Shown: piece after piece, positions 1 to 64,000 of the stretch | How the letters are laid out: each line of letters starts with the position of its first letter | Numbering within the stretch: position 1 is the stretch's first letter | Assembly (NCBI GenBank): GCA_038400315.1 | Contig: CP151667.1 | Span: 1,871,174 to 1,935,173 of the forward strand | DNA length: 64,000 nt | Direction of reading: 5' to 3' | From: Isosphaeraceae bacterium EP7 | Lineage (GTDB): Bacteria > Planctomycetota > Planctomycetia > Isosphaerales > Isosphaeraceae | Translations under genes and position numbers: made by a program | Notes under the pieces: generated by a model | Databases searched by the model: none | Told to the model about the DNA's origin: nothing | What the model saw: the letters and a program-made list of their open reading frames with translations, nothing else

Positions 1-100
1 GCAGCAGGGCGATCAAGACGGCGATGATCGAGATCACCACCAAGAGCTCGATCAGGGTGAATCCCTTGCGGGCGAGGCGGAGAGATGGGATCGAGGTCAT
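1..100 (-). CDS. DUF1559 / type II pseudopilin-like protein, N-terminal fragment
   Basis: Reading leftward from an ATG at 98-100 gives a short basic leader, then [21 protein letters not shown], the N-methylation/prepilin-type motif (G before F is the expected cleavage point) and the hydrophobic helix of type IV/II pseudopilins. In planctomycetes this N-terminus usually belongs to DUF1559 proteins, often present in many copies per genome. Only about 33 codons lie in the window and the rest runs off the left edge, so membership in DUF1559 rather than another pseudopilin family is inferred. A complete DUF1559 gene at 36638-37831 has a closely similar N-terminus. Confidence 0.85.
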   Translation of the reverse strand, partial: MTSIPSLRLARKGFTLIELLVVISIIAVLIALL

Positions 101-949
101 CGGATTCTCCCGGGGATGAGGGCGTCGGACGTTGCGGATCTCGAGTCGGTCGAAGCGAAGAAGAAGGGCGTGGGGATCGGACTATCTGATCGAATCGGAT
201 TTGGAGCCTGATTGACCGGGAGTGACCGAACCTGTGGGTTGACCTGAAGTTGCGTTGCGAAGGAATACGCCGATGGATTGGCGATCCGGTCGAAGCAGAG
301 TTGAGCAGTCCTCGAACGTCGGCACCCGGCAGGAAACCCGAGGAATCCATCTCGACGGATGCTCGAATTCCTGAGGGTATGGCCACACATCTCCGACTCG
401 ACGCTTGGAGTCAAGCGGTCGAGTACGGTGGTTTTCGGATGAATCGAACAGAAACGGATTGGCGCGGCGAAGGTGACTGACGAAACGCTAAGAGGAAGGA
501 CACGGCCGACGAACCGCAGGACATCATGCGATGATGCACGGATCCATGGATTAGTCGATCGCGACAGCGTGTGGCCTGGATGTGAACGCAGTGCCGAACT
601 TATGGTCTCGGAGACCGGATAAGTTGAGCGTTGCGTTTCAGCCGCACCCCATCGTAGGAACGTGATCCGAAGATTTCCAGTGTCTAGGATCAAGAATTCT
701 TGACCGGCCGGTTTCCGAAGTCACTAGGCCTTCGAAATGAATGCGAGATCGATCAAACAGACTTAAAAAGCAAATTTCGTTCCAACCGGCCGGAGTGATA
801 ATCATCCGGTTGTCGGTCTTATTCAAAAACGCTTTCTAAATTCAAGAAAGTCCGGTGAATTGACCACATCAGGCTTCGACCGCGATCGACCCTGACGAGG
901 CGGATTCGCAATTCTTCATTGCAACGATGTTCACGGAGCAGGCAGCGCT
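101..949. other. Intergenic region, no supported gene
   Basis: About 850 bases lie between the start of the DUF1559 gene and the end of the UbiA-family gene. Open frames here have no recognisable domain and a composition unlike the neighbouring proteins. The 690-850 part is visibly more AT-rich than the surroundings, as expected for a control region. I see no RNA gene or clear repeat. Confidence 0.5.
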
Positions 950-1861
950 CTATGTTGAATAAATCCATCGCCCCAGGAGAAACGCGGGAGGCCACCAGGC
1001 GGCGACGAGCAGGGCCTCGGGGACGCCACGGACGGCAGCAACGACCCCCACATGCAGCCAGACCAGCGCCAGGACACCCGTCTTCACAGCCTTGCGCCGC
1101 GACAAACCGGTCTGTTCGCGCAAGGCCCCGGCCCCGGCCCAGACGATAGACCAGGCGACTAGCACGAGGATCAGCAAGCCCTCGACAGGGATGAGCGGCC
1201 GGTTGAGCGAGGGATTTGAGAAAAGAGAAGGCCGGAAGGCCGCGACGAGCAGCCCCGCGATCGCCGCGACCTGCAATCCAAGGCCCAGAGAGGTCCCCTG
1301 CGCAGGGCCTTCGACGACCTCGGAGCGGCTGATATAAGTGACCCCGGCGATATAGGCGACCAGGGCGACGACCACGAGCAGGCCGCCATTCCCCCCGAAG
1401 GCCAGGCCCGACGCGCCGACGAGGCCGAGTAGCACGTCGAGACCGCGGCACGAACCCATCGCCCAGGGGCCGAGCGGGGTCCGCTTCAGGCCCACGTTGT
1501 AGGCGAGGATGCAGCCGACCAGGGCGAGGGCAACGGCCGCGGGGCCAGGCCCGGCGAGCGAGGCCGAGGCGAGCCCCACGAAGGCGAGCCCCGCGGCGAG
1601 CAGTCCGGCGAAACGTCGCGAGATCCGGCCCGAGGGGAGAGGCCGGCCTGGCCTCTCGATCAGGTCGATTTCATAGTCGAAATAGTCATTCCAGGCGATG
1701 CCCGCCGCGTAGATCGTCATCGAGGCCAGGGCCAGTGGGGCCCAGCCGACGACGTTGCGCGGGGAGCCGCCGGCGAGAAGCCAGCCGGCCACGCTGTCGG
1801 CGGCCGCGGTGAAGACGTTCGGTAGCCGGACAAGTTGCAGATAGGGCTTGAGTCGACGCAT
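950..1861 (-). CDS. UbiA-family prenyltransferase, possibly EboC-like
   Basis: A 303-residue polytopic membrane protein. Residues 58-66 carry the first Asp-rich motif of UbiA enzymes (N58 D59 xx D62 xxx D66), followed by ERPGRPLPSGRIS, the usual continuation. UbiA enzymes bind prenyl diphosphate through Mg2+ at this site and prenylate an aromatic or other acceptor in the membrane. The N-terminus (YLQLVRLPNVFTAAADSVAGW) and the stretch LGPWAMGSCRGLDVLLG resemble the EboC subgroup as I remember it; that is a weak inference. The frame is open upstream to 1990, but the ATG at 1859-1861 is where the family's N-terminal helix begins. It follows the TIM-barrel gene by 34 bases on the same strand, so the two are probably co-transcribed. 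Acceptor unknown. Confidence 0.8.
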   Translation of the reverse strand: MRRLKPYLQLVRLPNVFTAAADSVAGWLLAGGSPRNVVGWAPLALASMTIYAAGIAWNDYFDYEIDLIERPGRPLPSGRISRRFAGLLAAGLAFVGLASASLAGPGPAAVALALVGCILAYNVGLKRTPLGPWAMGSCRGLDVLLGLVGASGLAFGGNGGLLVVVALVAYIAGVTYISRSEVVEGPAQGTSLGLGLQVAAIAGLLVAAFRPSLFSNPSLNRPLIPVEGLLILVLVAWSIVWAGAGALREQTGLSRRKAVKTGVLALVWLHVGVVAAVRGVPEALLVAAWWPPAFLLGRWIYST

Positions 1862-1895
1862 CGGCCGAGGTGGTCCTGCTTTGGCGGGGCGTTGT

Positions 1896-2768
1896 TCAGC
1901 GTGTCGAGGCCGTCGCGTTGGAGGTCTCGGGGAAGACGAGCGGGCGGAGAACCTCGATGGCGCGCCGCGCGGCCTGGTCGGGGTCGGCAATGTTGGGGTA
2001 GAGCTCGACGGTCAGCCAGCCGTCGTAGCCGATTGCTCGGATGGCCGACAGCGTTGCCTCAAAGTCGACGGCCCCTTCGCCGGGGATCAGGTGGTGGTGC
2101 ACCCGGCTGGCGGCGATGTCTTCCAGGTGGAAGTGGCGAATGTGAGGGGCGAGCTTGCGGATGGCCGCGGGAATGTCTTCCGCCATGCAGAAGGCGTGGC
2201 CGACGTCGAAGTTCAGGCCGATCGAGGGGGCGTTCAGCCGGTCGGCGACCTCCAGATACTCGTCGCTGGTCTCGATCAACAGGCCAGGCTCGGGCTCGAT
2301 GAGGAGCAGCACGCCGAGGTCGTGCGCATGCTGGGCCAGCGGCTTCAAGACCTCGACGAAGAGGTCGATGGCCTGGGCCCGCGACTGACCCTCGGCGATC
2401 GGGCCACCGGGCTCGGTGGTGACGTGTGGCGCCCCCAGCTCGGCGCACAGCGAGAGCGCCCGATGCGTGTGGTCGATGCGGACCTGGCGATAGTGGGGGT
2501 CGGGCTCGATGAACGAAGGGTGCCAGTACTTCTGCCGGTGGTCGGCAATCGCGTTCATCATAAACGCGTTGACGTTGGAGAATTTCAGGTTATGCCGGCC
2601 CATCGACTCGAGGATCTCGCGCTTGGTACCGGGCAGGAGGCAGGCGGGCCAGGCATGCGGGACGTCCGCCATCAGCTCGAGGCCGTCGTAGCCAAGCTCG
2701 GCGATCCTGTGGGCGGCCTCGTCGAAGGAGAAGTTCAAATAGGCGTTTGTGCTGAATGCGAGCTGCAT
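1896..2768 (-). CDS. Sugar phosphate isomerase/epimerase-like TIM-barrel protein
   Basis: A 290-residue protein of the xylose isomerase-like TIM-barrel (AP endonuclease 2) superfamily. Typical strand-end motifs are the N-terminal LAFSTNAY, an LLIEPEPG strand, GLNFDVGHAF, HFHLEDI and a C-terminal LTVELYP; the His, Asp and Glu residues at these ends normally bind a divalent metal. Such proteins isomerise or epimerise sugars or inositols, but the fold is reused widely and the substrate cannot be read here. Its stop is 34 bases before the UbiA-family start, suggesting a two-gene operon. EboE, a partner of EboC in ebo clusters, is also a TIM-barrel protein but longer, so an ebo assignment is only a possibility. 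Confidence 0.8.
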   Translation of the reverse strand: MQLAFSTNAYLNFSFDEAAHRIAELGYDGLELMADVPHAWPACLLPGTKREILESMGRHNLKFSNVNAFMMNAIADHRQKYWHPSFIEPDPHYRQVRIDHTHRALSLCAELGAPHVTTEPGGPIAEGQSRAQAIDLFVEVLKPLAQHAHDLGVLLLIEPEPGLLIETSDEYLEVADRLNAPSIGLNFDVGHAFCMAEDIPAAIRKLAPHIRHFHLEDIAASRVHHHLIPGEGAVDFEATLSAIRAIGYDGWLTVELYPNIADPDQAARRAIEVLRPLVFPETSNATASTR

Positions 2769-3079
2769 GGGCTGGATCCCAGTCGCCTAGACCCTTCGGG
2801 GCCGGCGTTTGTCATAGAGGGGGGCGGGGACTCTCGGGGCCAAGGCCGGCCATCGGCATGGCCCTGGCGGGTCGATTGCCGACCGGAGCCACGTGGCGGG
2901 ATCGATTCGGCAGGAGCGGGAAGGCCCTGGGATTCGGCGGGCGGGGGCGTAATCGGGCGGGCGGAGCAGGCTCCCCTCGCCTGGTCGGTCGAGGTCCCGA
3001 CCATTATCCCCCCGTCATGGGCCGGGTCAACCCACCCCCAAACCTCGCTTGGAGCGGGGGTGGTCAGGCCGTTGGATGA
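2769..3079. other. Intergenic region with a hairpin near its right end
   Basis: Around 310 bases between the TIM-barrel start and the end of the Gly-rich protein gene, both on minus. It must hold the promoter for the TIM-barrel operon, but I see no convincing -35/-10 pair. The only clear structure is the hairpin at 3032-3063. No gene is supported. Confidence 0.5.
3032..3063 (-). terminator. Hairpin after the Gly-rich protein gene
   Basis: CCACCCCC at 3032-3039 pairs perfectly with GGGGGTGG at 3056-3063 around a 16-base loop. It lies 16 bases past the stop of the gene ending at 3080. There is no strong U tract, so termination is inferred from position and stem strength. Confidence 0.45.
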
Positions 3080-3976
3080 TCAGCCGGGAGCGTCGGCCTT
3101 CTTGGCGTCGTCGGCGGCATCGGAAAGATAGTCGTTCAGGGTGTTGAGGAACCTGGCCAGGTCCTTGACCAGCTTGGGCCTGGACTGGACGCGGTCGAGC
3201 CGCAGGGCAGGGTGTCCATACTCGCGGAGCTTCTGCTTGGCGAGCGTCACGGAGGCGACCGAAGCGTGACCGCCTGTCTTCTGCTCGGAGACCACCTTCG
3301 CGACAGCCTTGTCGACGTCGGCCCGATCCTTGTTCTTGATGGCGAAATCGGGCCAGAGGACCGATCCGTCCGTCGCCAGGAACCTCGGCGTTGGGGGGGA
3401 CGCCGGAGCCGGCGCGGCGGCCGCCTGCGCGGCATCCTCGGCGGCCAGGGTCGAAATGGAGCCCGACCTGGTCTGATATTTCGGCTGGAGTCCGCGCGCC
3501 TTCTGGGCGTTGGCCAGGGCGAGATTCTCGGCCTGCTGACGATAGAAGTTCGCCTGCTGGTATGCGGCCGCCGCCTGGGCGTTCTGAAGGTTGAGATTGC
3601 TGGCGTTCAGTGCCGAGAACTGCTGCTTGACCATCGCCTGGTCATAAGCGGTCATTCCCATCCCGCCGAAGCCCAGCCCGCCGTAATAGCCCATGCCCAG
3701 GCCGCCGAAACCCATCCCGCCGAAGCCCAGACCACCGAAGCCCATTCCGGGGTATCCCATCCCGCCGAAGCCCATGCCTCCGAGGCCCACGCCCGAGCCG
3801 CCCCACGAACCGTAGTTGAAGCCCGAAGAATAGGCCGGATTGTAGATGCCAGGAAATTGACCGCCCATTTGCGCCTTGGCCGGTGCCACCTGGATGGCGA
3901 CGGCCCCGGCCATGAGCGTGAAGACCAGGGCGCAACGCCCGACCCGCGATGCCCGACTCGTCCGTAGCCAACTCAT
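3080..3976 (-). CDS. Secreted Gly/Met-rich repeat protein, unknown function
   Basis: A 298-residue protein with a signal peptide (basic start, then LVFTLMAGAVAIQVAPAKA, cleavage expected near residue 35). Residues about 58-108 are a low-complexity array of GMGFGG, GLGFGG and GMGYPG units. An Ala/Gln-rich helical stretch follows (about 120-160), then an Ala/Pro linker and a more ordered C-terminal part (about 195-298) beginning PRFLATDGSVLWPDF. The C-terminal part looks like a domain; the Gly array suggests a flexible surface or envelope segment. No enzyme motif is seen. It stands alone, facing away from mnmA. Confidence 0.75.
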   Translation of the reverse strand: MSWLRTSRASRVGRCALVFTLMAGAVAIQVAPAKAQMGGQFPGIYNPAYSSGFNYGSWGGSGVGLGGMGFGGMGYPGMGFGGLGFGGMGFGGLGMGYYGGLGFGGMGMTAYDQAMVKQQFSALNASNLNLQNAQAAAAYQQANFYRQQAENLALANAQKARGLQPKYQTRSGSISTLAAEDAAQAAAAPAPASPPTPRFLATDGSVLWPDFAIKNKDRADVDKAVAKVVSEQKTGGHASVASVTLAKQKLREYGHPALRLDRVQSRPKLVKDLARFLNTLNDYLSDAADDAKKADAPG

Positions 3977-4109
3977 CGCAGCACCCCCGTTAGTTGGGCC
4001 GGTCCCGCGACGCGCGGCCGCGACCCTCTCAGATTCATTTTACTGCGCATCGAGCCACTTAGCCCGACCAGTCCACGAAACCTCGGGATGGTCACACCGA
4101 GCATCCGGC

Positions 4110-4139
4110 TTGCCCCGGGAGGACGCCAGCGACTACGAT
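4110..4139 (+). promoter_or_regulatory. Candidate sigma70-type promoter for mnmA
   Basis: TTGCCC at 4110-4115 and TACGAT at 4134-4139 are 18 bases apart, about 60 bases before the mnmA start. The hexamers resemble the better promoters of gltX and recA in this window but are weaker. Confidence 0.35.
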
Positions 4140-4199
4140 CGAAACTCATCGGGAATGATTCCCGGTCGCCAGTGACCCAGCGCGGAGGTAGGTGCAGCG

Positions 4200-5339
4200 A
4201 TGCCGAGTCGGGTCGTCGTGGCGATGAGTGGCGGGGTGGATAGCTCGGTGGCGGCGGCCCTGCTGAAGCAGGCGGGGCACGAGGTCATCGGCCTCTTCAT
4301 GCGCACCGGGGATCACGGCGATGCCCCCGAACGCAAGGCCAAGACCTGTTGCAGCCTGACCGACGCGCTCGATGCCCGCTCGGTGGCCGACCGCCTGGAC
4401 ATCCCCTTTTATACGCTCGACTTCGAGGGTGAATTCAAGCGGATCATCGACCAGTTCGCCGACGAGTATGCCGAGGGTCGCACGCCCAACCCCTGCGTGC
4501 TCTGCAACATCTGGCTGAAGTTCGGCAAGCTCTGGTCGTACGGAAAGCAGGTCGGGGCCGACTACGTGGCGACCGGCCATTATGCTCGGATTGTCCGCGA
4601 CGCCGCCGGCCTCCCTCGGGTGGCTCGTGCCCTCGACCCGAGCAAGGATCAATCCTACGTCCTCTTCGGCCTTCGTCCGGAACTGCTGAACAACGTGCTG
4701 CTTCCCGTGGGCGGCTTCGACAAGGCCGAGATCCGCGAGATGGCCCGCACCATGGGCCTGCCTGTTCACGACAAGCCCGACAGCCAGGACATCTGCTTCG
4801 TTCCCGACGACGACTACCTCTCGCTGATCCGGGCTCGCCGCCCTGACCTGGGCGTCGCCGGCCCGATGATCGACGAGGACGGGACCGATCTGGGGCAACA
4901 CTCGGGGATCGAGGCTTTCACCATCGGCCAGAGGCGCGGGCTGGGTCTGTCCGTCGGCTCGCCCCGCTACGTCGTCCAGATTGAGCCACTGACTCATAAG
5001 GTTGTCGTCGGCCGCCGCGAGTCGCTCGACCGCCCCGGGCTGGACGCCTCCAAGTTCAACTGGCACGTCCCCGCCCCGACCGGCACGCTGCCCTGCATGG
5101 CCCAGATCCGCGCCAAACACAAGGCCGTGCGGGCCCTGGCAGTCGGTCTCCCAGACGGCCATGTTGCCGTCCGGTTCGAGACCCCCCAGCGTGCCGTCAC
5201 TCCGGGCCAGGTCGTCACCCTTTACGATGACGAAGGGCTCGTCCTGGGGGGCGGCTGGATCGACCGCGACCTCGACGAGACGAGCCTCGATCGTCTCTTC
5301 GATGGTTCGACGGTGGACCACCCCCTCGCCGTCCCTTGA
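4200..5339 (+). CDS. mnmA: tRNA-specific 2-thiouridylase MnmA
   Basis: A 379-residue protein that thiolates U34 in the anticodons of tRNA-Lys, -Glu and -Gln, using ATP and sulfur relayed from a cysteine desulfurase. The N-terminal PP-loop SGGVDSS (10-16) activates the uridine by adenylation. Catalytic Cys99 sits in TPNPCVLCN, and the second catalytic cysteine, Cys199, in DSQDICFVPDDDY; ATGHYARI near 124-131 is also diagnostic. The C-terminal beta-barrel is complete. The ATG at 4200 has GGAGG at 4184-4188, slightly far (11 bases) but the best available. Length is normal for the family. The next gene starts 114 bases downstream on the same strand. Confidence 0.97.
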   Translation: MPSRVVVAMSGGVDSSVAAALLKQAGHEVIGLFMRTGDHGDAPERKAKTCCSLTDALDARSVADRLDIPFYTLDFEGEFKRIIDQFADEYAEGRTPNPCVLCNIWLKFGKLWSYGKQVGADYVATGHYARIVRDAAGLPRVARALDPSKDQSYVLFGLRPELLNNVLLPVGGFDKAEIREMARTMGLPVHDKPDSQDICFVPDDDYLSLIRARRPDLGVAGPMIDEDGTDLGQHSGIEAFTIGQRRGLGLSVGSPRYVVQIEPLTHKVVVGRRESLDRPGLDASKFNWHVPAPTGTLPCMAQIRAKHKAVRALAVGLPDGHVAVRFETPQRAVTPGQVVTLYDDEGLVLGGGWIDRDLDETSLDRLFDGSTVDHPLAVP

Positions 5340-5453
5340 GAGACGTGCCTGCGTCCGTCTCATCGTCGGTACCGCGCACCGAGGTCGTGCGCCCTCCCCG
5401 GCAAGCCCGCACGCTCAACGACCGAGCCGCCGCGTCCTGGAGATGAGCCGCCC

Positions 5454-6572
5454 ATGGCCCGCGTCAGCCTGATTGTCCCGACGACCGCCCTTTCCCCGGA
5501 TTTCAGCGATCGCGTCGCACGCTCGCGGCATGGACTGGCCGAAGCGGGGCATGACGTCGAATTCCTGGTGGTCTCCGATTCGACCGGCTCCGAGTCCGAC
5601 GCCATCGGCTCGATCCGGATCGACGAAACTGGGCTGGCGAGGGCCGGGGTCGAGGGGCTCAGGCGGGCATCCGGCGACCTCCTGGTCCTGATGGACCCGG
5701 GCTTCGACTTCAGGCCGGACGATGTCGTCGACTTCGTCGCCCATCTGGCCGAGACCGAGGCCGACCTCGTCGTCGCCAGCCGGTTCAAGGGCGGCAAAGG
5801 ACGGCCGGTTGGGCGACTCTACGGGACGATGATGCACTTGCTCACCGGGACGAGCGACCCGATGTCCGGGCTGGTCGGCATCAAGCGCGAGCGGCTCGAC
5901 GAGATCGTGGACGAGTTGAGGCCTTCGGGCGATCACCTCCTCTGGGAGATGCTCACCAATGTCGACCGCGGCGGACGCTCCGAGTTCGCGATCGTCGCGC
6001 CCCGGACGGTGCGCGGTCGGCTAGGCCTTCAGGAGTTCCGCCACCTCAAGAAGCTCGCCGACCAGCGATACGGCAACTTCTCGCGACTCCTCCAATTCTG
6101 CGCCGTCGGCGCCTCGGGGATGATCGTCGACCTCAGCTCCTATGCGCTGTTCCAGAAGTTGCTCGGCGGTGGCAATCTCGCCCGAAGCTCGGTCCCGATC
6201 GTCGGGGGTACATTCGACCTCGCTCTCGCCGCGGCCCTGTCGATCACCCTGGCGCTCACCTGGAACTTCCTGCTCAATCGCCGCCTGACATTCAGCTATG
6301 CACGCGGCGGATCGATCGTACGTCAATATCTGACCTACGCGCTGAGCAACTCGCTGGGCATCGCGCTAAGCTGGAGCCTCCGACTCTTCCTTCCTTCGCG
6401 AGTCGCTTTTTTTGCGCAGCATAAGTTAGCAGCCGCAGTTGTCGGCATCGTGGCGGCCACCGGCATCAGCTTCACCATGGCCCGATGGCTCGTCTTCCAG
6501 AAAGCGACCCCTAGCGAGGCGGAGTCCAATCCTGGGACGCCTAATTTTGTTGAATTCGAATCAACCTTGTGA
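5454..6572 (+). CDS. Fusion of a degenerate GT2 glycosyltransferase and a GtrA-like membrane domain
   Basis: A 372-residue protein. Residues 1 to about 200 look like a family-2 glycosyltransferase of the dolichyl/undecaprenyl-phosphate sugar transferase type (VSLIVPT start, ADLVVASRF, and a GTSDPMSGLVGIKRE stretch typical of DPMS-like enzymes). Residues about 213-350 form a four-helix GtrA-like domain beginning LLQFCAVGASGMIVDL and including WNFLLNRRLTF. Such fusions normally make a polyprenyl-phosphate sugar and help move it across the membrane. The N-terminal domain is shortened, and the usual DADLQ metal-binding motif reads DPGFDF (Asp81), so the second Asp is missing and catalysis is doubtful. 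It may share a transcript with mnmA. Confidence 0.85.
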   Translation: MARVSLIVPTTALSPDFSDRVARSRHGLAEAGHDVEFLVVSDSTGSESDAIGSIRIDETGLARAGVEGLRRASGDLLVLMDPGFDFRPDDVVDFVAHLAETEADLVVASRFKGGKGRPVGRLYGTMMHLLTGTSDPMSGLVGIKRERLDEIVDELRPSGDHLLWEMLTNVDRGGRSEFAIVAPRTVRGRLGLQEFRHLKKLADQRYGNFSRLLQFCAVGASGMIVDLSSYALFQKLLGGGNLARSSVPIVGGTFDLALAAALSITLALTWNFLLNRRLTFSYARGGSIVRQYLTYALSNSLGIALSWSLRLFLPSRVAFFAQHKLAAAVVGIVAATGISFTMARWLVFQKATPSEAESNPGTPNFVEFESTL

Positions 6573-7014
6573 CGCCTCAGAAATTATCGAAAATGCATAG
6601 ACTGCATGGACTTACGTCACAATCAAGCCTATTAATTCTTAGCATTTTCCTGACAATCGATCATTCTTGTGCTTTCTTTGCAACATCGCGCCATCCGATC
6701 GGCGACGCACATGAAAATTCCTAAAAAATCGTTCCCCGGCCGAGATTGCGCCTTATGTTAGGCCCAGGGGAGTCAAGCCTTTATGGATCATGCTTGTGGA
6801 TCGAAGGAACCCCAGTTGGCCGACGACTCGGGTTTTGGATGACTTCGGGCGCGAGTGTGGACCCTAGCTCGGGTGTCGAATACCCGGGTTGAGCCTGGCT
6901 CCGTAAATAGGACTCAATGACGAGAGCCGATGGGAACGCCGCAGGGATGCGACGGCGTGTCCCCGGTATGTCCGGATGATCGCAGTCCGGATGCCATGAT
7001 GAGGAGCGCATCTG
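6573..7014. other. Intergenic region, AT-richer, no supported gene
   Basis: About 440 bases between the GtrA fusion and the small protein at 7015. The 6573-6780 part is clearly AT-richer than coding DNA nearby. No open frame with coding character and no strong hairpin were seen. It should contain the promoter of the 7015 gene, which I could not place. Confidence 0.5.
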
Positions 7015-7329
7015 GTGGATATGCAACCTGCCGCCTTGCTGCCCGAAACCGTCGCCGATGCCAACCGGAACGATGCGCAGTGGACCAACAAGCGGGCGAC
7101 CGCCCAGGCCGTGCGGGCGGCCCAGGCCCGCCATGCAAGCGGCCGGCGGCGGTTCGTCGACCCGACGACCTGCGACCGCGATTATTCGAACTCCGAGATG
7201 GAGTTCATGCAGGCCATGCAGGACTATAAAGCCAGCAGCGGCCGCCTCTTCCCCACCTGGAGCGAGGTCCTCGAAGTCCTCAGGGACCTGGGATACGAGA
7301 AGACCGTCCTCATGGCAGACTCTGCTTGA
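7015..7329 (+). CDS. Conserved planctomycete-type small protein, unknown function
   Basis: A 104-residue soluble protein without signal peptide. The N-terminal half is Ala/Arg-rich and helical. The C-terminal half (from about residue 48, [15 protein letters not shown] to [10 protein letters not shown]) is compact, contains [12 protein letters not shown] and [16 protein letters not shown], and looks like a small conserved domain; I recall similar short proteins in planctomycete genomes but know no function. The start is the GTG at 7015: GAGGAG at 7001-7006 lies 8 bases upstream, whereas the ATG at 7021 would be 14 bases away. It precedes gltX but gltX appears to have its own promoter. Confidence 0.75.
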
Positions 7330-7375
7330 GCCCTGCCTCCAGGTCGTCCGCCATCGGCCCGCTCGGCCCGCACGA

Positions 7376-7405
7376 TTGACAACCCCGACGTCGTGGCCCT
7401 ATCGT
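7376..7405 (+). promoter_or_regulatory. Promoter of gltX (TTGACA-N18-TATCGT)
   Basis: A perfect -35 TTGACA at 7376-7381 and TATCGT at 7400-7405 with an 18-base spacer. Predicted transcription start is near 7412, leaving about 76 untranslated bases before the gltX ATG at 7488. The same hexamers and spacing occur at 16392-16421, which supports both. Confidence 0.6.
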
Positions 7406-7487
7406 GTGACCTGCACCGCGACCCCCGGACATGTGTGAGGGGGACGCGGATCTCGGCAGGATCGAGACGACGGACGACGATTTGACC

Positions 7488-8951
7488 ATGACTGTGCGCA
7501 CAAGGTTCGCCCCCAGCCCCACCGGTTTCCTCCACATCGGCGGGGTGCGGACGGCCCTGTTTAACTGGCTGCTGGCCCGCCACCACGGTGGCCAGTTTAT
7601 TCTGCGCATCGACGACACCGACCAGCAGCGTCACGTCGAGGACGCCGTCCGCCTGATCCTCGAAGGCTTCCGATGGATGGGCATGGACTGGGATGAGGGC
7701 CCCGAGGTCGGCGGACCCCACGGGCCCTATTTCCAGTCGCAGCGCAAACATCTCTACACGGCGGCCGCCAACGCGCTCGTCGCCTCCGGCCACGCCTACC
7801 GCGACTACTCGACGGAACCCGAGCGCGCCGCCGAGAAGGCGCGCGTCGAGGCCCGGAAGGAAGCCTATCGATTCCGGGGTGCCGACCCTGACCCGGCGCT
7901 GGTCGCCCAGTATGAGGCCGAAGGGCGGCCCTACGCCCTCCGCTTCCGGGTCCCGCTGGACCAGAAAGTCGTCGTCCACGACCTGATCAAGGGGGACGTT
8001 GAGCAGAAGACCGACGAGATGGGCGATTTCGTCATCATCCGTCCCGACGGCTCTCCCCTGTACAACTTCGCCAGCGTAGTCGACGACGCCAACCTCGAAA
8101 TCACGCACGTCGTCCGGGCCGAGGAGCATCTGGCCAACACCTTCTCCCAGCTCCTCGTCTTCGAGGCCCTGGGATACCCGCTCCCTGCCTTCGCGCACGT
8201 CCCCTATGTGGCCGCGCCGGGATCGCGGAAGAAGCTCTCCAAGCGTGACGGCGCGGTGGGCCTGGACGAGTATATCGGCAAGGGATATCTCCCCGCGGCC
8301 CTGATGAACTACCTGGCACGGCTGGGCTGGAGCCTGGACGGGACTCAGGAGATCTTCAGCCGCGCCGAGCTGATCGAGAAGTTCACCCTCGACCGCGTGA
8401 ACAGCTCCCCCGCCAGCCACGACTCCGACAAGCTCTTCTGGCTCCAGGGCGAGTACATGAAGGAGCTTACCGTCGACCAAAAAGTCGACGGCTCCCTGCC
8501 GTTCCTCATCGCCGAAGGCCTCGTCACCGATCCGCCAACCGAGGCCCAGCTTGCCCGCGTTCAGGCCGTTGTCCTGGCGCTCGGCGACCGCCTGAAGGTC
8601 TTTTCAGACATCGTCAAGCTGGGCAGCTACTTCTTCAAGGATGAGCTGACCTACGACCCGGACGCGGTGAAGAAGCGCCTGAAGAAGGAGGGGGTCGTGC
8701 CCATCCTCGGCCAGCTGAATGAGCTGTTGGCGACCGTCGAGCTCTTCGACCTTCCCACGCTGGAAGCCGCCGTGCACACCTTCGCCGAGACCAACGGCCT
8801 GCATATGGGCCTGGTCGTCAATGCCCTCAGGGTGGCGACGACCGGTCAAGGGGTCGGCCCCGGCCTTTACGACTGCCTGGCCATTCTGGGCCGGGACGCG
8901 AGTCGCGACCGGATCCGCAAGACGATCGAGATGCTGACCAACGCAGGCTGA
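7488..8951 (+). CDS. gltX: Glutamate--tRNA ligase
   Basis: A 487-residue class Ic aminoacyl-tRNA synthetase that charges tRNA-Glu in the cytoplasm. The HIGH-type signature is at residues 9-19 (PSPTGFLHIGG) followed by TALFNWLLARHH; the KMSKS-type loop is KKLSKRDGA. The C-terminal anticodon-binding domain is complete and length is standard. The frame is open upstream to 7431, but the family N-terminus begins right at MTVRTRFAPSPTG, so the ATG at 7488 is preferred. No strong ribosome binding site is seen. Whether it is discriminating or also charges tRNA-Gln cannot be told from sequence alone. A small anchored protein follows after 16 bases. Confidence 0.96.
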   Translation: MTVRTRFAPSPTGFLHIGGVRTALFNWLLARHHGGQFILRIDDTDQQRHVEDAVRLILEGFRWMGMDWDEGPEVGGPHGPYFQSQRKHLYTAAANALVASGHAYRDYSTEPERAAEKARVEARKEAYRFRGADPDPALVAQYEAEGRPYALRFRVPLDQKVVVHDLIKGDVEQKTDEMGDFVIIRPDGSPLYNFASVVDDANLEITHVVRAEEHLANTFSQLLVFEALGYPLPAFAHVPYVAAPGSRKKLSKRDGAVGLDEYIGKGYLPAALMNYLARLGWSLDGTQEIFSRAELIEKFTLDRVNSSPASHDSDKLFWLQGEYMKELTVDQKVDGSLPFLIAEGLVTDPPTEAQLARVQAVVLALGDRLKVFSDIVKLGSYFFKDELTYDPDAVKKRLKKEGVVPILGQLNELLATVELFDLPTLEAAVHTFAETNGLHMGLVVNALRVATTGQGVGPGLYDCLAILGRDASRDRIRKTIEMLTNAG

Positions 8952-8967
8952 CGCCCGAGGTCACGCG

Positions 8968-9402
8968 ATGAAGACCAAGCGATGGGCCCTGATCCTGGCG
9001 GTGCTCTTGCTGCTGGCCCTGATCGAGTTCGCGATCAGCCGCTGGAGCATCACCGAGGGCTCCATCCACTTCGTCAATCAGGGCCCCACGCCCATCGAGG
9101 GGCTCGCCGTCCTCTTCGAGGGTCGCACGTATACCATCGATCGGATCGCTCCCGGGGCTCGATCAGGTCTCTACGTCGGATCGCCGGGCAAGGGGCCACT
9201 GAGGGTGACCTATCGCTCGGGTGGGGCTTCGTTGGGCGGTTTCAGCCTGCCCGAGTACGACCCGGCAACCCTCGCCGCCGACGGCCAGCGGTTGGTGCTC
9301 GTCGTGGACGGCAACCAGATCATGCGCTACCAGGAAGACACGGCCGCCGGTTCGGGGGGCCCCTGGAACCGATTCAAGGCCGCGCTCGCCCCATATTGGT
9401 AG
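8968..9402 (+). CDS. Small membrane-anchored protein, unknown function
   Basis: A 144-residue protein with one N-terminal hydrophobic segment (WALILAVLLLLALIEFAI, residues 6-23) after a basic start, then about 115 residues rich in beta-forming sequence with Gly turns, presumably outside the cytoplasm. No motif is recognised. GAGG seven to eight bases before the ATG supports the start. It begins 16 bases after gltX on the same strand and is likely co-transcribed with it, but nothing links it functionally to tRNA charging. Confidence 0.7.
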   Translation: MKTKRWALILAVLLLLALIEFAISRWSITEGSIHFVNQGPTPIEGLAVLFEGRTYTIDRIAPGARSGLYVGSPGKGPLRVTYRSGGASLGGFSLPEYDPATLAADGQRLVLVVDGNQIMRYQEDTAAGSGGPWNRFKAALAPYW

Positions 9403-9553
9403 GCCGCAACGACTCCGGACGGAAGTCGGCCCGATTGGCAGCGGCGTGGGCAGTCGCTAAGCTGGTCACCTTGCTTCGGCCGGGCCCCGCGAGGGGGCCG
9501 GTCACCGACGCACTGTCGCGTCGGCCGCCTGCCCAACCCGGAGAGTGGTTCTC

Positions 9554-10456
9554 ATGGCGCTGCTGGTCGTCGGCTCGATCGCCCTGGATTCGGTTCAGAC
9601 CCCGCACGGAATCGTGGAGCATGCCCTGGGCGGCTCGGCCACCTATTTCTCGTACGCGGCCAGCTACTTCACCCCAGTCCGCCTCGTCGGCGTGGTCGGC
9701 GAGGACTTCCCCCCTCAGCACCGCACCTTGCTCGAAGAACGGGGCATCGACACCAGCGGCCTCGTCGTCGAGAAGGGGGGCGAGACCTTCCGCTGGCGAG
9801 GCAAATATGAGGGGGACATGAACGTCGCCGAGACGCTCGAAGTCCATCTCAACGTCCTGGGCACCTTCAACCCGGACCTGCCAGCCTCCTTCATCGACTC
9901 CCCGTTCGTCTTCCTGGCCAACGGCAGCCCGGCCATGCAGCTCAACGTCCTGAGGCAATCGAAGAGCCGCAAGCTCGTCGTCGCCGACACGATGAACTTC
10001 TGGATCGAGACTCAGCGCGACGACCTTTACGCCCTGCTCAAGGAAGTCGACGGCCTGGTCCTCAACGACGGCGAGGCCCGGATGCTGACCGAAGAGGTCA
10101 ACCTCGTCCGCGCCGGCCGGAAGGTCCTCGACCTCGGCCCGCGATTCGTCATCATCAAGAAGGGCGAGCACGGGGCGATGTTCCTGAGCAAGGACGAGTC
10201 CTACGTCATGCCCGCCTTCCCCCTGGCCGACGTCGTGGACCCCACCGGCGCAGGCGACAGCTTCGCCGGCGGTTTCATGGGTTATCTCGCCTCCACCGGT
10301 CGCACCGACGCCGAGGCACTGAAGACCGCCATGGCCTACGGCAGCGTCGTCGCCAGCCTCAACGTCGAAGACTTCAGCCTTCGCCGCTTCCAACGCACCG
10401 AGCGTGTCGACATCGACAACCGCCTGGCCGATTATCGCCAGATGATGGCCTTCTGA
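9554..10456 (+). CDS. PfkB-family carbohydrate or nucleoside kinase
   Basis: A 300-residue ribokinase-fold kinase. The N-terminal substrate signature is GGSATYFSYAASYF with VVGEDF, and the C-terminal signature DPTGAGDSFAGGFMGYL carries the catalytic Asp and the anion hole. The family transfers the ATP gamma-phosphate to a hydroxymethyl group of sugars or nucleosides; the substrate is not readable. An in-frame GTG exists at 9545, but GGAGAG at 9540-9545 lies 8 bases from the ATG at 9554, which also matches the family N-terminus (LLVVGSIALD). A perfect hairpin follows at 10491-10523. Confidence 0.9.
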   Translation: MALLVVGSIALDSVQTPHGIVEHALGGSATYFSYAASYFTPVRLVGVVGEDFPPQHRTLLEERGIDTSGLVVEKGGETFRWRGKYEGDMNVAETLEVHLNVLGTFNPDLPASFIDSPFVFLANGSPAMQLNVLRQSKSRKLVVADTMNFWIETQRDDLYALLKEVDGLVLNDGEARMLTEEVNLVRAGRKVLDLGPRFVIIKKGEHGAMFLSKDESYVMPAFPLADVVDPTGAGDSFAGGFMGYLASTGRTDAEALKTAMAYGSVVASLNVEDFSLRRFQRTERVDIDNRLADYRQMMAF

Positions 10457-10490
10457 CCCCGCCCCGTCCCCAACCCAACTTGCGGAGACC

Positions 10491-10523
10491 GGCGGGCCGC
10501 AACCAACGTCGTTGCGGCCCGCC
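10491..10523 (+). terminator. Perfect 13-bp hairpin between the PfkB gene and thpR
   Basis: GGCGGGCCGCAAC at 10491-10503 pairs exactly with its complement at 10511-10523 around a 7-base loop. It lies 34 bases after the kinase stop and ends only 9 bases before the thpR ATG, covering the place where a ribosome binding site should be. It may terminate upstream transcription or restrain thpR translation. No U tract follows. Confidence 0.6.
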
Positions 10524-10532
10524 CGACCGTCC

Positions 10533-11123
10533 ATGGCCGAGACCACACGAACCTTCATTGCAGTCCCGCTCACCGTCGACCGCCTGACCAAGAAGCTCCA
10601 GCGCCTCCAGTCGCTCGTCGCGCCCGAGCTACCGGGCGTGCGCTGGACCGCCCCCGATCAATTCCACCTGACCCTCGCCTTCCTCGGCGACGTGGCCCAT
10701 TCCGACCTCCGCGAGGTCTGCAAGGCCGTCACCGAGACGACCGTCGCCCATTCAAAGTTTTCCCTGATCCTGGGCACGCTCGGCTGCTTCCCCAGCCCCG
10801 AGAACCCGCGGACCATCTGGATCGGCCTGTCCGGCCCTGCCATCGATCAGCTCAACGACCTCCAGCAGGACATCGCCAGATCCGTCCGTTCGCTGGGCTA
10901 CCCCCCCGATTCCAAGTTTTCCCCCCATATTACCTTGGGGCGCGCTCGCAGCGGCCGAAAGACTGACTCGGTCCAGGCCGAGATCGGTCCCTTGCTTGCT
11001 CACTATCGAACCTGGGCCGCCGGCCTGATGCCCATCGCCGAAGTCGTCACCTACAGCTCCTCCATGGCCCCCGAAGGCCCAGTCTACGCGGTCCTTGCCA
11101 AGGGAACCCTGGCAACGACCTGA
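10533..11123 (+). CDS. thpR: RNA 2',3'-cyclic phosphodiesterase (2H family)
   Basis: A 196-residue member of the 2H phosphoesterase family, earlier called 2'-5' RNA ligase. The two HxTx motifs are present: FHLTLAFLGDV in the N-terminal lobe and PHITLGRAR in the C-terminal lobe. Members hydrolyse RNA 2',3'-cyclic phosphates to 2'-phosphates and reversibly join 2'-5' linkages in vitro. The ATG at 10533 begins the family N-terminus (RTFIAVPL follows). No Shine-Dalgarno sequence is visible because the region is occupied by a hairpin. A terminator-like hairpin follows immediately, so this is probably a single-gene unit upstream of recA. Confidence 0.92.
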   Translation: MAETTRTFIAVPLTVDRLTKKLQRLQSLVAPELPGVRWTAPDQFHLTLAFLGDVAHSDLREVCKAVTETTVAHSKFSLILGTLGCFPSPENPRTIWIGLSGPAIDQLNDLQQDIARSVRSLGYPPDSKFSPHITLGRARSGRKTDSVQAEIGPLLAHYRTWAAGLMPIAEVVTYSSSMAPEGPVYAVLAKGTLATT

Positions 11124-11132
11124 ACACGGACG

Positions 11133-11153
11133 TCGGTGGCGGCAAGCCACCGA
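11133..11153 (+). terminator. Hairpin after thpR
   Basis: TCGGTGGC at 11133-11140 pairs with GCCACCGA at 11146-11153 around a 5-base loop, 9 bases past the thpR stop. It separates thpR from the recA promoter. Confidence 0.5.
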
Positions 11154-11171
11154 AAATGGGGGGATCGCCGC

Positions 11172-11201
11172 TTGACGCAAGTCCTGAATCGGTGCTAAAC
11201 T
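11172..11201 (+). promoter_or_regulatory. recA promoter (TTGACG-N18-TAAACT)
   Basis: TTGACG at 11172-11177 and TAAACT at 11196-11201 with an 18-base spacer; transcription would start near 11208, about 42 bases before the recA start codon. The -35 matches those of rplM and blaI. Confidence 0.6.
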
Positions 11202-11220
11202 CCTGATCTCGTGTACAGTA
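11201..11220 (+). promoter_or_regulatory. Candidate LexA (SOS) operator of recA
   Basis: The 20 bases contain CTG, ten bases, CAG, the core of the E. coli-type SOS box, and match 12 of the 20 positions of the E. coli consensus, including the right-hand TACAGTA. It begins on the last base of the -10 hexamer and covers the predicted transcription start, a placement that would block initiation. The LexA motif of this lineage is not known to me. Confidence 0.4.
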
Positions 11221-11249
11221 TCGCCTGAACAGGTCGGGGAGGGCGGGTC

Positions 11250-12338
<1,089 letters not shown>

Positions 12339-12417
12339 AGCCGGCTTCGGCTCACGAGCTCAATCCCGCCGATAGGTCGAAGGGGCGACCCATCGACCGG
12401 TCGGGGTTGAACTGACC

Positions 12418-12445
12418 TTGACGCATCGTGTTCAATCCGTAAGAT
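12418..12445 (+). promoter_or_regulatory. Promoter of rplM-rpsI (TTGACG-N16-TAAGAT)
   Basis: TTGACG at 12418-12423 and TAAGAT at 12440-12445, spacer 16. The same pair and spacing occur in front of blaI at 55747-55774. The leader to the rplM ATG would be about 70 bases; I saw no clear autoregulatory structure in it. Confidence 0.55.
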
Positions 12446-12521
12446 GTCCGTTTCGCTATGTCAGAAGTCGGACATGGACGACACCGGACGCGGTTCTAGA
12501 CAGTTCAGGTAGTTCATCGTT

Positions 12522-13103
12522 ATGAATTGCTATCAGGCGAAGGCGAACGAGCTGACCCCGCAGTGGTACGTGATCGACGCGACCGACCAGGTCGTGGGCC
12601 GGCTCGCCGCGCAGATCGCGCCGATCCTGATGGGCAAGCACCGGCCGACGTACACCGCCCACATCGACACCGGCGACTATATCGTCGTCACCAACGTCGA
12701 GAAGGTTGTCTTCACCGGCAACAAGTGGCGGCAGAAGTCGTACCAGCGCTACTCCGGCCACCCCGGCGGTCAGAAGGAAGAGGAAGCCTGGAAGCTGCTC
12801 CAGCGCCGCCCCGAGCGGGTCCTGGAACTTGCCATCCAGCGCATGATGCCCAAGAGCAAGATGGGTCGACACATGATGTCGAAGCTCAAGCTCTATGTTG
12901 GCACCGGTCACCCGCATCAGGCGCAAGCCCCGCAGCCGCTCGACGCCAAGTCGGGCCGCCCCTCCTCCTCGGGCGGGATCTTTACCCCCAAGGTTGAGAA
13001 GGCCCCACGCCCGCACCGCGTCAAGGCCTCTGCTGACGCCACGGCCATCGTCCCCACCGTGACTCCCGTCGCCGAGACGCCCGAGACCACGGCCGCCGAA
13101 TGA
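12522..13103 (+). CDS. rplM: 50S ribosomal protein L13 with a C-terminal extension
   Basis: A 193-residue L13, an early-assembly large-subunit protein. The conserved body (residues 1 to about 150) includes WYVIDATDQVVGRLA, GKHRPTYTAHIDTGDYIVV, the YQRYSGHPGG motif and MMPKSKMGRHMMSKLKLY. Bacterial L13 is usually about 142 residues; this one has roughly 45 extra C-terminal residues that are Pro/Ala/Ser/Thr-rich and probably disordered. It is followed by rpsI, the classical rplM-rpsI pair, though separated by about 160 bases. Confidence 0.96.
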   Translation: MNCYQAKANELTPQWYVIDATDQVVGRLAAQIAPILMGKHRPTYTAHIDTGDYIVVTNVEKVVFTGNKWRQKSYQRYSGHPGGQKEEEAWKLLQRRPERVLELAIQRMMPKSKMGRHMMSKLKLYVGTGHPHQAQAPQPLDAKSGRPSSSGGIFTPKVEKAPRPHRVKASADATAIVPTVTPVAETPETTAAE

Positions 13104-13261
13104 GCGGATGGACGCCTCGCCCGGCCTGAACAGCCGGGCTCCGAGGTGCCTGCCGACAACCGGACGACCTTCGAGTCGGACGATCGCGACACTCCGAAAC
13201 ACTGGCATCATCAGTTTGGTCGAGCCGTCGATGGCTCGTGACCAGGGGATCAACGAGCATC

Positions 13262-13663
13262 ATGCCGACGGCCACCAATCCGTACATCTGGGGCACCGGG
13301 CGCCGCAAGACCGCCGTCGCCCGCGTCCGCATCAAGGAAGGGACCGGCGTCTACCAGGTCAATGGCCTGGAAGTCGACGCCTACTTCCCCGTCATCACCC
13401 AGCAGGTCAACGCCCGCGCCCCCCTGGCCGTCACCGAGATGGGCGGACGCATCGACGTCTTCGTCAATGTCCGTGGTAGCGGCAAGCACAGCCAGGCGGG
13501 CGCCGTCCTCCTCGGCCTCTCCCGCGCCCTGAAGGACTTCCGGCCCGACGTCGAGCCCGTCCTGCGCGAACACGAGTTCCTCACTCGTGACGCCCGCAAG
13601 GTCGAGCGTAAAAAGTACGGCCACAAGAAGGCACGCAAGAGCTTCCAGTTCTCCAAGCGTTGA
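13262..13663 (+). CDS. rpsI: 30S ribosomal protein S9
   Basis: A 133-residue S9. Recognisable are GTGRRKTAVARVRIKEG, the QQVNARAPL and NVRGSGKHSQAGAVLLGLSRAL stretches, and the basic C-terminal tail ending in SFQFSKR, whose last Arg normally reaches the P-site tRNA. An upstream in-frame ATG at 13238 exists but the family start fits the ATG at 13262. It ends 20 bases before a long palindromic terminator. Confidence 0.96.
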   Translation: MPTATNPYIWGTGRRKTAVARVRIKEGTGVYQVNGLEVDAYFPVITQQVNARAPLAVTEMGGRIDVFVNVRGSGKHSQAGAVLLGLSRALKDFRPDVEPVLREHEFLTRDARKVERKKYGHKKARKSFQFSKR

Positions 13664-13683
13664 TCGCCGAGAGAACAGGCCAC

Positions 13684-13738
13684 GATTCAAAAACGACCTG
13701 CCGAGCCCTTGGGCTCGGCAGGTCGTTTCGTTTGAATC
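13684..13738. terminator. Long palindromic bidirectional terminator between rpsI and the ABC permease
   Basis: Arms 13691-13708 and 13711-13728 are a perfect 18-bp inverted repeat with only two bases between them, beginning AAACGACC and ending GGTCGTTT. A further GATTCAA/TTGAATC pairing extends the structure outward with a small bulge. It stands between convergent genes (rpsI ends 13663, permease ends 13895), and A and T runs at the stem base give short U tracts both ways. Confidence 0.8.
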
Positions 13739-13894
13739 CCGGTCGAGGCGTTTCAGACCCGGCGATCGCTGCGGAGCATTCCGGAGTCGTCATGTCGAGG
13801 AAGGCTCCGCCTCGCTCACAAGGGGCGAAGACGAGCCGTACAGGACGTCTTCACCGGGGGCGAGGTTTCCTCGAAGGGCACGCGTCTCGTCGCT

Positions 13895-14968
13895 TCAGCC
13901 GGACTTGCCCGGGCTTCGACGAACGAGCCGGAGCGGGATGCCGAGCCAGTTGATCCGTCCTTGGTTGACGGCGACGGCCGTGATGACGACCAGACCCAGG
14001 ACGAGGCCCTCGATCTGGGTCGAGTCGATGCCCCAGTCACGCGGGGTGGCCAGGCCGGTCCCCTTGATGACGACCTGGATCAGGATCAGGCCGAGGACGG
14101 TGCCCCGGATTGAGCCGACTCCGCCGGCCAGGCTGCAACCGCCGACGACGGCCGCGGTGATTGCGTACAGTTCGTACGAGACGCCCATCGTACTGGAACC
14201 CTGGCCGCTCTTGCCCGTGAACAGAATGCCGGCGAGCGACGCGAGCATGCTGGAGACGATGTAGGCCACCGCCTTGAGGCGCTTCGTGGGCAGGCCGCTC
14301 AGGCGGGCCGCCGCCTCGTTGCCCCCGAGCGCGTACAGATGCCGCCCCAGAACGGTCCAGTTCATCATGATCGACGCCACCAGGGCCAGGCAGACGAAGA
14401 TCGGGACCGTGTACCAGGGATCGCTGCCGAGCAGACGATACGAGTCGAACGAGACGTTGATCGACTTGTTCTTGCTGATCAGGGTGGCCAGGCTCCGCAG
14501 GCCAGACATCGTCGCCAGGGTGGCGATGAATGGCGGCAGGCCCAGCTGGTTGATCAGCCAGGCGTGCAGCAGGCCGACGCAGAGGCCCATCAGCAACGTC
14601 AGTGCAATGGCCGATGCGACGACCGCCGCGGAGGGAGGGGTCGGCCCGGCGCTCGCCCCGGGCAGCCACTCGGTGACCAGCTTGGCCGAGACCACCGACG
14701 CCAGGGCGACCACGGCCCCGACGGACAGGTCGATGCCGCCGGCGATGATGACGATGGCCGCGCCCAGGGCCAGGCCACCGAACAGGGCGATCTGATGGAT
14801 CACCGTGCGCAGGCTGTAGGCCGAGAAGAACGAGTGGTTCGGCTCGATCAGGAAGATGATCGCCAGCATCGCCAGGATGCCGACGACCAGGCCCCCCTCT
14901 TTGGGCAGCGAGAATCCTCGGGCCGGGGCCGGGGACTGCGACGGCGGACTGGCTGGGGCGACGCTCAT
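13895..14968 (-). CDS. Sugar-type ABC transporter permease (RbsC/BPD_transp_2 family)
   Basis: A 357-residue inner-membrane permease with eight to ten hydrophobic segments. Family marks are the GGIDLSVGAVVALASV region, LGLPPFIATLATMSGLR, and the EAAARLSGLPTKRLKAVAYIVS cytoplasmic loop, where the EAA-type segment contacts the ATPase. Family members import ribose, galactose, other sugars or autoinducer-2. The ATG at 14968 overlaps the stop of the upstream binding-protein gene (ATGA), so the two are translationally coupled. No ATPase gene lies in this unit, and a terminator follows. Confidence 0.92.
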   Translation of the reverse strand: MSVAPASPPSQSPAPARGFSLPKEGGLVVGILAMLAIIFLIEPNHSFFSAYSLRTVIHQIALFGGLALGAAIVIIAGGIDLSVGAVVALASVVSAKLVTEWLPGASAGPTPPSAAVVASAIALTLLMGLCVGLLHAWLINQLGLPPFIATLATMSGLRSLATLISKNKSINVSFDSYRLLGSDPWYTVPIFVCLALVASIMMNWTVLGRHLYALGGNEAAARLSGLPTKRLKAVAYIVSSMLASLAGILFTGKSGQGSSTMGVSYELYAITAAVVGGCSLAGGVGSIRGTVLGLILIQVVIKGTGLATPRDWGIDSTQIEGLVLGLVVITAVAVNQGRINWLGIPLRLVRRSPGKSG

Positions 14969-16083
14969 GACGACTTCAGGCCCTTCCCGGACATCCACGT
15001 TTTCATCTCTTCAATCGTGATCACATTCTCGCCCTTCACCGGCGAGTCTTTCGACGGCACGATCACTCGGACCCCGGTGTCTCGGGACTTGCCGTCGGGC
15101 AGCACGGCTTTGACCGCCGCGTCGTCCTTGTCCGCCAGGGCCTTCAGGAGCTTGACCCCCTGATAGCCGATCTCGTAAGGATTCTGGCAGATCGTGGCGT
15201 CGATCCGGCCCCCTTCGAGGTGGCCGACGGCCAGCTCATCGAGGTCGAAGGTCACGACGTTCAGCTTCTTGCGCATCTCGGGCGAGGCGCTCGCCTCCTC
15301 GGCGATCCTGGGAGCGTTGTACGACCAGAGGCCGAGCAAAACGCCAACGTCGTCATACTTGCTCAGGGCCGTCTGCACGTTCGAGGCGGCTCGGGCCTTG
15401 TCCGAGCCGTCGTCGAAGATCTCGGTCTGAATGAACTTGTCGCCGGCCCCTTCGAAGAATCCCTCGCGGCGTTCGATCGCGTTGGCCGCCGACGAGGTGC
15501 CGACGAAGACGCAGACCTTCCCTCCCTGCGGCCGGATCGTGGCCGCCGCGTGGCCCGCGGCACGCCCCGCCTCGCGGTTGTTCGTTCCGATATAGGCCGC
15601 CCGCGCATCGGCGGCGGCAGGGGCAATGTCCGAGTCGATGGCGATGACCAGCTTCCCTTGCTTCTGCAATTCACGCATGGCGTCGGCGATTCCCGGGGCG
15701 CTGGCCTCATAGACCGAGACGGCCACGCCCTTGACGTCGGGTAGGCTGATCGCGTCTTCCAGGAGCCTGATCTGGCCGGGAACTTCCTTCTCGTTGCGCC
15801 TCATCTCAACCTGGCAGCCGAAGGCCTCGCCGCCGTCGGTCATCCCCTTCTCAACAGCCGTCCACCAATCCGCGTTGCTATTCGTGATGAACAGGAACCT
15901 CGGCTTCGCAGTGGCCGCCGTCGTCGAGACAGCCCCGCCCGGGGCAGTCCCGCCCGCGGGAGGCGCAGCCGGTTCGCCGCCTCCGCAACCGGCCAGGCCC
16001 AGGGCCAGCAGGGACCCGAACCAGGCCGCGGGCCATGCGTGCCCGGGCCGCCGACGATCAGAGAGCGTGCTGGTTCCCGCCAC
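14965..16083 (-). CDS. Periplasmic sugar-binding lipoprotein (RbsB-like)
   Basis: A 372-residue type I periplasmic binding protein of the Peripla_BP_4 group. The signal peptide ends in the lipobox LAGC, so the mature protein is a lipoprotein. An Ala/Gly/Pro/Thr-rich linker leads to the domain starting RFLFITNSNADWW; IAIDSDIAP, YIGTNNREAG and the C-terminal ICQNPYEIGYQGVKLL are typical of ribose-type binding proteins. The start is the GTG at 16083 with GGAG (plus-strand CTCC at 16092-16095) 8 bases upstream; the frame is open further but that part has no signal peptide. It forms a two-gene operon with the permease. Ligand unknown. Confidence 0.9.
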   Translation of the reverse strand: MAGTSTLSDRRRPGHAWPAAWFGSLLALGLAGCGGGEPAAPPAGGTAPGGAVSTTAATAKPRFLFITNSNADWWTAVEKGMTDGGEAFGCQVEMRRNEKEVPGQIRLLEDAISLPDVKGVAVSVYEASAPGIADAMRELQKQGKLVIAIDSDIAPAAADARAAYIGTNNREAGRAAGHAAATIRPQGGKVCVFVGTSSAANAIERREGFFEGAGDKFIQTEIFDDGSDKARAASNVQTALSKYDDVGVLLGLWSYNAPRIAEEASASPEMRKKLNVVTFDLDELAVGHLEGGRIDATICQNPYEIGYQGVKLLKALADKDDAAVKAVLPDGKSRDTGVRVIVPSKDSPVKGENVITIEEMKTWMSGKGLKSS

Positions 16084-16391
16084 GTCGTATTCTCCACGTT
16101 TCGGCCGGGGCACGCGCGAGGCCCGAGGCCGTCGCGAGACGACCCGACCAGCCTGCCCCAAACCTCGACAACCCGCGGGCGAAGGCCGAGGAATCCGGCC
16201 ATGCCCAACCTTGCGCTCGACCCTGCCGATCATCCTAACCTCGCGGTTGGACGACGGGAACAACCCAACGACCCGCGTTTCAGTGCACCATCAATGCCTC
16301 CCAATTCCCGACCACCGAGATCTCATTCTCCACTCAGGACGGAGGGTCCATGGACGTGTTCCAGGATTCTCAACGAACCACGCCCGGCGAC

Positions 16392-16421
16392 TTGACAGCC
16401 CGAGCAACCATTGGCTATCGT
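16392..16421 (+). promoter_or_regulatory. Promoter of the TPR gene at 16507 (TTGACA-N18-TATCGT)
   Basis: Perfect -35 TTGACA at 16392-16397, TATCGT at 16416-16421, spacer 18; identical hexamers and spacing to the gltX promoter. Predicted start near 16428, just before the palindromic array. Confidence 0.6.
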
Positions 16422-16428
16422 CCAATGA

Positions 16429-16458
16429 TGAGATTGAATCTCAGTTTCAACTGAGATT
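16429..16458 (+). promoter_or_regulatory. Palindromic array of TGAGATT half-sites at the transcription start
   Basis: TGAGATT (16429-16435), its complement AATCTCA (16437-16443) and TGAGATT again (16452-16458). The first two form a 15-base palindrome, and 16437-16458 is a perfect 22-base palindrome with 10-base arms and a 2-base centre. It lies at about +1 to +30 of the predicted promoter. It looks like an operator with three half-sites, or a leader hairpin. Confidence 0.55.
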
Positions 16459-16506
16459 GCTGGCCTTCGAATTGACCGACATCCCCACGGAACGAGGAAT
16501 TCCACC

Positions 16507-17253
16507 ATGCGAGCGAATCCACAAGTCGTGGAGCGTTGCTTCGAGCTGCTGAGGGAGGGCCGGCTTGAGGAGGCCGACCGGCTCGCGGGGGAAGCGGTCG
16601 AGGCCGAGCCGGACAACGGCGAGCTCTGGGAGATGAGAGGCCTTCTCAGGCAGCGATCCGGCGACCATGCCGGGGCCTGCGAAGCCCTGGAAATGGCCAG
16701 CATGCTGGTGCCGATGGGGCACGCACCTCAATGTGCCCTGGCCGATTGCTATGCGAAGACGGGGAAAACCGACCTTGCTCATGACATGTATCAGCACCTC
16801 GCGGGCGATCCGCGCTGCCCCACGTTCCTGCTGCCGGCGGTGGCATCTGGCCTGGGGACGCTGGGTGACCTGACCGGTGCCTTGGGGGTCTGCCAGACCT
16901 GGTCGGACCGCGAGCCGAGTTGCCACGAGGCACTTTTCGGCACCGCTTATTACATGCGGCGGCTGGGAGCGAGCCCCGCGGACGTGATCCCGGTGATGGA
17001 GCGGTCGCACGAACTGGCCCCCGACCGCGCTGTCTATCGGATCGTGCTGGCCTCGCTGTACGGGCGGCTTGAGCGCTGGGACGATGCCTATGATCTGCTG
17101 AGGGACATCCCCACGGGAGAGGTGAGCTGCACTTGCTGCATCCGCCGCGTGATGGCCATCTTCTGGCGATCGGGAGATCTCTGCCGGTACGAGGATTTCC
17201 GGGCCCACCTCGATTCTGCCAGGGCGACGAACGCAACACGCCATGCGCCCTGA
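16507..17253 (+). CDS. TPR-like cytoplasmic protein
   Basis: A 248-residue protein made of helical pairs with TPR-like spacing: an FELLREGRLEEADRLAGEAVEAEPDNGELWEM unit at residues 12-43, then further degenerate units to about residue 215. No signal peptide or membrane segment. A CxCC cluster near residue 206 (EVSCTCCIRR) and several other cysteines are unusual for a TPR scaffold and might bind metal. GAGGAA 7-8 bases before the ATG supports the start. It has a strong predicted promoter and a palindromic array upstream. Confidence 0.75.
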   Translation: MRANPQVVERCFELLREGRLEEADRLAGEAVEAEPDNGELWEMRGLLRQRSGDHAGACEALEMASMLVPMGHAPQCALADCYAKTGKTDLAHDMYQHLAGDPRCPTFLLPAVASGLGTLGDLTGALGVCQTWSDREPSCHEALFGTAYYMRRLGASPADVIPVMERSHELAPDRAVYRIVLASLYGRLERWDDAYDLLRDIPTGEVSCTCCIRRVMAIFWRSGDLCRYEDFRAHLDSARATNATRHAP

Positions 17254-17376
17254 GTCCAAAGAGGGGTTCAGGGGATTGTCGGGCGGGTGAACTTGGCCTG
17301 GAAACCCCGGCCCGACTGGCGGACAATCGTACATCGTCGATCTCGAGGATGGCCGTTTGTCCGTGCGGGGCGTTCA

Positions 17377-18273
17377 ATGCGTTGGTGCGACCGGGTTTAC
17401 GGCGAGGTATCGGTCGACGAACCGGGAATTCTCCGGATCATTGAGTGTCCAACATTCGAACGTCTGAAAGGGATCCGCCAGGCGGGTCCTTCGGCGTTCG
17501 CCTACCCGTTCAAGACGGTGACCCGGCACGAGCACAGCCTGGGCGTCTACGTCTTGCTGCGTCGTTTAGGGGCCGACCTGATCGAGCAGGTGGCCGGCCT
17601 TCTGCACGATATCTCGCACACGGCGTTCTCGCACGCGGTCGACTTCGTCTTCGCCTCGGAGGAGCAGGACCATCACGAGCGGCTGAAGCCGGAGTTCCTC
17701 CACCGGCCCGACCTGGAACGGGCAATCCGGGGCCTCGGCTTCGAACCCGAGATGTTCCACGACGACTCGATCTACCCGCTGCTGGAACGCCCCTTGCCCA
17801 TGCTTTGTGCCGATCGGCTCGACTATTTCCTGCGGGACGGGGTCGCCTGCGGGGTGGTCGATCGGTCGGCCGCTCAGCGGATTCTGAAGGCGACGACGGT
17901 CGTGGATAGGACAATCGCGTTCGATGACCCGGCGGTGGCCAGGGAGGCTGCGCTGCTGTTCTCGGTGATGAACCGGGACCTGTGGGCGAGCCCCACCGAA
18001 TCTTACATCTACAACGAGTTCGCGGACGCGCTGCGAGAGGGATTTCGCCTGGGTGCCCTGTCGAGGGACGATTTGCTGGGCGACGATAATTACGTGCTCG
18101 GCCTGCTCCACGCGGCGCGAAGCTCGAAGATCGATCGGACCCTCGACCGGATCTCGAAGTTCCAGCCCGAGGTCCTCGACACGTTCGTGCCCAGGGTCTT
18201 GCCCAAGACTCGGTGGCTCGACCCGCCCGTAGCCGTCAAGGGGCGGCTCGTACCGCTGTCGCAGCTGATTTAG
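17377..18273 (+). CDS. HD-domain metal-dependent phosphohydrolase
   Basis: A 298-residue HD-superfamily protein. RHEHSLGVYVLLRR (from residue 50) gives the first His, GLLHDISHTAFSH (74-86) the HD pair and following His residues, and a later DRLDYFLRDG the distal Asp; these bind the metals. The arrangement resembles YdhJ-type and dNTPase-like HD proteins, so a nucleotide or other phosphate ester is likely, but the substrate is not readable. The frame is open upstream to 17287; the ATG at 17377 starts the conserved region (RVYGEVSVDEP). It converges with the response regulator gene. Confidence 0.85.
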   Translation: MRWCDRVYGEVSVDEPGILRIIECPTFERLKGIRQAGPSAFAYPFKTVTRHEHSLGVYVLLRRLGADLIEQVAGLLHDISHTAFSHAVDFVFASEEQDHHERLKPEFLHRPDLERAIRGLGFEPEMFHDDSIYPLLERPLPMLCADRLDYFLRDGVACGVVDRSAAQRILKATTVVDRTIAFDDPAVAREAALLFSVMNRDLWASPTESYIYNEFADALREGFRLGALSRDDLLGDDNYVLGLLHAARSSKIDRTLDRISKFQPEVLDTFVPRVLPKTRWLDPPVAVKGRLVPLSQLI

Positions 18274-18299
18274 TTCCTCTTCGGCAAGCTTGGGCGGGA

Positions 18300-18758
18300 T
18301 CAGTGGCGACCGACGCCGTGGATTGCGTCGTGCAAGACCTGGCGGAGATGGTCGAAGGTCAGCGGTTTAGGCAAGAAATAGTCGAAGCCGGCGGCAAGGA
18401 TCTGGTCGCGGTCCTGGTCGAGATCTCCGCCCGACATGGCGATCAGTCGAATATGGGCCAGCGAGGAATCGGCCCGAATGGCACGGGCCAGGTCATTGCC
18501 ATCCATACCTGGAAGGCCGATATCGCAGAGGAGAACGTCGGGCCGACACCGTAGCACCTCTTCGAGACCGTCCGGTCCGCTGAGGGCAATCCTCGGCTCA
18601 TGCCCCAGGATCCGGACGAGTCGTCCAAGATTCTGGGCAAGCTCGAGATTGTCCTCGACGACGAGCACCTTACACCCCTCGGTTCCGGGGGCCTCTCGCT
18701 CGTTGACAGCCACGTCAAGCTGGCCCGGCTTCCGGCCCGATCGATCCGTCTCCCGCAT
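18300..18758 (-). CDS. Stand-alone CheY-like response regulator
   Basis: A 152-residue single receiver domain with about 28 extra N-terminal residues. The acidic pair lies in VLVVEDN, the phosphoacceptor Asp in LLCDIGLPGMDG, the switch Ser in IAMSGG and the Lys in FLPKPL, so all key residues are present. There is no output domain; it would act by protein contact or in a phosphorelay. GGAAAGG eight bases before the ATG supports the start. No histidine kinase is adjacent. Confidence 0.88.
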   Translation of the reverse strand: MRETDRSGRKPGQLDVAVNEREAPGTEGCKVLVVEDNLELAQNLGRLVRILGHEPRIALSGPDGLEEVLRCRPDVLLCDIGLPGMDGNDLARAIRADSSLAHIRLIAMSGGDLDQDRDQILAAGFDYFLPKPLTFDHLRQVLHDAIHGVGRH

Positions 18759-19033
18759 GGAAGCGGCCTTTCCGACCAGTGATCAGGTTGAATCGCGAAC
18801 CATCAAATAGGGCAACCCCGTTCGCGACGTACGAGGCCTGGTAAGTCCTCGTGGACCCTAACGTCCATCGAGGTCGCCATTCGAGGATGCAATCTCGGGG
18901 CCAAACGTATGCACGATTATGGCTCGACATCGAAGTTCGATTGATCACACGCCGGCCGCCCACATCATTCTATTGAACCTTAACCGAATTCCTTCGCGGT
19001 ATTCGCGACAAAATTAAACAAACCAATCTTAAG
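18759..19033. other. Intergenic region with the U-rich tail of the alaS terminator
   Basis: Some 275 bases between the response regulator and the alaS terminator stem. The right end (18960-19033) is AT-rich and contains the T-rich tail of the alaS terminator when read on minus. The rest should carry the response regulator promoter; none was placed. Confidence 0.45.
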
Positions 19034-19053
19034 CGCCAGGTCAATGCCTGGCG
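19034..19053 (-). terminator. Intrinsic terminator of alaS
   Basis: CGCCAGG (19034-19040) and CCTGGCG (19047-19053) form a perfect stem with a 6-base loop, 10 bases after the alaS stop. On minus it is followed by a T-rich stretch (about 19033 to 19005), giving a fairly classical factor-independent terminator. Confidence 0.7.
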
Positions 19054-19063
19054 TTGATTGCGG

Positions 19064-21688
<2,625 letters not shown>

Positions 21689-21808
21689 GGGGATTCGGTC
21701 GGCTTATCCGGGACGTGGGTCGGTAGGTCGGCCCTCGGGCCGGACGGCTCGGCTCGATCTTAGCCGACGCCCGGTGGCCTCGGCAATCCGATGGCGGGCT
21801 CAAGGGGC

Positions 21809-23308
21809 TCAGGGGACGGAGACGGGGCCGAGGTCGGTGCCGAGCTTGACCGGCCCCTTCTTGTCGGCGACCGATCGGCCGAATTCGTCGGGCGACCTGA
21901 CGGGGGTGCCGTCCACGGACGCGATGAGCTGCCCCTTCTTGAGGCCGGCCTGCTCGGCGGGTGTCCCGGCGACGACCTCGGTGATCACGACGAAGCCGCG
22001 GAGCATGGCCGCGTCGGGGTCGACGACCATCGGCTGGACGTTCCCCATCGTCGTGCTCATGTGGTCGATGCGCAGGCCACGCCAGGGTGCCGGTCGGTTG
22101 GTGGCGATGATCTCGCCGTCGACGGGGAACTTGGCCAGGACCAGGGTCTTCTCCAGGTCCTGTACGCCCCGGGTGAACGGGTCGACGCGGCGGACCTTGA
22201 TGGAGACCTCGCGGCCGACGGGAAGGGCGTTGACCGCCAGGATCAGGCTGTCGGTGTCGTGGACGGGCCGTTCGCCGACCGAGATGATCGTGTCTCCGCG
22301 GACGATCCCGGCGCGGTCGGCCGGAGACCCCGGTCGGGTCTGCTCGACGCGGGCCAGCCCGTCGACCGGTCGTCCGAATTCAGGGCTGCGGCCGGTGTCC
22401 AGGGTCAGGCCGAGGAAGCCGTACTCGACCTCCTTGCCTTGCTTCAGGGCCTCGATGGCACGCCGGGCCAGGGCGTCGATCGGGATGGCGTAGCCGGCCC
22501 GGCCGTCATAGCCCTCGACGTTCGCGCCGGCGGTGGTCAACCCGACCAGCTCCCCTTTGCGATTGATGACCGCGCCGCCGCTCATGCCCAGGTTGAGCTT
22601 GGCGTCGAGCTGGAGCAGCGAGGCGAGATGCCTGAGCTGGCGGGGGTTCTGGCGCTGGTTGAAGTCATAGGCGGGGGGCTCCAGCTTCCTGGCCAGGTTC
22701 GACAGGATGCCCAAGGAGGCCGACGCCGACCCGTCGCGCGCGGCGTTATAAGGGTTGCCAAGGGCGATCAGGAACGACCCTTTCCGAAGGGTCGCGGCGT
22801 CGCCCAGGGCGATGGGCGTCAGCTTGGGCGGGGGCGAGCCGGGGATCTCGCGGGGCGCGATCACGGCCAGGTCGCTTCGAGGATCGGCGGCGATGATCTC
22901 GGCGGCGAACTGGGGCTGGCTGCGGGTCCGGACGGTCAGGCGTGCGGCGCCTTGAACCACGTGGTAGGCCGTCAGGATCTCACCCTTGGTGCCGATGACC
23001 ACGCCAGAACCATAGTCGAAGGAGAGTTCCTCCTCGGCGTCGACGGGGGCGAACTGGCCGAGCTGGGGGTTGAAACCGTTGATGACGCCAGGCGCCACCC
23101 CGGGCTGCGGCCGACCGCGGACGGCCACGGTTTCCTGGCCCTTCTCGGCCTTCTCCCTCGCGATGGCCACGACCGAGGGCTCGGCCCGCGCGATGGCGTC
23201 GGCCACCGCGTTCTCGAGCGCCTCGACCGGGTCGACGGACTTGGGCTCGTCGGCCTTCGCCGCGGCGGCGAGGAACAGGGCTAAGGCGAGCGCGGCGTAC
23301 TGACGCAT
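21809..23308 (-). CDS. DegP/HtrA-like secreted serine protease with PDZ domains
   Basis: A 499-residue protein with a signal peptide (MRQYAALALALFLAAAAKA). The trypsin-like domain has His116 in LTAYHVV, Asp146 in RSDLAVI and Ser243 in LGMSGGAV (the usual GNSGGP motif, changed around the Ser). Two PDZ-like regions follow: one around EYGFLGLTLDTG through GIVRGDTIISVG, and one near the C-terminus with GTPAEQAGLKKGQLIASVDG. HtrA family proteins degrade or refold damaged envelope proteins. The frame is open to 23419, but the ATG at 23308 starts the signal peptide. The altered residues before the nucleophile might affect the oxyanion hole. Confidence 0.88.
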   Translation of the reverse strand: MRQYAALALALFLAAAAKADEPKSVDPVEALENAVADAIARAEPSVVAIAREKAEKGQETVAVRGRPQPGVAPGVINGFNPQLGQFAPVDAEEELSFDYGSGVVIGTKGEILTAYHVVQGAARLTVRTRSQPQFAAEIIAADPRSDLAVIAPREIPGSPPPKLTPIALGDAATLRKGSFLIALGNPYNAARDGSASASLGILSNLARKLEPPAYDFNQRQNPRQLRHLASLLQLDAKLNLGMSGGAVINRKGELVGLTTAGANVEGYDGRAGYAIPIDALARRAIEALKQGKEVEYGFLGLTLDTGRSPEFGRPVDGLARVEQTRPGSPADRAGIVRGDTIISVGERPVHDTDSLILAVNALPVGREVSIKVRRVDPFTRGVQDLEKTLVLAKFPVDGEIIATNRPAPWRGLRIDHMSTTMGNVQPMVVDPDAAMLRGFVVITEVVAGTPAEQAGLKKGQLIASVDGTPVRSPDEFGRSVADKKGPVKLGTDLGPVSVP

Positions 23309-23896
23309 CGTCGAGAACCCCCGGCGCCAGGCGCCTTCGTTCGAGCCCAATCCGAGCAACCAAAGGGCGGGGGATCGGCCGACCCTCGGCACTCGATCGC
23401 CCGCCAGACCATCTTTCACGTTCCCAGCCTCTCCGACAAGGCCGGCCGTTCATGCCCCGTCTCCGCAACCGCCAGGACGAGGCGCCGGGTTCGTTTCGTT
23501 TTCCCAGAATCGGCCACGCAGTCAGGTCATTCTTGAGCCGGAAGGAGAACTCAACACCTCAAAATGGTCGATCATAAGTCATTATAAATCATTAAGTTGC
23601 GACATAAAATCTTGGACAGAAAATGACGGCTTCCAAAGTCACTTCCGATTCTTTGACAATCGTCATAGGCCTGACCCAAGCCTGTGGCCTATCGCGGACG
23701 TCGGCCCTCGCCTCCAGGCCAAGGCTACTCGGTCGGCCGATTTGGTCGCAAACGTGAGGACCAAGCACGGGGTTCCACCAGGAGGGGGGCAAATGGTTGC
23801 GAAAAAAAAGCGGGAACCGCAGGCCGTCCATCGGACACTCTCTCTGAACAGCACCGCCTCTCTGAACAGCGCCGTGATGGCGAGGAGAACCGGCCC
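23309..23896. other. Divergent intergenic region with an AT-rich core
   Basis: Nearly 590 bases between the divergent protease and sigma-factor genes. The 23540-23670 stretch is strongly AT-rich for this genome and contains ATAAGTCATTATAAATCATTA, with a repeated TCATTA; this is a plausible control region. I could not assign -35/-10 boxes. Reading upstream of the chosen sigma-gene start stays open but is low-complexity and domain-free. Confidence 0.45.
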
Positions 23897-25528
23897 TTGA
23901 CGACCCGGTATGACGGCATGATCGTGCGGCAGCTCGCCTCGCTCTTTGAGGTAGGGAGTTTCCGAGAACTCTCCGACGGCCAGCTCCTGGAGCAATCTCT
24001 GGGAGACGAGCGCGAGGCCGCCGAATTGGCGTTTGGTGCCCTGGTGAAGCGGCATGGGCCGATGGTCCTGCGCGTCTGTTGCAGAGTTCTGGCCGACCCG
24101 CATGACGCCCAGGATGCCTTCCAGGCCACGTTCCTCGTGCTGGCTCGCCGAGGTCGTTCCATCAGGCGGCGTGAGTCGTTGGCAAGCTGGCTCCACGAGG
24201 TCGCGTTGCGAGTCGCCTGTTGCACCCGCAGGGCGAACGCCGTTCGTCAGGCCCACGAGCGGCTCAGGGCCGGGCAGCTGGTCGAGGCGGTGGTTGCCCC
24301 GACCGACGACTCGGCGGAACACGCGACGATGCTGCACGAGGAACTCGCCAGGCTGCCCGAACGGTATCGGGCGGCGGTCGTCCTCTGCGCGTTGGAAGGG
24401 CAGACCTGCGAGGAAGCGGCGAGGCGGCTGGGCTGTCCGGTCGGGACGATCAAAAGTCGGCTGGCGCGGGCCCGCGAGCGACTTCGCCTCCGGCTGGAAC
24501 GCCGAGGGCTGGGGACGGTAGGGTTCGCGGCCTTGCTCACCGCCGAGTCGGCCAGAGCGGCCGTCCCGGCGAGGTTGACTGCTCAGCTCGTGGCCAAAGC
24601 CGGCCGGGCGGGGTCCTCAGGTGTCATTCAAACAGCGGTTGCAGAACTCACACAGGAGGTGTTGACGCTCATGCTGCGAGACCAATTGCGTTACGTTGCG
24701 ATCGGCATGCTGTCCCTGATCGTCGGGGTTTCCGGCGCCGTCGCACTGGCCCGATCCCCCCAGTCTCCGGCCGTGGCCGCGGCGTCAGCCCCCGGGCAGG
24801 CCGAGGCACCCGTCGCAGACTATGTCGTCGAGCCCCCCGACCTGCTCGTGGTCGAGGTGCTCGATGCCCTGCCTGGACGGCCGATCAAGGGAGACCACCT
24901 GGTTCGACCGGATGGGACGTTGTCCCTGGGTTATTACGGAGATGTCTTCGTGGCAGGCCTGACGCTGCGACAGGTCAAGGTCGCGGTCATCGCCAAGCTT
25001 CGCGAAAACCTCGGCGATGACCAGCTCGGACTGATCGAGCCAGACGGGCGTCACCCCAGTCAGAACAGGGTCGTGTCGCCCGAAAAATCGACGCGAGTTC
25101 TCGTGGACGTATCGGCCTACAACAGCAAGTTCTATTACGTCCAGGGGGACGTCGGGTCCCCTGGCAGGCTGCCCGTCACGGGAAATGAGCGGGTACTCGA
25201 CGCGATCAACTTCGCGGGCGGGCTGAACCCGTCCGAGGCTAAACGGAATATCCGGCTGGTCCGCCCGGCCTCTCCGGGCATCTGCTGCGAGCAGGTCTTC
25301 AATGTCGACCTCGACGCCATCGTCAAGGCCGGCGATCAGTCCACCAATCACCGGCTCGGTCCCGGAGACCGCCTGGTGGTCTACCGCGATCCGGTGTCCG
25401 AGACGACAGTAAAGGGTCCGAGCCTCGAGGCACGCTTCGAGTCGATCGAACGCCGGCTGGATGCGATCGAGCGTCGCCTAGAACGGGCTGTCGACCTCCT
25501 GGAGGCCGCACAACCTCCCCGGCCCTAG
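23897..25528 (+). CDS. ECF sigma factor fused to a membrane segment and polysaccharide-export/SLBB domains
   Basis: A 543-residue protein. Sigma region 2 is at about 43-111 (VKRHGPMVLRVCCRVLADP, DAFQATFLVLARRG, SLASWLHEVALRVA) and region 4 at about 143-201 (ARLPERYRAAVVLCALEGQ, EEAARRLGCPVGTIKSRLARAR). A hydrophobic segment follows at 265-284 (YVAIGMLSLIVGVSGAVALA). Beyond it, 307-379 resembles the Poly_export domain of Wza-type proteins (PDLLVVEVLDALPGRPIKG, VRPDGTLSLGYYGDVFVAGLT), 411-497 an SLBB-like beta-grasp (YYVQGDVGSPGRLP, NFAGGLNPSE, LGPGDRLVVY), and 509-536 a short coiled coil. The TTG at 23897 has GAGGAG at 23882-23887, 9 bases away; the ATG at 23918 lacks such a site. This layout would put the export-like part outside the membrane with the sigma domain inside. 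The promoters it recognises are unknown. Confidence 0.85.
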   Translation: MTTRYDGMIVRQLASLFEVGSFRELSDGQLLEQSLGDEREAAELAFGALVKRHGPMVLRVCCRVLADPHDAQDAFQATFLVLARRGRSIRRRESLASWLHEVALRVACCTRRANAVRQAHERLRAGQLVEAVVAPTDDSAEHATMLHEELARLPERYRAAVVLCALEGQTCEEAARRLGCPVGTIKSRLARARERLRLRLERRGLGTVGFAALLTAESARAAVPARLTAQLVAKAGRAGSSGVIQTAVAELTQEVLTLMLRDQLRYVAIGMLSLIVGVSGAVALARSPQSPAVAAASAPGQAEAPVADYVVEPPDLLVVEVLDALPGRPIKGDHLVRPDGTLSLGYYGDVFVAGLTLRQVKVAVIAKLRENLGDDQLGLIEPDGRHPSQNRVVSPEKSTRVLVDVSAYNSKFYYVQGDVGSPGRLPVTGNERVLDAINFAGGLNPSEAKRNIRLVRPASPGICCEQVFNVDLDAIVKAGDQSTNHRLGPGDRLVVYRDPVSETTVKGPSLEARFESIERRLDAIERRLERAVDLLEAAQPPRP

Positions 25529-26036
25529 GGCGATCGATCGTCAGGGAAGCCATGTCAGATGGGCGCGGTGAGCTCAACGGAACGGACTTCCGAGATATTG
25601 GCGGAGCAGCGTCGGGGAGAGGAATTGGCTAGACCTCTCGATGGCCCCCTCTCTCGGCTTAACGCGGGGATAAACCATCGGGAACTCGGCAAGCAACCCA
25701 CTCCACTTCCGTCATCCAACCACTCCGTTTGTGAGCAACCGCCCCGACTTGCCCGGTCTTACTTCCTTGACCGACACTAAAAGGCCGGCAAGGCGCGTGC
25801 AACGTCCCATGATTGCGAGATACGGCCGGGGGTCGATCGGAGGCCCGGGGTCAGTTGTGGGTCGTCCATTCAAGTCCGAATCGCACCTTGGTCCCGGCTC
25901 GTGCCGAGCCACGCGTTGAAAATCTTGATCGGGTCCGGAGAAACCTGTATCGGCGGGGCGAACCGGTGCAGTAATCCCTTCATGTCGGCCCGACGGTTGG
26001 CGCTTCGCCCGCCTCGGGCCTCGGGAGGGACGCGGC
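25529..26036. other. Gap between the two sigma-fusion genes, no supported gene
   Basis: About 500 bases with no frame of coding character. The gap is long enough for the second sigma-fusion gene to have its own promoter. I saw no strong hairpin and no extended similarity to the region upstream of the first gene. Confidence 0.45.
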
Positions 26037-28076
26037 ATGGGTCACGGGTCGAGCGAGCAACTACTCAGGCAGGTGGGCCGGCTGTTCGCGGAGGGGACCA
26101 GCGCGGGGATCAGCTCGACCGAACTCCTGGAACGCTATGCGTCGAGGCGTGACGAGGCGGCGTTCGAAGGGCTGGTGGCGCGGCACGGTCCGATGGTTCT
26201 GGGCGTCTGCCGGCGAATGCTGCGCGACCCTCGGGATGTCGACGACGCCTTCCAGGCGACATTCCTCATCCTGGCGAGGAAAGCGTCGAGCCTGCGCGAC
26301 CCGGGAGGGCTCGCCCCCTGGCTGCACGGGGTGAGCACCAAGGTGGCCGCCCGAGCCCGCTCGCTGGCGATTCGCCGGGGAATCATCGAGCCCAGCGCCG
26401 GTGAGTTGATGACCGACCTCCCGTCGTCGGATCGCTCGTCGCCGGGCGCCGAGTGGGCCGAGCTGCGGCGGGTGCTGGACGAGGAGATCGCTCGCCTGCC
26501 GGAGAACGATCGGACACCGCTGATCCTCTGCGGCCTGGAGGGGCTCAGCCGAGACGAGGCGGCCCGCCGCCTGGGTTGGCCTCCGGGAACGGTCGCCGGC
26601 CGCCTGGCCCGTGCCCGCGAGAAGCTCCGAGGCCGCCTCACTCGCCGCGGCATGACCCTGCCAGCATCCGCGGGACTTGCCCTGGTCCCGGAGTCCTTGA
26701 TCGCCGCCGTGCCGCCCGCCTTGCAGGCCCGCGCCGTCCTGAACCTCGGCGCCGACCTGGGCACCGTCACCCTCTCCTCCACAGCGAGAACCCTGGCCAA
26801 ACGAGCACTCTCCGCCATGGCACTCACCGAGTCGATCAAGCTAAGCGCCACATTCCTCGTCGCGGCCGGAGTCCTGGCGGCCGGCGTGGGAGCCGTCGCT
26901 CAGGGCGTCGGCCCTGCCGGGAGGAATCCCGAAGTCGAGCCAGCTCGACCCATCGCACGCCAGGTTCAAGAACCCGGCCCGGCGATTCCGACCGCGGCGC
27001 AAGACGCCACTCAAACGAAAGTCGCGGCCGAAGGGGCTGGAGGAGCGAACCCGGAAGCGGTGAGCAAGTCGGAGGGTGTCGCGAGTTTGCTCGCTCTCGC
27101 GGAGGCGAGGGTCGAGGACCTGTCGACGATGAAGGCGAAGATTACCTCGCTCATCGTCAAAGACCTGACCGATCTGGAGGTTGATGAGGCCCATCTGGAA
27201 TACTTCCGTAAGAGGATGGTCGAACACAGGAAAGCGGGCGAGGAGGCCGAAAGCAAGGCTCAGAAAGAGCAGTATCGTCGAGAGCAAATCGTCAAAAACT
27301 CGACCTATGGGCCGACGATTGACGGAATCGTGATCGGCCGCCGGGTCTCGGCCGATGAGGCCAAAACGCCCGAAGGCCGGACAGAAATCGAACGCCAGAT
27401 GACGATCCTGAACGCCCGCGAGGACGAGGCCAGACACGAAGCAACCGAGAGCGAACGAAATGAAGCGAAAGCGCGGCTGACCTATCAGAACTTTGCCGAG
27501 GAAGTGTCCGGCAAACGCCGGGATTTACGGGATAGGGAACGAGAACTCGATCGCCTGGAGCATGAGCACGCCAGGGCCGTCCGGGAGGCACTTCGATTCA
27601 AGGTGTCAGCCGAACCCAGGAGAATCGGCGTGGGGGACACGCTCGAAATCGCGGTCCTCCAAGCCCTACCAGGAAGACCGATCAATGGAGAGAGGATCGT
27701 CCGGGAGGATGGGACGATCTCGCTCGGATATTACGGGGAGGTCCAGGTCGCCGGCTTGACGAGGATTGAGGCCAAGGTCAAGGTCGTCACACATCTGACG
27801 AAATCGCTCAGCGATGAACTCCTAGGCTTGGTCGAGGAGGATGGAGGGAGCGGCAAGTTCATCAGGATCCCGCCCGGAAACTCCTCCACCGTTTTCCTGG
27901 ATGATTCGAAGGCGTTCACTGATGAGATGGCCAGGGATCGGGACGATGAAACGCTTCGAGGCGAGATCGAACGGTTGCGGCGGATCGTGAATGAGTCGGG
28001 GAATCTGCCGGCGACGAGGAGGACGAACGCGCGAGTGTTGCCCCAGCCCGCCGAGAACGAGACGGCGAAACCTTGA
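26037..28076 (+). CDS. ECF sigma factor fused to a membrane segment, coiled coil and polysaccharide-export-like domain
   Basis: A 679-residue paralogue-like neighbour of the previous gene. Sigma region 2 is at about 43-110 (LVARHGPMVLGVCRRML, DAFQATFLILARK, LAPWLHGVSTKVAA), region 4 at about 145-203 (EEIARLPENDRTPLILCGLEGLS, DEAARRLGWPPGTVAGRLARAREKLRGRL). A hydrophobic segment is at 268-290. A charged, heptad-rich coiled-coil region spans about 345-520. Residues 521-600 resemble Poly_export (IGVGDTLEIAVLQALPGRPINGERIV, LGYYGEVQVAGLT) and share LPGRPI, LGYYG and VAGLT with the first gene. The SLBB half present in the first gene is missing, replaced by a short charged tail. GGGAGG lies 8 bases before the ATG. 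Confidence 0.85.
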   Translation: MGHGSSEQLLRQVGRLFAEGTSAGISSTELLERYASRRDEAAFEGLVARHGPMVLGVCRRMLRDPRDVDDAFQATFLILARKASSLRDPGGLAPWLHGVSTKVAARARSLAIRRGIIEPSAGELMTDLPSSDRSSPGAEWAELRRVLDEEIARLPENDRTPLILCGLEGLSRDEAARRLGWPPGTVAGRLARAREKLRGRLTRRGMTLPASAGLALVPESLIAAVPPALQARAVLNLGADLGTVTLSSTARTLAKRALSAMALTESIKLSATFLVAAGVLAAGVGAVAQGVGPAGRNPEVEPARPIARQVQEPGPAIPTAAQDATQTKVAAEGAGGANPEAVSKSEGVASLLALAEARVEDLSTMKAKITSLIVKDLTDLEVDEAHLEYFRKRMVEHRKAGEEAESKAQKEQYRREQIVKNSTYGPTIDGIVIGRRVSADEAKTPEGRTEIERQMTILNAREDEARHEATESERNEAKARLTYQNFAEEVSGKRRDLRDRERELDRLEHEHARAVREALRFKVSAEPRRIGVGDTLEIAVLQALPGRPINGERIVREDGTISLGYYGEVQVAGLTRIEAKVKVVTHLTKSLSDELLGLVEEDGGSGKFIRIPPGNSSTVFLDDSKAFTDEMARDRDDETLRGEIERLRRIVNESGNLPATRRTNARVLPQPAENETAKP

Positions 28077-28106
28077 TGGCTTCACGATGACTGAATTCGG
28101 GCTTCG

Positions 28107-28135
28107 CCGGCTCTGATACGATCGGTGCGAGCCGG
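28107..28135 (+). terminator. Hairpin after the second sigma-fusion gene
   Basis: CCGGCTC (28107-28113) pairs with GAGCCGG (28129-28135) across a 15-base loop, 30 bases after the stop. No U tract; termination is inferred from placement. Confidence 0.4.
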
Positions 28136-28186
28136 GGTCGGCGAATACGACGGACCTCGCGGCTCGGATCGATCTGGAGCATGGCC

Positions 28187-28645
28187 ATGAGAGGCCCCGG
28201 GATCGGGCTGCGGAATTTGCTTTGGCTCGGCTTGATCGTCGCGGTCGACCTGTCGCTCTACAGGGGGGCATTTCGACAGCTGTCCGTGCCGGCGATCGGG
28301 GCTGTCGTCGTCCTGCTCAATGTCGCGCTGACTCGGCTCCTGGTCTGGGGGGGATCGTTCCGCGCGTTCGACTACGGATTTCTCGCGGCCGGGCTCGCAG
28401 CGACATTGGCGACGATCCCCTACAACAGCGATCCGCAGATCCTTCACGGACTGATCAGGCTGTACCGCGATGTGACCGGAGACGTGCAGTTTCTGAAGGT
28501 CTATCGCGTCACAACACTTCATCGGATGGATCGCGCATCCCTCAGCGTCCTGCTCGTCGCCTTCGCGGTGGCTGGCGGAGTCGTCGCCGACCGGGGAGTG
28601 AAGCGAACGAAGGCGACGGGCGTGGCGAACGAATCGACCCATTGA
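28187..28645 (+). CDS. Small integral membrane protein, unknown function
   Basis: A 152-residue protein with three to four hydrophobic segments: about 9-24 (NLLWLGLIVAVDLSLY), 32-51 (VPAIGAVVVLLNVALTRLLV), a weaker one near 62-77, and 115-132 (LSVLLVAFAVAGGVVAD). A hydrophilic loop of about 35 residues precedes the last helix, and the C-terminus is basic. No family is recognised. Two ATGs occur at 28181 and 28187; GGAG at 28176-28179 is correctly spaced (7 bases) only for 28187. Confidence 0.65.
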   Translation: MRGPGIGLRNLLWLGLIVAVDLSLYRGAFRQLSVPAIGAVVVLLNVALTRLLVWGGSFRAFDYGFLAAGLAATLATIPYNSDPQILHGLIRLYRDVTGDVQFLKVYRVTTLHRMDRASLSVLLVAFAVAGGVVADRGVKRTKATGVANESTH

Positions 28646-28709
28646 CGATCGTGCCGCCCACGGACGCAAAGGCGTGGGCGAGGGGGTTCGGGAGGGACGC
28701 GCCAGTCCG

Positions 28710-28728
28710 GGAGGATGGCTCGTCCTCC
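28710..28728. terminator. Small hairpin between convergent genes
   Basis: GGAGGA (28710-28715) and TCCTCC (28723-28728), 7-base loop, between the small membrane protein and the AsmA-like gene. Weak, but the only stem noticed in this gap. Confidence 0.3.
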
Positions 28729-28842
28729 GCTGACATCGTGCGGAGTCCGGCGATCCCGGGCACCCGCGAGGTAGGGCCGACCAACGACGTGCTCGGCAAG
28801 TGGGCCGACCCTGGGAGTCTGGGCGGCGCCGGGCCGGTTGCG

Positions 28843-31800
28843 TCAGGGCCTCGAGACAGGGGGCTCGGGCGGGATGCCCCGGAGGCCGGCCTTGCGTTCT
28901 TGTCTCAGGCGACGACGAATCTGACCGGGGGTTTCCCTGGTCGGGGCGGGGTCGGGGAGGGGGGGTTGGGCCTGGCCGAGCTCGTCGGAGATCGCCGGTG
29001 ATGGGGCGGGCGCGATGGCGGTCCGGGGCTGGATGAGGCGGAAGAGGAGGTCGGAAACCCCCTGAGTGGCCCCTCGGCGTAGGAGGGTCTTGCCCAGCTC
29101 CTTGAGATGCGCGGCGAGCGCATCGCGGTCGAGCTTGGGATCGTCGAGGGTGCCGCCGACCGGGATCGTCAGGCGGGTGCCGCCGGCGAGGTTGGACAGG
29201 AGCGGGCTGCCGGCGACCAGCGACGGGGTGATGGGCAGGCTGGCGGTCAGGGCCATCGTGCGGTCGAAGCCGACCCAGCCGTCGAGCTCGATCCGAGAGA
29301 GCTTACCCAGCGGGATGGACAGGCCGTGCTGGTTGACCCGGCCGTCGGCGATGGTCAGGGAGACGGGCTGATCGAGTTGCAAGGTGGGGGCGATCTCGCG
29401 ACCGACGAGGCCGAGGAGCTGGTCGGCGAGGGGCCCGGGGCCGAACTCGACGTCATCGAAGAGGACCGAGCCTTCCAGAGTCGGCTTGCCCGCGGCGGCG
29501 GAGAGCGGGATGTAGGCCTCGCGCACGGCGACATCGAACGCTCCTCGGATCTGGGTCGCGTCCTGGAGCACCGGGGCGACGTAGGCGAGGAGCCTGCGAG
29601 ACGCCTTTTCGTTGATGCGAGCCGCCTCGATGAACGAGCCTGGAGTCAGGCGGATGGCGGGTCCATGCTCGCGAGAGAGGTCCAGCTCGGCCTCGATGCG
29701 GAGGCGACCTTCGTTGAGGGTGGTCTCGATCGGGTCGAAGTCGAGGCGGCCGTTGCGTGCCCTGAGGATGATGGGGGCCGGTCCCACGGCGATGCCGAGC
29801 AGGTCGAGCTCGGTCAATTCCACGCCGAACTCGGCGTCGATCCCGGCGAGTAGTTCGTCGAGGTCGCCCGCGCCTCCCAGGGGACCTCGCACGCGGAAGC
29901 CTCGGGGGCGGCCGGCGAGCTTGGCCTCCGGATCGAGGCCGCCGAGCATGGTGCGCAGTCGGGCCCAGTCGGGCTGGAGCTTCCCCTTGAGGTCGACGAC
30001 CCGGCGATCCAGGAGGTCGAGGATCTGGCCGGAACCTTCGACTGTGACGGGGCCGCCGGTGAGGGTCAGCTCGGCGAGGTCGAGGCGGCGGGTGGCCGGG
30101 GTAAGGTGGGCATCGACGGTCGCCTTGACGGCGGGCTCGACGTGACGCGAGTCGCCGGCCGGCCAGGATGCGTCGCGGACTTCGAGGCTGCCGGTGAGCT
30201 CGACCCCGTCCTCGTCGGCCAAGGCGCTGAGCCGTGCGTCGCCGCGACCTGCGATGCCGCCGGGCTTTCGGCCCGAGGCGGCGGCGAGTTGCTTGTCGAT
30301 GAGGTCGAGGTCGCCGGAGAGGGTCGCCTCGGCTCGCCAGTTGGCCCGGCCGACGCTCCAGCCCCGGATCCCCTCTGCGCCGAGCGTGACGGGGGAGGGG
30401 GTGCGTGCCGAGGGGGGAAGAAGCTCGAAATCACCCCGGTTGAGGTCGGCCCGGCCCCGTGCGGAGACGATCAAGGGGGGGGCCCCCTGAGTCTGAAGGC
30501 TGACCTGCACGTCGTCGACGTCGAGCGATGCGTCGTCGTGCATGGCCCCCTGGAACTGGGCGGTCAGGCGTGCGCCTTCGCCGAGCGAGGGGGCATCGCC
30601 GGTGATGTAGGCCTCGACGTGGGTGGCCCCGTGGTCGGGCTCGGCGTCGAACCGGGAGGTCAGGCCGGCCGATTCGACCTGGAGCGACGCGATGTCGTAA
30701 CCGCGAGGCAGGCCGTCGGTGCCCGCGACCCCCTCGATCTCGGCGTGGAGCGTCAGATCTCGGGGCGTGGTCCCGGCCTGGAAACCGACGATCCCCAGGT
30801 CAACTTTGGCGAGGTAGGCCAGGTCCTCGGCCATCCTGAACGTCCCGGCGAGGTTGCCCCGGCCCGCGAGACGCACACCACCCAGGTCGGAGACGTCGGC
30901 GAGCTGCTCTTGCAGGATGGCAAGATCAAGCTTGCCGTCGATTTTCACCCCCTTGGAGAGGGTGCCGCGACCCGAGGCGTTCAGGATCGGGCTCTTGACG
31001 GTGAACTCGTCGACGGCCAGCCCCTCGGCGCCTCGTGCGATCATCAGGGCGAGCGTGGCCGGCTCGCGCTGGCGGATCGAGGTGTCGCCGATCCGGGTCA
31101 CGAGGTCGCCGACGCGGGCCTCGAACTTCCAGGGGGAGGGGTCGTCGGGTCGAGTCTGGGCGTGCAGGTCGAACTCGGCCAGGCCGCGCTCGACGACGAG
31201 ATCGGGCCTGAGCCTCAGGGTCCTGGGGAACTGGCGGGCGAGCTGTGCGAGGTCGAGCTGACCCCGTGCGTCGGTGGACCGGCCCTCGCGGGGCGGGAGG
31301 GGGCCGCTCGCGGAGAGGTGCACGATGGCGGAGTCGACGTCGAGTCGGCGGGCGGTCCAGCCCTCGGGCTCGCGGGCGACATCCCAGACGGCCGCCAGCC
31401 GGTCGAGGCGAGGGAAGTCGCCGTGGAGTCGTGGGCCGGCGAGTTCCAGGTCGCGCAGGCTGGCGTCGCCCGAAGTGGCCAGGCGGCCTGCCTTGCGGTC
31501 GACGCGTGCCTGGCCGTCGAACCTGGCTCGGGCCGTCTGGGTTTCGGAGGTAAGGTCGATCGGCCAGCCTCGGCCGGTCGCATTGACGTGCAGATCAGGG
31601 GGCTCGCCGGGGTGGGGATGCCAGCGGTCCAGCTCGCCTCGGACGGCCAGGGTGCCCGACCCGAGGGGGTCGCCAGCCACGCCGGGCCCCTCGACCAGTT
31701 CCACCGAGAAGGCGAGCGGGGCCGGCGCCGCGGCGATGTGAAGTGAGACGTCGGCACGCGCGGCCTCGACCGGATTGCCCAGTTCGGGGGCGCGAAGGCG

Positions 31801-32268
31801 GAGCGTTCCCCCCTCCACGACGATCGTCAGGTCGAGGGCCGGGTTGGGCCGCAATGCGCCGCGGATCGCCTCGAAGATGTCGAGGGTGGCGTCGGCCTTG
31901 CGCTCGACATCGAGCTTGGCGGCCTTGAGCTTGAGGGTTCCGTAGCGAGGCCGATCGAAGAGGATCTGCGCGAGGTTGCGGTCCCAGGTCGCGTGCGCGG
32001 CCTGCACGACGGGCTGCCCCTGGGGGCCGAGCAACGCCAGATTCTTGATCACCGCGGGGCCGAACCAGGAGGGCTCGAAGGATTCGAACCGCAAGCCTCC
32101 AGGGGCGAGCGCGGCGTTGGCCTGGCTGAGCAGGAGTCGCTTGACTGGGCCCGCGGCAATGATCCAGGGAAGGGCGACCGCGAGGGCGGCGATTAACCCG
32201 AAGGCAAGGAACGCCATCTTCTTCCAGAAGGGCCGGCCCCCTCGCCGTTTCGGTGAATTGCCGCTCAT
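28843..32268 (-). CDS. Large AsmA/TamB-like envelope protein
   Basis: An 1141-residue protein with one N-terminal membrane anchor (about 19-40, FLAFGLIAALAVALPWIIAAG) and a long beta-rich body of repeated short strands, as in AsmA/TamB/DUF748 proteins. RFESFEPSWFGPAVIKNLAL near the start and a C-terminal segment with TIPVGGTLDDPKLDRDALAAHLKELGKTLLR are characteristic. The family forms long grooves that move lipids or help insert proteins between membranes. AGGAGG nine bases before the ATG at 32268 supports the start. It is the last gene of the minus-strand unit beginning at 38140; a role in envelope biogenesis fits but is inferred. Confidence 0.8.
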   Translation of the reverse strand: MSGNSPKRRGGRPFWKKMAFLAFGLIAALAVALPWIIAAGPVKRLLLSQANAALAPGGLRFESFEPSWFGPAVIKNLALLGPQGQPVVQAAHATWDRNLAQILFDRPRYGTLKLKAAKLDVERKADATLDIFEAIRGALRPNPALDLTIVVEGGTLRLRAPELGNPVEAARADVSLHIAAAPAPLAFSVELVEGPGVAGDPLGSGTLAVRGELDRWHPHPGEPPDLHVNATGRGWPIDLTSETQTARARFDGQARVDRKAGRLATSGDASLRDLELAGPRLHGDFPRLDRLAAVWDVAREPEGWTARRLDVDSAIVHLSASGPLPPREGRSTDARGQLDLAQLARQFPRTLRLRPDLVVERGLAEFDLHAQTRPDDPSPWKFEARVGDLVTRIGDTSIRQREPATLALMIARGAEGLAVDEFTVKSPILNASGRGTLSKGVKIDGKLDLAILQEQLADVSDLGGVRLAGRGNLAGTFRMAEDLAYLAKVDLGIVGFQAGTTPRDLTLHAEIEGVAGTDGLPRGYDIASLQVESAGLTSRFDAEPDHGATHVEAYITGDAPSLGEGARLTAQFQGAMHDDASLDVDDVQVSLQTQGAPPLIVSARGRADLNRGDFELLPPSARTPSPVTLGAEGIRGWSVGRANWRAEATLSGDLDLIDKQLAAASGRKPGGIAGRGDARLSALADEDGVELTGSLEVRDASWPAGDSRHVEPAVKATVDAHLTPATRRLDLAELTLTGGPVTVEGSGQILDLLDRRVVDLKGKLQPDWARLRTMLGGLDPEAKLAGRPRGFRVRGPLGGAGDLDELLAGIDAEFGVELTELDLLGIAVGPAPIILRARNGRLDFDPIETTLNEGRLRIEAELDLSREHGPAIRLTPGSFIEAARINEKASRRLLAYVAPVLQDATQIRGAFDVAVREAYIPLSAAAGKPTLEGSVLFDDVEFGPGPLADQLLGLVGREIAPTLQLDQPVSLTIADGRVNQHGLSIPLGKLSRIELDGWVGFDRTMALTASLPITPSLVAGSPLLSNLAGGTRLTIPVGGTLDDPKLDRDALAAHLKELGKTLLRRGATQGVSDLLFRLIQPRTAIAPAPSPAISDELGQAQPPLPDPAPTRETPGQIRRRLRQERKAGLRGIPPEPPVSRP

Positions 32269-32333
32269 CGATGCAGGCCTCCTGGTGCGCGTCTGGATGG
32301 CCGGTCGAGGGCATTCGCCCCGCGTCGGCCCGC

Positions 32334-33581
32334 TTATCTTACCTCACGAGACGCGGGACGCCCACCCGACGGACCGGCGTCTCGCCCCTGCTCAAGAGAC
32401 CGCCAGGCGGCGGCCTCGGCGGGGCGTCCCCTGCGCTCGCGCTGGTCGGCCAGGCGGGCAATCAACTCGGGGTAGGGCTTGATGCCCAGCCCCGCGGCCT
32501 CGCCGGCCTCGACAAAAAGCGGATAGGCCTCGGGCTGCGCGGCCTCGTGTCGGGCCTGGCAGGCTTCAAGCGCCTCGGCTTCGCCGGCGTTCTCGGGGCC
32601 GAGGCGGTTGAGGGAACGTGCCAGCCGATATTCCAGGCGAGGGTCGTGGGGCAGATGCTTCAGGCCGATCCGGAAGGCCTCGACGGCCGATTTCCAGTCG
32701 CCCCGCTCCTGGGCAACCAGGCCAAAGTAACGCGCGAAGCGGGGGTCTTCGGCCAAGGTATTCGGCAGAGTCGGTAGCACATCGGTCAGGACGTCTGCGC
32801 GGTTCCCGAGGTCCAGGGCGCCAAGATAGAACTCCCAGGCCTCGGGGTCGCCGGGGTGGGCATCGACGTCGGCGGCGAGCAGATCGAGGCCGCGGTCGAC
32901 GTCATGGCCGTCGCGCACCAGGGCCAGGCCCATCCCCCGGCGCACGTCGGGGTCGTCGGGCTGGGCCTTCAGCATCGGCTCGAAGATCAGGATGAGGGAC
33001 TCGGGGGCGGGCGGCTGGGCTTCCTGCCTGAGTAGCTCGTGGAGCAGCTGGGCCCGGTCGCCGGGGTTGGGCTCGACGGAGACCTGTGCCATCGCGACGG
33101 CGCGGGCGTGGTCAGGGCGACCTTCCAGATAATCCAGGTCGAGCAAGCCCCAGGCGGCCTCGGGAACGGTGGGATCGGCCTTCAAGGCGGCAACCCAATC
33201 GGCCCTCGCCCGGCCCAGACGCATCAGGCGACGCTCGGCCTTGCCTTTCCAGAGCAGGACCAGGGCCGTCAGAGCCGGCGTGTCGGGCTTGATGGCATCG
33301 AGGTGCTCGAGCGCCCGACGGATCGGTGCGAGGTCGGAGTGGTCGGTCTGGCGGTCGAACCGGTTAATCAGAACCTGAGCCAGGAGCATCCGTGGCCTGG
33401 TTTCTGAGGGGGCCCGCTCGACCCCCTGTTTCAGCAACGCCACAGACTCCTCGAAGTAACCGTCCTCGGCCAGCCGGACCGCCTCGTCGAGGTCGGGCGG
33501 GGCGGGCGAGAGGGCGAAGACCAGCACTGCGCCGAGGGCGAGGACGACCAGTGCGGCAAACAGGGCCGAGGTCCGCGTCAT
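32334..33581 (-). CDS. Membrane-anchored TPR protein
   Basis: A 415-residue protein with an N-terminal hydrophobic segment (residues 6-24, ALFAALVVLALGAVLVFAL) serving as signal or anchor. The rest is TPR-like helical repeats, e.g. LDEAVRLAEDGYFEESVALLKQGVERAPS and GDWKSAVEAFRIGLKHLPHDPRLEYRLARSLNRLG. GGAG six bases before the ATG supports the start. It lies between the FG-GAP/ASPIC lipoprotein (70 bases upstream) and the AsmA-like gene (65 bases downstream) on the same strand. It probably acts as a scaffold for them; no enzymatic motif is seen. Confidence 0.8.
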   Translation of the reverse strand: MTRTSALFAALVVLALGAVLVFALSPAPPDLDEAVRLAEDGYFEESVALLKQGVERAPSETRPRMLLAQVLINRFDRQTDHSDLAPIRRALEHLDAIKPDTPALTALVLLWKGKAERRLMRLGRARADWVAALKADPTVPEAAWGLLDLDYLEGRPDHARAVAMAQVSVEPNPGDRAQLLHELLRQEAQPPAPESLILIFEPMLKAQPDDPDVRRGMGLALVRDGHDVDRGLDLLAADVDAHPGDPEAWEFYLGALDLGNRADVLTDVLPTLPNTLAEDPRFARYFGLVAQERGDWKSAVEAFRIGLKHLPHDPRLEYRLARSLNRLGPENAGEAEALEACQARHEAAQPEAYPLFVEAGEAAGLGIKPYPELIARLADQRERRGRPAEAAAWRSLEQGRDAGPSGGRPASREVR

Positions 33582-33651
33582 GACTCACTCCGTCCGGCCG
33601 AGGCTTTCGTAACCTTAGGTCGAAATCTCCCCGGGCTCGTTCCGCGTGCAT

Positions 33652-35439
33652 TCATGGGGTCGATCCCGAGGGCTCGATGACCTGATGGGCTCGGTCGATC
33701 GCCGGGCCATCCAGGGTGGTCAGTGTCCCCGAGGGCCAGCGGATCACGACCTTGTCGACCCGCTCAGACTTGCCGAGGCCGACGAGGAGACGCGGGTCAT
33801 TGGACGAGAGGTAGCTGCCCCCCCCTTTGACCTGGCGGCGTAAGACGCGAGTGCCGACGTGGACCTCGGCCGAGGCGCCAATCGAGGTGCGATTCGAGCG
33901 GGTTCCGGTCAGGTCCAGGCGAATCCAGTGGCCGAGCACTTCGGTCTCGTTCAGAAGGACCGCAGGGCGCGCATCCATCCGGCTGATGACGGCGTCGAGG
34001 TCGCCGTCGTTGTCCAGGTCGCCGAAGGCGGCGCCCCGGGCGACGTGGGACTCGCGAAAATAAGGACCCGGGTCGGCGGCGAGCCGGAACCGGCCGTCGC
34101 CCCGGTTGCGCCAGACCTTTGCGGGCTCGGCCCAGGGGACATCCCGGCCCATCGCGGCGAGGTTGTCATCAACATGCCCGTTGGCGACGAACAGGTCGGG
34201 CCAACCGTCATTGTCCAGGTCGCCCAGCGAGCAGCCCCAGCCGACATAGGGTGCTGTCCCCGCCACGACCCCGACCGAGGCGCTGACGTCCTGGAATCCA
34301 CGGCCGCCCAGGTTGCGGTAGAGGGTGCCATAATCGCCCTCGAAGTGGCTGACGAACAGGTCGGGCAGGCCATTGCCGTCGGTGTCCTCGGCGTCGATGC
34401 CCATGCCGGCCTGGGCCTGGCCCGACTCGCTGAGGGCGGCCCCAGAGCTCTCGGTGGCGTCGGTGAAGGTCCCGTCGCCGTTGTTGAAGAAGAGGAAGTG
34501 GGGGCAGAGATCATTGGCCACGTACAGGTCGATCCGGCCGTCGTCGTCGAGGTCGGCCGCGAGCACGCCGAGCCCGCGGCCGTCGGCTCGCAAGATCCCG
34601 GCACGCTCGGTGGCGTCGACAAACGTGGCGTTCCCCTCGTTGTGATAGAGGAAGTGGCGCTGGGGGGTGATCGTCCGGGGAGAGCAATAAGTGACAACCC
34701 CCTTGGCCGCGTCGCCGCAGGGCTGGGCGTCCTTCAGCGGCCAGCTCCCGTAGCAGGTCACGTAAAGGTCGAGCTTGCCGTCGTTGTCATAGTCCAGCAT
34801 CGCGGCGCCCGACGACCAGAGCCCGCACTCGGCGCCCGAGTTCTCTCGGCGACGGAATGTGCCATCGCCATTGTTGAGGTACAGGACGTTGCCGTCGAGA
34901 TTCGTCAGATAGAGGTCGACATGGCCATTGTTGTCGACGTCACCGGCGACGACCCCTTGATTGAATCCGTCGAAGCCCACCCCCGCACGCGCCGTGACGT
35001 CCTCGAACGTGCCGTCCCCCTTGTTCCGATAGAGCGCGTTGCCCTTTGAAGGTGACTCGGTACCGATGGGAAGGTGGCGCGTGGTGGAGAAATAAAGGTC
35101 GAGCCGCCCGTCACCATCGTAATCGAGCATAGCCAGGCCGCTGCCGTTGGCGGTCGGGTAGAGCTTCTCGGGGGTATTGCCGCTGGTATGGGTGAACCTG
35201 ATTCCGGTGGCCTCGGTGGCGTCGCGAAACCGGATGTGGTCGTCCGGGTCGACGGCCAGGCGGTGGGCCGACCGGACGGTCCTGGGCGAGGCCGCGGGCG
35301 GTTCCATCCGGCCCGCCGATGAGGCCGGCGGCACTGGCGTGGAGTCCGTCGCCGAGGGCGACGACGACGCGGGCCTGCACCCCTGGGCGAGCAGGGTCAA
35401 GACGACGATCGCGAGCGGGCTCAGCCAGAGTCGAGGCAT
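33652..35439 (-). CDS. FG-GAP/VCBS repeat lipoprotein with C-terminal ASPIC/UnbV domain
   Basis: A 595-residue lipoprotein: signal helix LSPLAIVVLTLLAQGC with the lipobox Cys, then a Ser/Pro linker. From about residue 60 it has a series of FG-GAP blades whose Ca2+-binding loops are Asp-rich (DYDGDGRLDLYF, DVDNNGHVDLYL, DYDNDGKLDLYV, DLDDDGRIDLYV, DTDGNGLPDLFV, DLDNDGWPDLFV, DLDNDGDLDAVI), i.e. about seven loops, as expected for a seven-bladed propeller. The C-terminal ASPIC/UnbV domain includes VLLNETEVLGHWIRLDLTG and VDKVVIRWPSG. The ATG at 35439 starts the signal peptide; the open frame continues upstream without one. It follows the TPR gene by 29 bases. Confidence 0.92.
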   Translation of the reverse strand: MPRLWLSPLAIVVLTLLAQGCRPASSSPSATDSTPVPPASSAGRMEPPAASPRTVRSAHRLAVDPDDHIRFRDATEATGIRFTHTSGNTPEKLYPTANGSGLAMLDYDGDGRLDLYFSTTRHLPIGTESPSKGNALYRNKGDGTFEDVTARAGVGFDGFNQGVVAGDVDNNGHVDLYLTNLDGNVLYLNNGDGTFRRRENSGAECGLWSSGAAMLDYDNDGKLDLYVTCYGSWPLKDAQPCGDAAKGVVTYCSPRTITPQRHFLYHNEGNATFVDATERAGILRADGRGLGVLAADLDDDGRIDLYVANDLCPHFLFFNNGDGTFTDATESSGAALSESGQAQAGMGIDAEDTDGNGLPDLFVSHFEGDYGTLYRNLGGRGFQDVSASVGVVAGTAPYVGWGCSLGDLDNDGWPDLFVANGHVDDNLAAMGRDVPWAEPAKVWRNRGDGRFRLAADPGPYFRESHVARGAAFGDLDNDGDLDAVISRMDARPAVLLNETEVLGHWIRLDLTGTRSNRTSIGASAEVHVGTRVLRRQVKGGGSYLSSNDPRLLVGLGKSERVDKVVIRWPSGTLTTLDGPAIDRAHQVIEPSGSTP

Positions 35440-35468
35440 CGGTCGGGCCTTCGATGGGGGCGTTCGCG

Positions 35469-36545
35469 TCAGGGAGAGAGGCGAACCGTCGCGGGATCGG
35501 CCTCGGCCGGCTGACGGGCCAGAGAATTCGCGGCCGGGGAGATCAGATCGGGGACGGGGACGGATGCGAGCCCCAGCCGGCGCCTGGCCTGCTGAAGAGT
35601 ATAGGCCGGCTCGCGATCGGACGGCCTCAGGGCGGAGGCCCGCTCGAGCATGGGGAGGGCCTCGTCGGCCCGGTTCCTCCTGAGCAGGGAGCGGCCGAGT
35701 CGGAGTAACGCGCCGGCATGATCCGGGGCCAGGGCGATGGCCTCGCGCCAGCAACGCTCCGCGCCCTCCATGTCGGCCTCCGCGTGGAGGGCCTGGCCGA
35801 GCACGTCGAGCAGGCTCGGATCGGGGCCGCCCTCCAATGCCCGTTCCATGTACTTGCGCGCATCGGCCGGTCGGCCCGAGGTCAGGAGGTCGGTGCCCAG
35901 GTAGTACCAGAACGTGGTCGGGGGCTTCAGCGGCATCTCGCGCAGGTCGGGGTCGAGCACGAGCACTCGTTCGAGGGCCAGTGCGGCGGGCTCGTATTCC
36001 TCGACCCGATGGTGGACCAGGCCACGCAAGGTCTCGCCCGCCACGCGCGCCGAGTGATCGGGCAGGGCGGCCAGACGATCGGCGAGCGGGAAGACCTCGC
36101 GCAAGCGGATCAGGCCGAGGTAGGTCGCGGCCAGCCGGCGCAACGCCACGTCGTCATCGGGATTGGCTGCGAGCAGTTCCTTGTAGGTGGCCTCGGCCAT
36201 GTCGTGCCGCCCCGCGGCCATCAGCGCCAGCGCGTGGACGTGGAGGTCCGCGGCGGGAACCGCGCCGGCCATCTTGTCGAGCGTGTCGGCCTCGACCGGC
36301 TTTCCCATGCGGTCCAGGCAACGGCCCGCGAGCAGCGCGGCCTCGCGATCCCCGGGCGTCGCCTCCAGCTGCACGAACGCGAAGCGGAGGGCGGACGGGA
36401 ATTCGCCGCGGCCGTAGGCGATCTCGGCCTGATGCAGGGCCGCATGGCTCAGGGATCGGGCCCACCGACGGACCGACCAGGCGCACGAGACGGTCAGACA
36501 CAGGGCGAGCAAGGCAACCGCGATGCGTCTCGATCGGGTGCGCAC
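35469..36545 (-). CDS. TPR protein with N-terminal signal/anchor
   Basis: A 358-residue protein: basic start, hydrophobic helix IAVALLALCLTVSC (a possible lipobox-like end), then TPR units (YGRGEFPSALRFAFVQLEATPGD; ADMEGAERCWREAIALAPDHAGALLRLGRSLLRRNRADEALPMLERA). The frame extends to an ATG at 36638 that overlaps the DUF1559 stop, but that stretch contains a terminator-like hairpin. The GTG at 36545 has GGAG 9 bases upstream and directly precedes the basic residues and hydrophobic helix, so it is chosen. Its product probably works with the FG-GAP/ASPIC lipoprotein; TPR and ASPIC genes are often paired in planctomycetes and acidobacteria. Confidence 0.82.
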   Translation of the reverse strand: MRTRSRRIAVALLALCLTVSCAWSVRRWARSLSHAALHQAEIAYGRGEFPSALRFAFVQLEATPGDREAALLAGRCLDRMGKPVEADTLDKMAGAVPAADLHVHALALMAAGRHDMAEATYKELLAANPDDDVALRRLAATYLGLIRLREVFPLADRLAALPDHSARVAGETLRGLVHHRVEEYEPAALALERVLVLDPDLREMPLKPPTTFWYYLGTDLLTSGRPADARKYMERALEGGPDPSLLDVLGQALHAEADMEGAERCWREAIALAPDHAGALLRLGRSLLRRNRADEALPMLERASALRPSDREPAYTLQQARRRLGLASVPVPDLISPAANSLARQPAEADPATVRLSP

Positions 36546-36567
36546 GGGGCCACTCTCCGGGGACGAG

Positions 36568-36600
36568 CAAGCCCGGCGGGCGCTTGGCCCGCCGGGCTTG
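36568..36600 (-). terminator. Perfect 14-bp hairpin after the DUF1559 gene
   Basis: CAAGCCCGGCGGGC (36568-36581) pairs exactly with 36587-36600, loop 5. It lies 37 bases past the DUF1559 stop and ends 22 bases before the GTG of the TPR gene. It could terminate or attenuate, making the pilin-like transcript more abundant than the rest of the operon. No U tract. Confidence 0.6.
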
Positions 36601-36637
36601 GGGTTGACGGCATTCGTCACACCGATCGATCCGCCCA

Positions 36638-37831
36638 TCAATAGGCGTCGGAGCTGATGACCTCGCCGCCGCCGCGGGTTCCGAGGGCCTGCCACGTCAG
36701 TTGGTTGACGGTGGACTTGATGAACTTCACCGACCCGTCCAGGAAGGTGGTGTTGGCTCCGCCGGGATGACGCGAGCTGGAGGCCACGGCGTTGATGGCC
36801 GCCGAGGTCGGCTGGCCGGCATCCTGGTAATAGCAGCTCAGCTTGTTGGGGGTGATGGTGTGGAAGTAGGTCGAAGACTGGCCGGACATCCACCAGTCAC
36901 CCTTCCAGGTCCAGTTCACGGTCGCACGAGACGCCATGGTCTGGCAGAGGGCGCTGATCTGCGTGTCGGCAAGCGGGCCGGGGAGAATGGTGGTACCCAG
37001 GGTGCCGTTGACCTGGGCGGTGTAAATCTGGCCGAGGCCGAGCTTCGAGTCGGTGGGGGTCAGGCCGTCGCTCCGCACCCATTCGGAGAACATGGCGGTG
37101 TTGCTGGTGCCGTCCGTGATGGTGGCGATGCGTACGACGTTCTCGGCGCGAAGCGAGGTGTTGTAAGGGGCACCGATGGGGTTGCCGCTCATCCCCGAGA
37201 CGCTCGCCGCGTTGTACGTCGGGAAGTACGTCGGCCCGTTGGTCGCTCCGCCGCCGCCGCCGGCCGCGAAGGGATTGGTCCCCGCGTTCGTGGCGTAGTT
37301 GTAGCGGCCGACCAACTGCTTGGGGCCACCGGGGTAGAAGACGAACCCGGTGAGGTTCGACAGCTCGGTGTCAGACGGGCAGAGGAACGCGGTAATCTGA
37401 TTGCCCGAGGCGGTCATGTTCATCAGCGACCAGAGGTCACCGTCTGCATTCCCACCATTATAGGAGGCTCCGAGGTTGCCGCCCGGCCCCCCCCAGCGCT
37501 CGCCGATCTGGAAATTGATCGAGTTGTAGATCTGGGTCTGCTCCAGGTAGGGGAGCAGGCGGCAGAGGGTCGAGAAGGACGGCGCGCAATTGGTGGCGCC
37601 GCCTTGCGAGCAAGGAGAATACGGGATCATGGCGGGGGGCGTGGATTCGTTCGTGCTGAGGTAATTGTGGATCGCCAGCCCAAGCTGCTTCATATTATTG
37701 ACGCACTGGATGCGTCGTGCAGCCTCGCGGGCCGATTGGACGGCCGGGAGCAGCAGGGCGATGAGCACTGCGATGATCGAGATGACCACCAGGAGCTCAA
37801 TGAGCGTGAAACCGCGGCGTCGGAATTTCAT
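36638..37831 (-). CDS. DUF1559 pilin-like protein
   Basis: A 397-residue protein with the prepilin-type N-terminus ([18 protein letters not shown], hydrophobic helix to about residue 30), then [25 protein letters not shown], the standard DUF1559 continuation. The C-terminal [25 protein letters not shown] (H-x-G-G and DGS-x-x-F) is the family's other signature. It is predicted to be processed and exported by a pilin-type machinery. It lies about 90 bases downstream of the small lipoprotein gene and upstream of the TPR/ASPIC pair. Confidence 0.95.
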
Positions 37832-37921
37832 CCGCGCGACCTCCGTTAAAACTGTGATGCCCGAGACATACGAATGAGACCTGGACGGATGGGTGGGACG
37901 GCTAAGTCCCCAGATGCCCGC

Positions 37922-38140
37922 TCACTTCTTGACGAGCGGCGTTCTCTTGGCCTTGACCTTGCCCTTGGCGTGCTTTTCTTGCTGTTGCTTGAAATAATCG
38001 GCCTGCGACTGAATCGGATTCGCCGTACCTTCTTCTTTGCCGACGACATCATTCGTCGTTGATGCCGAGCAGCCGGAAACTGCAAGGCAAGCGACCGCGA
38101 TGAGGCCGGCCTTGAAGCGACCACCACGACTTCTACACAT
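37922..38140 (-). CDS. Small lipoprotein, unknown function
   Basis: A 72-residue protein: basic start (MCRSRGGRFKAG), hydrophobic helix LIAVACLAVSGC ending in a lipobox Cys near residue 24, and a short hydrophilic mature part ending in a Lys-rich tail (KHAKGKVKAKRTPLVKK). GGAGG is 7 bases before the ATG at 38140, so the longer upstream frame is rejected. First gene of the minus-strand unit; small lipoproteins next to DUF1559 genes are common in planctomycetes. Confidence 0.78.
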   Translation of the reverse strand: MCRSRGGRFKAGLIAVACLAVSGCSASTTNDVVGKEEGTANPIQSQADYFKQQQEKHAKGKVKAKRTPLVKK

Positions 38141-38331
38141 CCTTTGTCCTCCCGCATCAATGCAGGACACCCGACGGACGAGCCCGCACGACCAGGCACG
38201 GCCTTTTCCCGACTTGCGACGCGTCCCGATCCCGAATGCGCAGGGAGAGGCCGCGGCCGACAGGCCGAGTTTCTGGGGAATCAAGATAATCTGTCGTATC
38301 GGATGCCTTGAAGTGACGACCTCGCAGCGCG

Positions 38332-38360
38332 ATTGTGAACCGGCCATGTTGTCTTGTCAA
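38332..38360 (-). promoter_or_regulatory. Promoter of the lipoprotein-DUF1559-TPR-ASPIC operon
   Basis: On minus, TTGACA (38360-38355) and CACAAT (38337-38332) are separated by 17 bases. Transcription would start near 38325, leaving about 185 untranslated bases before the lipoprotein ATG. The perfect -35 and ideal spacing support it. Confidence 0.5.
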
Positions 38361-38562
38361 CGAAAAATCCCGGAATATCTGCGACGCCAAATCGATCTTC
38401 TCGGACAGAAGTCACACCGATCAACCTCCGCTAGAATTCGGAGATCCATGCGGGTCGCCCGCTCAATTGGGCTAAGTCGTTCCAGCGATCGAGGATCGTC
38501 ATTTTTTGAAGACTCCGTCCGGCAATCATCCTCGAGATGAATGGATTCTTCCGGGAGCACGG

Positions 38563-39774
38563 ATGAGATCGCGAAAAACGTGGCGGATGTCCGGGCTGAT
38601 GATGCTGATGTACGCGGTACAAGGGGCCTGGTGGCCCCTGCTCGCGTCGCACCTGTCGGACTGCGGGATTGGCGGGGCCGGCCGGGGCCTGATCTTTGCC
38701 ACGATGGCCATCGCCTCCGTCGCGATGCCCCTGGGGGCGGGTCGACTGGTCGACCGCCTGATGCCAACCCAGCACTACCTGGCCTGGGCCTTCGCGCTGG
38801 GCTCGATCCTCCTCGGGGTGGTCGGATCGAGGCTGGCGACCGGCGCGCCGGCCCTGTTCGGCCTGTTCCTGGCCTACTTCCTGCTCTATGCCCCCTGCCA
38901 CGGCCTGGCCAATTCGCTGGTCATGCGCAACCTGGACAGGCCGAGCGAGCAGTTCCCGGGCATCCGGCTGTGGGGAACTGTGGGATGGATGGCCGTAGGC
39001 TGGCTGGTCAGCGGCCTGATGGCCGCGACCGGGGGAACGGGGTGGGGGGGAGGCACCACGGTCGCGTTCTGGGTGGGCGCCGGGTTATCGGCCCTGGCCT
39101 GCGTTTACACCCTGACGCTCCTGCCGCACACCCCACCGCTCGACCTTGGGGGCGACGCGCCGAACTTGATCGGCCAGGCCCGCGAACTGCTGAGGCAGCC
39201 CGATGTGGCCCCCTACCTGGCCGTGGCGTTCGGGGTAAACCTGACCACGCCTTTCGTGTTCCAGGTGATGACGACCCACCTGGAGGCGATGGGCTTGCAA
39301 CGCGCCTGGGTTTCCTCGGCGATGAGCCTGGGGCAAATCCCCGAGATCGGTGCCCTGGTCCTGCTGCCCTGGGCCCTGCGGCGCTTCGGCGAGAAGGCGA
39401 CGCTGGCGCTGGGGATCGCGGCCTGGTCGGTGCGTTACGCGTCGATGGCGGCGGGCCCGCCGCTCTGGCTGGCGGTCGCGGGCATCCCGCTGCACGGGGT
39501 CGGCAACGCCTGCTTCACCATCGGCGGCCACGTCTTTATCGATTCGAAGGCACCACCCAGCCGGAGGGCCGGGGCACAGGCCCTGAATATGGTGGTCACC
39601 AACGGACTAGCCAATCTGCTGGGCAGTCTGGTCGCCGGCCGAATCGTCCAGGCCCTTCCTCCGGGCGACCGCCGCGTCTTCCTCGTCCCCGCCCTGGTCG
39701 ACACCGGGCTGCTTATCTTCGTCCTGATGAGACTGCGAACGTGGAGAAATCGAGGGCCGTACCGGTCTGCCTGA
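38563..39774 (+). CDS. MFS transporter, nucleoside:H+ symporter-like
   Basis: A 403-residue protein with about 12 hydrophobic segments in two halves joined by a cytoplasmic loop (LLPHTPPLDLGGDAPNLIGQARELLRQPDV). PLGAGRLVDRLMP after helix 2 is the MFS loop 2-3 region, and LWGTVGWMAVGWLVSG and GNACFTIGGHVFIDSKAPPSRRAGAQAL resemble the NupG/LacY-like nucleoside symporter branch. The substrate assignment is tentative. The ATG at 38563 has GGGAG five bases upstream. It converges with the gene ending at 39793, only 18 bases away. Confidence 0.8.
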   Translation: MRSRKTWRMSGLMMLMYAVQGAWWPLLASHLSDCGIGGAGRGLIFATMAIASVAMPLGAGRLVDRLMPTQHYLAWAFALGSILLGVVGSRLATGAPALFGLFLAYFLLYAPCHGLANSLVMRNLDRPSEQFPGIRLWGTVGWMAVGWLVSGLMAATGGTGWGGGTTVAFWVGAGLSALACVYTLTLLPHTPPLDLGGDAPNLIGQARELLRQPDVAPYLAVAFGVNLTTPFVFQVMTTHLEAMGLQRAWVSSAMSLGQIPEIGALVLLPWALRRFGEKATLALGIAAWSVRYASMAAGPPLWLAVAGIPLHGVGNACFTIGGHVFIDSKAPPSRRAGAQALNMVVTNGLANLLGSLVAGRIVQALPPGDRRVFLVPALVDTGLLIFVLMRLRTWRNRGPYRSA

Positions 39775-39792
39775 GGGGCCGCAGCACGAGGA

Positions 39793-40122
39793 TCAATGGG
39801 TGTCTTCGGACGTCTTCTCCTCGGCGGTGGCCTGCTGCTGGACCTTCTTGGAACGGGACCGGCGTTTGCGGGGGGCGGGGGGCCTGGCGGCCAGGGCCTC
39901 GTCCATGATCTCGGCCGACTGCTCGAGCTGCGACAGGAGTAAGGCCAGGAAGTGGAGCCGGGTGCCCTGGGTCTCGAGCAGCTCGTTGAACGCGTAGCTG
40001 CCGTCGATCAGGTCGTCGGCCTGCTCGAGAATCTCGTCGGCAAGTTCGTCGACGAGCACGTCTCGACCGCGTTGGAGGACCTCGACGGCCGCCCGAAATT
40101 TGTTCGTCGCGAGATCATTCAT
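39793..40122 (-). CDS. Small helical protein with basic tail, unknown function
   Basis: A 109-residue, mostly alpha-helical acidic protein (NDLATNKFRAAVEVLQRGRDVLVDELADEILEQADDLI, then a second helix ending in SQLEQSAEIMDEALA) with a disordered basic tail (PRKRRSRSKKVQQQ). It looks like a small conserved protein with a nucleic-acid- or protein-binding tail; no family is recognised. It starts 58 bases after the YheT-like hydrolase gene and is probably co-transcribed with it. Confidence 0.65.
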   Translation of the reverse strand: MNDLATNKFRAAVEVLQRGRDVLVDELADEILEQADDLIDGSYAFNELLETQGTRLHFLALLLSQLEQSAEIMDEALAARPPAPRKRRSRSKKVQQQATAEEKTSEDTH

Positions 40123-40180
40123 GGCCGATCCATCCTCAACTTCGGTGCCTATTCCGGCCCGGTCCGCAACTCGGAACAAC

Positions 40181-41221
40181 TCAGACAAGTCGACCCTGCC
40201 AGCGGTTCGCAAGCCAGGCGATCAGACGTCGGTCCAGCCAATGGCGATCACGCCCCTCGCCCCGACGATCGAGGAAGCCGAGGTGGCCTCCATGAGGGGT
40301 CAATTCGAGGGACAGACCCGCCGGGAATCGCGCCTTTTCGAAACAGGTGACGGGGATGAAGGGGTCGTCGCGGGCCTGAACGACCAGGCCCGCCACTTCG
40401 ATACGCGGCAGGTAGGCCGCCGCGCTGCTCTCGTTATAGTAATGGAGGGCGCCGGAAAATCCATCGCGGGGCGCCGTGTAGCGGTCGTCAAACTCGTACA
40501 GCGACCCCACAGAGGCCAGATCGCTGGCGGGCCCGCCGGGAAATTCGGCCTCAATTCTGACGACCTCGGCCCGCAATGATCTGAGGAAATTCCAGTCGTA
40601 AACCCGGTTCCTACCGCTTCGAATGCGCTCGCAACATGCTTCCAGGTCGATCGGGACGCCCGCGGCGAGCACGCAATCGAGGCCGATCAGGGGCTCGGCG
40701 GAGGCCTCACCCGCCAGCTTCAGCACCAGGTTGCCTCCCAGTGAAAAGCCGATCAGGGCAAGGGGCGAACCCGGGGACCGCTCAGTCAGCCACTCTGCAG
40801 CGCGACGGACATCCCCCGATCGGCCTGCATGATAGAAGTTGCGGGCGATCCCGAACCCAGGGCCCGCCCCGCGCAAGTTGAGCCTGACGCAGCGGACACC
40901 GCGAGCCGCGAGCTTCGCTGCGAGTCGACTGATGTAGGGGGCGTGCGCGCAACCGCCCAGGCCGTGCACGAGCAACGCGGCGGGCCGGCCGGGCTCCCAG
41001 CCGTCCGGACGCGTGTCGAAAATCGCCACCCGGTCGCCGTCGACAAGCGTGAGCTCGTGATAAGTCGACGCAATGGACGTTCGACGGGTCGGCCAGTAGC
41101 GCCCCAGGATCGTCTGCGTGTGGGGTCCACGCAGCCACCGGGGAGGGCGGAAAGGTCCCGCTGCATCCCCTTCTGAACGAGGCGGTTCATGCCGAACTTG
41201 CGTCGCCGGTGCCTGCATCAT
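40181..41221 (-). CDS. YheT-like alpha/beta hydrolase
   Basis: A 346-residue alpha/beta-fold hydrolase of the YheT/ABHD1-3 group. The N-terminal PPRWLRGPHTQTILGRYWP is the family signature. VHGLGGCAHAPYISRLAAKLAARGVRCVRLNLRGAG gives the oxyanion-hole region, GFSLGGNL the nucleophile elbow (Ser), VQARDDPFIP the acid and LTPHGGHLGFL the His. Members are esterases of uncertain substrate. Two adjacent ATGs occur at 41221 and 41218; the first is used. No signal peptide. Confidence 0.9.
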   Translation of the reverse strand: MMQAPATQVRHEPPRSEGDAAGPFRPPRWLRGPHTQTILGRYWPTRRTSIASTYHELTLVDGDRVAIFDTRPDGWEPGRPAALLVHGLGGCAHAPYISRLAAKLAARGVRCVRLNLRGAGPGFGIARNFYHAGRSGDVRRAAEWLTERSPGSPLALIGFSLGGNLVLKLAGEASAEPLIGLDCVLAAGVPIDLEACCERIRSGRNRVYDWNFLRSLRAEVVRIEAEFPGGPASDLASVGSLYEFDDRYTAPRDGFSGALHYYNESSAAAYLPRIEVAGLVVQARDDPFIPVTCFEKARFPAGLSLELTPHGGHLGFLDRRGEGRDRHWLDRRLIAWLANRWQGRLV

Positions 41222-41319
41222 GATGCGTTCCGAGAGGCAAGCGGCAGGACAACTCACGCCGACTATCTGATCATACATACAGTAGAGAAGATTGTCCAGG
41301 GGATTCGGCCGATTCCCAT

Positions 41320-42396
41320 TCAGCGGGCGATCTTGTCCGATGGGACGCAGAGGATCCGGTGGTTTTCCGTATCGCCGATGAAAAGGGTCCCATCCCATCC
41401 CGCCGCGACGCCGTGAGGTCGGCCCAGCGTGCCGGTCTTGTCGCGACGGAGCCCGCCCGCGACGGTCGAGATTGTCCTGGTCGCCGCGTCATAGCGTCGG
41501 ATCGCGTCGTTCTCGGTGTCGACGATCAGGACGTTGCCCGAGCCGTCGACCTTCAATTCCTTCGGCCCGTTGAAGGTTGCGGCGAGAGCGGGGCCGCCGT
41601 CTCCCGAATAGCCCTTCGCCCCGGTTCCGGCGATGGTCCGGATCAGGCCATCGGCGGGGTCCACCGCACGAAGCGTATTCCCTTGTCGTTCCAGGACATA
41701 GACGACTCCATCGTGTCCGATCGCCACGGCACGGGCGCCGGCGATCGAAGCGAGGGAGGCGGGCCCGCCGTCTCCCGCATGGATTGCCTTGCCGGTCCCC
41801 GCGAAGCCCGAGATCAGGCCGGTGTCGAGCGCAACGACTCGGATCCGGTTGTCGCCGACGTCTGCAATGAACAGGCGACCCTTCCCGTCGAGGGCCACCC
41901 CATTTGGCTCGACGAGCCCTGCCTCCGCCGCGGGGCCGCCGTCACCCGAGCCGGCGGCTGATCCGTCGCCTGCGATGGTCTTAATGATGCCGGTCTTACC
42001 GTCCACCTTGCGAACACGGCGGTTGAGGCGATCCGCGAAATAGAGGTCGCCTTCGGGGCTCAAAGCCAGCCCATAAGGCTCGTCGAGCTGTGCGATCATG
42101 GCCGGCCCCCCGTCGCCGGCGAATCCTTTCTTCCCTCCGCCGACGACCGTCGTGATGACACCGTCGACGGCACTGACCTTGCGGATCCTGTGATTGAAGG
42201 TGTCGGCGAAGAGGAGATTTCCGGCCGCGTCAATCACGAGGTCGAAGGGTAAATTCAGCCGAGCGTCCGCAGCTGGGCCGCCGTCCCCCGCGAATCCCTG
42301 CTCCCCCGTGCCGATCGTCGATGGCAAGCTAGCCGGACTCGGAGAGAGGGTCGGAGAGAGGAGCATTGCCAGCAAACTGAAGATCGCGGCAAACAT
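41320..42396 (-). CDS. Secreted NHL-repeat beta-propeller protein
   Basis: A 358-residue protein with a signal peptide (MFAAIFSLLAMLLSP). It then has about six repeats in which a GTG-x-x-G-(F/Y)-x-GDGGPA motif is followed by an NHL blade (DLVIDAAGNLLFADTFNHRIRKV; GLALSPEGDLYFADRLNRRVRKV; GVALDGKGRLFIADVGDNRIRVV; ELKVDGSGNVLIVDTENDAIRRY; GVAAGWDGTLFIGDTENHRILCV). GGGGAGA 8 bases before the ATG at 42396 fixes the start. The GDGGPA motif occurs five or six times and links blades. Likely an extracellular or periplasmic binding scaffold. Confidence 0.9.
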   Translation of the reverse strand: MFAAIFSLLAMLLSPTLSPSPASLPSTIGTGEQGFAGDGGPAADARLNLPFDLVIDAAGNLLFADTFNHRIRKVSAVDGVITTVVGGGKKGFAGDGGPAMIAQLDEPYGLALSPEGDLYFADRLNRRVRKVDGKTGIIKTIAGDGSAAGSGDGGPAAEAGLVEPNGVALDGKGRLFIADVGDNRIRVVALDTGLISGFAGTGKAIHAGDGGPASLASIAGARAVAIGHDGVVYVLERQGNTLRAVDPADGLIRTIAGTGAKGYSGDGGPALAATFNGPKELKVDGSGNVLIVDTENDAIRRYDAATRTISTVAGGLRRDKTGTLGRPHGVAAGWDGTLFIGDTENHRILCVPSDKIAR

Positions 42397-43427
42397 CAGG
42401 GTTATCTCCCCGGAAAGCGAAGAGGCATTGGCGGGGCATCGGGCCCGGACGGAGCGATGGTACCACCCCCGGAACGGAGGGGAAACTGAGCCGGACGCCC
42501 GACCATTCGGTTGCGGACGAGATGACGACGGGGCGTCCGGCTCAGACAACCGCGCCGGTGACGGACGGTCAAGACTCCTAGTCTTGGCCATCAATTGCCG
42601 GAGCGGCGACACAACAGGGCGTCGTGTGGGCGGTTGATCGGGGAATTCAGGCCTCGAGTCGGACCTCGACGAGCGACTTCTTGGCGGGCGAATCGAGCGT
42701 GATTGCCGCCCCTGAGCGTGCTCCTCGCATTCGAACTCGAGCCTCGGCGAGGGCTGGCGGGTCCAGAGCGGGGCAATCCCCAGTACCCGTAGTCATGATG
42801 ATGTGAACGTCTTATGGGTTATCGGAGAGGAGCGGACGAAGAAGGCGGGACGCCGGAAGAGCGGAACCGACGCGGGGAGACGCCGACATGAAGGCCGATG
42901 CACGACCCACTACGGGCCGATGACTGACGCGTGACACCGGCCCTCGAAATTCGCCCTGCCTTCAGATCCGAGGAGTAAGGTCGCCCCTCCGAGAGCGGCC
43001 AAGGACGGGCACTTGTTCGATTCCGAAGGCCTCCGATCAAGGGGTGAGTACTCGCGAATAATGACAATCGCATCAGCAAGCGATGACTTGAATCCGGTCG
43101 GCCGCTGGCACGGGTTAGTTAGCCTACTTTGTCATACATGCATCACTCAATCCCCGCAAGTCTGCTCGGCGTCATGCCGCTTGTGGTGTGGATCTGGCAC
43201 CTCATTCGGTGCACCGAGGCAACCCGAAAAGAGTCGCCCCGGCGATCGTTATCGAACTCTAGCTCGCGATCGACAGGAATGCTGAAATTGCAGTCGATCG
43301 GGAGGGAGACGGCTCGTGACAGCCGTAAATTGTGCAAGATCAGGCGGCCTGGGTGGCCGAATCCTCGTTCGACGGTTTGTCCTATCGGGACGCAGATGCA
43401 GGGCGAGGAGCGTCCCGAATCCTCGGA
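42397..43427. other. About 1 kb without a well-supported gene
   Basis: The longest gap in the window. Frames here are short and lack domains. The best candidate is a 49-codon frame on minus, 42647-42796 (ATG at 42796, ending KKSLVEVRLEA), with protein-like composition at its C-terminus but no ribosome binding site. A plus-strand frame near 43141 has one hydrophobic stretch but no other support. GC content falls around 43030-43330. No repeat, tRNA or strong hairpin was recognised. Confidence 0.4.
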
Positions 43428-43940
43428 TTACTTGCGAGCCTCACGGACGAGGTGAGGGAGTTCGGGGATGATGATTTTCGACATCGCGAGTTCCACAGCC
43501 GCCCGAGAGCCGGGCATCACGAGCACGACGGTCGCGTCCATCAGGCCGCCCACGGCCCTGCTGAGGATGGTGGCGGCCCCGATCTCGGCGTAGCTCAGCA
43601 TGCGGAAGAGTTCTCCGTAACCGGGGAGCGGCTTGGTCAGAAGCGCCGAGACCGTCTCGAAGGTCAGGTCGCGCGAGCTGATCCCCGTCCCGCCCGTGAT
43701 GAGCACGGCGTCAACGTCGGGTCGCTGGCCATAATGGCTCAGGAGGTTGCTTATCTTGTCGGGCTGATCCGGGACGATTTCGCGGCCGACAACGTGGTGA
43801 CCGACCGCTTTCAGGAGATCGACGATGAGGCTGCCCGAGGTGTCGGTGTCGATGGTCCTGGTATCGGATACGGTGATGACGGCGACGGTTAATTGCCTGG
43901 GTGCCTCGGCCTGATGCTGCCGGACAGATTCACTGGTCAT
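43428..43940 (-). CDS. MoaB/Mog-family molybdenum cofactor protein
   Basis: A 170-residue MoCF-binding-fold protein. TVAVITVSDTRTIDTDTSGSLIVDLL, DAVLITGGTGISSRDLTFE and the C-terminal VVLVMPGSRAAVELAMSKIIIPELPHLV are the conserved segments; TGGTG and the following Asp belong to the molybdopterin-adenylation site. The size and ending favour MoaB-type over the domain in MoeA. Function would be adenylation of molybdopterin in the cytoplasm. GGGAGGA 6-7 bases before the ATG supports the start. No other moa gene is adjacent. Confidence 0.9.
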   Translation of the reverse strand: MTSESVRQHQAEAPRQLTVAVITVSDTRTIDTDTSGSLIVDLLKAVGHHVVGREIVPDQPDKISNLLSHYGQRPDVDAVLITGGTGISSRDLTFETVSALLTKPLPGYGELFRMLSYAEIGAATILSRAVGGLMDATVVLVMPGSRAAVELAMSKIIIPELPHLVREARK

Positions 43941-44104
43941 TGCTCTTCCTCCCAGTCGATGAAGTCACGCCAGTTCCCCCAAGATTCCATCGGTGCATTC
44001 CGGAAAAAAGAAGCTTCGTCGCCGCGCGCGAACTGCGATAGCATCGAATAAGGCGGGGCGCTGCGTCGTCCCCAATCGGGCGGATCGCCTAGGGAGAGAC
44101 GACC

Positions 44105-45508
44105 ATGACAGCGCGACGCGAGGGATTCGGGCGGAGGGCCATCGCCGGGTTGCTGGGCCTGATCCCGGCTCTCGGGTTGATCGACGTTGCCGGAGGCGAT
44201 GTCATCTCGCTGAAGAGCGGAGGCTCGGTCCGAGGGAAGGTCTTGCCCGACCCCGAGAACACCAAGACGGTGACGATTCTGATGGAGCGGGGCAAGACCC
44301 CGCTCTCGTTCCGGAAGGAGCAGGTGGTCTCGGTCTCGCCCGAGCCGAGCATCCTCGACGAATACCTGCCCAGGCGACTTGCGGTCGCCGAATCGTCGAG
44401 GGCCGAAGACCAGTACGACCTGGCGGCCTGGTGCCAGGGCCACAAACTGCCCGATTTAGCCCAGGTGCACTACCAGGCCACGATCAAGCTCGACCCCGGC
44501 CACGACGAGGCGCACCGGCAGTTGGGCCATGCGCAGGTCGGTGATCGCTGGCTCACCCGAGACGAGCTCCGGCAGGTTCAGGGGATGGTCAAGCACAAGG
44601 GAAAATGGATCACCGCCGAGGAGAAGGACCGGCAGGAGGCCGACGCCGGGGCGCGATCACAGGAAGCGTCGTGGTCGCGGCGGCTGAAGATCTTGCATGC
44701 GGCGATCGTCGACGGCGGTGAGCCGAGGCGGACCGAGGCCGAGCAGCAGCTCCGCGAGATCCGCGACGAGAACGCGGTCCGCCCCCTTCTCAGGGCTTTC
44801 GGAGCCGAGTCGACAGCGATCCGCTCGCTCCTGGTCCGCGTGCTGGGTGAGATCCCGGGCAGCCGTGCGGGGACCGCGCTGGTCGAAGGCTTCCTGCACG
44901 AGGACGATGCGGAGGTCCGCCAGTCGGCGATGACCGAGATCGCGCGTCGGAAGGACGCCGGCTCGATCCCCAGACTTAGCAATGCCCTCCGCTCTCGCGA
45001 CGTCCGGGTCGTGAATCGGGCGGCCTGGGCCCTCGGCAATCTGAAGGCAACCTCCGCGCTTCAGCGTTTGATCGGGGCCCTGACGACGGTCGAGGAGCAA
45101 GTCGTCTGGATGCCCACGGGCCAGGCGCCGCCACCGTCGAGCGTCGGTGTGATCGGTGCGGTCGCGCCGGCCCCTGCGTCGGTGGGCGGGTTCCAGGGGG
45201 GCCTCTCCGGGGGCGGGTCATACGCGTTGCTGACTCCCCCCGTGGTCGCCCCGGGCGCCGTCGCCTTCGGCGCGGCGGCGATGCCACTCGGCCCGACGGC
45301 CGACTTCGGATACAACGGGGCGATGTCGGCCGGTAAAGGGCCGATGCCCGTCTCCGTGCCTTACGTGAACCGCAATGTCGAGGTGCGCGAGGCCCTGATC
45401 AAGCTGACGGGGCAGGACTTCGGCTTCGACGCCCAGGCCTGGCGCCGCTGGATTGCCACGTCCTTCCGCCCCGAGGTCGCGCCCGCACGCAGCGTCCCCC
45501 AGCCCTGA
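44105..45508 (+). CDS. Secreted HEAT-repeat protein
   Basis: A 467-residue protein with an N-terminal signal-like helix (IAGLLGLIPALGLIDVAGG). A small beta-domain follows (VISLKSGGSVRGKVLPDPENTKTVTILM), then helical TPR-like and charged segments. HEAT repeats lie at about 205-325 (RTEAEQQLREIRDENAVRPLLRAFG; RSLLVRVLGEIPGSRAGTALVEGFL; RQSAMTEIARRKDAGSIPRLSNAL; VNRAAWALGNLKATSALQRLIGAL). Next comes a Gly/Ala/Pro-rich stretch (about 335-415) and a short helical end (VREALIKLTGQDFGFDAQAWRRW). GGGAGA 7 bases before the ATG supports the start. Likely a periplasmic interaction scaffold. Divergent from moaB. Confidence 0.82.
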   Translation: MTARREGFGRRAIAGLLGLIPALGLIDVAGGDVISLKSGGSVRGKVLPDPENTKTVTILMERGKTPLSFRKEQVVSVSPEPSILDEYLPRRLAVAESSRAEDQYDLAAWCQGHKLPDLAQVHYQATIKLDPGHDEAHRQLGHAQVGDRWLTRDELRQVQGMVKHKGKWITAEEKDRQEADAGARSQEASWSRRLKILHAAIVDGGEPRRTEAEQQLREIRDENAVRPLLRAFGAESTAIRSLLVRVLGEIPGSRAGTALVEGFLHEDDAEVRQSAMTEIARRKDAGSIPRLSNALRSRDVRVVNRAAWALGNLKATSALQRLIGALTTVEEQVVWMPTGQAPPPSSVGVIGAVAPAPASVGGFQGGLSGGGSYALLTPPVVAPGAVAFGAAAMPLGPTADFGYNGAMSAGKGPMPVSVPYVNRNVEVREALIKLTGQDFGFDAQAWRRWIATSFRPEVAPARSVPQP

Positions 45509-45599
45509 TCGCCGGCCGATCGCCCTTGTCGACCGTGGTGCCCGGCCTTAGGATCGGGCGATTGAGCCTGAGTCGGAGGGGACTGAACGGGAGATCGCG

Positions 45600-46532
45600 T
45601 TGCCTGATCCGTGGGCCGATGAGCGTGTGCGACTGATCCGGGCGACTCGCCAGCGGCTGGAGTCGCTCCGCCGCGCGGGGCTCGACTGGCTTCCCATCCC
45701 CGCGCTGCCCGCGGCCATCGATCGACCCGCGCGGGTAGTCCGCGTCGAAGTCGTCACCGCGTCCCCCCCCAAACCCACCATCCCGTCGGTCACTCCCATG
45801 GCGGCTGCCATCCCCAAACCGGCGCCGATCGTTCCCCCCAGGGGTCCGAGCACGGCGGCCCCGAGCCTTTTGCCGGCGGGGAGTGCTCCACTGCTGCTGC
45901 CCGGTTCGTTGTTCGAGGAGTCGAGCATTGGTGGCGTCGACCTGCCGCCGGCCGGACGGATCGAGGCCCTGCGAGCGCTGGCGGCCGAGGTCGCCGTCTG
46001 CCAGCGTTGCCCGATCCTGGCCTCGACACGAACCCAAACTGTCTTCGGCGTCGGCGACCCGTCGGCGCGGCTGATGTTCGTCGGCGAGGCGCCCGGGGCG
46101 GACGAGGATCGCACCGGGGAGCCCTTCGTGGGTCGTTCCGGGGCCCTGCTCACCGACATGATCACGAAGGGGATGGGCCTGGGACGAGATCAGGTCTACA
46201 TCGCCAACATCTTGAAGTCGAGGCCGCCGGAGAACCGGAACCCGACCCCCGAGGAGGTGTCCAACTGCCTTCCCTTCCTGGAGCGGCAGATGGAGATCGT
46301 CAGGCCCGAGTTCCTCTGCCTTCTGGGAAAGACGGCCGCCTCGACCTTGCTCCAGACAGCCTTGCCCATGACCCGATTGCGCGGCAAGTGGCACCGATAC
46401 CGGGGAATCCCGACGATCGTCACCTTTCACCCGTCATACTTGCTTCGTTCGCCCGAGCACAAGCGCGACGCCTGGGAAGACCTGAAGATGCTGATGCAAG
46501 CGATGGGCATCCAGGCCCCCGCCCGCAAGTGA
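45600..46532 (+). CDS. Family 4 (Fe-S) uracil-DNA glycosylase
   Basis: A 310-residue protein whose C-terminal two thirds (about 120-305) is a type 4 uracil-DNA glycosylase. Motif A region is [22 protein letters not shown] (160-181) and the second motif [10 protein letters not shown] (276-285). The four cluster ligands are Cys134 and Cys137 (CQRC), Cys223 (SNCLP) and Cys240 (FLCLLGK). It excises uracil from DNA to start base-excision repair. The N-terminal 110 residues are a short helix plus a Pro/Ala-rich linker, an unusual extension. The start is a TTG at 45600 with GGGAG at 45590-45594; no ATG or GTG gives a better fit. Confidence 0.9.
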
Positions 46533-46602
46533 TCGGCGCAGCGCCGGCGCTCGCCTTGTCGATTCCGGCGGGACGAAGAGAGCCCCAGCTCGCTGCGTCG
46601 GC

Positions 46603-48171
46603 CTAGACGACCGGGGCGAGCTGGACGACGGAGTCGACGATCTCGCGCATCTTGAGCGGCTTGACCAGGACGATCAGGCCGGCTTCCTCGGGGATCTTGG
46701 CCGCGAGGGCCTTCTGCTTGGGACCGAGCAGGACGACGGCGACGAAGTCTCGCCCTTCCTCGCGGGCCTTCCCGTGCATGGCAAAGAATGAATCGAGGGC
46801 GCTGGAGCCGAATCCGTCGGCGTCGAAGACGAGCGCGTCGGGTCTGGCTTCTTGGTGGCGCTCGACGGCACGCTCGGGGTCGTTGACGAGCAGAACCTTG
46901 TAGCCCATCTTGGCGAACGTCTTGCGGAAGGCGTCGCGGATTTCTTCCTGGAACTCGACGCAGAGGAGGGTCTTCGGCCGGATGGCCTTGACCTCGAAGC
47001 TCTCTGGCCTTGATTCCTGGGGCAGCGCGTCGTCCTCGTCGTCGTCATCGCCATAGAGGGGTGACTCGAACGACTCCTCATCGGGCGGCAACTCCTCCTC
47101 GACCTTGACCCTGGCACGGGGTGTTTGGCCGGGGGCCGTCGAGGGGGCGGCATCCGGTTTCGAGGCGATGTAGGCCTCAAGGTCGGCGACGACCCCGTCC
47201 ATGCTCTGGTAACGCTGCTTGAGGTCGACCTTCATCATCTTCTCGATGATCCGGCTGAGCTCGCCCGAGGGGGCGTGACGCTGCTCGCTCAGGGGCTTGA
47301 TCGAGTTGATGCCCCGCTTGAGCATCTTGGCCAGCGGGTCCTTGGTCTCGATCTCGGGCAGCGGGAGCTGGCCGGTAATCATCTGGTAGAAGACGCAGCC
47401 CAGGAAGAAGATGTCGGAGCGCGGGTCGCCCTTAGGGCTGGCGCAGGTGCGTTCCAGGGCCGAGTAGTCGACCGTTCGCTGGCCGTGGGCGGTGGCCATC
47501 TTCTTGTCGTCTTCGATGGTCGCCAGGCCGAAGTCGACGAGCTTGGAGATGCCGTTGGACGCGATGAGGATGTTGGTCCCCTTGATATCGCGATGGGTGA
47601 TGCCGATGCTCTGCGAGTGCTGGAGGCCGCGGGAGAGCCCGAGGATGAGGGGGAGGGCCTGGGCCTCGCCGATGTTGCCGCGGATACGGAGGAAGTCCCT
47701 GAGATTGGACCCCTCGACGTATTCCATGGTCATGTAATACGCCTTGTCGCTCTCCCCATATTCGTAGATGCGCACGATATTGTCGTGCACCAGCCGGATG
47801 CCGGCCTCGGCCTCCTTGATGAACCGGCCGACCGCCGCGGGGTCGGCGGCGAACCGCTGGCGGAGCACCTTGATGGCGACGGGCTGGCCGCCGTGGACCT
47901 TGACGCCGCGATAGACCCGAGCGAAGCTCCCCTCCGCGATGTGGAAGAGGACCTTGCAGCCGCCGTAGAAGAAGCCCGAGAACTCCCCCTTCTTGAGGCG
48001 GTCGAGCTGCCAGCTGGTGATGTTCCCGCGGCGCAGGAGCACGCTGCTGACGGCCTTCAGCGAGCCATCCTCGGCGTCGATCCGGGCTTCGTAGGCCTGG
48101 TCGCGGTCGATGAGCCCGATGCGCTCGGCGTTCTCGAGCAGGGCCTGTCCGTCGATTTCCATTTCGGGCAT
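46603..48171 (-). CDS. Ser/Thr protein kinase with C-terminal receiver-like domain
   Basis: A 522-residue cytoplasmic protein. An N-terminal helical module (about 1-65) ends with LRRGNITSWQLDRLKKGE, common in planctomycete kinases. The kinase domain (about 70-335) has the Gly-rich loop IAEGSFARVYRG, Lys101 in VAIKVL, HRD 193-195 in THRDIKGTN and DFG 213-215. The activation-segment end is atypical (SALERTCASPKGDPRSDIFFLGC, no APE). After an acidic linker (340-395) comes a receiver-like domain (about 399-522): Glu406 in LLCVEF, Asp450 in LVFDADG and a Lys in VLVKPLK are kept, while the second acidic residue and the Thr/Ser switch are lost. There is no membrane segment. Confidence 0.9.
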   Translation of the reverse strand: MPEMEIDGQALLENAERIGLIDRDQAYEARIDAEDGSLKAVSSVLLRRGNITSWQLDRLKKGEFSGFFYGGCKVLFHIAEGSFARVYRGVKVHGGQPVAIKVLRQRFAADPAAVGRFIKEAEAGIRLVHDNIVRIYEYGESDKAYYMTMEYVEGSNLRDFLRIRGNIGEAQALPLILGLSRGLQHSQSIGITHRDIKGTNILIASNGISKLVDFGLATIEDDKKMATAHGQRTVDYSALERTCASPKGDPRSDIFFLGCVFYQMITGQLPLPEIETKDPLAKMLKRGINSIKPLSEQRHAPSGELSRIIEKMMKVDLKQRYQSMDGVVADLEAYIASKPDAAPSTAPGQTPRARVKVEEELPPDEESFESPLYGDDDDEDDALPQESRPESFEVKAIRPKTLLCVEFQEEIRDAFRKTFAKMGYKVLLVNDPERAVERHQEARPDALVFDADGFGSSALDSFFAMHGKAREEGRDFVAVVLLGPKQKALAAKIPEEAGLIVLVKPLKMREIVDSVVQLAPVV

Positions 48172-48451
48172 GGGCCCATTCCCCGCGCGGCCGTTGAGGA
48201 GAGGAGGGTCGCGTCGTCAGAGCGTCGGTGGTGGACGCACGCCTTCGCGGACGGCCAATGAGACATTCAGTCTAACAGGCCGGGGTGCCCACGCAACATT
48301 GGAGCGGGTCGCGGGGCGTCGAACAGACCCCGGGGTGGGATGGGGCAATGCCTTTCGAACGAGGGCAAGGCCGGCCCGTTCAAGGTCGGCCCTGCGTGAC
48401 GATCGCGGTTAGGGTTGCTACCTTGCGAGAGACGAGCGGGCATCCAACGGA
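48172..48451. other. Spacer between the kinase and RRM genes
   Basis: About 280 bases; no supported frame and no clear promoter boxes. It must hold the kinase promoter and the end of the RRM transcript. Confidence 0.4.
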
Positions 48452-48901
48452 TCAATAACGGCCGCCACCGCCGCCGCCATAACCGCCACCATAGCCACCG
48501 CCGCCGCTGCCACCACCGTTGCCGCCACGGCCGCCGCCGTAACCACCACGGCCGCCTCCGCCGCCGCCGTAGCCGCCGCCATAGCCGCCACCGCCACTAC
48601 CACCGCCGCCGTAGCCACCGCCACCGCCGTAACCACCACCGCCGCCGCCCGGACGGGGCTCGCGCGGACGGGCTTCGTTGACGGTCAGATTACGGCCGCG
48701 GAAGTCCTGGCCATTGAGGCCGTTGGCCGCCTCGTCGGCGCCGCTGGCCATCTCGACGAACCCGAAGCCCTTGGAGCGGTTCGTGTCCCGGTCGATGATG
48801 ATCTGCGCCGAAAGGACCTCGCCGAATTCGCTGAACAGCTCAACCAGATTATCTTCCGTCGTGTCGTACGTCAGGTTACCGACATAGAGCTTCTTGGCCA
48901 C
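48452..48901 (-). CDS. RRM RNA-binding protein with Gly/Tyr-rich tail
   Basis: A 149-residue protein. Residues 3-80 are one RNA recognition motif: RNP2 is KLYVGNL and RNP1 is KGFGFVEM, and the helix-strand order is normal. The tail (about 85-149) is almost entirely Gly with Tyr, Arg and Ser in GGGGYGGG units ending in RY. Such bacterial and cyanobacterial Rbp proteins bind RNA, often at low temperature; the Gly-rich tail can promote clustering. The start is a GTG at 48901 with AGGGGAA upstream; the ATG alternatives would remove RNP2. Confidence 0.93.
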   Translation of the reverse strand: MAKKLYVGNLTYDTTEDNLVELFSEFGEVLSAQIIIDRDTNRSKGFGFVEMASGADEAANGLNGQDFRGRNLTVNEARPREPRPGGGGGGYGGGGGYGGGGSGGGGYGGGYGGGGGGRGGYGGGRGGNGGGSGGGGYGGGYGGGGGGRY

Positions 48902-48996
48902 TGTCCGTTCCCCTGCAAAAGCGTTCTGGCGAGGCTAGCGTCCTAACGGCTAATGGTTCCCGCGCCAAGAGCGGCAATTCTTGAGATTAGCGTCTG

Positions 48997-50253
48997 TCAG
49001 GAGTTCTTGCACCCGGAAATTCGCCGAAATTCGGAATTCTTTTCCGCCCTCCTGGGGAGCCTCGCGCCGGCCGCCACGAGCGCCAGGGCGGGGACGATCG
49101 GCGCCCTCATCCGCAGGTCGGTCCAATAAGCCGCATGCACGCACGCCAACGCAACGGCGACCAGCGGGGCCGCCGCCGATGGCCACGATCGCAGCCCGGG
49201 GCGCCGCAGCCCCGTGGCCGCCGCGAGCCAGAACGGCAGGGTCCACAGCCCCGTCGCGATGCGCAAGTGCCATGGATAGACGGCCCCGGATGGTGCCAGC
49301 CCCCAGAACCGCCCCTCGCGAGCCACCGCAGACCTGGCGAACGCCCGGGGATCCGCCCGGATCGTCGCCAGGGCCGAGGCACGCAGCCAGCGATCGGCCT
49401 GGGGTTCCGTCATATGATACGTTGCCGCGGTAATCTGCCCGAACCAGTCCGCCTGGCCCGGCCCCGACCAGACGGAGCCGGGGGGCCCGTCCACCACTTC
49501 GGCGTAATACGCAGGGTTGTTCGCCAGGGCCAGGGTGTAGCCGCCATGCGTCGTCGTGAAGACGGGCTCGCCCACCGCCGCCAGATTCCGGGCCGCCCAC
49601 GGGGCGATGGTCAGCATCGTGGCCAGAGCCATCGCCGTCGAGCGTGCCAATCGCGCCCGGAGGTCGCCGGGCCCGAGGGCCGCGGATGCACAAGTCACTA
49701 GCGCCGCGCCCGGCAGGAGGCTCGGCCGGCAGAGCGCCGAGAGGCCGAACGCGACGCCGCCGAGGAATCCGCCGCGAAGGCCCGGGCGCGTTGTCGCCGC
49801 CAGGCTGCAGGCCACCAGGAGAGCCGCGAGGGTCTCCGTCATCACCGACCGGCATTGGACGGCGAGCACCGGATCGAAGGCCACCAGCGACGCGGCGACC
49901 AGCGCGCGAGACGGCGACAACCCCATCCCGAGGGCGGCCCGGTTCGTCAGCAAAACCGTCCCCGCGCCGAGAGCCAGGTGCAATGCGGCCACGCCCCAGG
50001 ACAGCCGATCTCCGAGCCCGGCAACCAGCGGCGCCAGCACCAGGGGATAGAGCGGCGGGCGATAGGCCGTCGCACGACCGTTCAGGCTGAGGCCACGCCC
50101 TTCGGCCAGGCTGCGGGCCAGCGGGAGGTAGTTATCGGGGTCCTCCATCGGCCGGCCCGATTGCATCGCGAGGAGGCCCAACCGCAGCAGCAGGGCCGCC
50201 GCGACGATGAGGGTGAGAAGGCCGGGTTTCCAGCGTGAGTCGACGCGATCCAT
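48997..50253 (-). CDS. Polytopic glycosyltransferase, ArnT/PMT (GT39-like) superfamily
   Basis: A 418-residue membrane protein with 9-11 hydrophobic segments. Soon after the first helix comes MEDPDNYLPLARSLAEGRGLSLNGRATAYRPPLYPLVLAPL, the first periplasmic loop of GT-C transferases with an acidic D-x-D-like pair (EDPDNY). These enzymes move sugars from a polyprenyl phosphate donor to lipid or protein. The N-terminus could be extended (ATG at 50298), but 50253 immediately precedes the basic flank and first helix. The C-terminus ends in a short hydrophilic tail. Acceptor unknown. Confidence 0.8.
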   Translation of the reverse strand: MDRVDSRWKPGLLTLIVAAALLLRLGLLAMQSGRPMEDPDNYLPLARSLAEGRGLSLNGRATAYRPPLYPLVLAPLVAGLGDRLSWGVAALHLALGAGTVLLTNRAALGMGLSPSRALVAASLVAFDPVLAVQCRSVMTETLAALLVACSLAATTRPGLRGGFLGGVAFGLSALCRPSLLPGAALVTCASAALGPGDLRARLARSTAMALATMLTIAPWAARNLAAVGEPVFTTTHGGYTLALANNPAYYAEVVDGPPGSVWSGPGQADWFGQITAATYHMTEPQADRWLRASALATIRADPRAFARSAVAREGRFWGLAPSGAVYPWHLRIATGLWTLPFWLAAATGLRRPGLRSWPSAAAPLVAVALACVHAAYWTDLRMRAPIVPALALVAAGARLPRRAEKNSEFRRISGCKNS

Positions 50254-50402
50254 CAAGGAACTCTCTGGGCGTGCTCGATCGGGCGATCCGGAGTCCATTC
50301 TAGCCCTTGGAATCGTCCGGGCGCTTCGATTGTGATAGAAGGGCAACCAGGACGCTCCCCTCGAAGGAGCAGGTTTCCAGCCTCTCGCCGCGAGCTCGAC
50401 CC

Positions 50403-51425
50403 ATGGCCCAGCGACCGATCATCCTCTCCCTGACCTCGATGCACGAGGCCGGCCTGAGCCTCCTGCGCGAGCGTTCCGATCTGCGGATGGCGTCGGGCAT
50501 CGACGCTGAGACGCTCAGACGCGAGGTGAAGGGGGTCGACGGCCTCATCATCCGCACGGGCGGCGTGGTCGACGCGGCCCTGATGGATTGCGGCGACCGC
50601 CTGCGCGTGGTGGGGCGGCATGGCGTGGGATATGACGCGATCGATGTGCCCGAGGCGACGAAGCGCGGGATCGTGGTGGTCTATACGCCGGGCGCAAACA
50701 CCGAGAGCGTGGTGCAGCACGTCCTGGCGATGATGATCGGCTTGTCGAAGCACTTCCCCAAGATGGCAGCGGCCTTGAACGCGGGGGACTACCACGCGCG
50801 GACGAAGATGGTGGGGCGCGAGCTGACCGGACGGACGCTGGGCATCGTCGGCTTCGGCCGGATCGGCCGCCGGGTGGGCGAGACGGCGTTCAAGGCGTTC
50901 GGCATGAAGGTGCTCTACAACGATATCGTGGCGGCCCCGCCCGAGGTCGAAGCCCTGGCCGGCGCCAGGCGTGCGAGCTTCGAGGAAGTCATCGGCTCGT
51001 CCGAATACGTCACGATGCACGTCCCGCTCGACGCGTCGACCCGGCGGATGATTGACGAACGCGCCATTTCCCTGATGCGTCCCGACTGCATCCTGATCAA
51101 TTGCAGCCGCGGGCCGGTCGTGGATGAGCAGGCCGTCGCCAGTGCGCTCGACGCCAAAACGCTCTGGGGCTACGGCGGCGACGTCTTCGAGGTCGAGCCG
51201 CCGCCCAAGGGCCACCCGCTGATCGGCCGGCTCGACGTGATGCTCACGCCCCACAGCGCGGCGCAGACCGTCGAGGGGCTGAGTAACATGGCCCGCGAGA
51301 TTGCCACCGACGTGCTCGGAGTGCTCGAGGGCAAAGCCGCCTTGAACCCGGTCAATGATCCGGCCGAGGTCGAGGCCATCCGCCAGAACCTGGGGAAGGG
51401 GCCGTTGGCCTGGAGCCCCTACTGA
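50403..51425 (+). CDS. D-2-hydroxyacid dehydrogenase (3-phosphoglycerate dehydrogenase-like)
   Basis: A 340-residue NAD-dependent dehydrogenase. The Rossmann Gly motif is GIVGFGRIGRRV; the catalytic Arg is in NCSRGPVVDE, the Glu in GGDVFEVEPPPKGHPL and the His in LTPHSAAQT. There is no C-terminal ACT domain, so it is shorter than SerA and might act on another 2-hydroxyacid. The frame is open upstream to 50307, but the ATG at 50403 matches the start of the N-terminal substrate domain. It converges with the RsmG fusion gene and their 3' ends overlap by 7 bases. Confidence 0.9.
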   Translation: MAQRPIILSLTSMHEAGLSLLRERSDLRMASGIDAETLRREVKGVDGLIIRTGGVVDAALMDCGDRLRVVGRHGVGYDAIDVPEATKRGIVVVYTPGANTESVVQHVLAMMIGLSKHFPKMAAALNAGDYHARTKMVGRELTGRTLGIVGFGRIGRRVGETAFKAFGMKVLYNDIVAAPPEVEALAGARRASFEEVIGSSEYVTMHVPLDASTRRMIDERAISLMRPDCILINCSRGPVVDEQAVASALDAKTLWGYGGDVFEVEPPPKGHPLIGRLDVMLTPHSAAQTVEGLSNMAREIATDVLGVLEGKAALNPVNDPAEVEAIRQNLGKGPLAWSPY

Positions 51426-52858
51426 GGTTTGCGGGCACACGCGTAGAGGGCGATGGCCGTCGCCGCGGCGGCGTTGAGGGACTCGACCTCGGGCGCGATC
51501 GGAATCCGGCGGGTGAGACCCGCGCGAAGGTGCTCCGGCAGGCCGGGCCCTTCGACGCCGACGACCAGGCCGAAGCGACCGGGGAAGGGTTCGGAATCGA
51601 GGGTCGGGCCCTCGGTGGCCAGAGCGATCAGGGGGGCGCCGCTCACCTTCAGGTCGCCGATCGAAGGGCCACGCAGCAAGGGGACCTGGAACAGGGCGGT
51701 GCCGGCGGCCCGGGCCGACTTGGGGTGGAACGGGTGGGCGGCCTCGCGGAGCAGGACGACCCTGGAGACGCCGAACGCTGCGGCCGAGCGGATGACGGCA
51801 CCAACGTTCTCGGGGTCCTGGAACGGGACGAACAGCGTGCAGCCGTCGGGCCACGGATCGAGGTCGGACCAGTCTGCCATCTCGGGGGTTCGGACCAGCA
51901 GGATCGGCGCATGAGTGCCGGCCACGTCCAGCTCGCGGAAGAGCGGCTCGGCCAGGCGGAGCCAGAGCGGGCCGGTCCCCAGTTCGGCCGGAGGGGGCGG
52001 GCCATCGGCGGTCGTCAGCCAGCCCTCGACGGAGCCGGCGCTATGGGCCAGGACCTCGGCGATAATGCGTTGGCCCGAGATCAGCGCCTTGGCCTGCTTG
52101 CGGATGCCTTTGCCGCTGAGCAGGTCGCGGGCCTCCTGGAACGCCGGATTCGCGGCGCTGGTCGCCTCGCGGATCGGCCCGAGGTAGATCCTCGAAGGCT
52201 TCGAATTCTCGACGGCCCCTTCCAGACGTTCATAAACGACCAGGCGGCGGTCGTGAGGGGTGCCGGGAATCGAGTAGGCGTGGTCGGCGACGAGGCGGAA
52301 AGAGCCTTCGTGCGACGTCTTCGCCTCCTTGATCTCGGCGTCGCAGTCGGGCCCCTTCATGAAGATCATCCGGCCGCCCACCCCCAGGCAGTTGGCCACC
52401 CGGTCGAGGGTCTCGGGGATGGTGGCCACGGCGCGCGTGATGACCCCGGCGGCGGCGTGCGGGAACTTCGAGCCGACCTTGCCGGCGTAGACGTCGACCC
52501 CCTTCAGGCCCAACTTGCGGCAGACGTCGACCAGGAACTCGGCGCGGGCGCCTCTCGGCTCTGCCAGGATCATCGGCGTGTCGGGGCGGGCGATCTTCAG
52601 GGGGACACCGGGCAGGCCTGGGCCCGAGCCCATGTCGACGAGCGGCCCCGGCAGGTCGATGAACTTCAGGACGAGGAGGCTGTCGACATAGTGCTTCAGC
52701 ACCATGTTCTCGAAGTTGTGGATCCGGGTCATGTTCAGGTCGGGGTTGGCCGACCTGAGCATCCCGTGATAGGCCCAGAGCTGGTCATATTGCGCCCGCT
52801 CCAGCCGGATCCCGCAACGTTCGATGATGGCCTGGAGGGACGATCGGCTGGGAGACAT
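51419..52858 (-). CDS. Fused 16S rRNA G527 methyltransferase (RsmG) and SpoU/TrmH RNA methyltransferase
   Basis: A single 479-residue frame holding two methyltransferases. Residues 1 to about 213 are RsmG: LNMTRIHNFENMVLKHYVDSL, the SAM-binding VDMGSGPGLPGVPL (74-87) and FMKGP; this enzyme makes m7G527 in 16S rRNA. After about 15 linker residues, 228-479 is a SpoU enzyme with an N-terminal RNA-binding part (FQEARDLLSGKGIRKQAKALISGQRIIAEVL). Its SPOUT motifs are motif 1 QDPENVGAVIRSAAAFG (Asn351, Arg357), motif 2 LVVGVEGPGL and motif 3 IPIAPEVESLNAAAATAIALY; it would 2'-O-methylate rRNA or tRNA. The frame is open far upstream, but the ATG at 52858 is the RsmG start. It follows the ABC-2 permease gene by 47 bases. 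Confidence 0.9.
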   Translation of the reverse strand: MSPSRSSLQAIIERCGIRLERAQYDQLWAYHGMLRSANPDLNMTRIHNFENMVLKHYVDSLLVLKFIDLPGPLVDMGSGPGLPGVPLKIARPDTPMILAEPRGARAEFLVDVCRKLGLKGVDVYAGKVGSKFPHAAAGVITRAVATIPETLDRVANCLGVGGRMIFMKGPDCDAEIKEAKTSHEGSFRLVADHAYSIPGTPHDRRLVVYERLEGAVENSKPSRIYLGPIREATSAANPAFQEARDLLSGKGIRKQAKALISGQRIIAEVLAHSAGSVEGWLTTADGPPPPAELGTGPLWLRLAEPLFRELDVAGTHAPILLVRTPEMADWSDLDPWPDGCTLFVPFQDPENVGAVIRSAAAFGVSRVVLLREAAHPFHPKSARAAGTALFQVPLLRGPSIGDLKVSGAPLIALATEGPTLDSEPFPGRFGLVVGVEGPGLPEHLRAGLTRRIPIAPEVESLNAAAATAIALYACARKPQ

Positions 52859-52905
52859 GATGGCGGCCTGCGATCCAACGGGTAGGGAGGTATCTCGATC
52901 GTCGA

Positions 52906-53721
52906 TCAACTGCTGGCGCTGCGATAGGACCGCATCGCCTTGTGGAAGAAGGCGCGGCTGGCCCAGAGGCAGCAGACCGTGGCCAACACTGTGAAGCCGA
53001 CCATCCTCCAGTCGAGGTACCGGACCATCGCGTCGGCCGGGACATTCACGACGAGCAGGATGGGCATGAAGAACGTGAAGAAGACGCCGATGGGCGAGGC
53101 CCAGGTCCCGGCGAAAATCTCTTTGGGGTAGCGGGCCAAGCTGCTGAAGAGCCACCACATCTCCATCAGGCTCTGGTTGCGCACCAGCCAGACCGACAGC
53201 GACGTGAGGGCGAGCATGAACGAGTAGGCGATGAAGACACCGCAGGCGAACGTGACCGCGAAGGCGCCGAGACGTAGCGGGTCGAATTCCCAGCCGAGCT
53301 TCCAGAGCGAGACGGCCATCAGGATGCCGCCCATCGGTACGTTGGGGGCGGTCGCCCAGTCGAGCCGCCGACAGGTGACGAGGAATTGTTCGTCGATCGG
53401 CTTGAGCAGCAGGAAGTCGAGGTCGCCGGTGCGGACCAGCTCGGCGAACTCGTTGCAGTTCTCCAGGAAGAGCGTCTCGATCAGGCCATTGAGCGCGAAG
53501 AAGCAACCCACGAAGAAGAGGTACTGCCACTCGGTCCAGCCCGCCACCGTACTCGTCTTGCCGAAGACCGTGGCGTAGAAAGCGAGCATGATCCCCAGCC
53601 AGAGGATCTCGACGAGGAATTTGACGAGGAAGTTGCCCCGGAAGGCCATCTCACGGGCCAGGGTGAACTTGCTCAGGCTGCCGTAAAGTCGGGTGTAGCG
53701 CATCATGCCGGCGATGGACAC
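52906..53721 (-). CDS. ABC-2 family permease (DUF990-like), second subunit
   Basis: A 271-residue membrane protein with six predicted helices. FTLAREMAFRGNFLVKFLVEILWLGIMLAFYATVFG, the ELVRTGDLDFLLLKPID loop and YPKEIFAGTWASPIGVFFTFFMPILLV are characteristic of the ABC-2 permease subgroup PF06182. It should pair with the neighbouring permease and ATPase as an exporter, substrate unknown. Its ATG follows the upstream permease stop by 4 bases, so translation is coupled. Confidence 0.88.
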   Translation of the reverse strand: MSIAGMMRYTRLYGSLSKFTLAREMAFRGNFLVKFLVEILWLGIMLAFYATVFGKTSTVAGWTEWQYLFFVGCFFALNGLIETLFLENCNEFAELVRTGDLDFLLLKPIDEQFLVTCRRLDWATAPNVPMGGILMAVSLWKLGWEFDPLRLGAFAVTFACGVFIAYSFMLALTSLSVWLVRNQSLMEMWWLFSSLARYPKEIFAGTWASPIGVFFTFFMPILLVVNVPADAMVRYLDWRMVGFTVLATVCCLWASRAFFHKAMRSYRSASS

Positions 53722-53725
53722 GGGG

Positions 53726-54610
53726 TCAGCCTCCGAAGGCGCTGTAGCGTTTCAGGCCGCGGCGGAAGGCCGAGCGTGCCATCGCGAAGAAGACGGCGGC
53801 CCAGAAGAGCTGGCCGAGCAGGCCGAAGACCAGGGCCCAGCCCTTGACCTTGCCCAGGAAGACGACCGAAGAGAAATAGGCCATGTACTGGAACGGCAGC
53901 GCCTTGAGCAGGGTCGACCAAGGGGCCGGCAGCAGGTCCAGGGGCATCATGTGGCCCGAGATGAAGAAGTTCAGCGTCATCGTGATATACAGCAGCGACG
54001 TGATCTCGAGGAACCAGAACCCCGCCAGGCCCATCGCGGCCTCGAAGTAGAACCCGATCACGAAGGCCAAAAGCAGCGAGACGACGTAAGCCGCGAAGGT
54101 CAGAGGGTCGGGCAGGCCGTCGAAATAGCCCCGGCAGATGTAGAAGAGCAGGGCATAAGGGCCGGCCGACGTCACGATGTAGGCCACCTTGTGCGCGGCA
54201 CGGTACGAGAGCAGGTAGGCCAGCATGTCGACGGGCTGGATCAGGTAACGCTTGAGCGTCCCCTCGCGGATCTCGCGGGCAATGCCCGATGCCAGCCCCG
54301 GCATGCTGGAGAACATGCGTGTGATGTTCGTCAGCAGCAGGTAGGCGATGGTCTCGCGGAAGCTGAAGCCGTTGATCGACTTGGCCCCGGCCCCCTCGTA
54401 GATCGCCCTCCAGAGGAGGATCGTCGTGAGCATGGGGAGGAACCGGAGCAGCGTGCCCAGAATGAAGTCGGCCCGGTAGGTCATCCGCTCGACGAGCGAG
54501 GCGCGGAAGATCTTGAAATACTTGATGAGCGCGGGCCGCGGCTTGTGAACCGGCGCGACGTAGCTGGGGGCGATCGGCGGCGCGAGGGCCGAGGTGTCAG
54601 GCGGCGTCAT
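53726..54610 (-). CDS. ABC-2 family permease (DUF990-like), first subunit
   Basis: A 294-residue protein with about 30 extra N-terminal Pro/Ala-rich residues, then six helices. RASLVERMTYRADFILGTLLRFLPMLTTILLW, REIREGTLKRYLIQPVDML and FISGHMMPLDLLPAPW match the same family as the following permease. Two different PF06182-type permeases plus one ATPase form a typical heterodimeric exporter. Its start overlaps the ATPase gene's end by 14 bases. Confidence 0.88.
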   Translation of the reverse strand: MTPPDTSALAPPIAPSYVAPVHKPRPALIKYFKIFRASLVERMTYRADFILGTLLRFLPMLTTILLWRAIYEGAGAKSINGFSFRETIAYLLLTNITRMFSSMPGLASGIAREIREGTLKRYLIQPVDMLAYLLSYRAAHKVAYIVTSAGPYALLFYICRGYFDGLPDPLTFAAYVVSLLLAFVIGFYFEAAMGLAGFWFLEITSLLYITMTLNFFISGHMMPLDLLPAPWSTLLKALPFQYMAYFSSVVFLGKVKGWALVFGLLGQLFWAAVFFAMARSAFRRGLKRYSAFGG

Positions 54611-55592
54611 GGCTGGCGCGGCCCTCCTCGAAGACCCTGGCGATGATCTGTTCCAGCGGCGGGTCCTGCACGCTCACGTCCACGACTTCCTGCTGGTCGA
54701 GGATCGCCGCCAGCACCGCGGCCACCTTCGACCGGTCCACCTTCAGGTCGACCGAGGGGCCGAGAACGCGAGTGATCTCGCCGAAGCGGGCGAGTTCCTC
54801 GGTTGGGACGGTGTCGGTGAACTGGAGCTTGACCACCTTGTCCCGGCCGAATTTCTCGGTGATGCCCGAGAGCGGCCCGTCGTGCACCAGCTTGCCATTG
54901 GTGATGACCAGCACCCGCTCGCAAAGCGCCTCGATGTCGCGCATGTAGTGGCTGGTCAGCAGCATCGTCACGCCGCGCTTCGCGTGATAATCACGCAGGC
55001 ATTTCTGGATGGCCACCTGGGCGATGACGTCCAGGCCGATTGTCGGCTCGTCCAGCAGCAGCAGTTGCGGCTGATGCAAGAGCGCCGCGATCAGCTCCAT
55101 CTTCATCCGCTCGCCTAGCGAGAGCTCCCGCACCGCCTGCCGCGTGAGCTTCTCGACCCCAAGCAGCTCGGTCAGCTCGGCGAGCGTGGCGTTGAATTCG
55201 CTGGCGGGAAGCGAGTAAATCTCTCGGTGGAGCTGGAAGCTGTCCTGCGCGGGCAGGTCCCACCAGAGCTGGTTCTTCTGGCCCATGACCAGGGCGAACC
55301 GCCGCCGGAAGGCGTCTTCACGCTTCCAGGGGGTGAACCCCAGGACGTCCGCGGAGCCGGCCGAGGGATAGATCAAGCCCGAGAGCATCTTGAGCGTCGT
55401 CGTCTTACCCGCGCCGTTGGGCCCGAGGAACGCGACCATCTCGCCCGGCTCGATCGAAAAGCTGACATCCTTGACCGCCGCAACTTCCTTGTACTCGCGG
55501 TGGTAGAGCCCGCGAAGCGAGCCCATCAGCCCTTCCTGCTTCTGAAAAACACGATACGTCTTCGTCAGCCCGCTGGCCTGGATCAATGGCAT
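54597..55592 (-). CDS. ABC transporter ATP-binding protein
   Basis: A 331-residue ATPase of the ABC-2 exporter class. Walker A is GPNGAGKTT, the Q-loop is near VMGQKNQLWWDLP, the signature reads LSLGERMKMELIAALLH, Walker B is LLLLDEPT and the switch His is in LTSHYMRDI. A C-terminal domain of about 80 residues follows (VKLQFTDTVP onward). The LSLGE signature in place of LSGGQ is acceptable in this group. Start codons at 55592 and 55613 are possible; 55592 has GAGAG 7 bases upstream. First gene of an exporter operon (ATPase, two permeases, perhaps the rRNA methyltransferase fusion), divergent from blaI. Confidence 0.92.
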   Translation of the reverse strand: MPLIQASGLTKTYRVFQKQEGLMGSLRGLYHREYKEVAAVKDVSFSIEPGEMVAFLGPNGAGKTTTLKMLSGLIYPSAGSADVLGFTPWKREDAFRRRFALVMGQKNQLWWDLPAQDSFQLHREIYSLPASEFNATLAELTELLGVEKLTRQAVRELSLGERMKMELIAALLHQPQLLLLDEPTIGLDVIAQVAIQKCLRDYHAKRGVTMLLTSHYMRDIEALCERVLVITNGKLVHDGPLSGITEKFGRDKVVKLQFTDTVPTEELARFGEITRVLGPSVDLKVDRSKVAAVLAAILDQQEVVDVSVQDPPLEQIIARVFEEGRASHDAA

Positions 55593-55746
55593 CTGCTGGC
55601 TCTCGACCCTCATTGGATTGGGAAGAGACGCCATCATGCCCGAAGCCCGCCGCCCGACGCAATGCCGAGCGACGCCAACCGCCCTCACCTTCACCCGTGT
55701 CAAGGAGGCGGATTCGACATGAGTTGGAAATATCATCCTGCCCAGA

Positions 55747-55774
55747 TTGACGGCGTTCATTTGAACGCTAAGAT
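55747..55774 (+). promoter_or_regulatory. Promoter of the blaI-M56 operon (TTGACG-N16-TAAGAT)
   Basis: TTGACG at 55747-55752 and TAAGAT at 55769-55774 with a 16-base spacer, the same as in front of rplM. Start predicted near 55781, about 26 bases before the blaI ATG. Confidence 0.55.
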
Positions 55775-55791
55775 GACTTACAGTTGAACGC
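55753..55791 (+). promoter_or_regulatory. Candidate BlaI-type operator filling the promoter spacer
   Basis: GCGTTCA (55753-55759) and TGAACGC (55762-55768) form a perfect 16-base palindrome that exactly occupies the 16-base spacer. A third half-site TGAACGC lies at 55785-55791, just after the predicted start. Binding there would block transcription, and the site also sits upstream of the divergent ABC exporter genes. It differs from the TACA/TGTA operator of staphylococcal MecI/BlaI. Confidence 0.55.
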
Positions 55792-55806
55792 CAACAAGGA
55801 GACCGG

Positions 55807-56190
55807 ATGTCTGAACGTCCCGTACCAGCGAAGTCGGAACTCGAGGTCGCCCGAATCGTCTGGGAGCTCGGAGGGGCGACCGTGCGTCAGGTCCTGGACG
55901 CCCTGCCCACGGAGCGCGGCCTCGACTTCAAGACCGTGCAGACCTACCTACGGCGGCTGGAAGCCAAGGGGTATCTCCGGACCGAGCGTGAGGGTCGGAG
56001 CAATGTTTATCGACCGATGATTCGCCCGGGGCAGGTGATCGGCGAAGTCTTCGACGACTTCCTCAATCGGCTGTTCGACGGCCGGGTTCTGCCGCTCTTC
56101 GAGCATCTGGTGAACGACCGCGGCTTGTCCGTCGACGAGCTGAAACAGCTCCACGAATTGCTGGACCGACTGGAGGGCGAATCTCCATGA
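55807..56190 (+). CDS. BlaI/MecI/CopY-family transcriptional repressor
   Basis: A 127-residue winged-helix repressor. The N-terminal domain has SELEVARIVWELGGATVRQVLDAL, then the recognition region LDFKTVQTYLRRLEAKGYLRTEREGRSNVYRPMI, the family signature. The C-terminal part is a helical dimerisation region (DDFLNRLFDGRVLPLFEHLV, DELKQLHELLDRLE). In known systems a membrane M56 peptidase triggers cleavage of the repressor within this C-terminal part. Its stop overlaps the start of the M56 gene by 4 bases (ATGA). Confidence 0.93.
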   Translation: MSERPVPAKSELEVARIVWELGGATVRQVLDALPTERGLDFKTVQTYLRRLEAKGYLRTEREGRSNVYRPMIRPGQVIGEVFDDFLNRLFDGRVLPLFEHLVNDRGLSVDELKQLHELLDRLEGESP

Positions 56191-58049
56191 GTACGGATTT
56201 CGACGACCTCTCGAAGCTCGCCTGGGCCCAGTTGTGGCAGTTGACGATTGTCGGCCTGATCGTCGGTGCGGCGGCGAGGTACTTGGGTCGAAATCGACCT
56301 CAACTGGCCTACGCGCTCTGGATGCTCATCATCTTCAAGGCGATCGTGCCTCCGGTCTGGGGCAGTCCGGTTGGAATCTTCAGCCGGCTGATGGTGAACG
56401 AGCCCGGCTCGCGGCCTGTCACCTTGCCGACCCCGATGCGAAGTTCGCCCGCGCTTCCGGGGTCGTCCACCGGCGCACGAACCGCCGATCTCACGCCCGT
56501 GATTGAGAACCTGCCGGGCGTGAATCTCGGAAAGGTCGAGGCACGAACTGGACTCGTTCGCTCACTCTTCTCCATCTGGATCGTTGGCGTGTTGCTCGGC
56601 CTCGCCTTCGTGCTCACGAAGCAGGTCGCCTGTTTCCTGATCATCCGGCGGTCGAGAGGTCCCGCGGATGCTCAACTCAGCTCGGAGCTAGGAACACTCT
56701 CGGACCTGCTGGGGATGAGGCAAAACGTCCGACTGGTCGTGACGTCGAGGCCGATCGGGCCGGCCGTTTTCGGCCTCTTTCGGCCGACGATCCTGCTGCC
56801 GGAAGCCCTGCTCGCCAGCCAGAGTCCGGAGCAGGTCCGCATGATCCTGGCCCATGAGCTGATCCACGTCCGGCGGGGCGATCTCGCGGCCGGGAAGCTG
56901 CAACTGGCCGCTCAGTTGATCTGGTGGTTCCACCCCTTGGTCTGGTGGGCGAACCGGCAAGCCACCCTTGAGCGGGAACGTTGTTGCGACCGTGAAGTCC
57001 TCGCGGGCCTCGAATGCAAGCCCGTGACGTATGCGAAAGCCCTGCTTTGCGTCCTGGAGCAGAAAAGACGTCTGCGGTCGCTCGTCGCGTTACCGGGCGT
57101 GCGTGCGATGGAAGTCACTTCCATGCGATTGGAGTCGATCATGAAAGACGCGGCAACCCATCCGAAGCGTGCGGCCCTCGTGGCCCGGCTCGCGTTCGTC
57201 GCGGGTGCAATCCTCCTTGTCCCGGGGGCAGGCCTGGTGCTACGAGCCGGGCCGTCGGAGGAACAAACACCGAACGGAGACTCGCCCAAGGCGGCTCAGC
57301 CCATCCGGGGAGCCTCGACGGCAAAGGACGAAGCATTGAAGCCCCAGGCCTCAACGGCGGCTCAGGTCCCAAAGCCCCAGGCCTCAGCGGCGGCTCAGGT
57401 CCCGAAGCCCGAGGAAGTTCCGGGAACCGAACGGGCGGATTCAGTTCTGGAACGTCTCGGCGATTATGTCGCTCGGGGTGTCTTGACCAACCCGCTCGTC
57501 CCCTTTATCCGCCAGGCATTAAGGCTGACCGGTGATCAACTGGCGAAGGTGAAGCAACTCGAAGTCATGAGGTCCGCGAACCTACAACGAGCCCCAGCCG
57601 ATATCGTCCTGCAACTCAAGACGGCCGGAACGAAAGAGGCGTTCTTTAAGAAGCATCAATTCGAGGTGAACCGCGCGGCCGGCAAAGGGCTGGTCGAAAT
57701 CCTGACACCCCCACAGTGCAGGAGACTCGAGCAGATTATCCTGGACGGCGATGGTGTCAGGGCCTTCCGCTATCCGGACGTCCGGGCGGACCTACACCTG
57801 ACAGCCGATCAAGAAGTAAAAATCGACGCAATCATCGACGGGCTCTTCGCCAAACTACGAGAAATCGAGAAAAGCCCGGGTGGCCAGCCGAATGATTACG
57901 AAAGTTCCATGGCCCTTGAGGGGAAGGTCCAACCGCTTTGGAAAGGGGCATTTGCCGAAGTTCTCGCGCTCCTTGATCCCGCACAGCTCGCACGATGGAA
58001 GACGATCGTTGGAGAGCCGTTTCGCGTCGACGAGCCGGAGCCGAAGTAA
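56187..58049 (+). CDS. M56 (BlaR1-like) membrane metallopeptidase with LTxxQ-repeat sensor region
   Basis: A 620-residue protein. Hydrophobic segments near 13-30, 41-58 and 128-152, the M56 zinc motif HELIH at 223-227 and the ERERCCDRE region (262-270) form the cytoplasm-facing protease core; a further membrane helix lies at 333-354. Instead of the penicillin-binding domain of BlaR1, the outer part has a linker with repeated PKPQAS-AAQV units (385-408). A helical domain follows with three LTxxQ motifs: LTGDQ (447-451), LTPPQ (506-510) and LTADQ (538-542), as in Spy/CpxP-type envelope stress proteins. It is coupled to blaI and presumably cleaves it upon an envelope signal. The ligand is unknown. 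Confidence 0.88.
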   Translation: MSTDFDDLSKLAWAQLWQLTIVGLIVGAAARYLGRNRPQLAYALWMLIIFKAIVPPVWGSPVGIFSRLMVNEPGSRPVTLPTPMRSSPALPGSSTGARTADLTPVIENLPGVNLGKVEARTGLVRSLFSIWIVGVLLGLAFVLTKQVACFLIIRRSRGPADAQLSSELGTLSDLLGMRQNVRLVVTSRPIGPAVFGLFRPTILLPEALLASQSPEQVRMILAHELIHVRRGDLAAGKLQLAAQLIWWFHPLVWWANRQATLERERCCDREVLAGLECKPVTYAKALLCVLEQKRRLRSLVALPGVRAMEVTSMRLESIMKDAATHPKRAALVARLAFVAGAILLVPGAGLVLRAGPSEEQTPNGDSPKAAQPIRGASTAKDEALKPQASTAAQVPKPQASAAAQVPKPEEVPGTERADSVLERLGDYVARGVLTNPLVPFIRQALRLTGDQLAKVKQLEVMRSANLQRAPADIVLQLKTAGTKEAFFKKHQFEVNRAAGKGLVEILTPPQCRRLEQIILDGDGVRAFRYPDVRADLHLTADQEVKIDAIIDGLFAKLREIEKSPGGQPNDYESSMALEGKVQPLWKGAFAEVLALLDPAQLARWKTIVGEPFRVDEPEPK

Positions 58050-58070
58050 TGAACCAAGGGCGTAAACGAA

Positions 58071-58101
58071 GCGAGCCGGCGGGTTGATTCCGCCGGCTCG
58101 C
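58071..58101. terminator. Bidirectional hairpin between the M56 and radical SAM genes
   Basis: GCGAGCCGGCGG (58071-58082) pairs perfectly with 58090-58101 across a 7-base loop, between convergent genes ending at 58049 and 58117. No U tract on either side. Confidence 0.65.
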
Positions 58102-58116
58102 CTGGAGATTATTCGC

Positions 58117-59679
58117 TCAGAACGAGTTATAAACCGGCGTCCTGCCGCTGGCCATCTGCTTGGCCATGGTGTGGGCGTGGTAGTGCTGGGCCATGTGGAT
58201 GAGGTAGAAGATGACGATGCCGGGGTCGCGACGGGTCTTCAGCAAGGTGTAGAGACGCTTGCGGTATTCCTTGCGCAGATAGGCCTCGGGCACCATGGTC
58301 ATCAGGCGGTAGAAGAGGCCCAGAGATTGGCCCGTGAACAGGGCCTGGGTCTTGAACCACTCCCAGGGGTGCTTCTTCCAGAACCGTTCTCGGCCCATTC
58401 CCACCACGAGCTTGCGCTTGATGTACAGGGCTTCCAGGCGCTCGAAGTACTGGTCGCAGTCATAGAGCTGATTCATCACCCGGACGTAGCCCTCGCGCAG
58501 CTCCTCGCGGCTGAAGTTGACCGGGATGATGTTGGTGCCGAACTCGGGCTGGTCGGACGGGTCGAGGCGGCCTTCGGCGGCGAGCCGCGCGTGCAGCGGG
58601 GTCTTGGGGATGGCGTAGAGCATGCCCGTCATGCTGAAGGCGATGTTTGCCTCCTGGATGAACTGGTGCTGGGCATCGAAGATCGACCGGTCGTCGTTGT
58701 CGAAGCCGATGATCATGCCGCACCAGACCTCGATGCCGGCGTCCTGGATCCGGTGCACCTTCTCCATCATCGTGCCGCCGCTGCGCACATTCTGGAACTT
58801 CTTGGTCTCGCGCAGGCTGTCTTCGTTGGGGCTCTCGATGCCGATGAAGACGCTGATGATGTTGGCCTCGACCATCAGCTCCATCAGCTCGGCGTCGTCG
58901 GCCAGGTCGATCGAGGCCTCGGTGAAGAAGGTCAGGGCGTAGTTGTTCTGGATCTGCCAGTCGATCATCGCCCGCAGGACCTTCTTGATCTCCTTGCGGT
59001 TGCCGATCAGGTTGTCATCCACGATGAAGACGATGCGCATCTTCTGGGCGTGCAGCGCGTCCATCTCGGCGATCACCTGCTCGACTGTCTTCAGGCGAGG
59101 CCGGCGGCCGAAGGTGACGATGATGTCGCAGAACTCGCACTGGAACGGGCAACCGCGCGAGAACTGCAGGCTACCGAAAGCGTAGTGCCGCATCTTCAGG
59201 AGGTCGAACCGGGGGACCGGCACCTTGGTCATGTCGGACTTTTCAAGCTGCTCGTACCGGACCTGATGCAGGCCCTGCGACCATTCCCTGAGGAACTGGG
59301 GCCAGGTGTCCTCGGCCTCGCCGATGAAGATGACGTCGGGCACGTCTTCGAAATAGTCTTCGTCGACGGTGACCAGCGGGCCGCCCACGATGCAGAAGAC
59401 CCCTCGGCGCTTCAGCTCGGCGAGGATTTCCTTCATCCTGAACCGCTGGACGCTCATGCCGGTGACACCGACGATGTCGGCCCTGGCGCAACGCTCCCAG
59501 TCGATGGCCTCGACGTTCTCGTCGATCAGGGTGACGGTGTGCCCCTCGGGGGTCAGTGCGGCCAGCAATGGGAGGCAGGCCACGGGGAGGTTGGCGCGCT
59601 TGCCCATCATGGGCAGGGCGTGCTCCATCCCCCAGTAGGAGACCTCGAACCGGGGGTTGATCAGGACGATATCAGCCAT
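58117..59679 (-). CDS. B12-binding-type radical SAM protein (DUF4070, HpnP-like)
   Basis: A 520-residue protein. The N-terminal domain (about 1-145, starting ADIVLINPRFEVSYWGMEHAL) has the cobalamin-binding fold arrangement, though the DxHxxG motif is not evident. The radical SAM core carries RGCPFQCEFCDI with Cys177, Cys181 and Cys184 for the 4Fe-4S cluster. The C-terminal DUF4070-like region follows (EELREGYVRVMNQLYDCDQYFERLEAL, then helical). The N-terminal pattern resembles HpnP, the hopanoid C-2 methylase, but DUF4070 proteins are diverse and the substrate here is not established. It is separated from the upstream DUF4159 gene by a terminator. Confidence 0.88.
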   Translation of the reverse strand: MADIVLINPRFEVSYWGMEHALPMMGKRANLPVACLPLLAALTPEGHTVTLIDENVEAIDWERCARADIVGVTGMSVQRFRMKEILAELKRRGVFCIVGGPLVTVDEDYFEDVPDVIFIGEAEDTWPQFLREWSQGLHQVRYEQLEKSDMTKVPVPRFDLLKMRHYAFGSLQFSRGCPFQCEFCDIIVTFGRRPRLKTVEQVIAEMDALHAQKMRIVFIVDDNLIGNRKEIKKVLRAMIDWQIQNNYALTFFTEASIDLADDAELMELMVEANIISVFIGIESPNEDSLRETKKFQNVRSGGTMMEKVHRIQDAGIEVWCGMIIGFDNDDRSIFDAQHQFIQEANIAFSMTGMLYAIPKTPLHARLAAEGRLDPSDQPEFGTNIIPVNFSREELREGYVRVMNQLYDCDQYFERLEALYIKRKLVVGMGRERFWKKHPWEWFKTQALFTGQSLGLFYRLMTMVPEAYLRKEYRKRLYTLLKTRRDPGIVIFYLIHMAQHYHAHTMAKQMASGRTPVYNSF

Positions 59680-59790
59680 GAGTGAGCGTCTCCCGTCGGC
59701 CCTTCACGGGCAGCAAGGCGCCCCCGGGTGCCCCGCGCCTTGGACCCCCGAGCGGGCGTTCCCCATCTTATCGACATCGCCAATCCGGCC

Positions 59791-59817
59791 AAAAGGGGGC
59801 TGTTCGGCCAAGCCCCC
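59791..59817 (-). terminator. Factor-independent terminator of the DUF4159 gene
   Basis: AGCCCCC (59811-59817) and GGGGGCT (59795-59801) form a 7-bp stem with a 9-base loop, 16 bases after the stop at 59834. On minus the stem is followed directly by TTTT (59794-59791), the clearest U tract in the window. Confidence 0.75.
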
Positions 59818-59833
59818 AATTCTGCCCTCTGGA

Positions 59834-62140
59834 TCAGGGGAGGGTCGAGTAGATCACGATATTGGCGGCGATCTTCAGGGCGCTTTCGTAGTTGTATCCC
59901 TTGCAGTCCATGCTGGAATGACGCTCGAGGGCGCAACCGATGTCGTACTTGGAGTAGATCACGGCCCATCGACCATTGACCTTCACCCCTTCCAGCTCGG
60001 GCGTGTCCTTGCCACCGCCGGCGGCTTTGCTGTACTGGCTGTCGGAGAGGTCGAAGCCGACCTTCTTGGTATAGATGTCGTCTCCCTTGGGGATGGGCTC
60101 GAGCGCGTTGTCTGGGAAGAGTTGCTTGACCAGCTTGCGGAACGAGGCATCGAAGGAGGTGCTGCCGCAGGCCGCGTCGGCGAAGAAGGTGCCGCCGCCC
60201 GGCTCGACGTGCCGCCTGAGGGCTTCGAGGTGCTCGTCGGAGAAGCTCATCCCCGCCCGGCCGTGGATGTAGATCAACGGGTAGTTGATCAGGTTGGGGT
60301 CGCCCGGAAGAAGCTCGTAGTGGTTGATGACCACGTCGAAATTGAGCGGCGGGTTGCGCAGGGCGCTGGTCAGGTTGGGGATGGCCAGCGGCGCGACGTT
60401 CCAGTCGCCCGCGTGCCGCAGCTTGGCGATCCGGAGGGCGCCCCGCTTGGGGTTCTCGGCCTTGAAGTCGCGGACCTCGCGGACGGTCAGCTTGTCGGCG
60501 GGCAGCTCGCGGCCGGTGGCGTAGTCGATCACGTTCTGGCCGACGCGCTTGGCCTTGATGACCAGCGGGTGCGAGGGCTGCGCCTCCATCTGGTTCCAGA
60601 AGCAGGAGAGGTCGCCCGGCGAATAGATGACGACGGTCCGGCAGCCGTGCTCGATGCCCCAGAGCGGATGGACGTCGGGGGTGAGCTGGTGCTTCGATCG
60701 CCAGACGGCGTGGTCCTCGGCCAGGGGCTTCAGGTCGTACTCGGGCTCGGGGAAGAGCTCCTTCATAAGCTCGCGGAAGCCGGAGTCGAAGCCGCTGAAC
60801 TCGTCGCCGCAGCAGGCCTCGGCGAAGATGAAGCCCCCTTGCTCGACGTATTCGCGGAGGTTCTTCTTCCCCTTGGCGCTGAAGACGGGGGGCTCGTGGC
60901 CGTTGAAGTAGACGATCGGGGCCTGGAGCATGTCCTCGACGGTCGCCGTGTTGGGGTCGACCACCTGCCAGGTGAGCAGGTGCTTCCAGTCGGTCGAGAC
61001 CAGGCCGACCATGTTCCTGATGTCGTCGACGTCGTTGTTCCAGTCATTCCCGGGACCGTGCCTCAGCTTGTTGATCAGCACGGGCGACCGCCCCTTGGCC
61101 AGGAACAGGAGCGCGAAGCTGGTGGCGAAGATGGGCTGGCTCTCGATCGAGACCCCCTTCCAGTACCCTTGCAGGGGGTCCTGGTCGGAGACGAGTTCCT
61201 CGGCCCCTTCGCGGTACCAGTCGTGGCCGCCGAAGAATCGCTGGCCCGAGAGCCGGCCGGCTCGCTCGAGCCCGTAGAGATAGTAATATTTCCACATGAC
61301 GCCGGCGCCGTGGTTGGTGCCGACCGAGAAGTTGGCCGCCATCCAGTCGATCCCGCGCTGGAGGTTCTGGTTGGTCCCCCCCTTGCCGCAATTCTGGATC
61401 GTCTCGCCGACGAGCGTCTCCTGCCCCTGGAACTTCCTCAGCCCGGTGATGATCAGGCTGGAGAGCCCCGCGCAGGTCATGCTGGCCGTCGCGGGCGTGC
61501 CGGCATTGGGGTGGTAGGTCCAGCTCCCGTCATTGAACTGATACTGCTCCCAGTACCTGCGCGAGAGGGCCCAGACTTCGGGCTTGACCGGCACGCCGGC
61601 CTGGGACGCCGCGTTGAGAGCCAGCAGGGCGTACTGGGTATTGGAATTGTCGCCCTGGCGAGACTTGTTGGCGTTGTACGTCCAGGTCCCCGGCCAGCCG
61701 AAGCCGTTGTCACCGGCCCTGATCTGCGAGCGTTCGAGCCAGGCGACGTTGGATGCGATCTTGAGCCGAAACCGCTCAGGCTGGCTCTCGGCAAAGACCA
61801 TCGTCTGGAGACTGATGGCGTAGGTGCTATTGAGGTCCTCGGCCGAGTAGCGACCGAGGAAGTCGAGCGCCAGCGCCATCTTGGGAGATTCGGGGCTCTC
61901 GCCGGCCGTCAACAAGGCGAGCACGACCAGGCTCGTCGTGCCGGTCGAATGCTCACGATCGAGGTTGGGCCACGAGCCGTCGGGCTGCTGCACCGACTTC
62001 AAATAGTCGACCCCGCGCCTGATGGCCCGCTCAACCTGCTCGCGGGTGACCGCACCGCGCGCATCGCGAGCCCCGATCCAGGTCGGTAGGAGTGTGGCGA
62101 TCGCCGCGAAGAGGATCGCGTTGCGGACGCGTCGGGACAT
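59834..62140 (-). CDS. Secreted cyclase-fold/double DUF4159 protein
   Basis: A 768-residue protein with a signal peptide (AILFAAIATLLPTWIGARDARG). Residues about 30-330 are a terpene-cyclase/prenyltransferase-like alpha-alpha barrel: RRGVDYLKSVQQPDGSWPN and YQFNDGSWTYHPNAGTPATAS are QW-like repeats. Two DUF4159-like domains follow, each with an ADAACG/AEACCG-type core (YVEQGGFIFAEACCGDEFSGFDSGFRELMKELFPE; HVEPGGGTFFADAACGSTSFDASFRKLVKQLFPD) and a strand ending with a VVIYS/AVIYS motif. The catalytic Asp cluster of squalene-hopene cyclases is not at its usual place, so the barrel probably binds rather than cyclises. AGGGGG 7 bases before the ATG at 62140 fixes the start. Confidence 0.85.
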   Translation of the reverse strand: MSRRVRNAILFAAIATLLPTWIGARDARGAVTREQVERAIRRGVDYLKSVQQPDGSWPNLDREHSTGTTSLVVLALLTAGESPESPKMALALDFLGRYSAEDLNSTYAISLQTMVFAESQPERFRLKIASNVAWLERSQIRAGDNGFGWPGTWTYNANKSRQGDNSNTQYALLALNAASQAGVPVKPEVWALSRRYWEQYQFNDGSWTYHPNAGTPATASMTCAGLSSLIITGLRKFQGQETLVGETIQNCGKGGTNQNLQRGIDWMAANFSVGTNHGAGVMWKYYYLYGLERAGRLSGQRFFGGHDWYREGAEELVSDQDPLQGYWKGVSIESQPIFATSFALLFLAKGRSPVLINKLRHGPGNDWNNDVDDIRNMVGLVSTDWKHLLTWQVVDPNTATVEDMLQAPIVYFNGHEPPVFSAKGKKNLREYVEQGGFIFAEACCGDEFSGFDSGFRELMKELFPEPEYDLKPLAEDHAVWRSKHQLTPDVHPLWGIEHGCRTVVIYSPGDLSCFWNQMEAQPSHPLVIKAKRVGQNVIDYATGRELPADKLTVREVRDFKAENPKRGALRIAKLRHAGDWNVAPLAIPNLTSALRNPPLNFDVVINHYELLPGDPNLINYPLIYIHGRAGMSFSDEHLEALRRHVEPGGGTFFADAACGSTSFDASFRKLVKQLFPDNALEPIPKGDDIYTKKVGFDLSDSQYSKAAGGGKDTPELEGVKVNGRWAVIYSKYDIGCALERHSSMDCKGYNYESALKIAANIVIYSTLP

Positions 62141-62278
62141 GTGGGCACCCCCTGACACCTGGGACTCGATGAGCGCCGATGCGCCTCTTACGAGTGTATC
62201 ATCCTCGGCCAGAGGGCATCACTCGACTCGGATGCCCTTCGACCGCCCCAGATGATGCGACGTGGATAATGCAACGAC

Positions 62279-62322
62279 GCCCCCGACGACATCCCCGGAT
62301 TGCGGAGGAAGTCGTCGGGGGC
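62279..62322 (-). terminator. Hairpin after the beta-propeller-like gene
   Basis: GCCCCCGACGAC (62279-62290) pairs exactly with GTCGTCGGGGGC (62311-62322), 20-base loop, 35 bases after the stop at 62358. Confidence 0.6.
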
Positions 62323-62357
62323 ATCGAGAAACGCAGTCACGATCAAAGTCTAGTGAG

Positions 62358-63482
62358 TCAGCGGGATTCAGGCCGGACGCCGGGATGGTTCAACTCCGCG
62401 AGCAGCGAGGCGGCCTCGGGCTTCAGGACGCCCGCCAGGTTGACGCACTGGTGCGATGCGTTGTTCGTCTCCGGCCTGACGAGGAAGGTCAGCCTCAGGC
62501 CGTCCGAAGAGACGGCCGGTGGGGCCGGGGCGCAGTCCGTCGCGAGGACGACCGACCGTGCGGTCCTTGCCACGGGAGCCCCTTCTTCACCCAGGAATTC
62601 CACCGGGGCAACACGCAGCTGCCATCGCCGGCCATTCTGCCCGGGCGAGACGTAGGCCAACGCGGGGTTTGAGGGCGACCCGACCACCGTCGGGCACCGC
62701 TCCAGCTGGTTTTTCTCGTTCGCACCGGTCACGAGGCCCGCCGCGACGATCTCGGTCTCCGCGTCGTTGAGTTTCAGCCACCAGATTTGTCCCACCGACA
62801 TCTTCGGCAGGCCGTCAGTCATGATCTGGGTATTGAGCGAGACCAGCAACTTCCCCTTCCATTGAGGGTGGGTCGGCCTGGTCGGCTCCGCCAGATAGAC
62901 GTCGCCCTCGCCCGGAACCTTGCAGCGCCAGGTCAGGGCGACCGGCTTCTCATCCGAGGTGGAGTAAGGGCTGTCTGCCTTCTCGAACGCATACCGATAG
63001 AGCCTGCCGTCGCCGGCCGCGAAGATCACTCGCGCTTCCAGGCCGGGCGACCAGCAGGGAGGGGCGACCGGGGCCATCCTCGTCTCGATCCGATCCAGCA
63101 GCCGGCCCGACGGTAGTTCGACCCGTGCCAGGCCGATACCCTGGGGGACGAGCTGGGTCGAGTCCCCTTCGCGGTGGAACCAGCGGCCGACGGCCTGCTG
63201 GTGCGACTCGGCGTCGGTCCAGGGAGAGACCGAGAGGTGCTCGATCCGGTCATCACGCCCGGTCTCGAGGCGTCGGATCGAGCCGTTCTCGGCGTCAACC
63301 AGCCGTGCGGAGCGGTCGCCGCCCGGGAACAGGACGCCATTGACGCCGGCCTGCGTTGTGCCGGTTCGCAGGCGGACCGACGAGTGGGCCGGGGGCGGGG
63401 CGAGCTTGCCCACGCCGATCGCCGTCCCGCAGATGATGAGCGCCAGCAGGCCGATCGAGCGGATCAAGGTCACGAGTGCCAT
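62358..63482 (-). CDS. Membrane-anchored TolB/WD-like beta-propeller protein
   Basis: A 374-residue protein with one N-terminal hydrophobic segment (LIRSIGLLALIICGTAIGVG), then a beta-rich body of repeated short strands ending in W/Y-x-Asp-type turns (RLVDAENGSIRRLETGRDDRIEHLSVSPW; CWSPGLEARVIFAAGDGRLYRYAF; WWLKLNDAETEIVAAGLVTG; PALAYVSPGQNGRRWQLRVAPVEF). Spacing resembles a TolB/WD40-type propeller but no definite family motif is seen. The ATG at 63482 directly precedes the anchor; a longer frame adds only a few residues. Two strong hairpins on either side of its neighbours suggest it is transcribed alone. Confidence 0.7.
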   Translation of the reverse strand: MALVTLIRSIGLLALIICGTAIGVGKLAPPPAHSSVRLRTGTTQAGVNGVLFPGGDRSARLVDAENGSIRRLETGRDDRIEHLSVSPWTDAESHQQAVGRWFHREGDSTQLVPQGIGLARVELPSGRLLDRIETRMAPVAPPCWSPGLEARVIFAAGDGRLYRYAFEKADSPYSTSDEKPVALTWRCKVPGEGDVYLAEPTRPTHPQWKGKLLVSLNTQIMTDGLPKMSVGQIWWLKLNDAETEIVAAGLVTGANEKNQLERCPTVVGSPSNPALAYVSPGQNGRRWQLRVAPVEFLGEEGAPVARTARSVVLATDCAPAPPAVSSDGLRLTFLVRPETNNASHQCVNLAGVLKPEAASLLAELNHPGVRPESR

Positions 63483-63918
63483 GGATCTCTCGGGGGTTTG
63501 CCCGTGCAAAGTAAGTGCGCGAAGGGGCCGCCCCCGGCATCGGGGTTGGCCCGTCTCGGGCCTTGTCCAAGTCAGCGGCCCCGGGCAGAGGCCGTCATTT
63601 TGGGGACGATTCGCTGGGAGGGAATCGCCCGCGTTTGGACTCCTCGGCTAACCTCAACAACGTCGCCCGAGGTCGGCCGAAGACAGATCGGTGGGAAAGA
63701 GGTGGGCTAGGGAAGCCGGATCGAGTCGAGTGGTCTCACCGACGAACTTTAGGACGCCGAATCGACGAAGACAAGTCCTGCTCCCCACCGGAACTAAGTG
63801 CAATCAGTGTGCCAACGCGAAAAACCAAGCCAAACTGCCACGAGATTCGTCATTTCGCAAACAATTTCAGCAGTCGCAAGTACAAGCCCCGCTGAAAGAA
63901 CTCTCTTTTCGAGCGCTT
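63483..63918. other. Intergenic region, AT-richer to the right
   Basis: About 435 bases without a supported gene; base composition becomes AT-richer from about 63690. It should contain the promoter of the propeller gene and the 3' untranslated part of the gene entering from the right. No hairpin of note. Confidence 0.4.
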
Positions 63919-64000
63919 TCATCCCTGAAACTCGATGAAGACTTCCTTAATCGCTTCTTCACGAAGGAATCTCCGAAGATCGTCGCCCAATTTCGGGCAG
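63919..64000 (-). CDS. C-terminal end of a gene entering from the right
   Basis: Reading leftward from the window edge, one frame gives CPKLGDDLRRFLREEAIKEV and then FIEFQG before a TGA at 63919-63921. The amphipathic, charged helix looks like a genuine protein C-terminus, unlike the other frames here. Only 26 codons are visible, so no family can be named. Confidence 0.4.
   Translation of the reverse strand, partial: CPKLGDDLRRFLREEAIKEVFIEFQG

Follow-up and report, generated by a model that had tools for sequence, protein, structure and literature searches.

The window, by which we mean the whole stretch of 64,000 nucleotides that was analysed, comes from an Isosphaeraceae genome of 7.2 Mb; the named relatives in this family are Singulisphaera, Paludisphaera, Aquisphaera and Tautonia. 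One of its genes joins an ECF sigma factor, a membrane helix and a Wza-like OPX module in a single frame without internal stops; a second fusion follows in tandem, and a protease gene lies divergently upstream (Table 1). The TTG start of the first fusion (product P0001) is 55 bases downstream of a candidate promoter, which an upstream extension of the frame to 23684 would overlap.

Table 1. Features of the fusion locus, in window coordinates.
Feature	Position	Strand	Size or evidence
Sigma-OPX fusion gene (P0001)	23897..25528	+	543 residues
Candidate ECF promoter: -35 GGAACC (23813-23818), 17-base spacer, -10 CACTCT (23836-23841)	23813..23841	+	spacing and place as in the orthologues' GGATAG-N17-CACTAT
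Ribosome-binding sequence GAGGAG, serving the TTG start at 23897	23882..23887	+	read in sequence
Sigma region 2, residues 49-108; conserved Cys61 at 24077	24041..24220	+	Pfam PF04542
Sigma region 4, residues 145-196; conserved Cys164 at 24386; -35-contact position Lys186 at 24452	24329..24484	+	Pfam PF08281
Possible internal start: AGGAGG 24654-24659, ATG 24671-24673 (Met259), directly before the membrane helix	24654..24673	+	anti-SD duplex -13.6 kcal/mol
Membrane helix, residues 267-285	24695..24751	+	hydropathy 2.29 over 19 residues; same place in homologues
Poly_export domain, residues 305-370	24809..25006	+	PF02563 1.4e-9 (above curated cut-off); Wza D1 fold
SLBB domain, residues 413-495	25133..25381	+	PF22461 (SLBB_2) 3.1e-9, PF10531 7.1e-8; Wza D2 fold
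C-terminal heptad coiled coil, residues 510-538	25424..25510	+	helix in model
Second fusion, in tandem: ECF sigma followed by a membrane helix, a long charged stretch and Poly_export; no SLBB	26037..28076	+	PF04542 1.6e-9, PF08281 2.5e-13, PF02563 1e-9
Divergent neighbour: trypsin-like protease with two PDZ domains	21809..23419	-	PF13365 1.1e-26, PF17820 1.8e-21

Sigma regions 2 and 4 are intact, as the initial annotation had claimed: Sigma70_r2 (1.5e-9) and Sigma70_r4_2 (1.3e-16) both match above the Pfam curated cut-offs, and P0001 carries these regions without region 3, the composition of an ECF sigma factor. Profile searches of the C-terminal half, which had been proposed at the same time, returned Poly_export and the SLBB families above their cut-offs, with SLBB (PF10531) covering residues 413–457 and SLBB_2 (PF22461) residues 413–495, and the boundaries first given for the two domains (307–379 and 411–497) were right to within a few residues. 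In the AlphaFold2 model (mean pLDDT 82), residues 20–206 align with ECF sigma factors, and residues 300–499 superpose on Wza domains 1–2 (2w8h, 73–253) with a Z score of 17.1 and an rmsd of 1.8 Å over 167 residues. There is one strong hydrophobic segment, between sigma and Poly_export, and the open frame, Pfam and hydropathy agree on the single polypeptide with one helix that had been described. A frameshift that would yield two proteins, or two separate genes, is ruled out by the single open frame, which is conserved across genera. The domains and the helix also support a sigma domain inside and a Wza-like module outside; this topology is predicted, the positive-inside signal (2.75 vs 2.4 K/R per side) being too weak as proof. 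Finally, the protein had been thought to work without a separate anti-sigma factor, and none is encoded next to the fusion gene.

Nor is the fusion set in a polysaccharide cluster. That candidate was rejected, since the neighbours are enolase, FAA hydrolase, histidine kinase, Uma2 and similar genes, and there are no polysaccharide genes near the genome's core OPX gene either. Because neither gene lies among polysaccharide genes, the link of the fusion to polysaccharide export is an assumption from homology, and the control of sigma by exopolysaccharide or surface assembly outside, as the initial annotation had it, would be a hypothesis. The core OPX gene (L178, own genome C1:5417500-5429000) adjoins genes for a membrane pyrophosphatase and a VWA-domain protein. 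By its position, the divergent protease is a possible site-1 protease, and genes of the site-2-protease family (M50) are encoded in the same genome; as a conserved partner, the HtrA-like neighbour was rejected, as it adjoins the fusion in the window alone. In genus g12 (L036, L037, L149, L013), the gene that directly follows the fusion codes for a secreted, sigma-less OPX protein with the same coiled coil, which is a likely partner of the fusion.

Poly_export is present in 45/45 Isosphaeraceae genomes. A search of their longer frames for the combined Sigma70 and Poly_export architecture, also proposed in the initial annotation, recovered 33 distinct fusions in 31 of the 45 genomes, 27 of which also carry SLBB. 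The order of the parts is constant across all 33, with one helix between sigma and OPX; an end-to-end alignment of 20 fusions has many invariant positions in either half, and a profile built from it gives full-length matches with E down to 3e-249. Full-length homologues with identical part order in many genomes rule out misassembly or chance joining. Outside the family, the sigma domain is absent from the best 18 OPX matches, and in a phylum sample of 392 genomes, strong full-length fusion matches were confined to Isosphaeraceae, with three candidates scored per genome, so that weaker fusions may escape. The fusion had been called unusual; this stands insofar as we found no earlier account of it in the literature, though the main ECF classifications may mention one, but within the family it is a common protein. 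Several related frames differ in size or arrangement. The charged stretch of the second fusion in the window is helical, and its sigma part clusters with other paralogues and not with the first fusion. A 1450-codon sigma fusion in another genome (L040, G040 C1:7527000-7539000) has ~700 residues separating sigma from Poly_export, one very long Poly_export frame (L071, G033 C72) reaches 1464 codons, and four Poly_export/SLBB genes stand in a row at L069 (G008 C8:1-12000).

The likely source of the exterior is found within the family. A core OPX protein with the same Poly_export–SLBB unit occurs in nearly all Isosphaeraceae genomes. The 13 proteins whose N-terminal ends were read have a signal sequence, nearly all with a clear lipobox (…GC|QTV), and the C terminus is a long hydrophobic helix, FLDRLAAPFxTVLNSxLQYSF (in the Singulisphaera protein, a hydrophobic tail helix is predicted at 241–278). 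In the fusion, the sigma domain and the internal membrane helix stand in place of the lipobox and signal peptide, and a charged heptad helix replaces the outer-membrane-type hydrophobic C-terminal helix; this coiled coil is found in main-group fusions and not in core OPX tails. With the lipobox and the hydrophobic tail lost and a coiled coil gained, the exterior is probably not a pore. When fused modules were compared with the core OPX protein of their own genome, identity exceeded the row/column-mean expectation in 23 of 23 genomes, with a mean residual of +4.8 points of identity (null sd 0.5), and two controls, in which the fused or the core OPX was compared with a distant OPX paralogue, gave no own-genome excess. 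These comparisons indicate that the fusion exterior derives from the Isosphaeraceae core OPX lipoprotein.

The own-genome resemblance in all 23 genomes would follow from repeated capture of the core OPX, or from concerted evolution or gene conversion. We infer from either process some contact or shared ligand with the core OPX; gene conversion could also produce the similarity without functional contact. Well-supported branches force at least three gains or exchanges in the tree of the sigma part and at least four in that of the OPX part, so a single ancient fusion is not supported. Could a joining that was made or remade several times within one family point to a built-in sensor of the cell surface? 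We think that it does suggest one, and the kinship with the core OPX, together with the loss of the pore and anchor parts, would favour a role in sensing over one in transport.

The fusion is a variant of the transmembrane ECFs, which are already known, with an OPX exterior. In Pseudomonas putida, IutY (ECF243) links an ECF sigma domain through a single membrane helix to a periplasmic domain and is released by Prc and RseP (PMC5411451). The fusion, in its predicted topology, likewise unites these three parts in one polypeptide, with no separate anti-sigma factor. However, IutY carries a FecR-like anti-sigma domain in the periplasm and is encoded beside an outer-membrane receptor gene, whereas the fusion carries OPX/SLBB there and has no receptor gene adjacent. 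SCO4117 of Streptomyces coelicolor (ECF52) also places sigma, a membrane helix and an extracellular, carbohydrate-related domain in one protein (PMC8999054), but in place of the OPX fold it carries a carbohydrate-binding domain and, in addition, a zinc-finger anti-sigma segment; a whole-protein Pfam scan found neither a FecR-like nor a zinc-finger anti-sigma domain in P0001. Compared with the OPX proteins, which include Wza and fall into classes 1–3 (PMC9603273), the fusion has the same Poly_export followed by one SLBB and the Wza D1–D2 fold (Z 17), but it lacks the lipobox, the signal peptide and the class 1 outer-membrane helix and adds a sigma factor and a coiled coil.

A further point of comparison is group ECF57, planctomycete ECFs with WD40 extensions and one conserved cysteine each in sigma2 and sigma4 (PMC8999054). 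Compared by description, the fusion resembles this group in its planctomycete origin, its long C-terminal extension and its sigma2 and sigma4 cysteines, and it has WD40 sisters in its own genome; it differs in that its exterior is an OPX module and not WD40-like repeats. The whole-protein Pfam scan gave no WD40 match in P0001, WD40 repeats being a mark of certain ECF57 members only. The own genome encodes about 20 ECFs with a common sigma domain, an alanine-rich linker and usually a helix at the same place. Their exteriors differ: WD40 (matches in three paralogues, one weak), PD40, CarboxypepD_reg with a thioredoxin-like domain, DUF1559, HlyD_3 and OEP (TolC). The ECF with the OEP exterior recurs at full or nearly full length in two further Isosphaeraceae genomes. 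Since the same chassis bears varied exteriors, the OPX fusion would be an example of a planctomycete ECF chassis that has exchanged its exterior, which is consistent with group ECF57. The transmembrane ECFs with OEP/TolC and HlyD_3 exteriors lie at C1:6347100-6351000 (L219) and C1:269800-274600 (L210) of the own genome, respectively, and L227 (C1:3284500-3288200) joins an ECF sigma to DUF1559/SBP_bac_10, a domain otherwise typical of planctomycete pilin-like proteins.

The chassis also allows another reading, in which the exterior is no more than a tether of sigma to the envelope or a scaffold, without any signal being received by the OPX fold, and activity depends on amount, autoregulation and the cytoplasmic cysteines. 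Many paralogues do keep the sigma-helix chassis with unrelated exteriors, and Cys61 and Cys164 are each invariant in 33/33 fusions, as in ECF57 (PMC8999054); the equivalent cysteines occur in 22/27 and 21/27, respectively, of the other ECFs of the set. On the other hand, repeated core-OPX capture or concerted evolution is unexpected for an inert anchor, and the exterior retains invariant residues. We regard an exterior that is only a tether as somewhat unlikely.

The internal ATG at 24671 could additionally yield a sigma-less exterior product, and the gene may thus make two products: the full fusion and a membrane-anchored OPX protein working in the envelope. An AGGAGG properly spaced before Met259, with the duplex energy given in Table 1, speaks for this, and in one genus separate genes encode OPX partners that share the coiled coil but lack sigma. 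However, the site is strong in the window but moderate or weak in most relatives, its score is the best of several ATGs, and the codons of the internal start also encode conserved residues. An internal start as a family-wide feature was rejected on account of this uneven strength, and we consider a second product of the gene unlikely.

Does the sigma domain of such a putative sensor still read a promoter? In six Paludisphaera-group genomes, TGGATAG-N15-GGCACTAT lies directly upstream of the fusion gene amid flanks that are otherwise unalignable, and the exact motif is single-copy in each of these genomes, always before the fusion. With one mismatch allowed, 10 of the 14 sites in 45 genomes, from three genera, precede the fusion, and two more precede another transmembrane ECF. 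The looser pattern GGA-N20-CA[CT]T recurs at that place in 21 of 22 fusions of the main group, while the strict GGA-N20-CACT is found before 0 of 20 other ECF genes, and shuffling would be expected to give it in under one of 33. In the own genome, GGGAACC-N15-GACACT has one exact site, the candidate promoter itself. The fusion's promoter motif recurs at L250 and L251, upstream of a transmembrane ECF with a carboxypeptidase-regulatory-like exterior.

Furthermore, the -35 letters change together with the protein. All genes with a GGATAG -35 (17/17) encode GT[VI]RSR in the sigma4 recognition helix, and in the four genes with other letters (GGAACC in the window and its sister, one GGATCG and one weak GGAATA), K or Q replaces the first R; as identical lineages are not independent, about three events are counted. 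The position of Lys186 aligns with the R of GTVRSR in region 4 of E. coli sigmaE, a residue that we take to contact the -35 element. On the simplest reading of this covariation of the -35 letters with the sigma4 contact residue, the promoter of the fusion gene is recognised by the fused sigma, which is probably both active and autoregulatory. A search for the regulon by promoter pattern singled out the own promoter alone, other sites in the own genome being at control level; counts of the pattern elsewhere fell below the reversed control, which may reflect the rarity of TAG/CTA. The core OPX was rejected as a target, as no promoter site was found upstream of core OPX genes.

The promoter might instead be read by another regulator, the fused sigma not being autoregulatory, since in two genomes the close variant TGGATAA-N15-GGCACTAT precedes another transmembrane ECF, whose exterior is CarboxypepD_reg-like. 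However, the -35 letters covary with the contact residue of the fused sigma itself, and that CarboxypepD_reg-like ECF likewise has RSR at the contact position, which makes foreign control rather improbable. Least of all do we expect a working export component, an inner-membrane-anchored part of an OPX ring whose sigma half reports or rides along: the Poly_export and SLBB folds are well preserved, but the lipobox, the membrane-type tail and nearby export genes are all missing, and the sigma looks active and has its own promoter.

We therefore return to the reading of the fusion as a one-protein transmembrane regulator, to which we assign a probability of about one half. The ECF sigma domain would be tethered to the cytoplasmic membrane on its inner side, and the exterior would be a Wza D1–D2-like OPX module copied from the own core OPX, minus its lipid anchor and tail helix and plus a coiled coil. 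The most likely contact of this exterior is the core OPX ring or whatever passes through it, on which the exterior would dock or with which it would co-assemble. A changed state of the OPX assembly would then free or reorient sigma, through a cut close to the membrane like that of IutY or through a change of conformation. Active sigma would transcribe its own gene from GGAACC-N17-CACTCT, giving positive feedback, and may also act on further targets. The model builds on what can be read from the genes themselves, namely the architecture, its conservation, the origin of the exterior, the loss of the pore parts, the specific promoter and the sigma4 covariation. We infer the topology, the docking partner, the release step, the wider regulon and the signal sensed. 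Precedents for a tethered ECF are IutY, SCO4117 and the ECFs that were recovered from membrane fractions of the related planctomycete Tuwongella (PMC8567305); together with the M50 genes of the own genome, they lead us to propose a tethered, releasable and self-amplifying sigma.

More tentatively, the exterior may be a decoy subunit of the OPX ring that is built into, or in contact with, the export assembly of the outer membrane and reports its occupancy or damage directly to RNA polymerase, in a self-amplifying device that was made several times. If so, and with the TolC-like and HlyD-like exteriors of its sisters in mind, the fusion would belong to a set of monitors of envelope machines that share one chassis.

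If the regulator works as proposed, an outer-membrane assembly would signal to RNA polymerase by way of one protein alone, and neither an anti-sigma factor nor a receptor or kinase would be involved. The promoter and the covarying sigma4 residue provide a handle for measuring its activity. A chassis with exchangeable exteriors would also offer a reason why these planctomycetes have so many ECFs, with each exterior naming the part of the envelope that is watched.

Follow-up and report, generated by a model that had tools for sequence, protein, structure and literature searches.

The window analysed, a stretch of 64,000 nucleotides, comes from a genome of 7.2 Mb that is closest, among named organisms, to Isosphaeraceae and other Planctomycetales. 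Two genes of the window, called here P1 and P2, encode sigma factors joined through a transmembrane (TM) helix to an exporter-type domain. The following features were assigned in and beside them:

21809..23419, minus strand: HtrA-like protease with Trypsin_2 and two PDZ stretches, divergent from P1 (Pfam)
23684..25528, stop included (25525 without stop), plus strand: P1, sigma-TM-PES-SLBB protein (ORF list, Pfam)
24695..24751, plus strand: P1 transmembrane helix, aa 338-356 (hydropathy)
24809..25381, plus strand: P1 PES (aa 376-441) and SLBB_2 (aa 484-566) (Pfam; VIA-align to Wza 7xff)
26037..28076, stop included (28073 without stop), plus strand: P2, sigma-TM-coiled-coil-PES protein, 679 aa (ORF list)
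26172..26348, plus strand: P2 sigma-70 region 2 (sigma2), aa 46-104, holding Cys58 (Pfam PF04542, E 1.6e-9)
26469..26627, plus strand: P2 sigma-70 region 4 (sigma4), aa 145-197, holding Cys165 (Pfam PF08281, E 2.5e-13)
26841..26897, plus strand: P2 transmembrane helix, aa 269-287 (hydropathy)
26898..27062, plus strand: P2 disordered linker, aa 288-342 (pLDDT about 40)
27063..27611, plus strand: P2 alpha-hairpin, predicted helices aa 343-423 and 445-525, turn 424-444 (AlphaFold2)
27612..27908, plus strand: P2 Wza-type PES domain, aa 526-624 (PF02563, Pfam 526-589; Foldseek)
27918..28001, plus strand: P2 C-terminal helix at the expected SLBB start, aa 628-655 (AlphaFold2 model)

Domain content and predicted shape

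The Pfam search assigned Sigma70_r2 (46-104), Sigma70_r4_2 (145-197) and Poly_export (PES; aa 526-589, E 1e-9) to P2, and sigma2, sigma4, Poly_export and SLBB_2/SLBB to P1, all of these named matches exceeding the curated cut-offs. Judged by the profile matches, the sigma domains of P2 are intact. Hydropathy gave a single TM helix in each protein and no SLBB match was obtained for P2 in the Pfam search, thus the initial annotation was right in describing P2 as a sigma-TM-Poly_export protein without SLBB. P1 starts with GTG as listed, its first ATG codon being residue 79. The PES of P2 is strongly diverged and is devoid of the YxVxPPD lead seen in the SLBB-bearing rows of the alignment, therefore binding to OPX may have been lost altogether.

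Like ECF sigma factors, P2 possesses sigma2 and sigma4 and no other sigma-70 domains, and its only two cysteines, Cys58 and Cys165, provide one Cys each in sigma2 and sigma4, which is an ECF57 trait. The ECF57 proteins, with a Singulisphaera acidiphila example, are in the excerpted text of PMC8999054 planctomycete ECF factors with a long C-terminal extension and the conserved cysteines in sigma2 and sigma4, as is P2, but the extension described there is WD40-like, while that of P2 is TM-hairpin-PES. According to the same excerpt, WD40-like repeats are prevalent in some ECF57 members and not required (PMC8999054); in P2 no such C-terminal repeats were found by Pfam. Since P2 lacks WD40 and was placed by its cysteine trait and not through the models or tree of the ECF classification itself, it is named ECF57-like and is not filed as ECF57. 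It is a new version of the extended ECF sigma factors, a kind already known; no sigma-PES fusion was found in the literature by title or abstract start, which does not by itself prove novelty in print. Membrane association is in line with a finding in Tuwongella immobilis, where detergent-soluble fractions contained some of the ECF sigma factors (PMC8567305).

An AlphaFold2 model was made of P2 aa 258-679 from a 31-row alignment (mean pLDDT 76.6, pTM 0.53). It consists of a disordered post-membrane linker, two 81-residue helices connected by a 21-residue turn, the PES fold and, at the end, one more helix. The predicted coiled coil thus comprises 183 residues, with pLDDT of the block mostly 90-97, in good agreement with the approx. 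175 residues claimed earlier ahead of the export domain. The two helices are predicted to be antiparallel, forming a hairpin of about 120 Å (by arithmetic at 1.5 Å per residue). Since they fold back along each other, the PES domain would lie near the start of the hairpin. A straight spacer was accordingly rejected, and the proposal that P1 and P2 differ in sensor reach lost its ground, since an antiparallel coil need not push the PES outward. Nor is a coil unique to P2, since a crude heptad score found one in the SLBB-bearing fusions of loci L060, L066 and L074 too.

By Foldseek, the best PDB matches of the P2 model were Wza chains (2w8h, 2w8i and 7xff; E 3.8e-4). The P1 model (mean pLDDT 85.7) matched Wza 7xff with a VIA-align Z of 17.4 over 171 residues. 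Structure prediction of both C-terminal halves, suggested in the initial annotation, points to a Wza-like PES in each, P1 being built as PES-SLBB and P2 as hairpin-PES. A kinship of the P2 hairpin with SMC, the dynein stalk or RipA was dropped, as the Z values of 11-13 obtained by VIA-align are common among long helices. In the excerpt of PMC9603273, OPX proteins of Class 3, such as Wza, have a PES with the Wza fold, which P2 shares; in addition, their Poly_export is accompanied by one or more SLBB, and most of them have a signal peptide or lipobox. P1 shows the combination with SLBB; P2 has no SLBB and is fused to a sigma factor.

The surroundings of P2 were less informative. The sigma-70-type promoter scan found no promoter, ECF promoters being outside its scope. 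No conserved neighbours of P2 were detected; the next gene, orf154 (28181-28645), has no Pfam match, and its homologues in the fetched loci were only copies of orf154 itself. In the plasmid collection 0 of 116 matching records covered 80% of the query, and among the 15 matches listed the sigma part alone matched.

Separate histories of P1 and P2

P1 and P2 are adjacent on the same strand and follow the same plan, which would suit a matched pair, either a hetero-oligomer or readers of successive export steps. A comparable order occurs at four other loci (L064/L141, L144, L148, L150), where a sigma-PES-SLBB gene lies directly upstream of a PES-SLBB gene. The 508 bp between P1 and P2, however, suggest no obvious operon. 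By BLASTP the two proteins are 42% identical over the sigma-TM part and 40% over the PES, and on these values together with both sigma trees a recent tandem duplication was rejected. The shared motifs LPGRPI, LGYYG and VAGLT are indeed present in both, but they (LGYYG also as LGFYG) recur in nearly every one of the 31 PES rows in alignment A2, also in those from stand-alone proteins, thus they establish no special link between P1 and P2.

The C-terminal part of P2 had matches in 49 of 59 genomes. With profile HMMs, 86 PES-bearing ORFs remained after duplicate removal in the Isosphaeraceae group, and 29 of these are fused to a sigma factor; these counts refer to the fetched loci (the chosen loci plus 50 from a genome-contig scan), not to all genomes. 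Six sigma-PES fusions are devoid of SLBB: P2 and those of L031, L032, L038, L076 and L099. The L038 protein has two PES and no coil. A sigma factor with two tandem PES and no SLBB is encoded in Singulisphaera sp. GP187 (L122:7062-8870).

The sigma halves were compared in two trees. In the first (57 rows, some own-genome rows being present twice) the SLBB-less proteins were scattered, and the P2 sigma part paired with L009 (97/93, starred), the C-terminus of which is another domain. The second was built on the sigma part only, from 50 rows and fewer columns after five duplicate loci were left out; no starred set in it holds P2. Using this second tree, three groupings were rejected as clades: P1 and P2 as sisters (p-AU 0.0205), the six SLBB-less sigma domains (p-AU 0.0044), and all 29 PES-bearing sigma domains (p-AU 0.00015).

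The PES tree (86 rows on 117 columns, few for the row number) grouped P2, L031, L032, both PES of L038, L099 and L095 in an SLBB-less clade with SH-aLRT 100, a long-branch warning naming P2 with L031. P1 falls outside it. L095 is a stand-alone fragment cut by the contig end, and the PES of L076, SLBB-less as well, lies outside the P2 clade on a long branch. Since the sigma and PES halves show different histories, the modules have been swapped.

The view of P1 and P2 as diverged paralogues holds in so far as each is a sigma-TM-export fusion and their sigma parts fall in one broad family, but sister sigma domains were rejected and the PES clades are separate. Of the five other SLBB-less fusions, none adjoins a sigma-PES-SLBB gene in the fetched flank (one contig stops 0.8 kb downstream), contrary to the expectation that both genes would be adjacent in relatives. 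As for the phylogeny named in the initial annotation as speaking against a pair, the export domains were separately acquired and the pair is not conserved, but the sigma domains do not belong to unrelated ECF groups. P1 is most likely an independently assembled cousin of P2 and not its obligate partner; given the lack of sister relationship in the PES and second sigma trees, the missing pairing elsewhere and the gap, a matched pair seems highly improbable. At L121:1807-4307 a P2-like gene is followed after 165 bp by a closely related second sigma gene, cut by the contig end.

Exporter domains in the extended sigma family

The own-genome protein search gave 34 matches, and 20 extended sigma fusions, P1 and P2 included, were recognised by matches covering the sigma-TM part. 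A TM helix is predicted in 17 of the 18 others, L015 being the one without. The C-terminal modules above the Pfam cut-off were PES (P1, P2), HlyD_3 (L018), OEP (L025), WD40 (L013, L020), PD40 (L017), DUF1559 (L015), and CarboxypepD_reg plus thioredoxin types (L012, L022); CBM9 (L016) and Lipocalin_4 (L014) stayed below it, and STN in L011, also under the cut-off, was not counted.

The HlyD and OEP loci were chosen from two family searches in 41 genomes each. Outside the own genome these chosen loci hold 15 distinct sigma-HlyD ORFs and 5 sigma-OEP ORFs. Pfam confirmed HlyD in L182 and OEP in L201, and a further sigma-HlyD occurs in L212. The sigma-TM-HlyD fusions seen were L018:454-2775 (minus strand), L182, L212, L214 and L216, in tandem in the last two. 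A sigma-TM fusion to a TolC-like OEP lies at L025:540-2645 (plus strand). At L193 of the own genome a stand-alone OEP gene (13848-16421, minus strand) and the sigma-OEP gene (8040-10145) are separated by about 3.7 kb.

The origin of the PES-SLBB domains was followed in a tree of 65 rows, 21 of them sigma-fused, with weak matches and ORFs with long PES-SLBB inserts left out. A single clade of the sigma-fused domains was rejected (p-AU 0.0006). In three cases the starred sister of a fused domain is a stand-alone OPX from the same genome: L070 with L093 (98/96), L066 with L092 (100/97) and L074 with L094 (99/94), L070 and L066 being flagged as long branches. L074 and L094 even have an identical 23-residue start, which includes the lead of the stand-alone protein. 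Fourteen other fused domains fall in one older set, inside which five PES-SLBB genes without sigma are nested; four of these immediately follow a sigma-PES-SLBB gene (L064, L144, L148, L150). The best stand-alone match was the own-genome one for 10 of 23 fused domains, compared with a mean of 0.88 and a maximum of 5 in 1000 label shuffles, in which phylogeny was not controlled for. It could not be upheld that the majority of fused domains follow their own genome, as in the other 13 the own copy was not the best match; P1 is among them, with its own copy at rank 7 of 55.

On these sequence comparisons, this sigma family has repeatedly captured exporter domains, a more interesting result than the P1/P2 pair. 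As one possible interpretation, which we put forward tentatively, sensing would be carried out by a mock exporter subunit (OPX, HlyD adaptor or TolC-like OEP), acquired time after time from the exporters of the same genome and hence matching the real complex; P2 would be an old and specialised variant without SLBB, borne on an alpha-hairpin. If capture within a genome recurs in this way, the partner could be predicted from the sequence.

The captured domains might instead be general-purpose periplasmic modules for adhesion or ligand binding, exchanged in the same way as WD40 or thioredoxin and unrelated to exporters. Most of the own fusions carry such other modules (WD40, CarboxypepD_reg/thioredoxin, DUF1559), and P2 lacks the SLBB, the part predicted to touch the polymer according to the excerpted PMC9603273. 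However, three exporter-subunit types (PES, HlyD, OEP) recur, and some fused PES group with stand-alone OPX of the same genome; we consider this interpretation rather unlikely.

Many stand-alone OPX of this type have GCQTV after a hydrophobic leader, as in lipoproteins, only some of which are flagged by a simple lipobox pattern. In L163 (Singulisphaera acidiphila) the stand-alone OPX is surrounded by DUF697 (dynamin-like) GTPase genes, a gene with no match and genes of cytochrome type. Since this OPX relative lies beside a GTPase gene and no polysaccharide cluster was recognised there, the exporter role of that OPX family is putative. L117 of the own genome has a lipoprotein-like OPX beside a GTPase gene, and its GTPase-like and unmatched genes encode protein starts similar to those of L163. 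A small contig of 58 kb, perhaps a plasmid (G000:C3; L027 and L024), bears both an OPX gene and an extended sigma gene.

Possible mode of action of P2

To our knowledge, how bacteria monitor their envelope-spanning exporters is little understood, as is the large number of extended ECF sigma factors in planctomycetes. A sigma factor with an exporter-subunit domain would be a direct one-protein sensor.

The reading we favour, though with limited confidence, is that P2 is a membrane-anchored ECF57-like sigma factor with an exporter-derived periplasmic sensor, freed most likely by two-step proteolysis. The sensor would be the Wza-type PES without SLBB on its back-folded alpha-hairpin. It may dock on, or compete within, an envelope exporter complex (the OPX ring or an inner-membrane partner), and an altered complex would alter the packing of the hairpin and PES. 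The sigma domain would then be freed, probably as in IutY, by one cut outside, HtrA- or Prc-like, and one RseP-like cut in the membrane, and would promote the expression of envelope or export genes.

The proposed proteolytic release is modelled on IutY of Pseudomonas putida (ECF243), a sigma-TM-periplasmic fusion that Prc and RseP cut (PMC9249621). Like P2, it has a cytoplasmic sigma factor, one TM helix and a periplasmic domain in one chain, but on the periplasmic side IutY has a FecR-like domain paired with a TonB-dependent receptor (PMC9249621, PMC8999054), and P2 has PES plus hairpin. No FecR-like anti-sigma domain matched P2 in Pfam up to E 0.1, thus P2 would work like IutY without being of the IutY type. 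The own genome has several M50 proteases, besides 5 Poly_export and 2 Wzz matches. HtrA genes adjoin P1, divergently, and the sigma-HlyD sets of L214 and L216, after which the HtrA-like gene follows. The protease encoded at 21809..23419 is a candidate site-1 protease. These HtrA links are few, however, and since no signal peptide was evident by eye in the HtrA-like proteins of L214 and L216, the link is weak.

P2 could also act while tethered, its periplasmic part setting the oligomer state or position with no proteolysis, as in membrane-bound one-component regulators. The predicted hairpin and C-terminal helices could drive oligomerisation, the two-cysteine trait of ECF57 is linked to conformational change in the excerpt of PMC8999054, and the anti-sigma ZAS motif HxxxCxxC is absent from P1, P2 and the 18 other own fusions. 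On the other hand the closest tested precedent, IutY, requires proteolysis (PMC9249621), and tethered action appears to us doubtful. Proteolytic release remains preferred.

Another chassis, too, bears an outer PES in what is probably a signalling protein. The protein encoded at L152:6495-10886 combines a BlaR1-type M56 peptidase with PES, SLBB and CarboxypepD_reg domains; it resembles P2 in the outer PES, but its chassis is a protease and that of P2 a sigma factor. At L073:4049-8931 four consecutive PES-SLBB genes lie on one strand.
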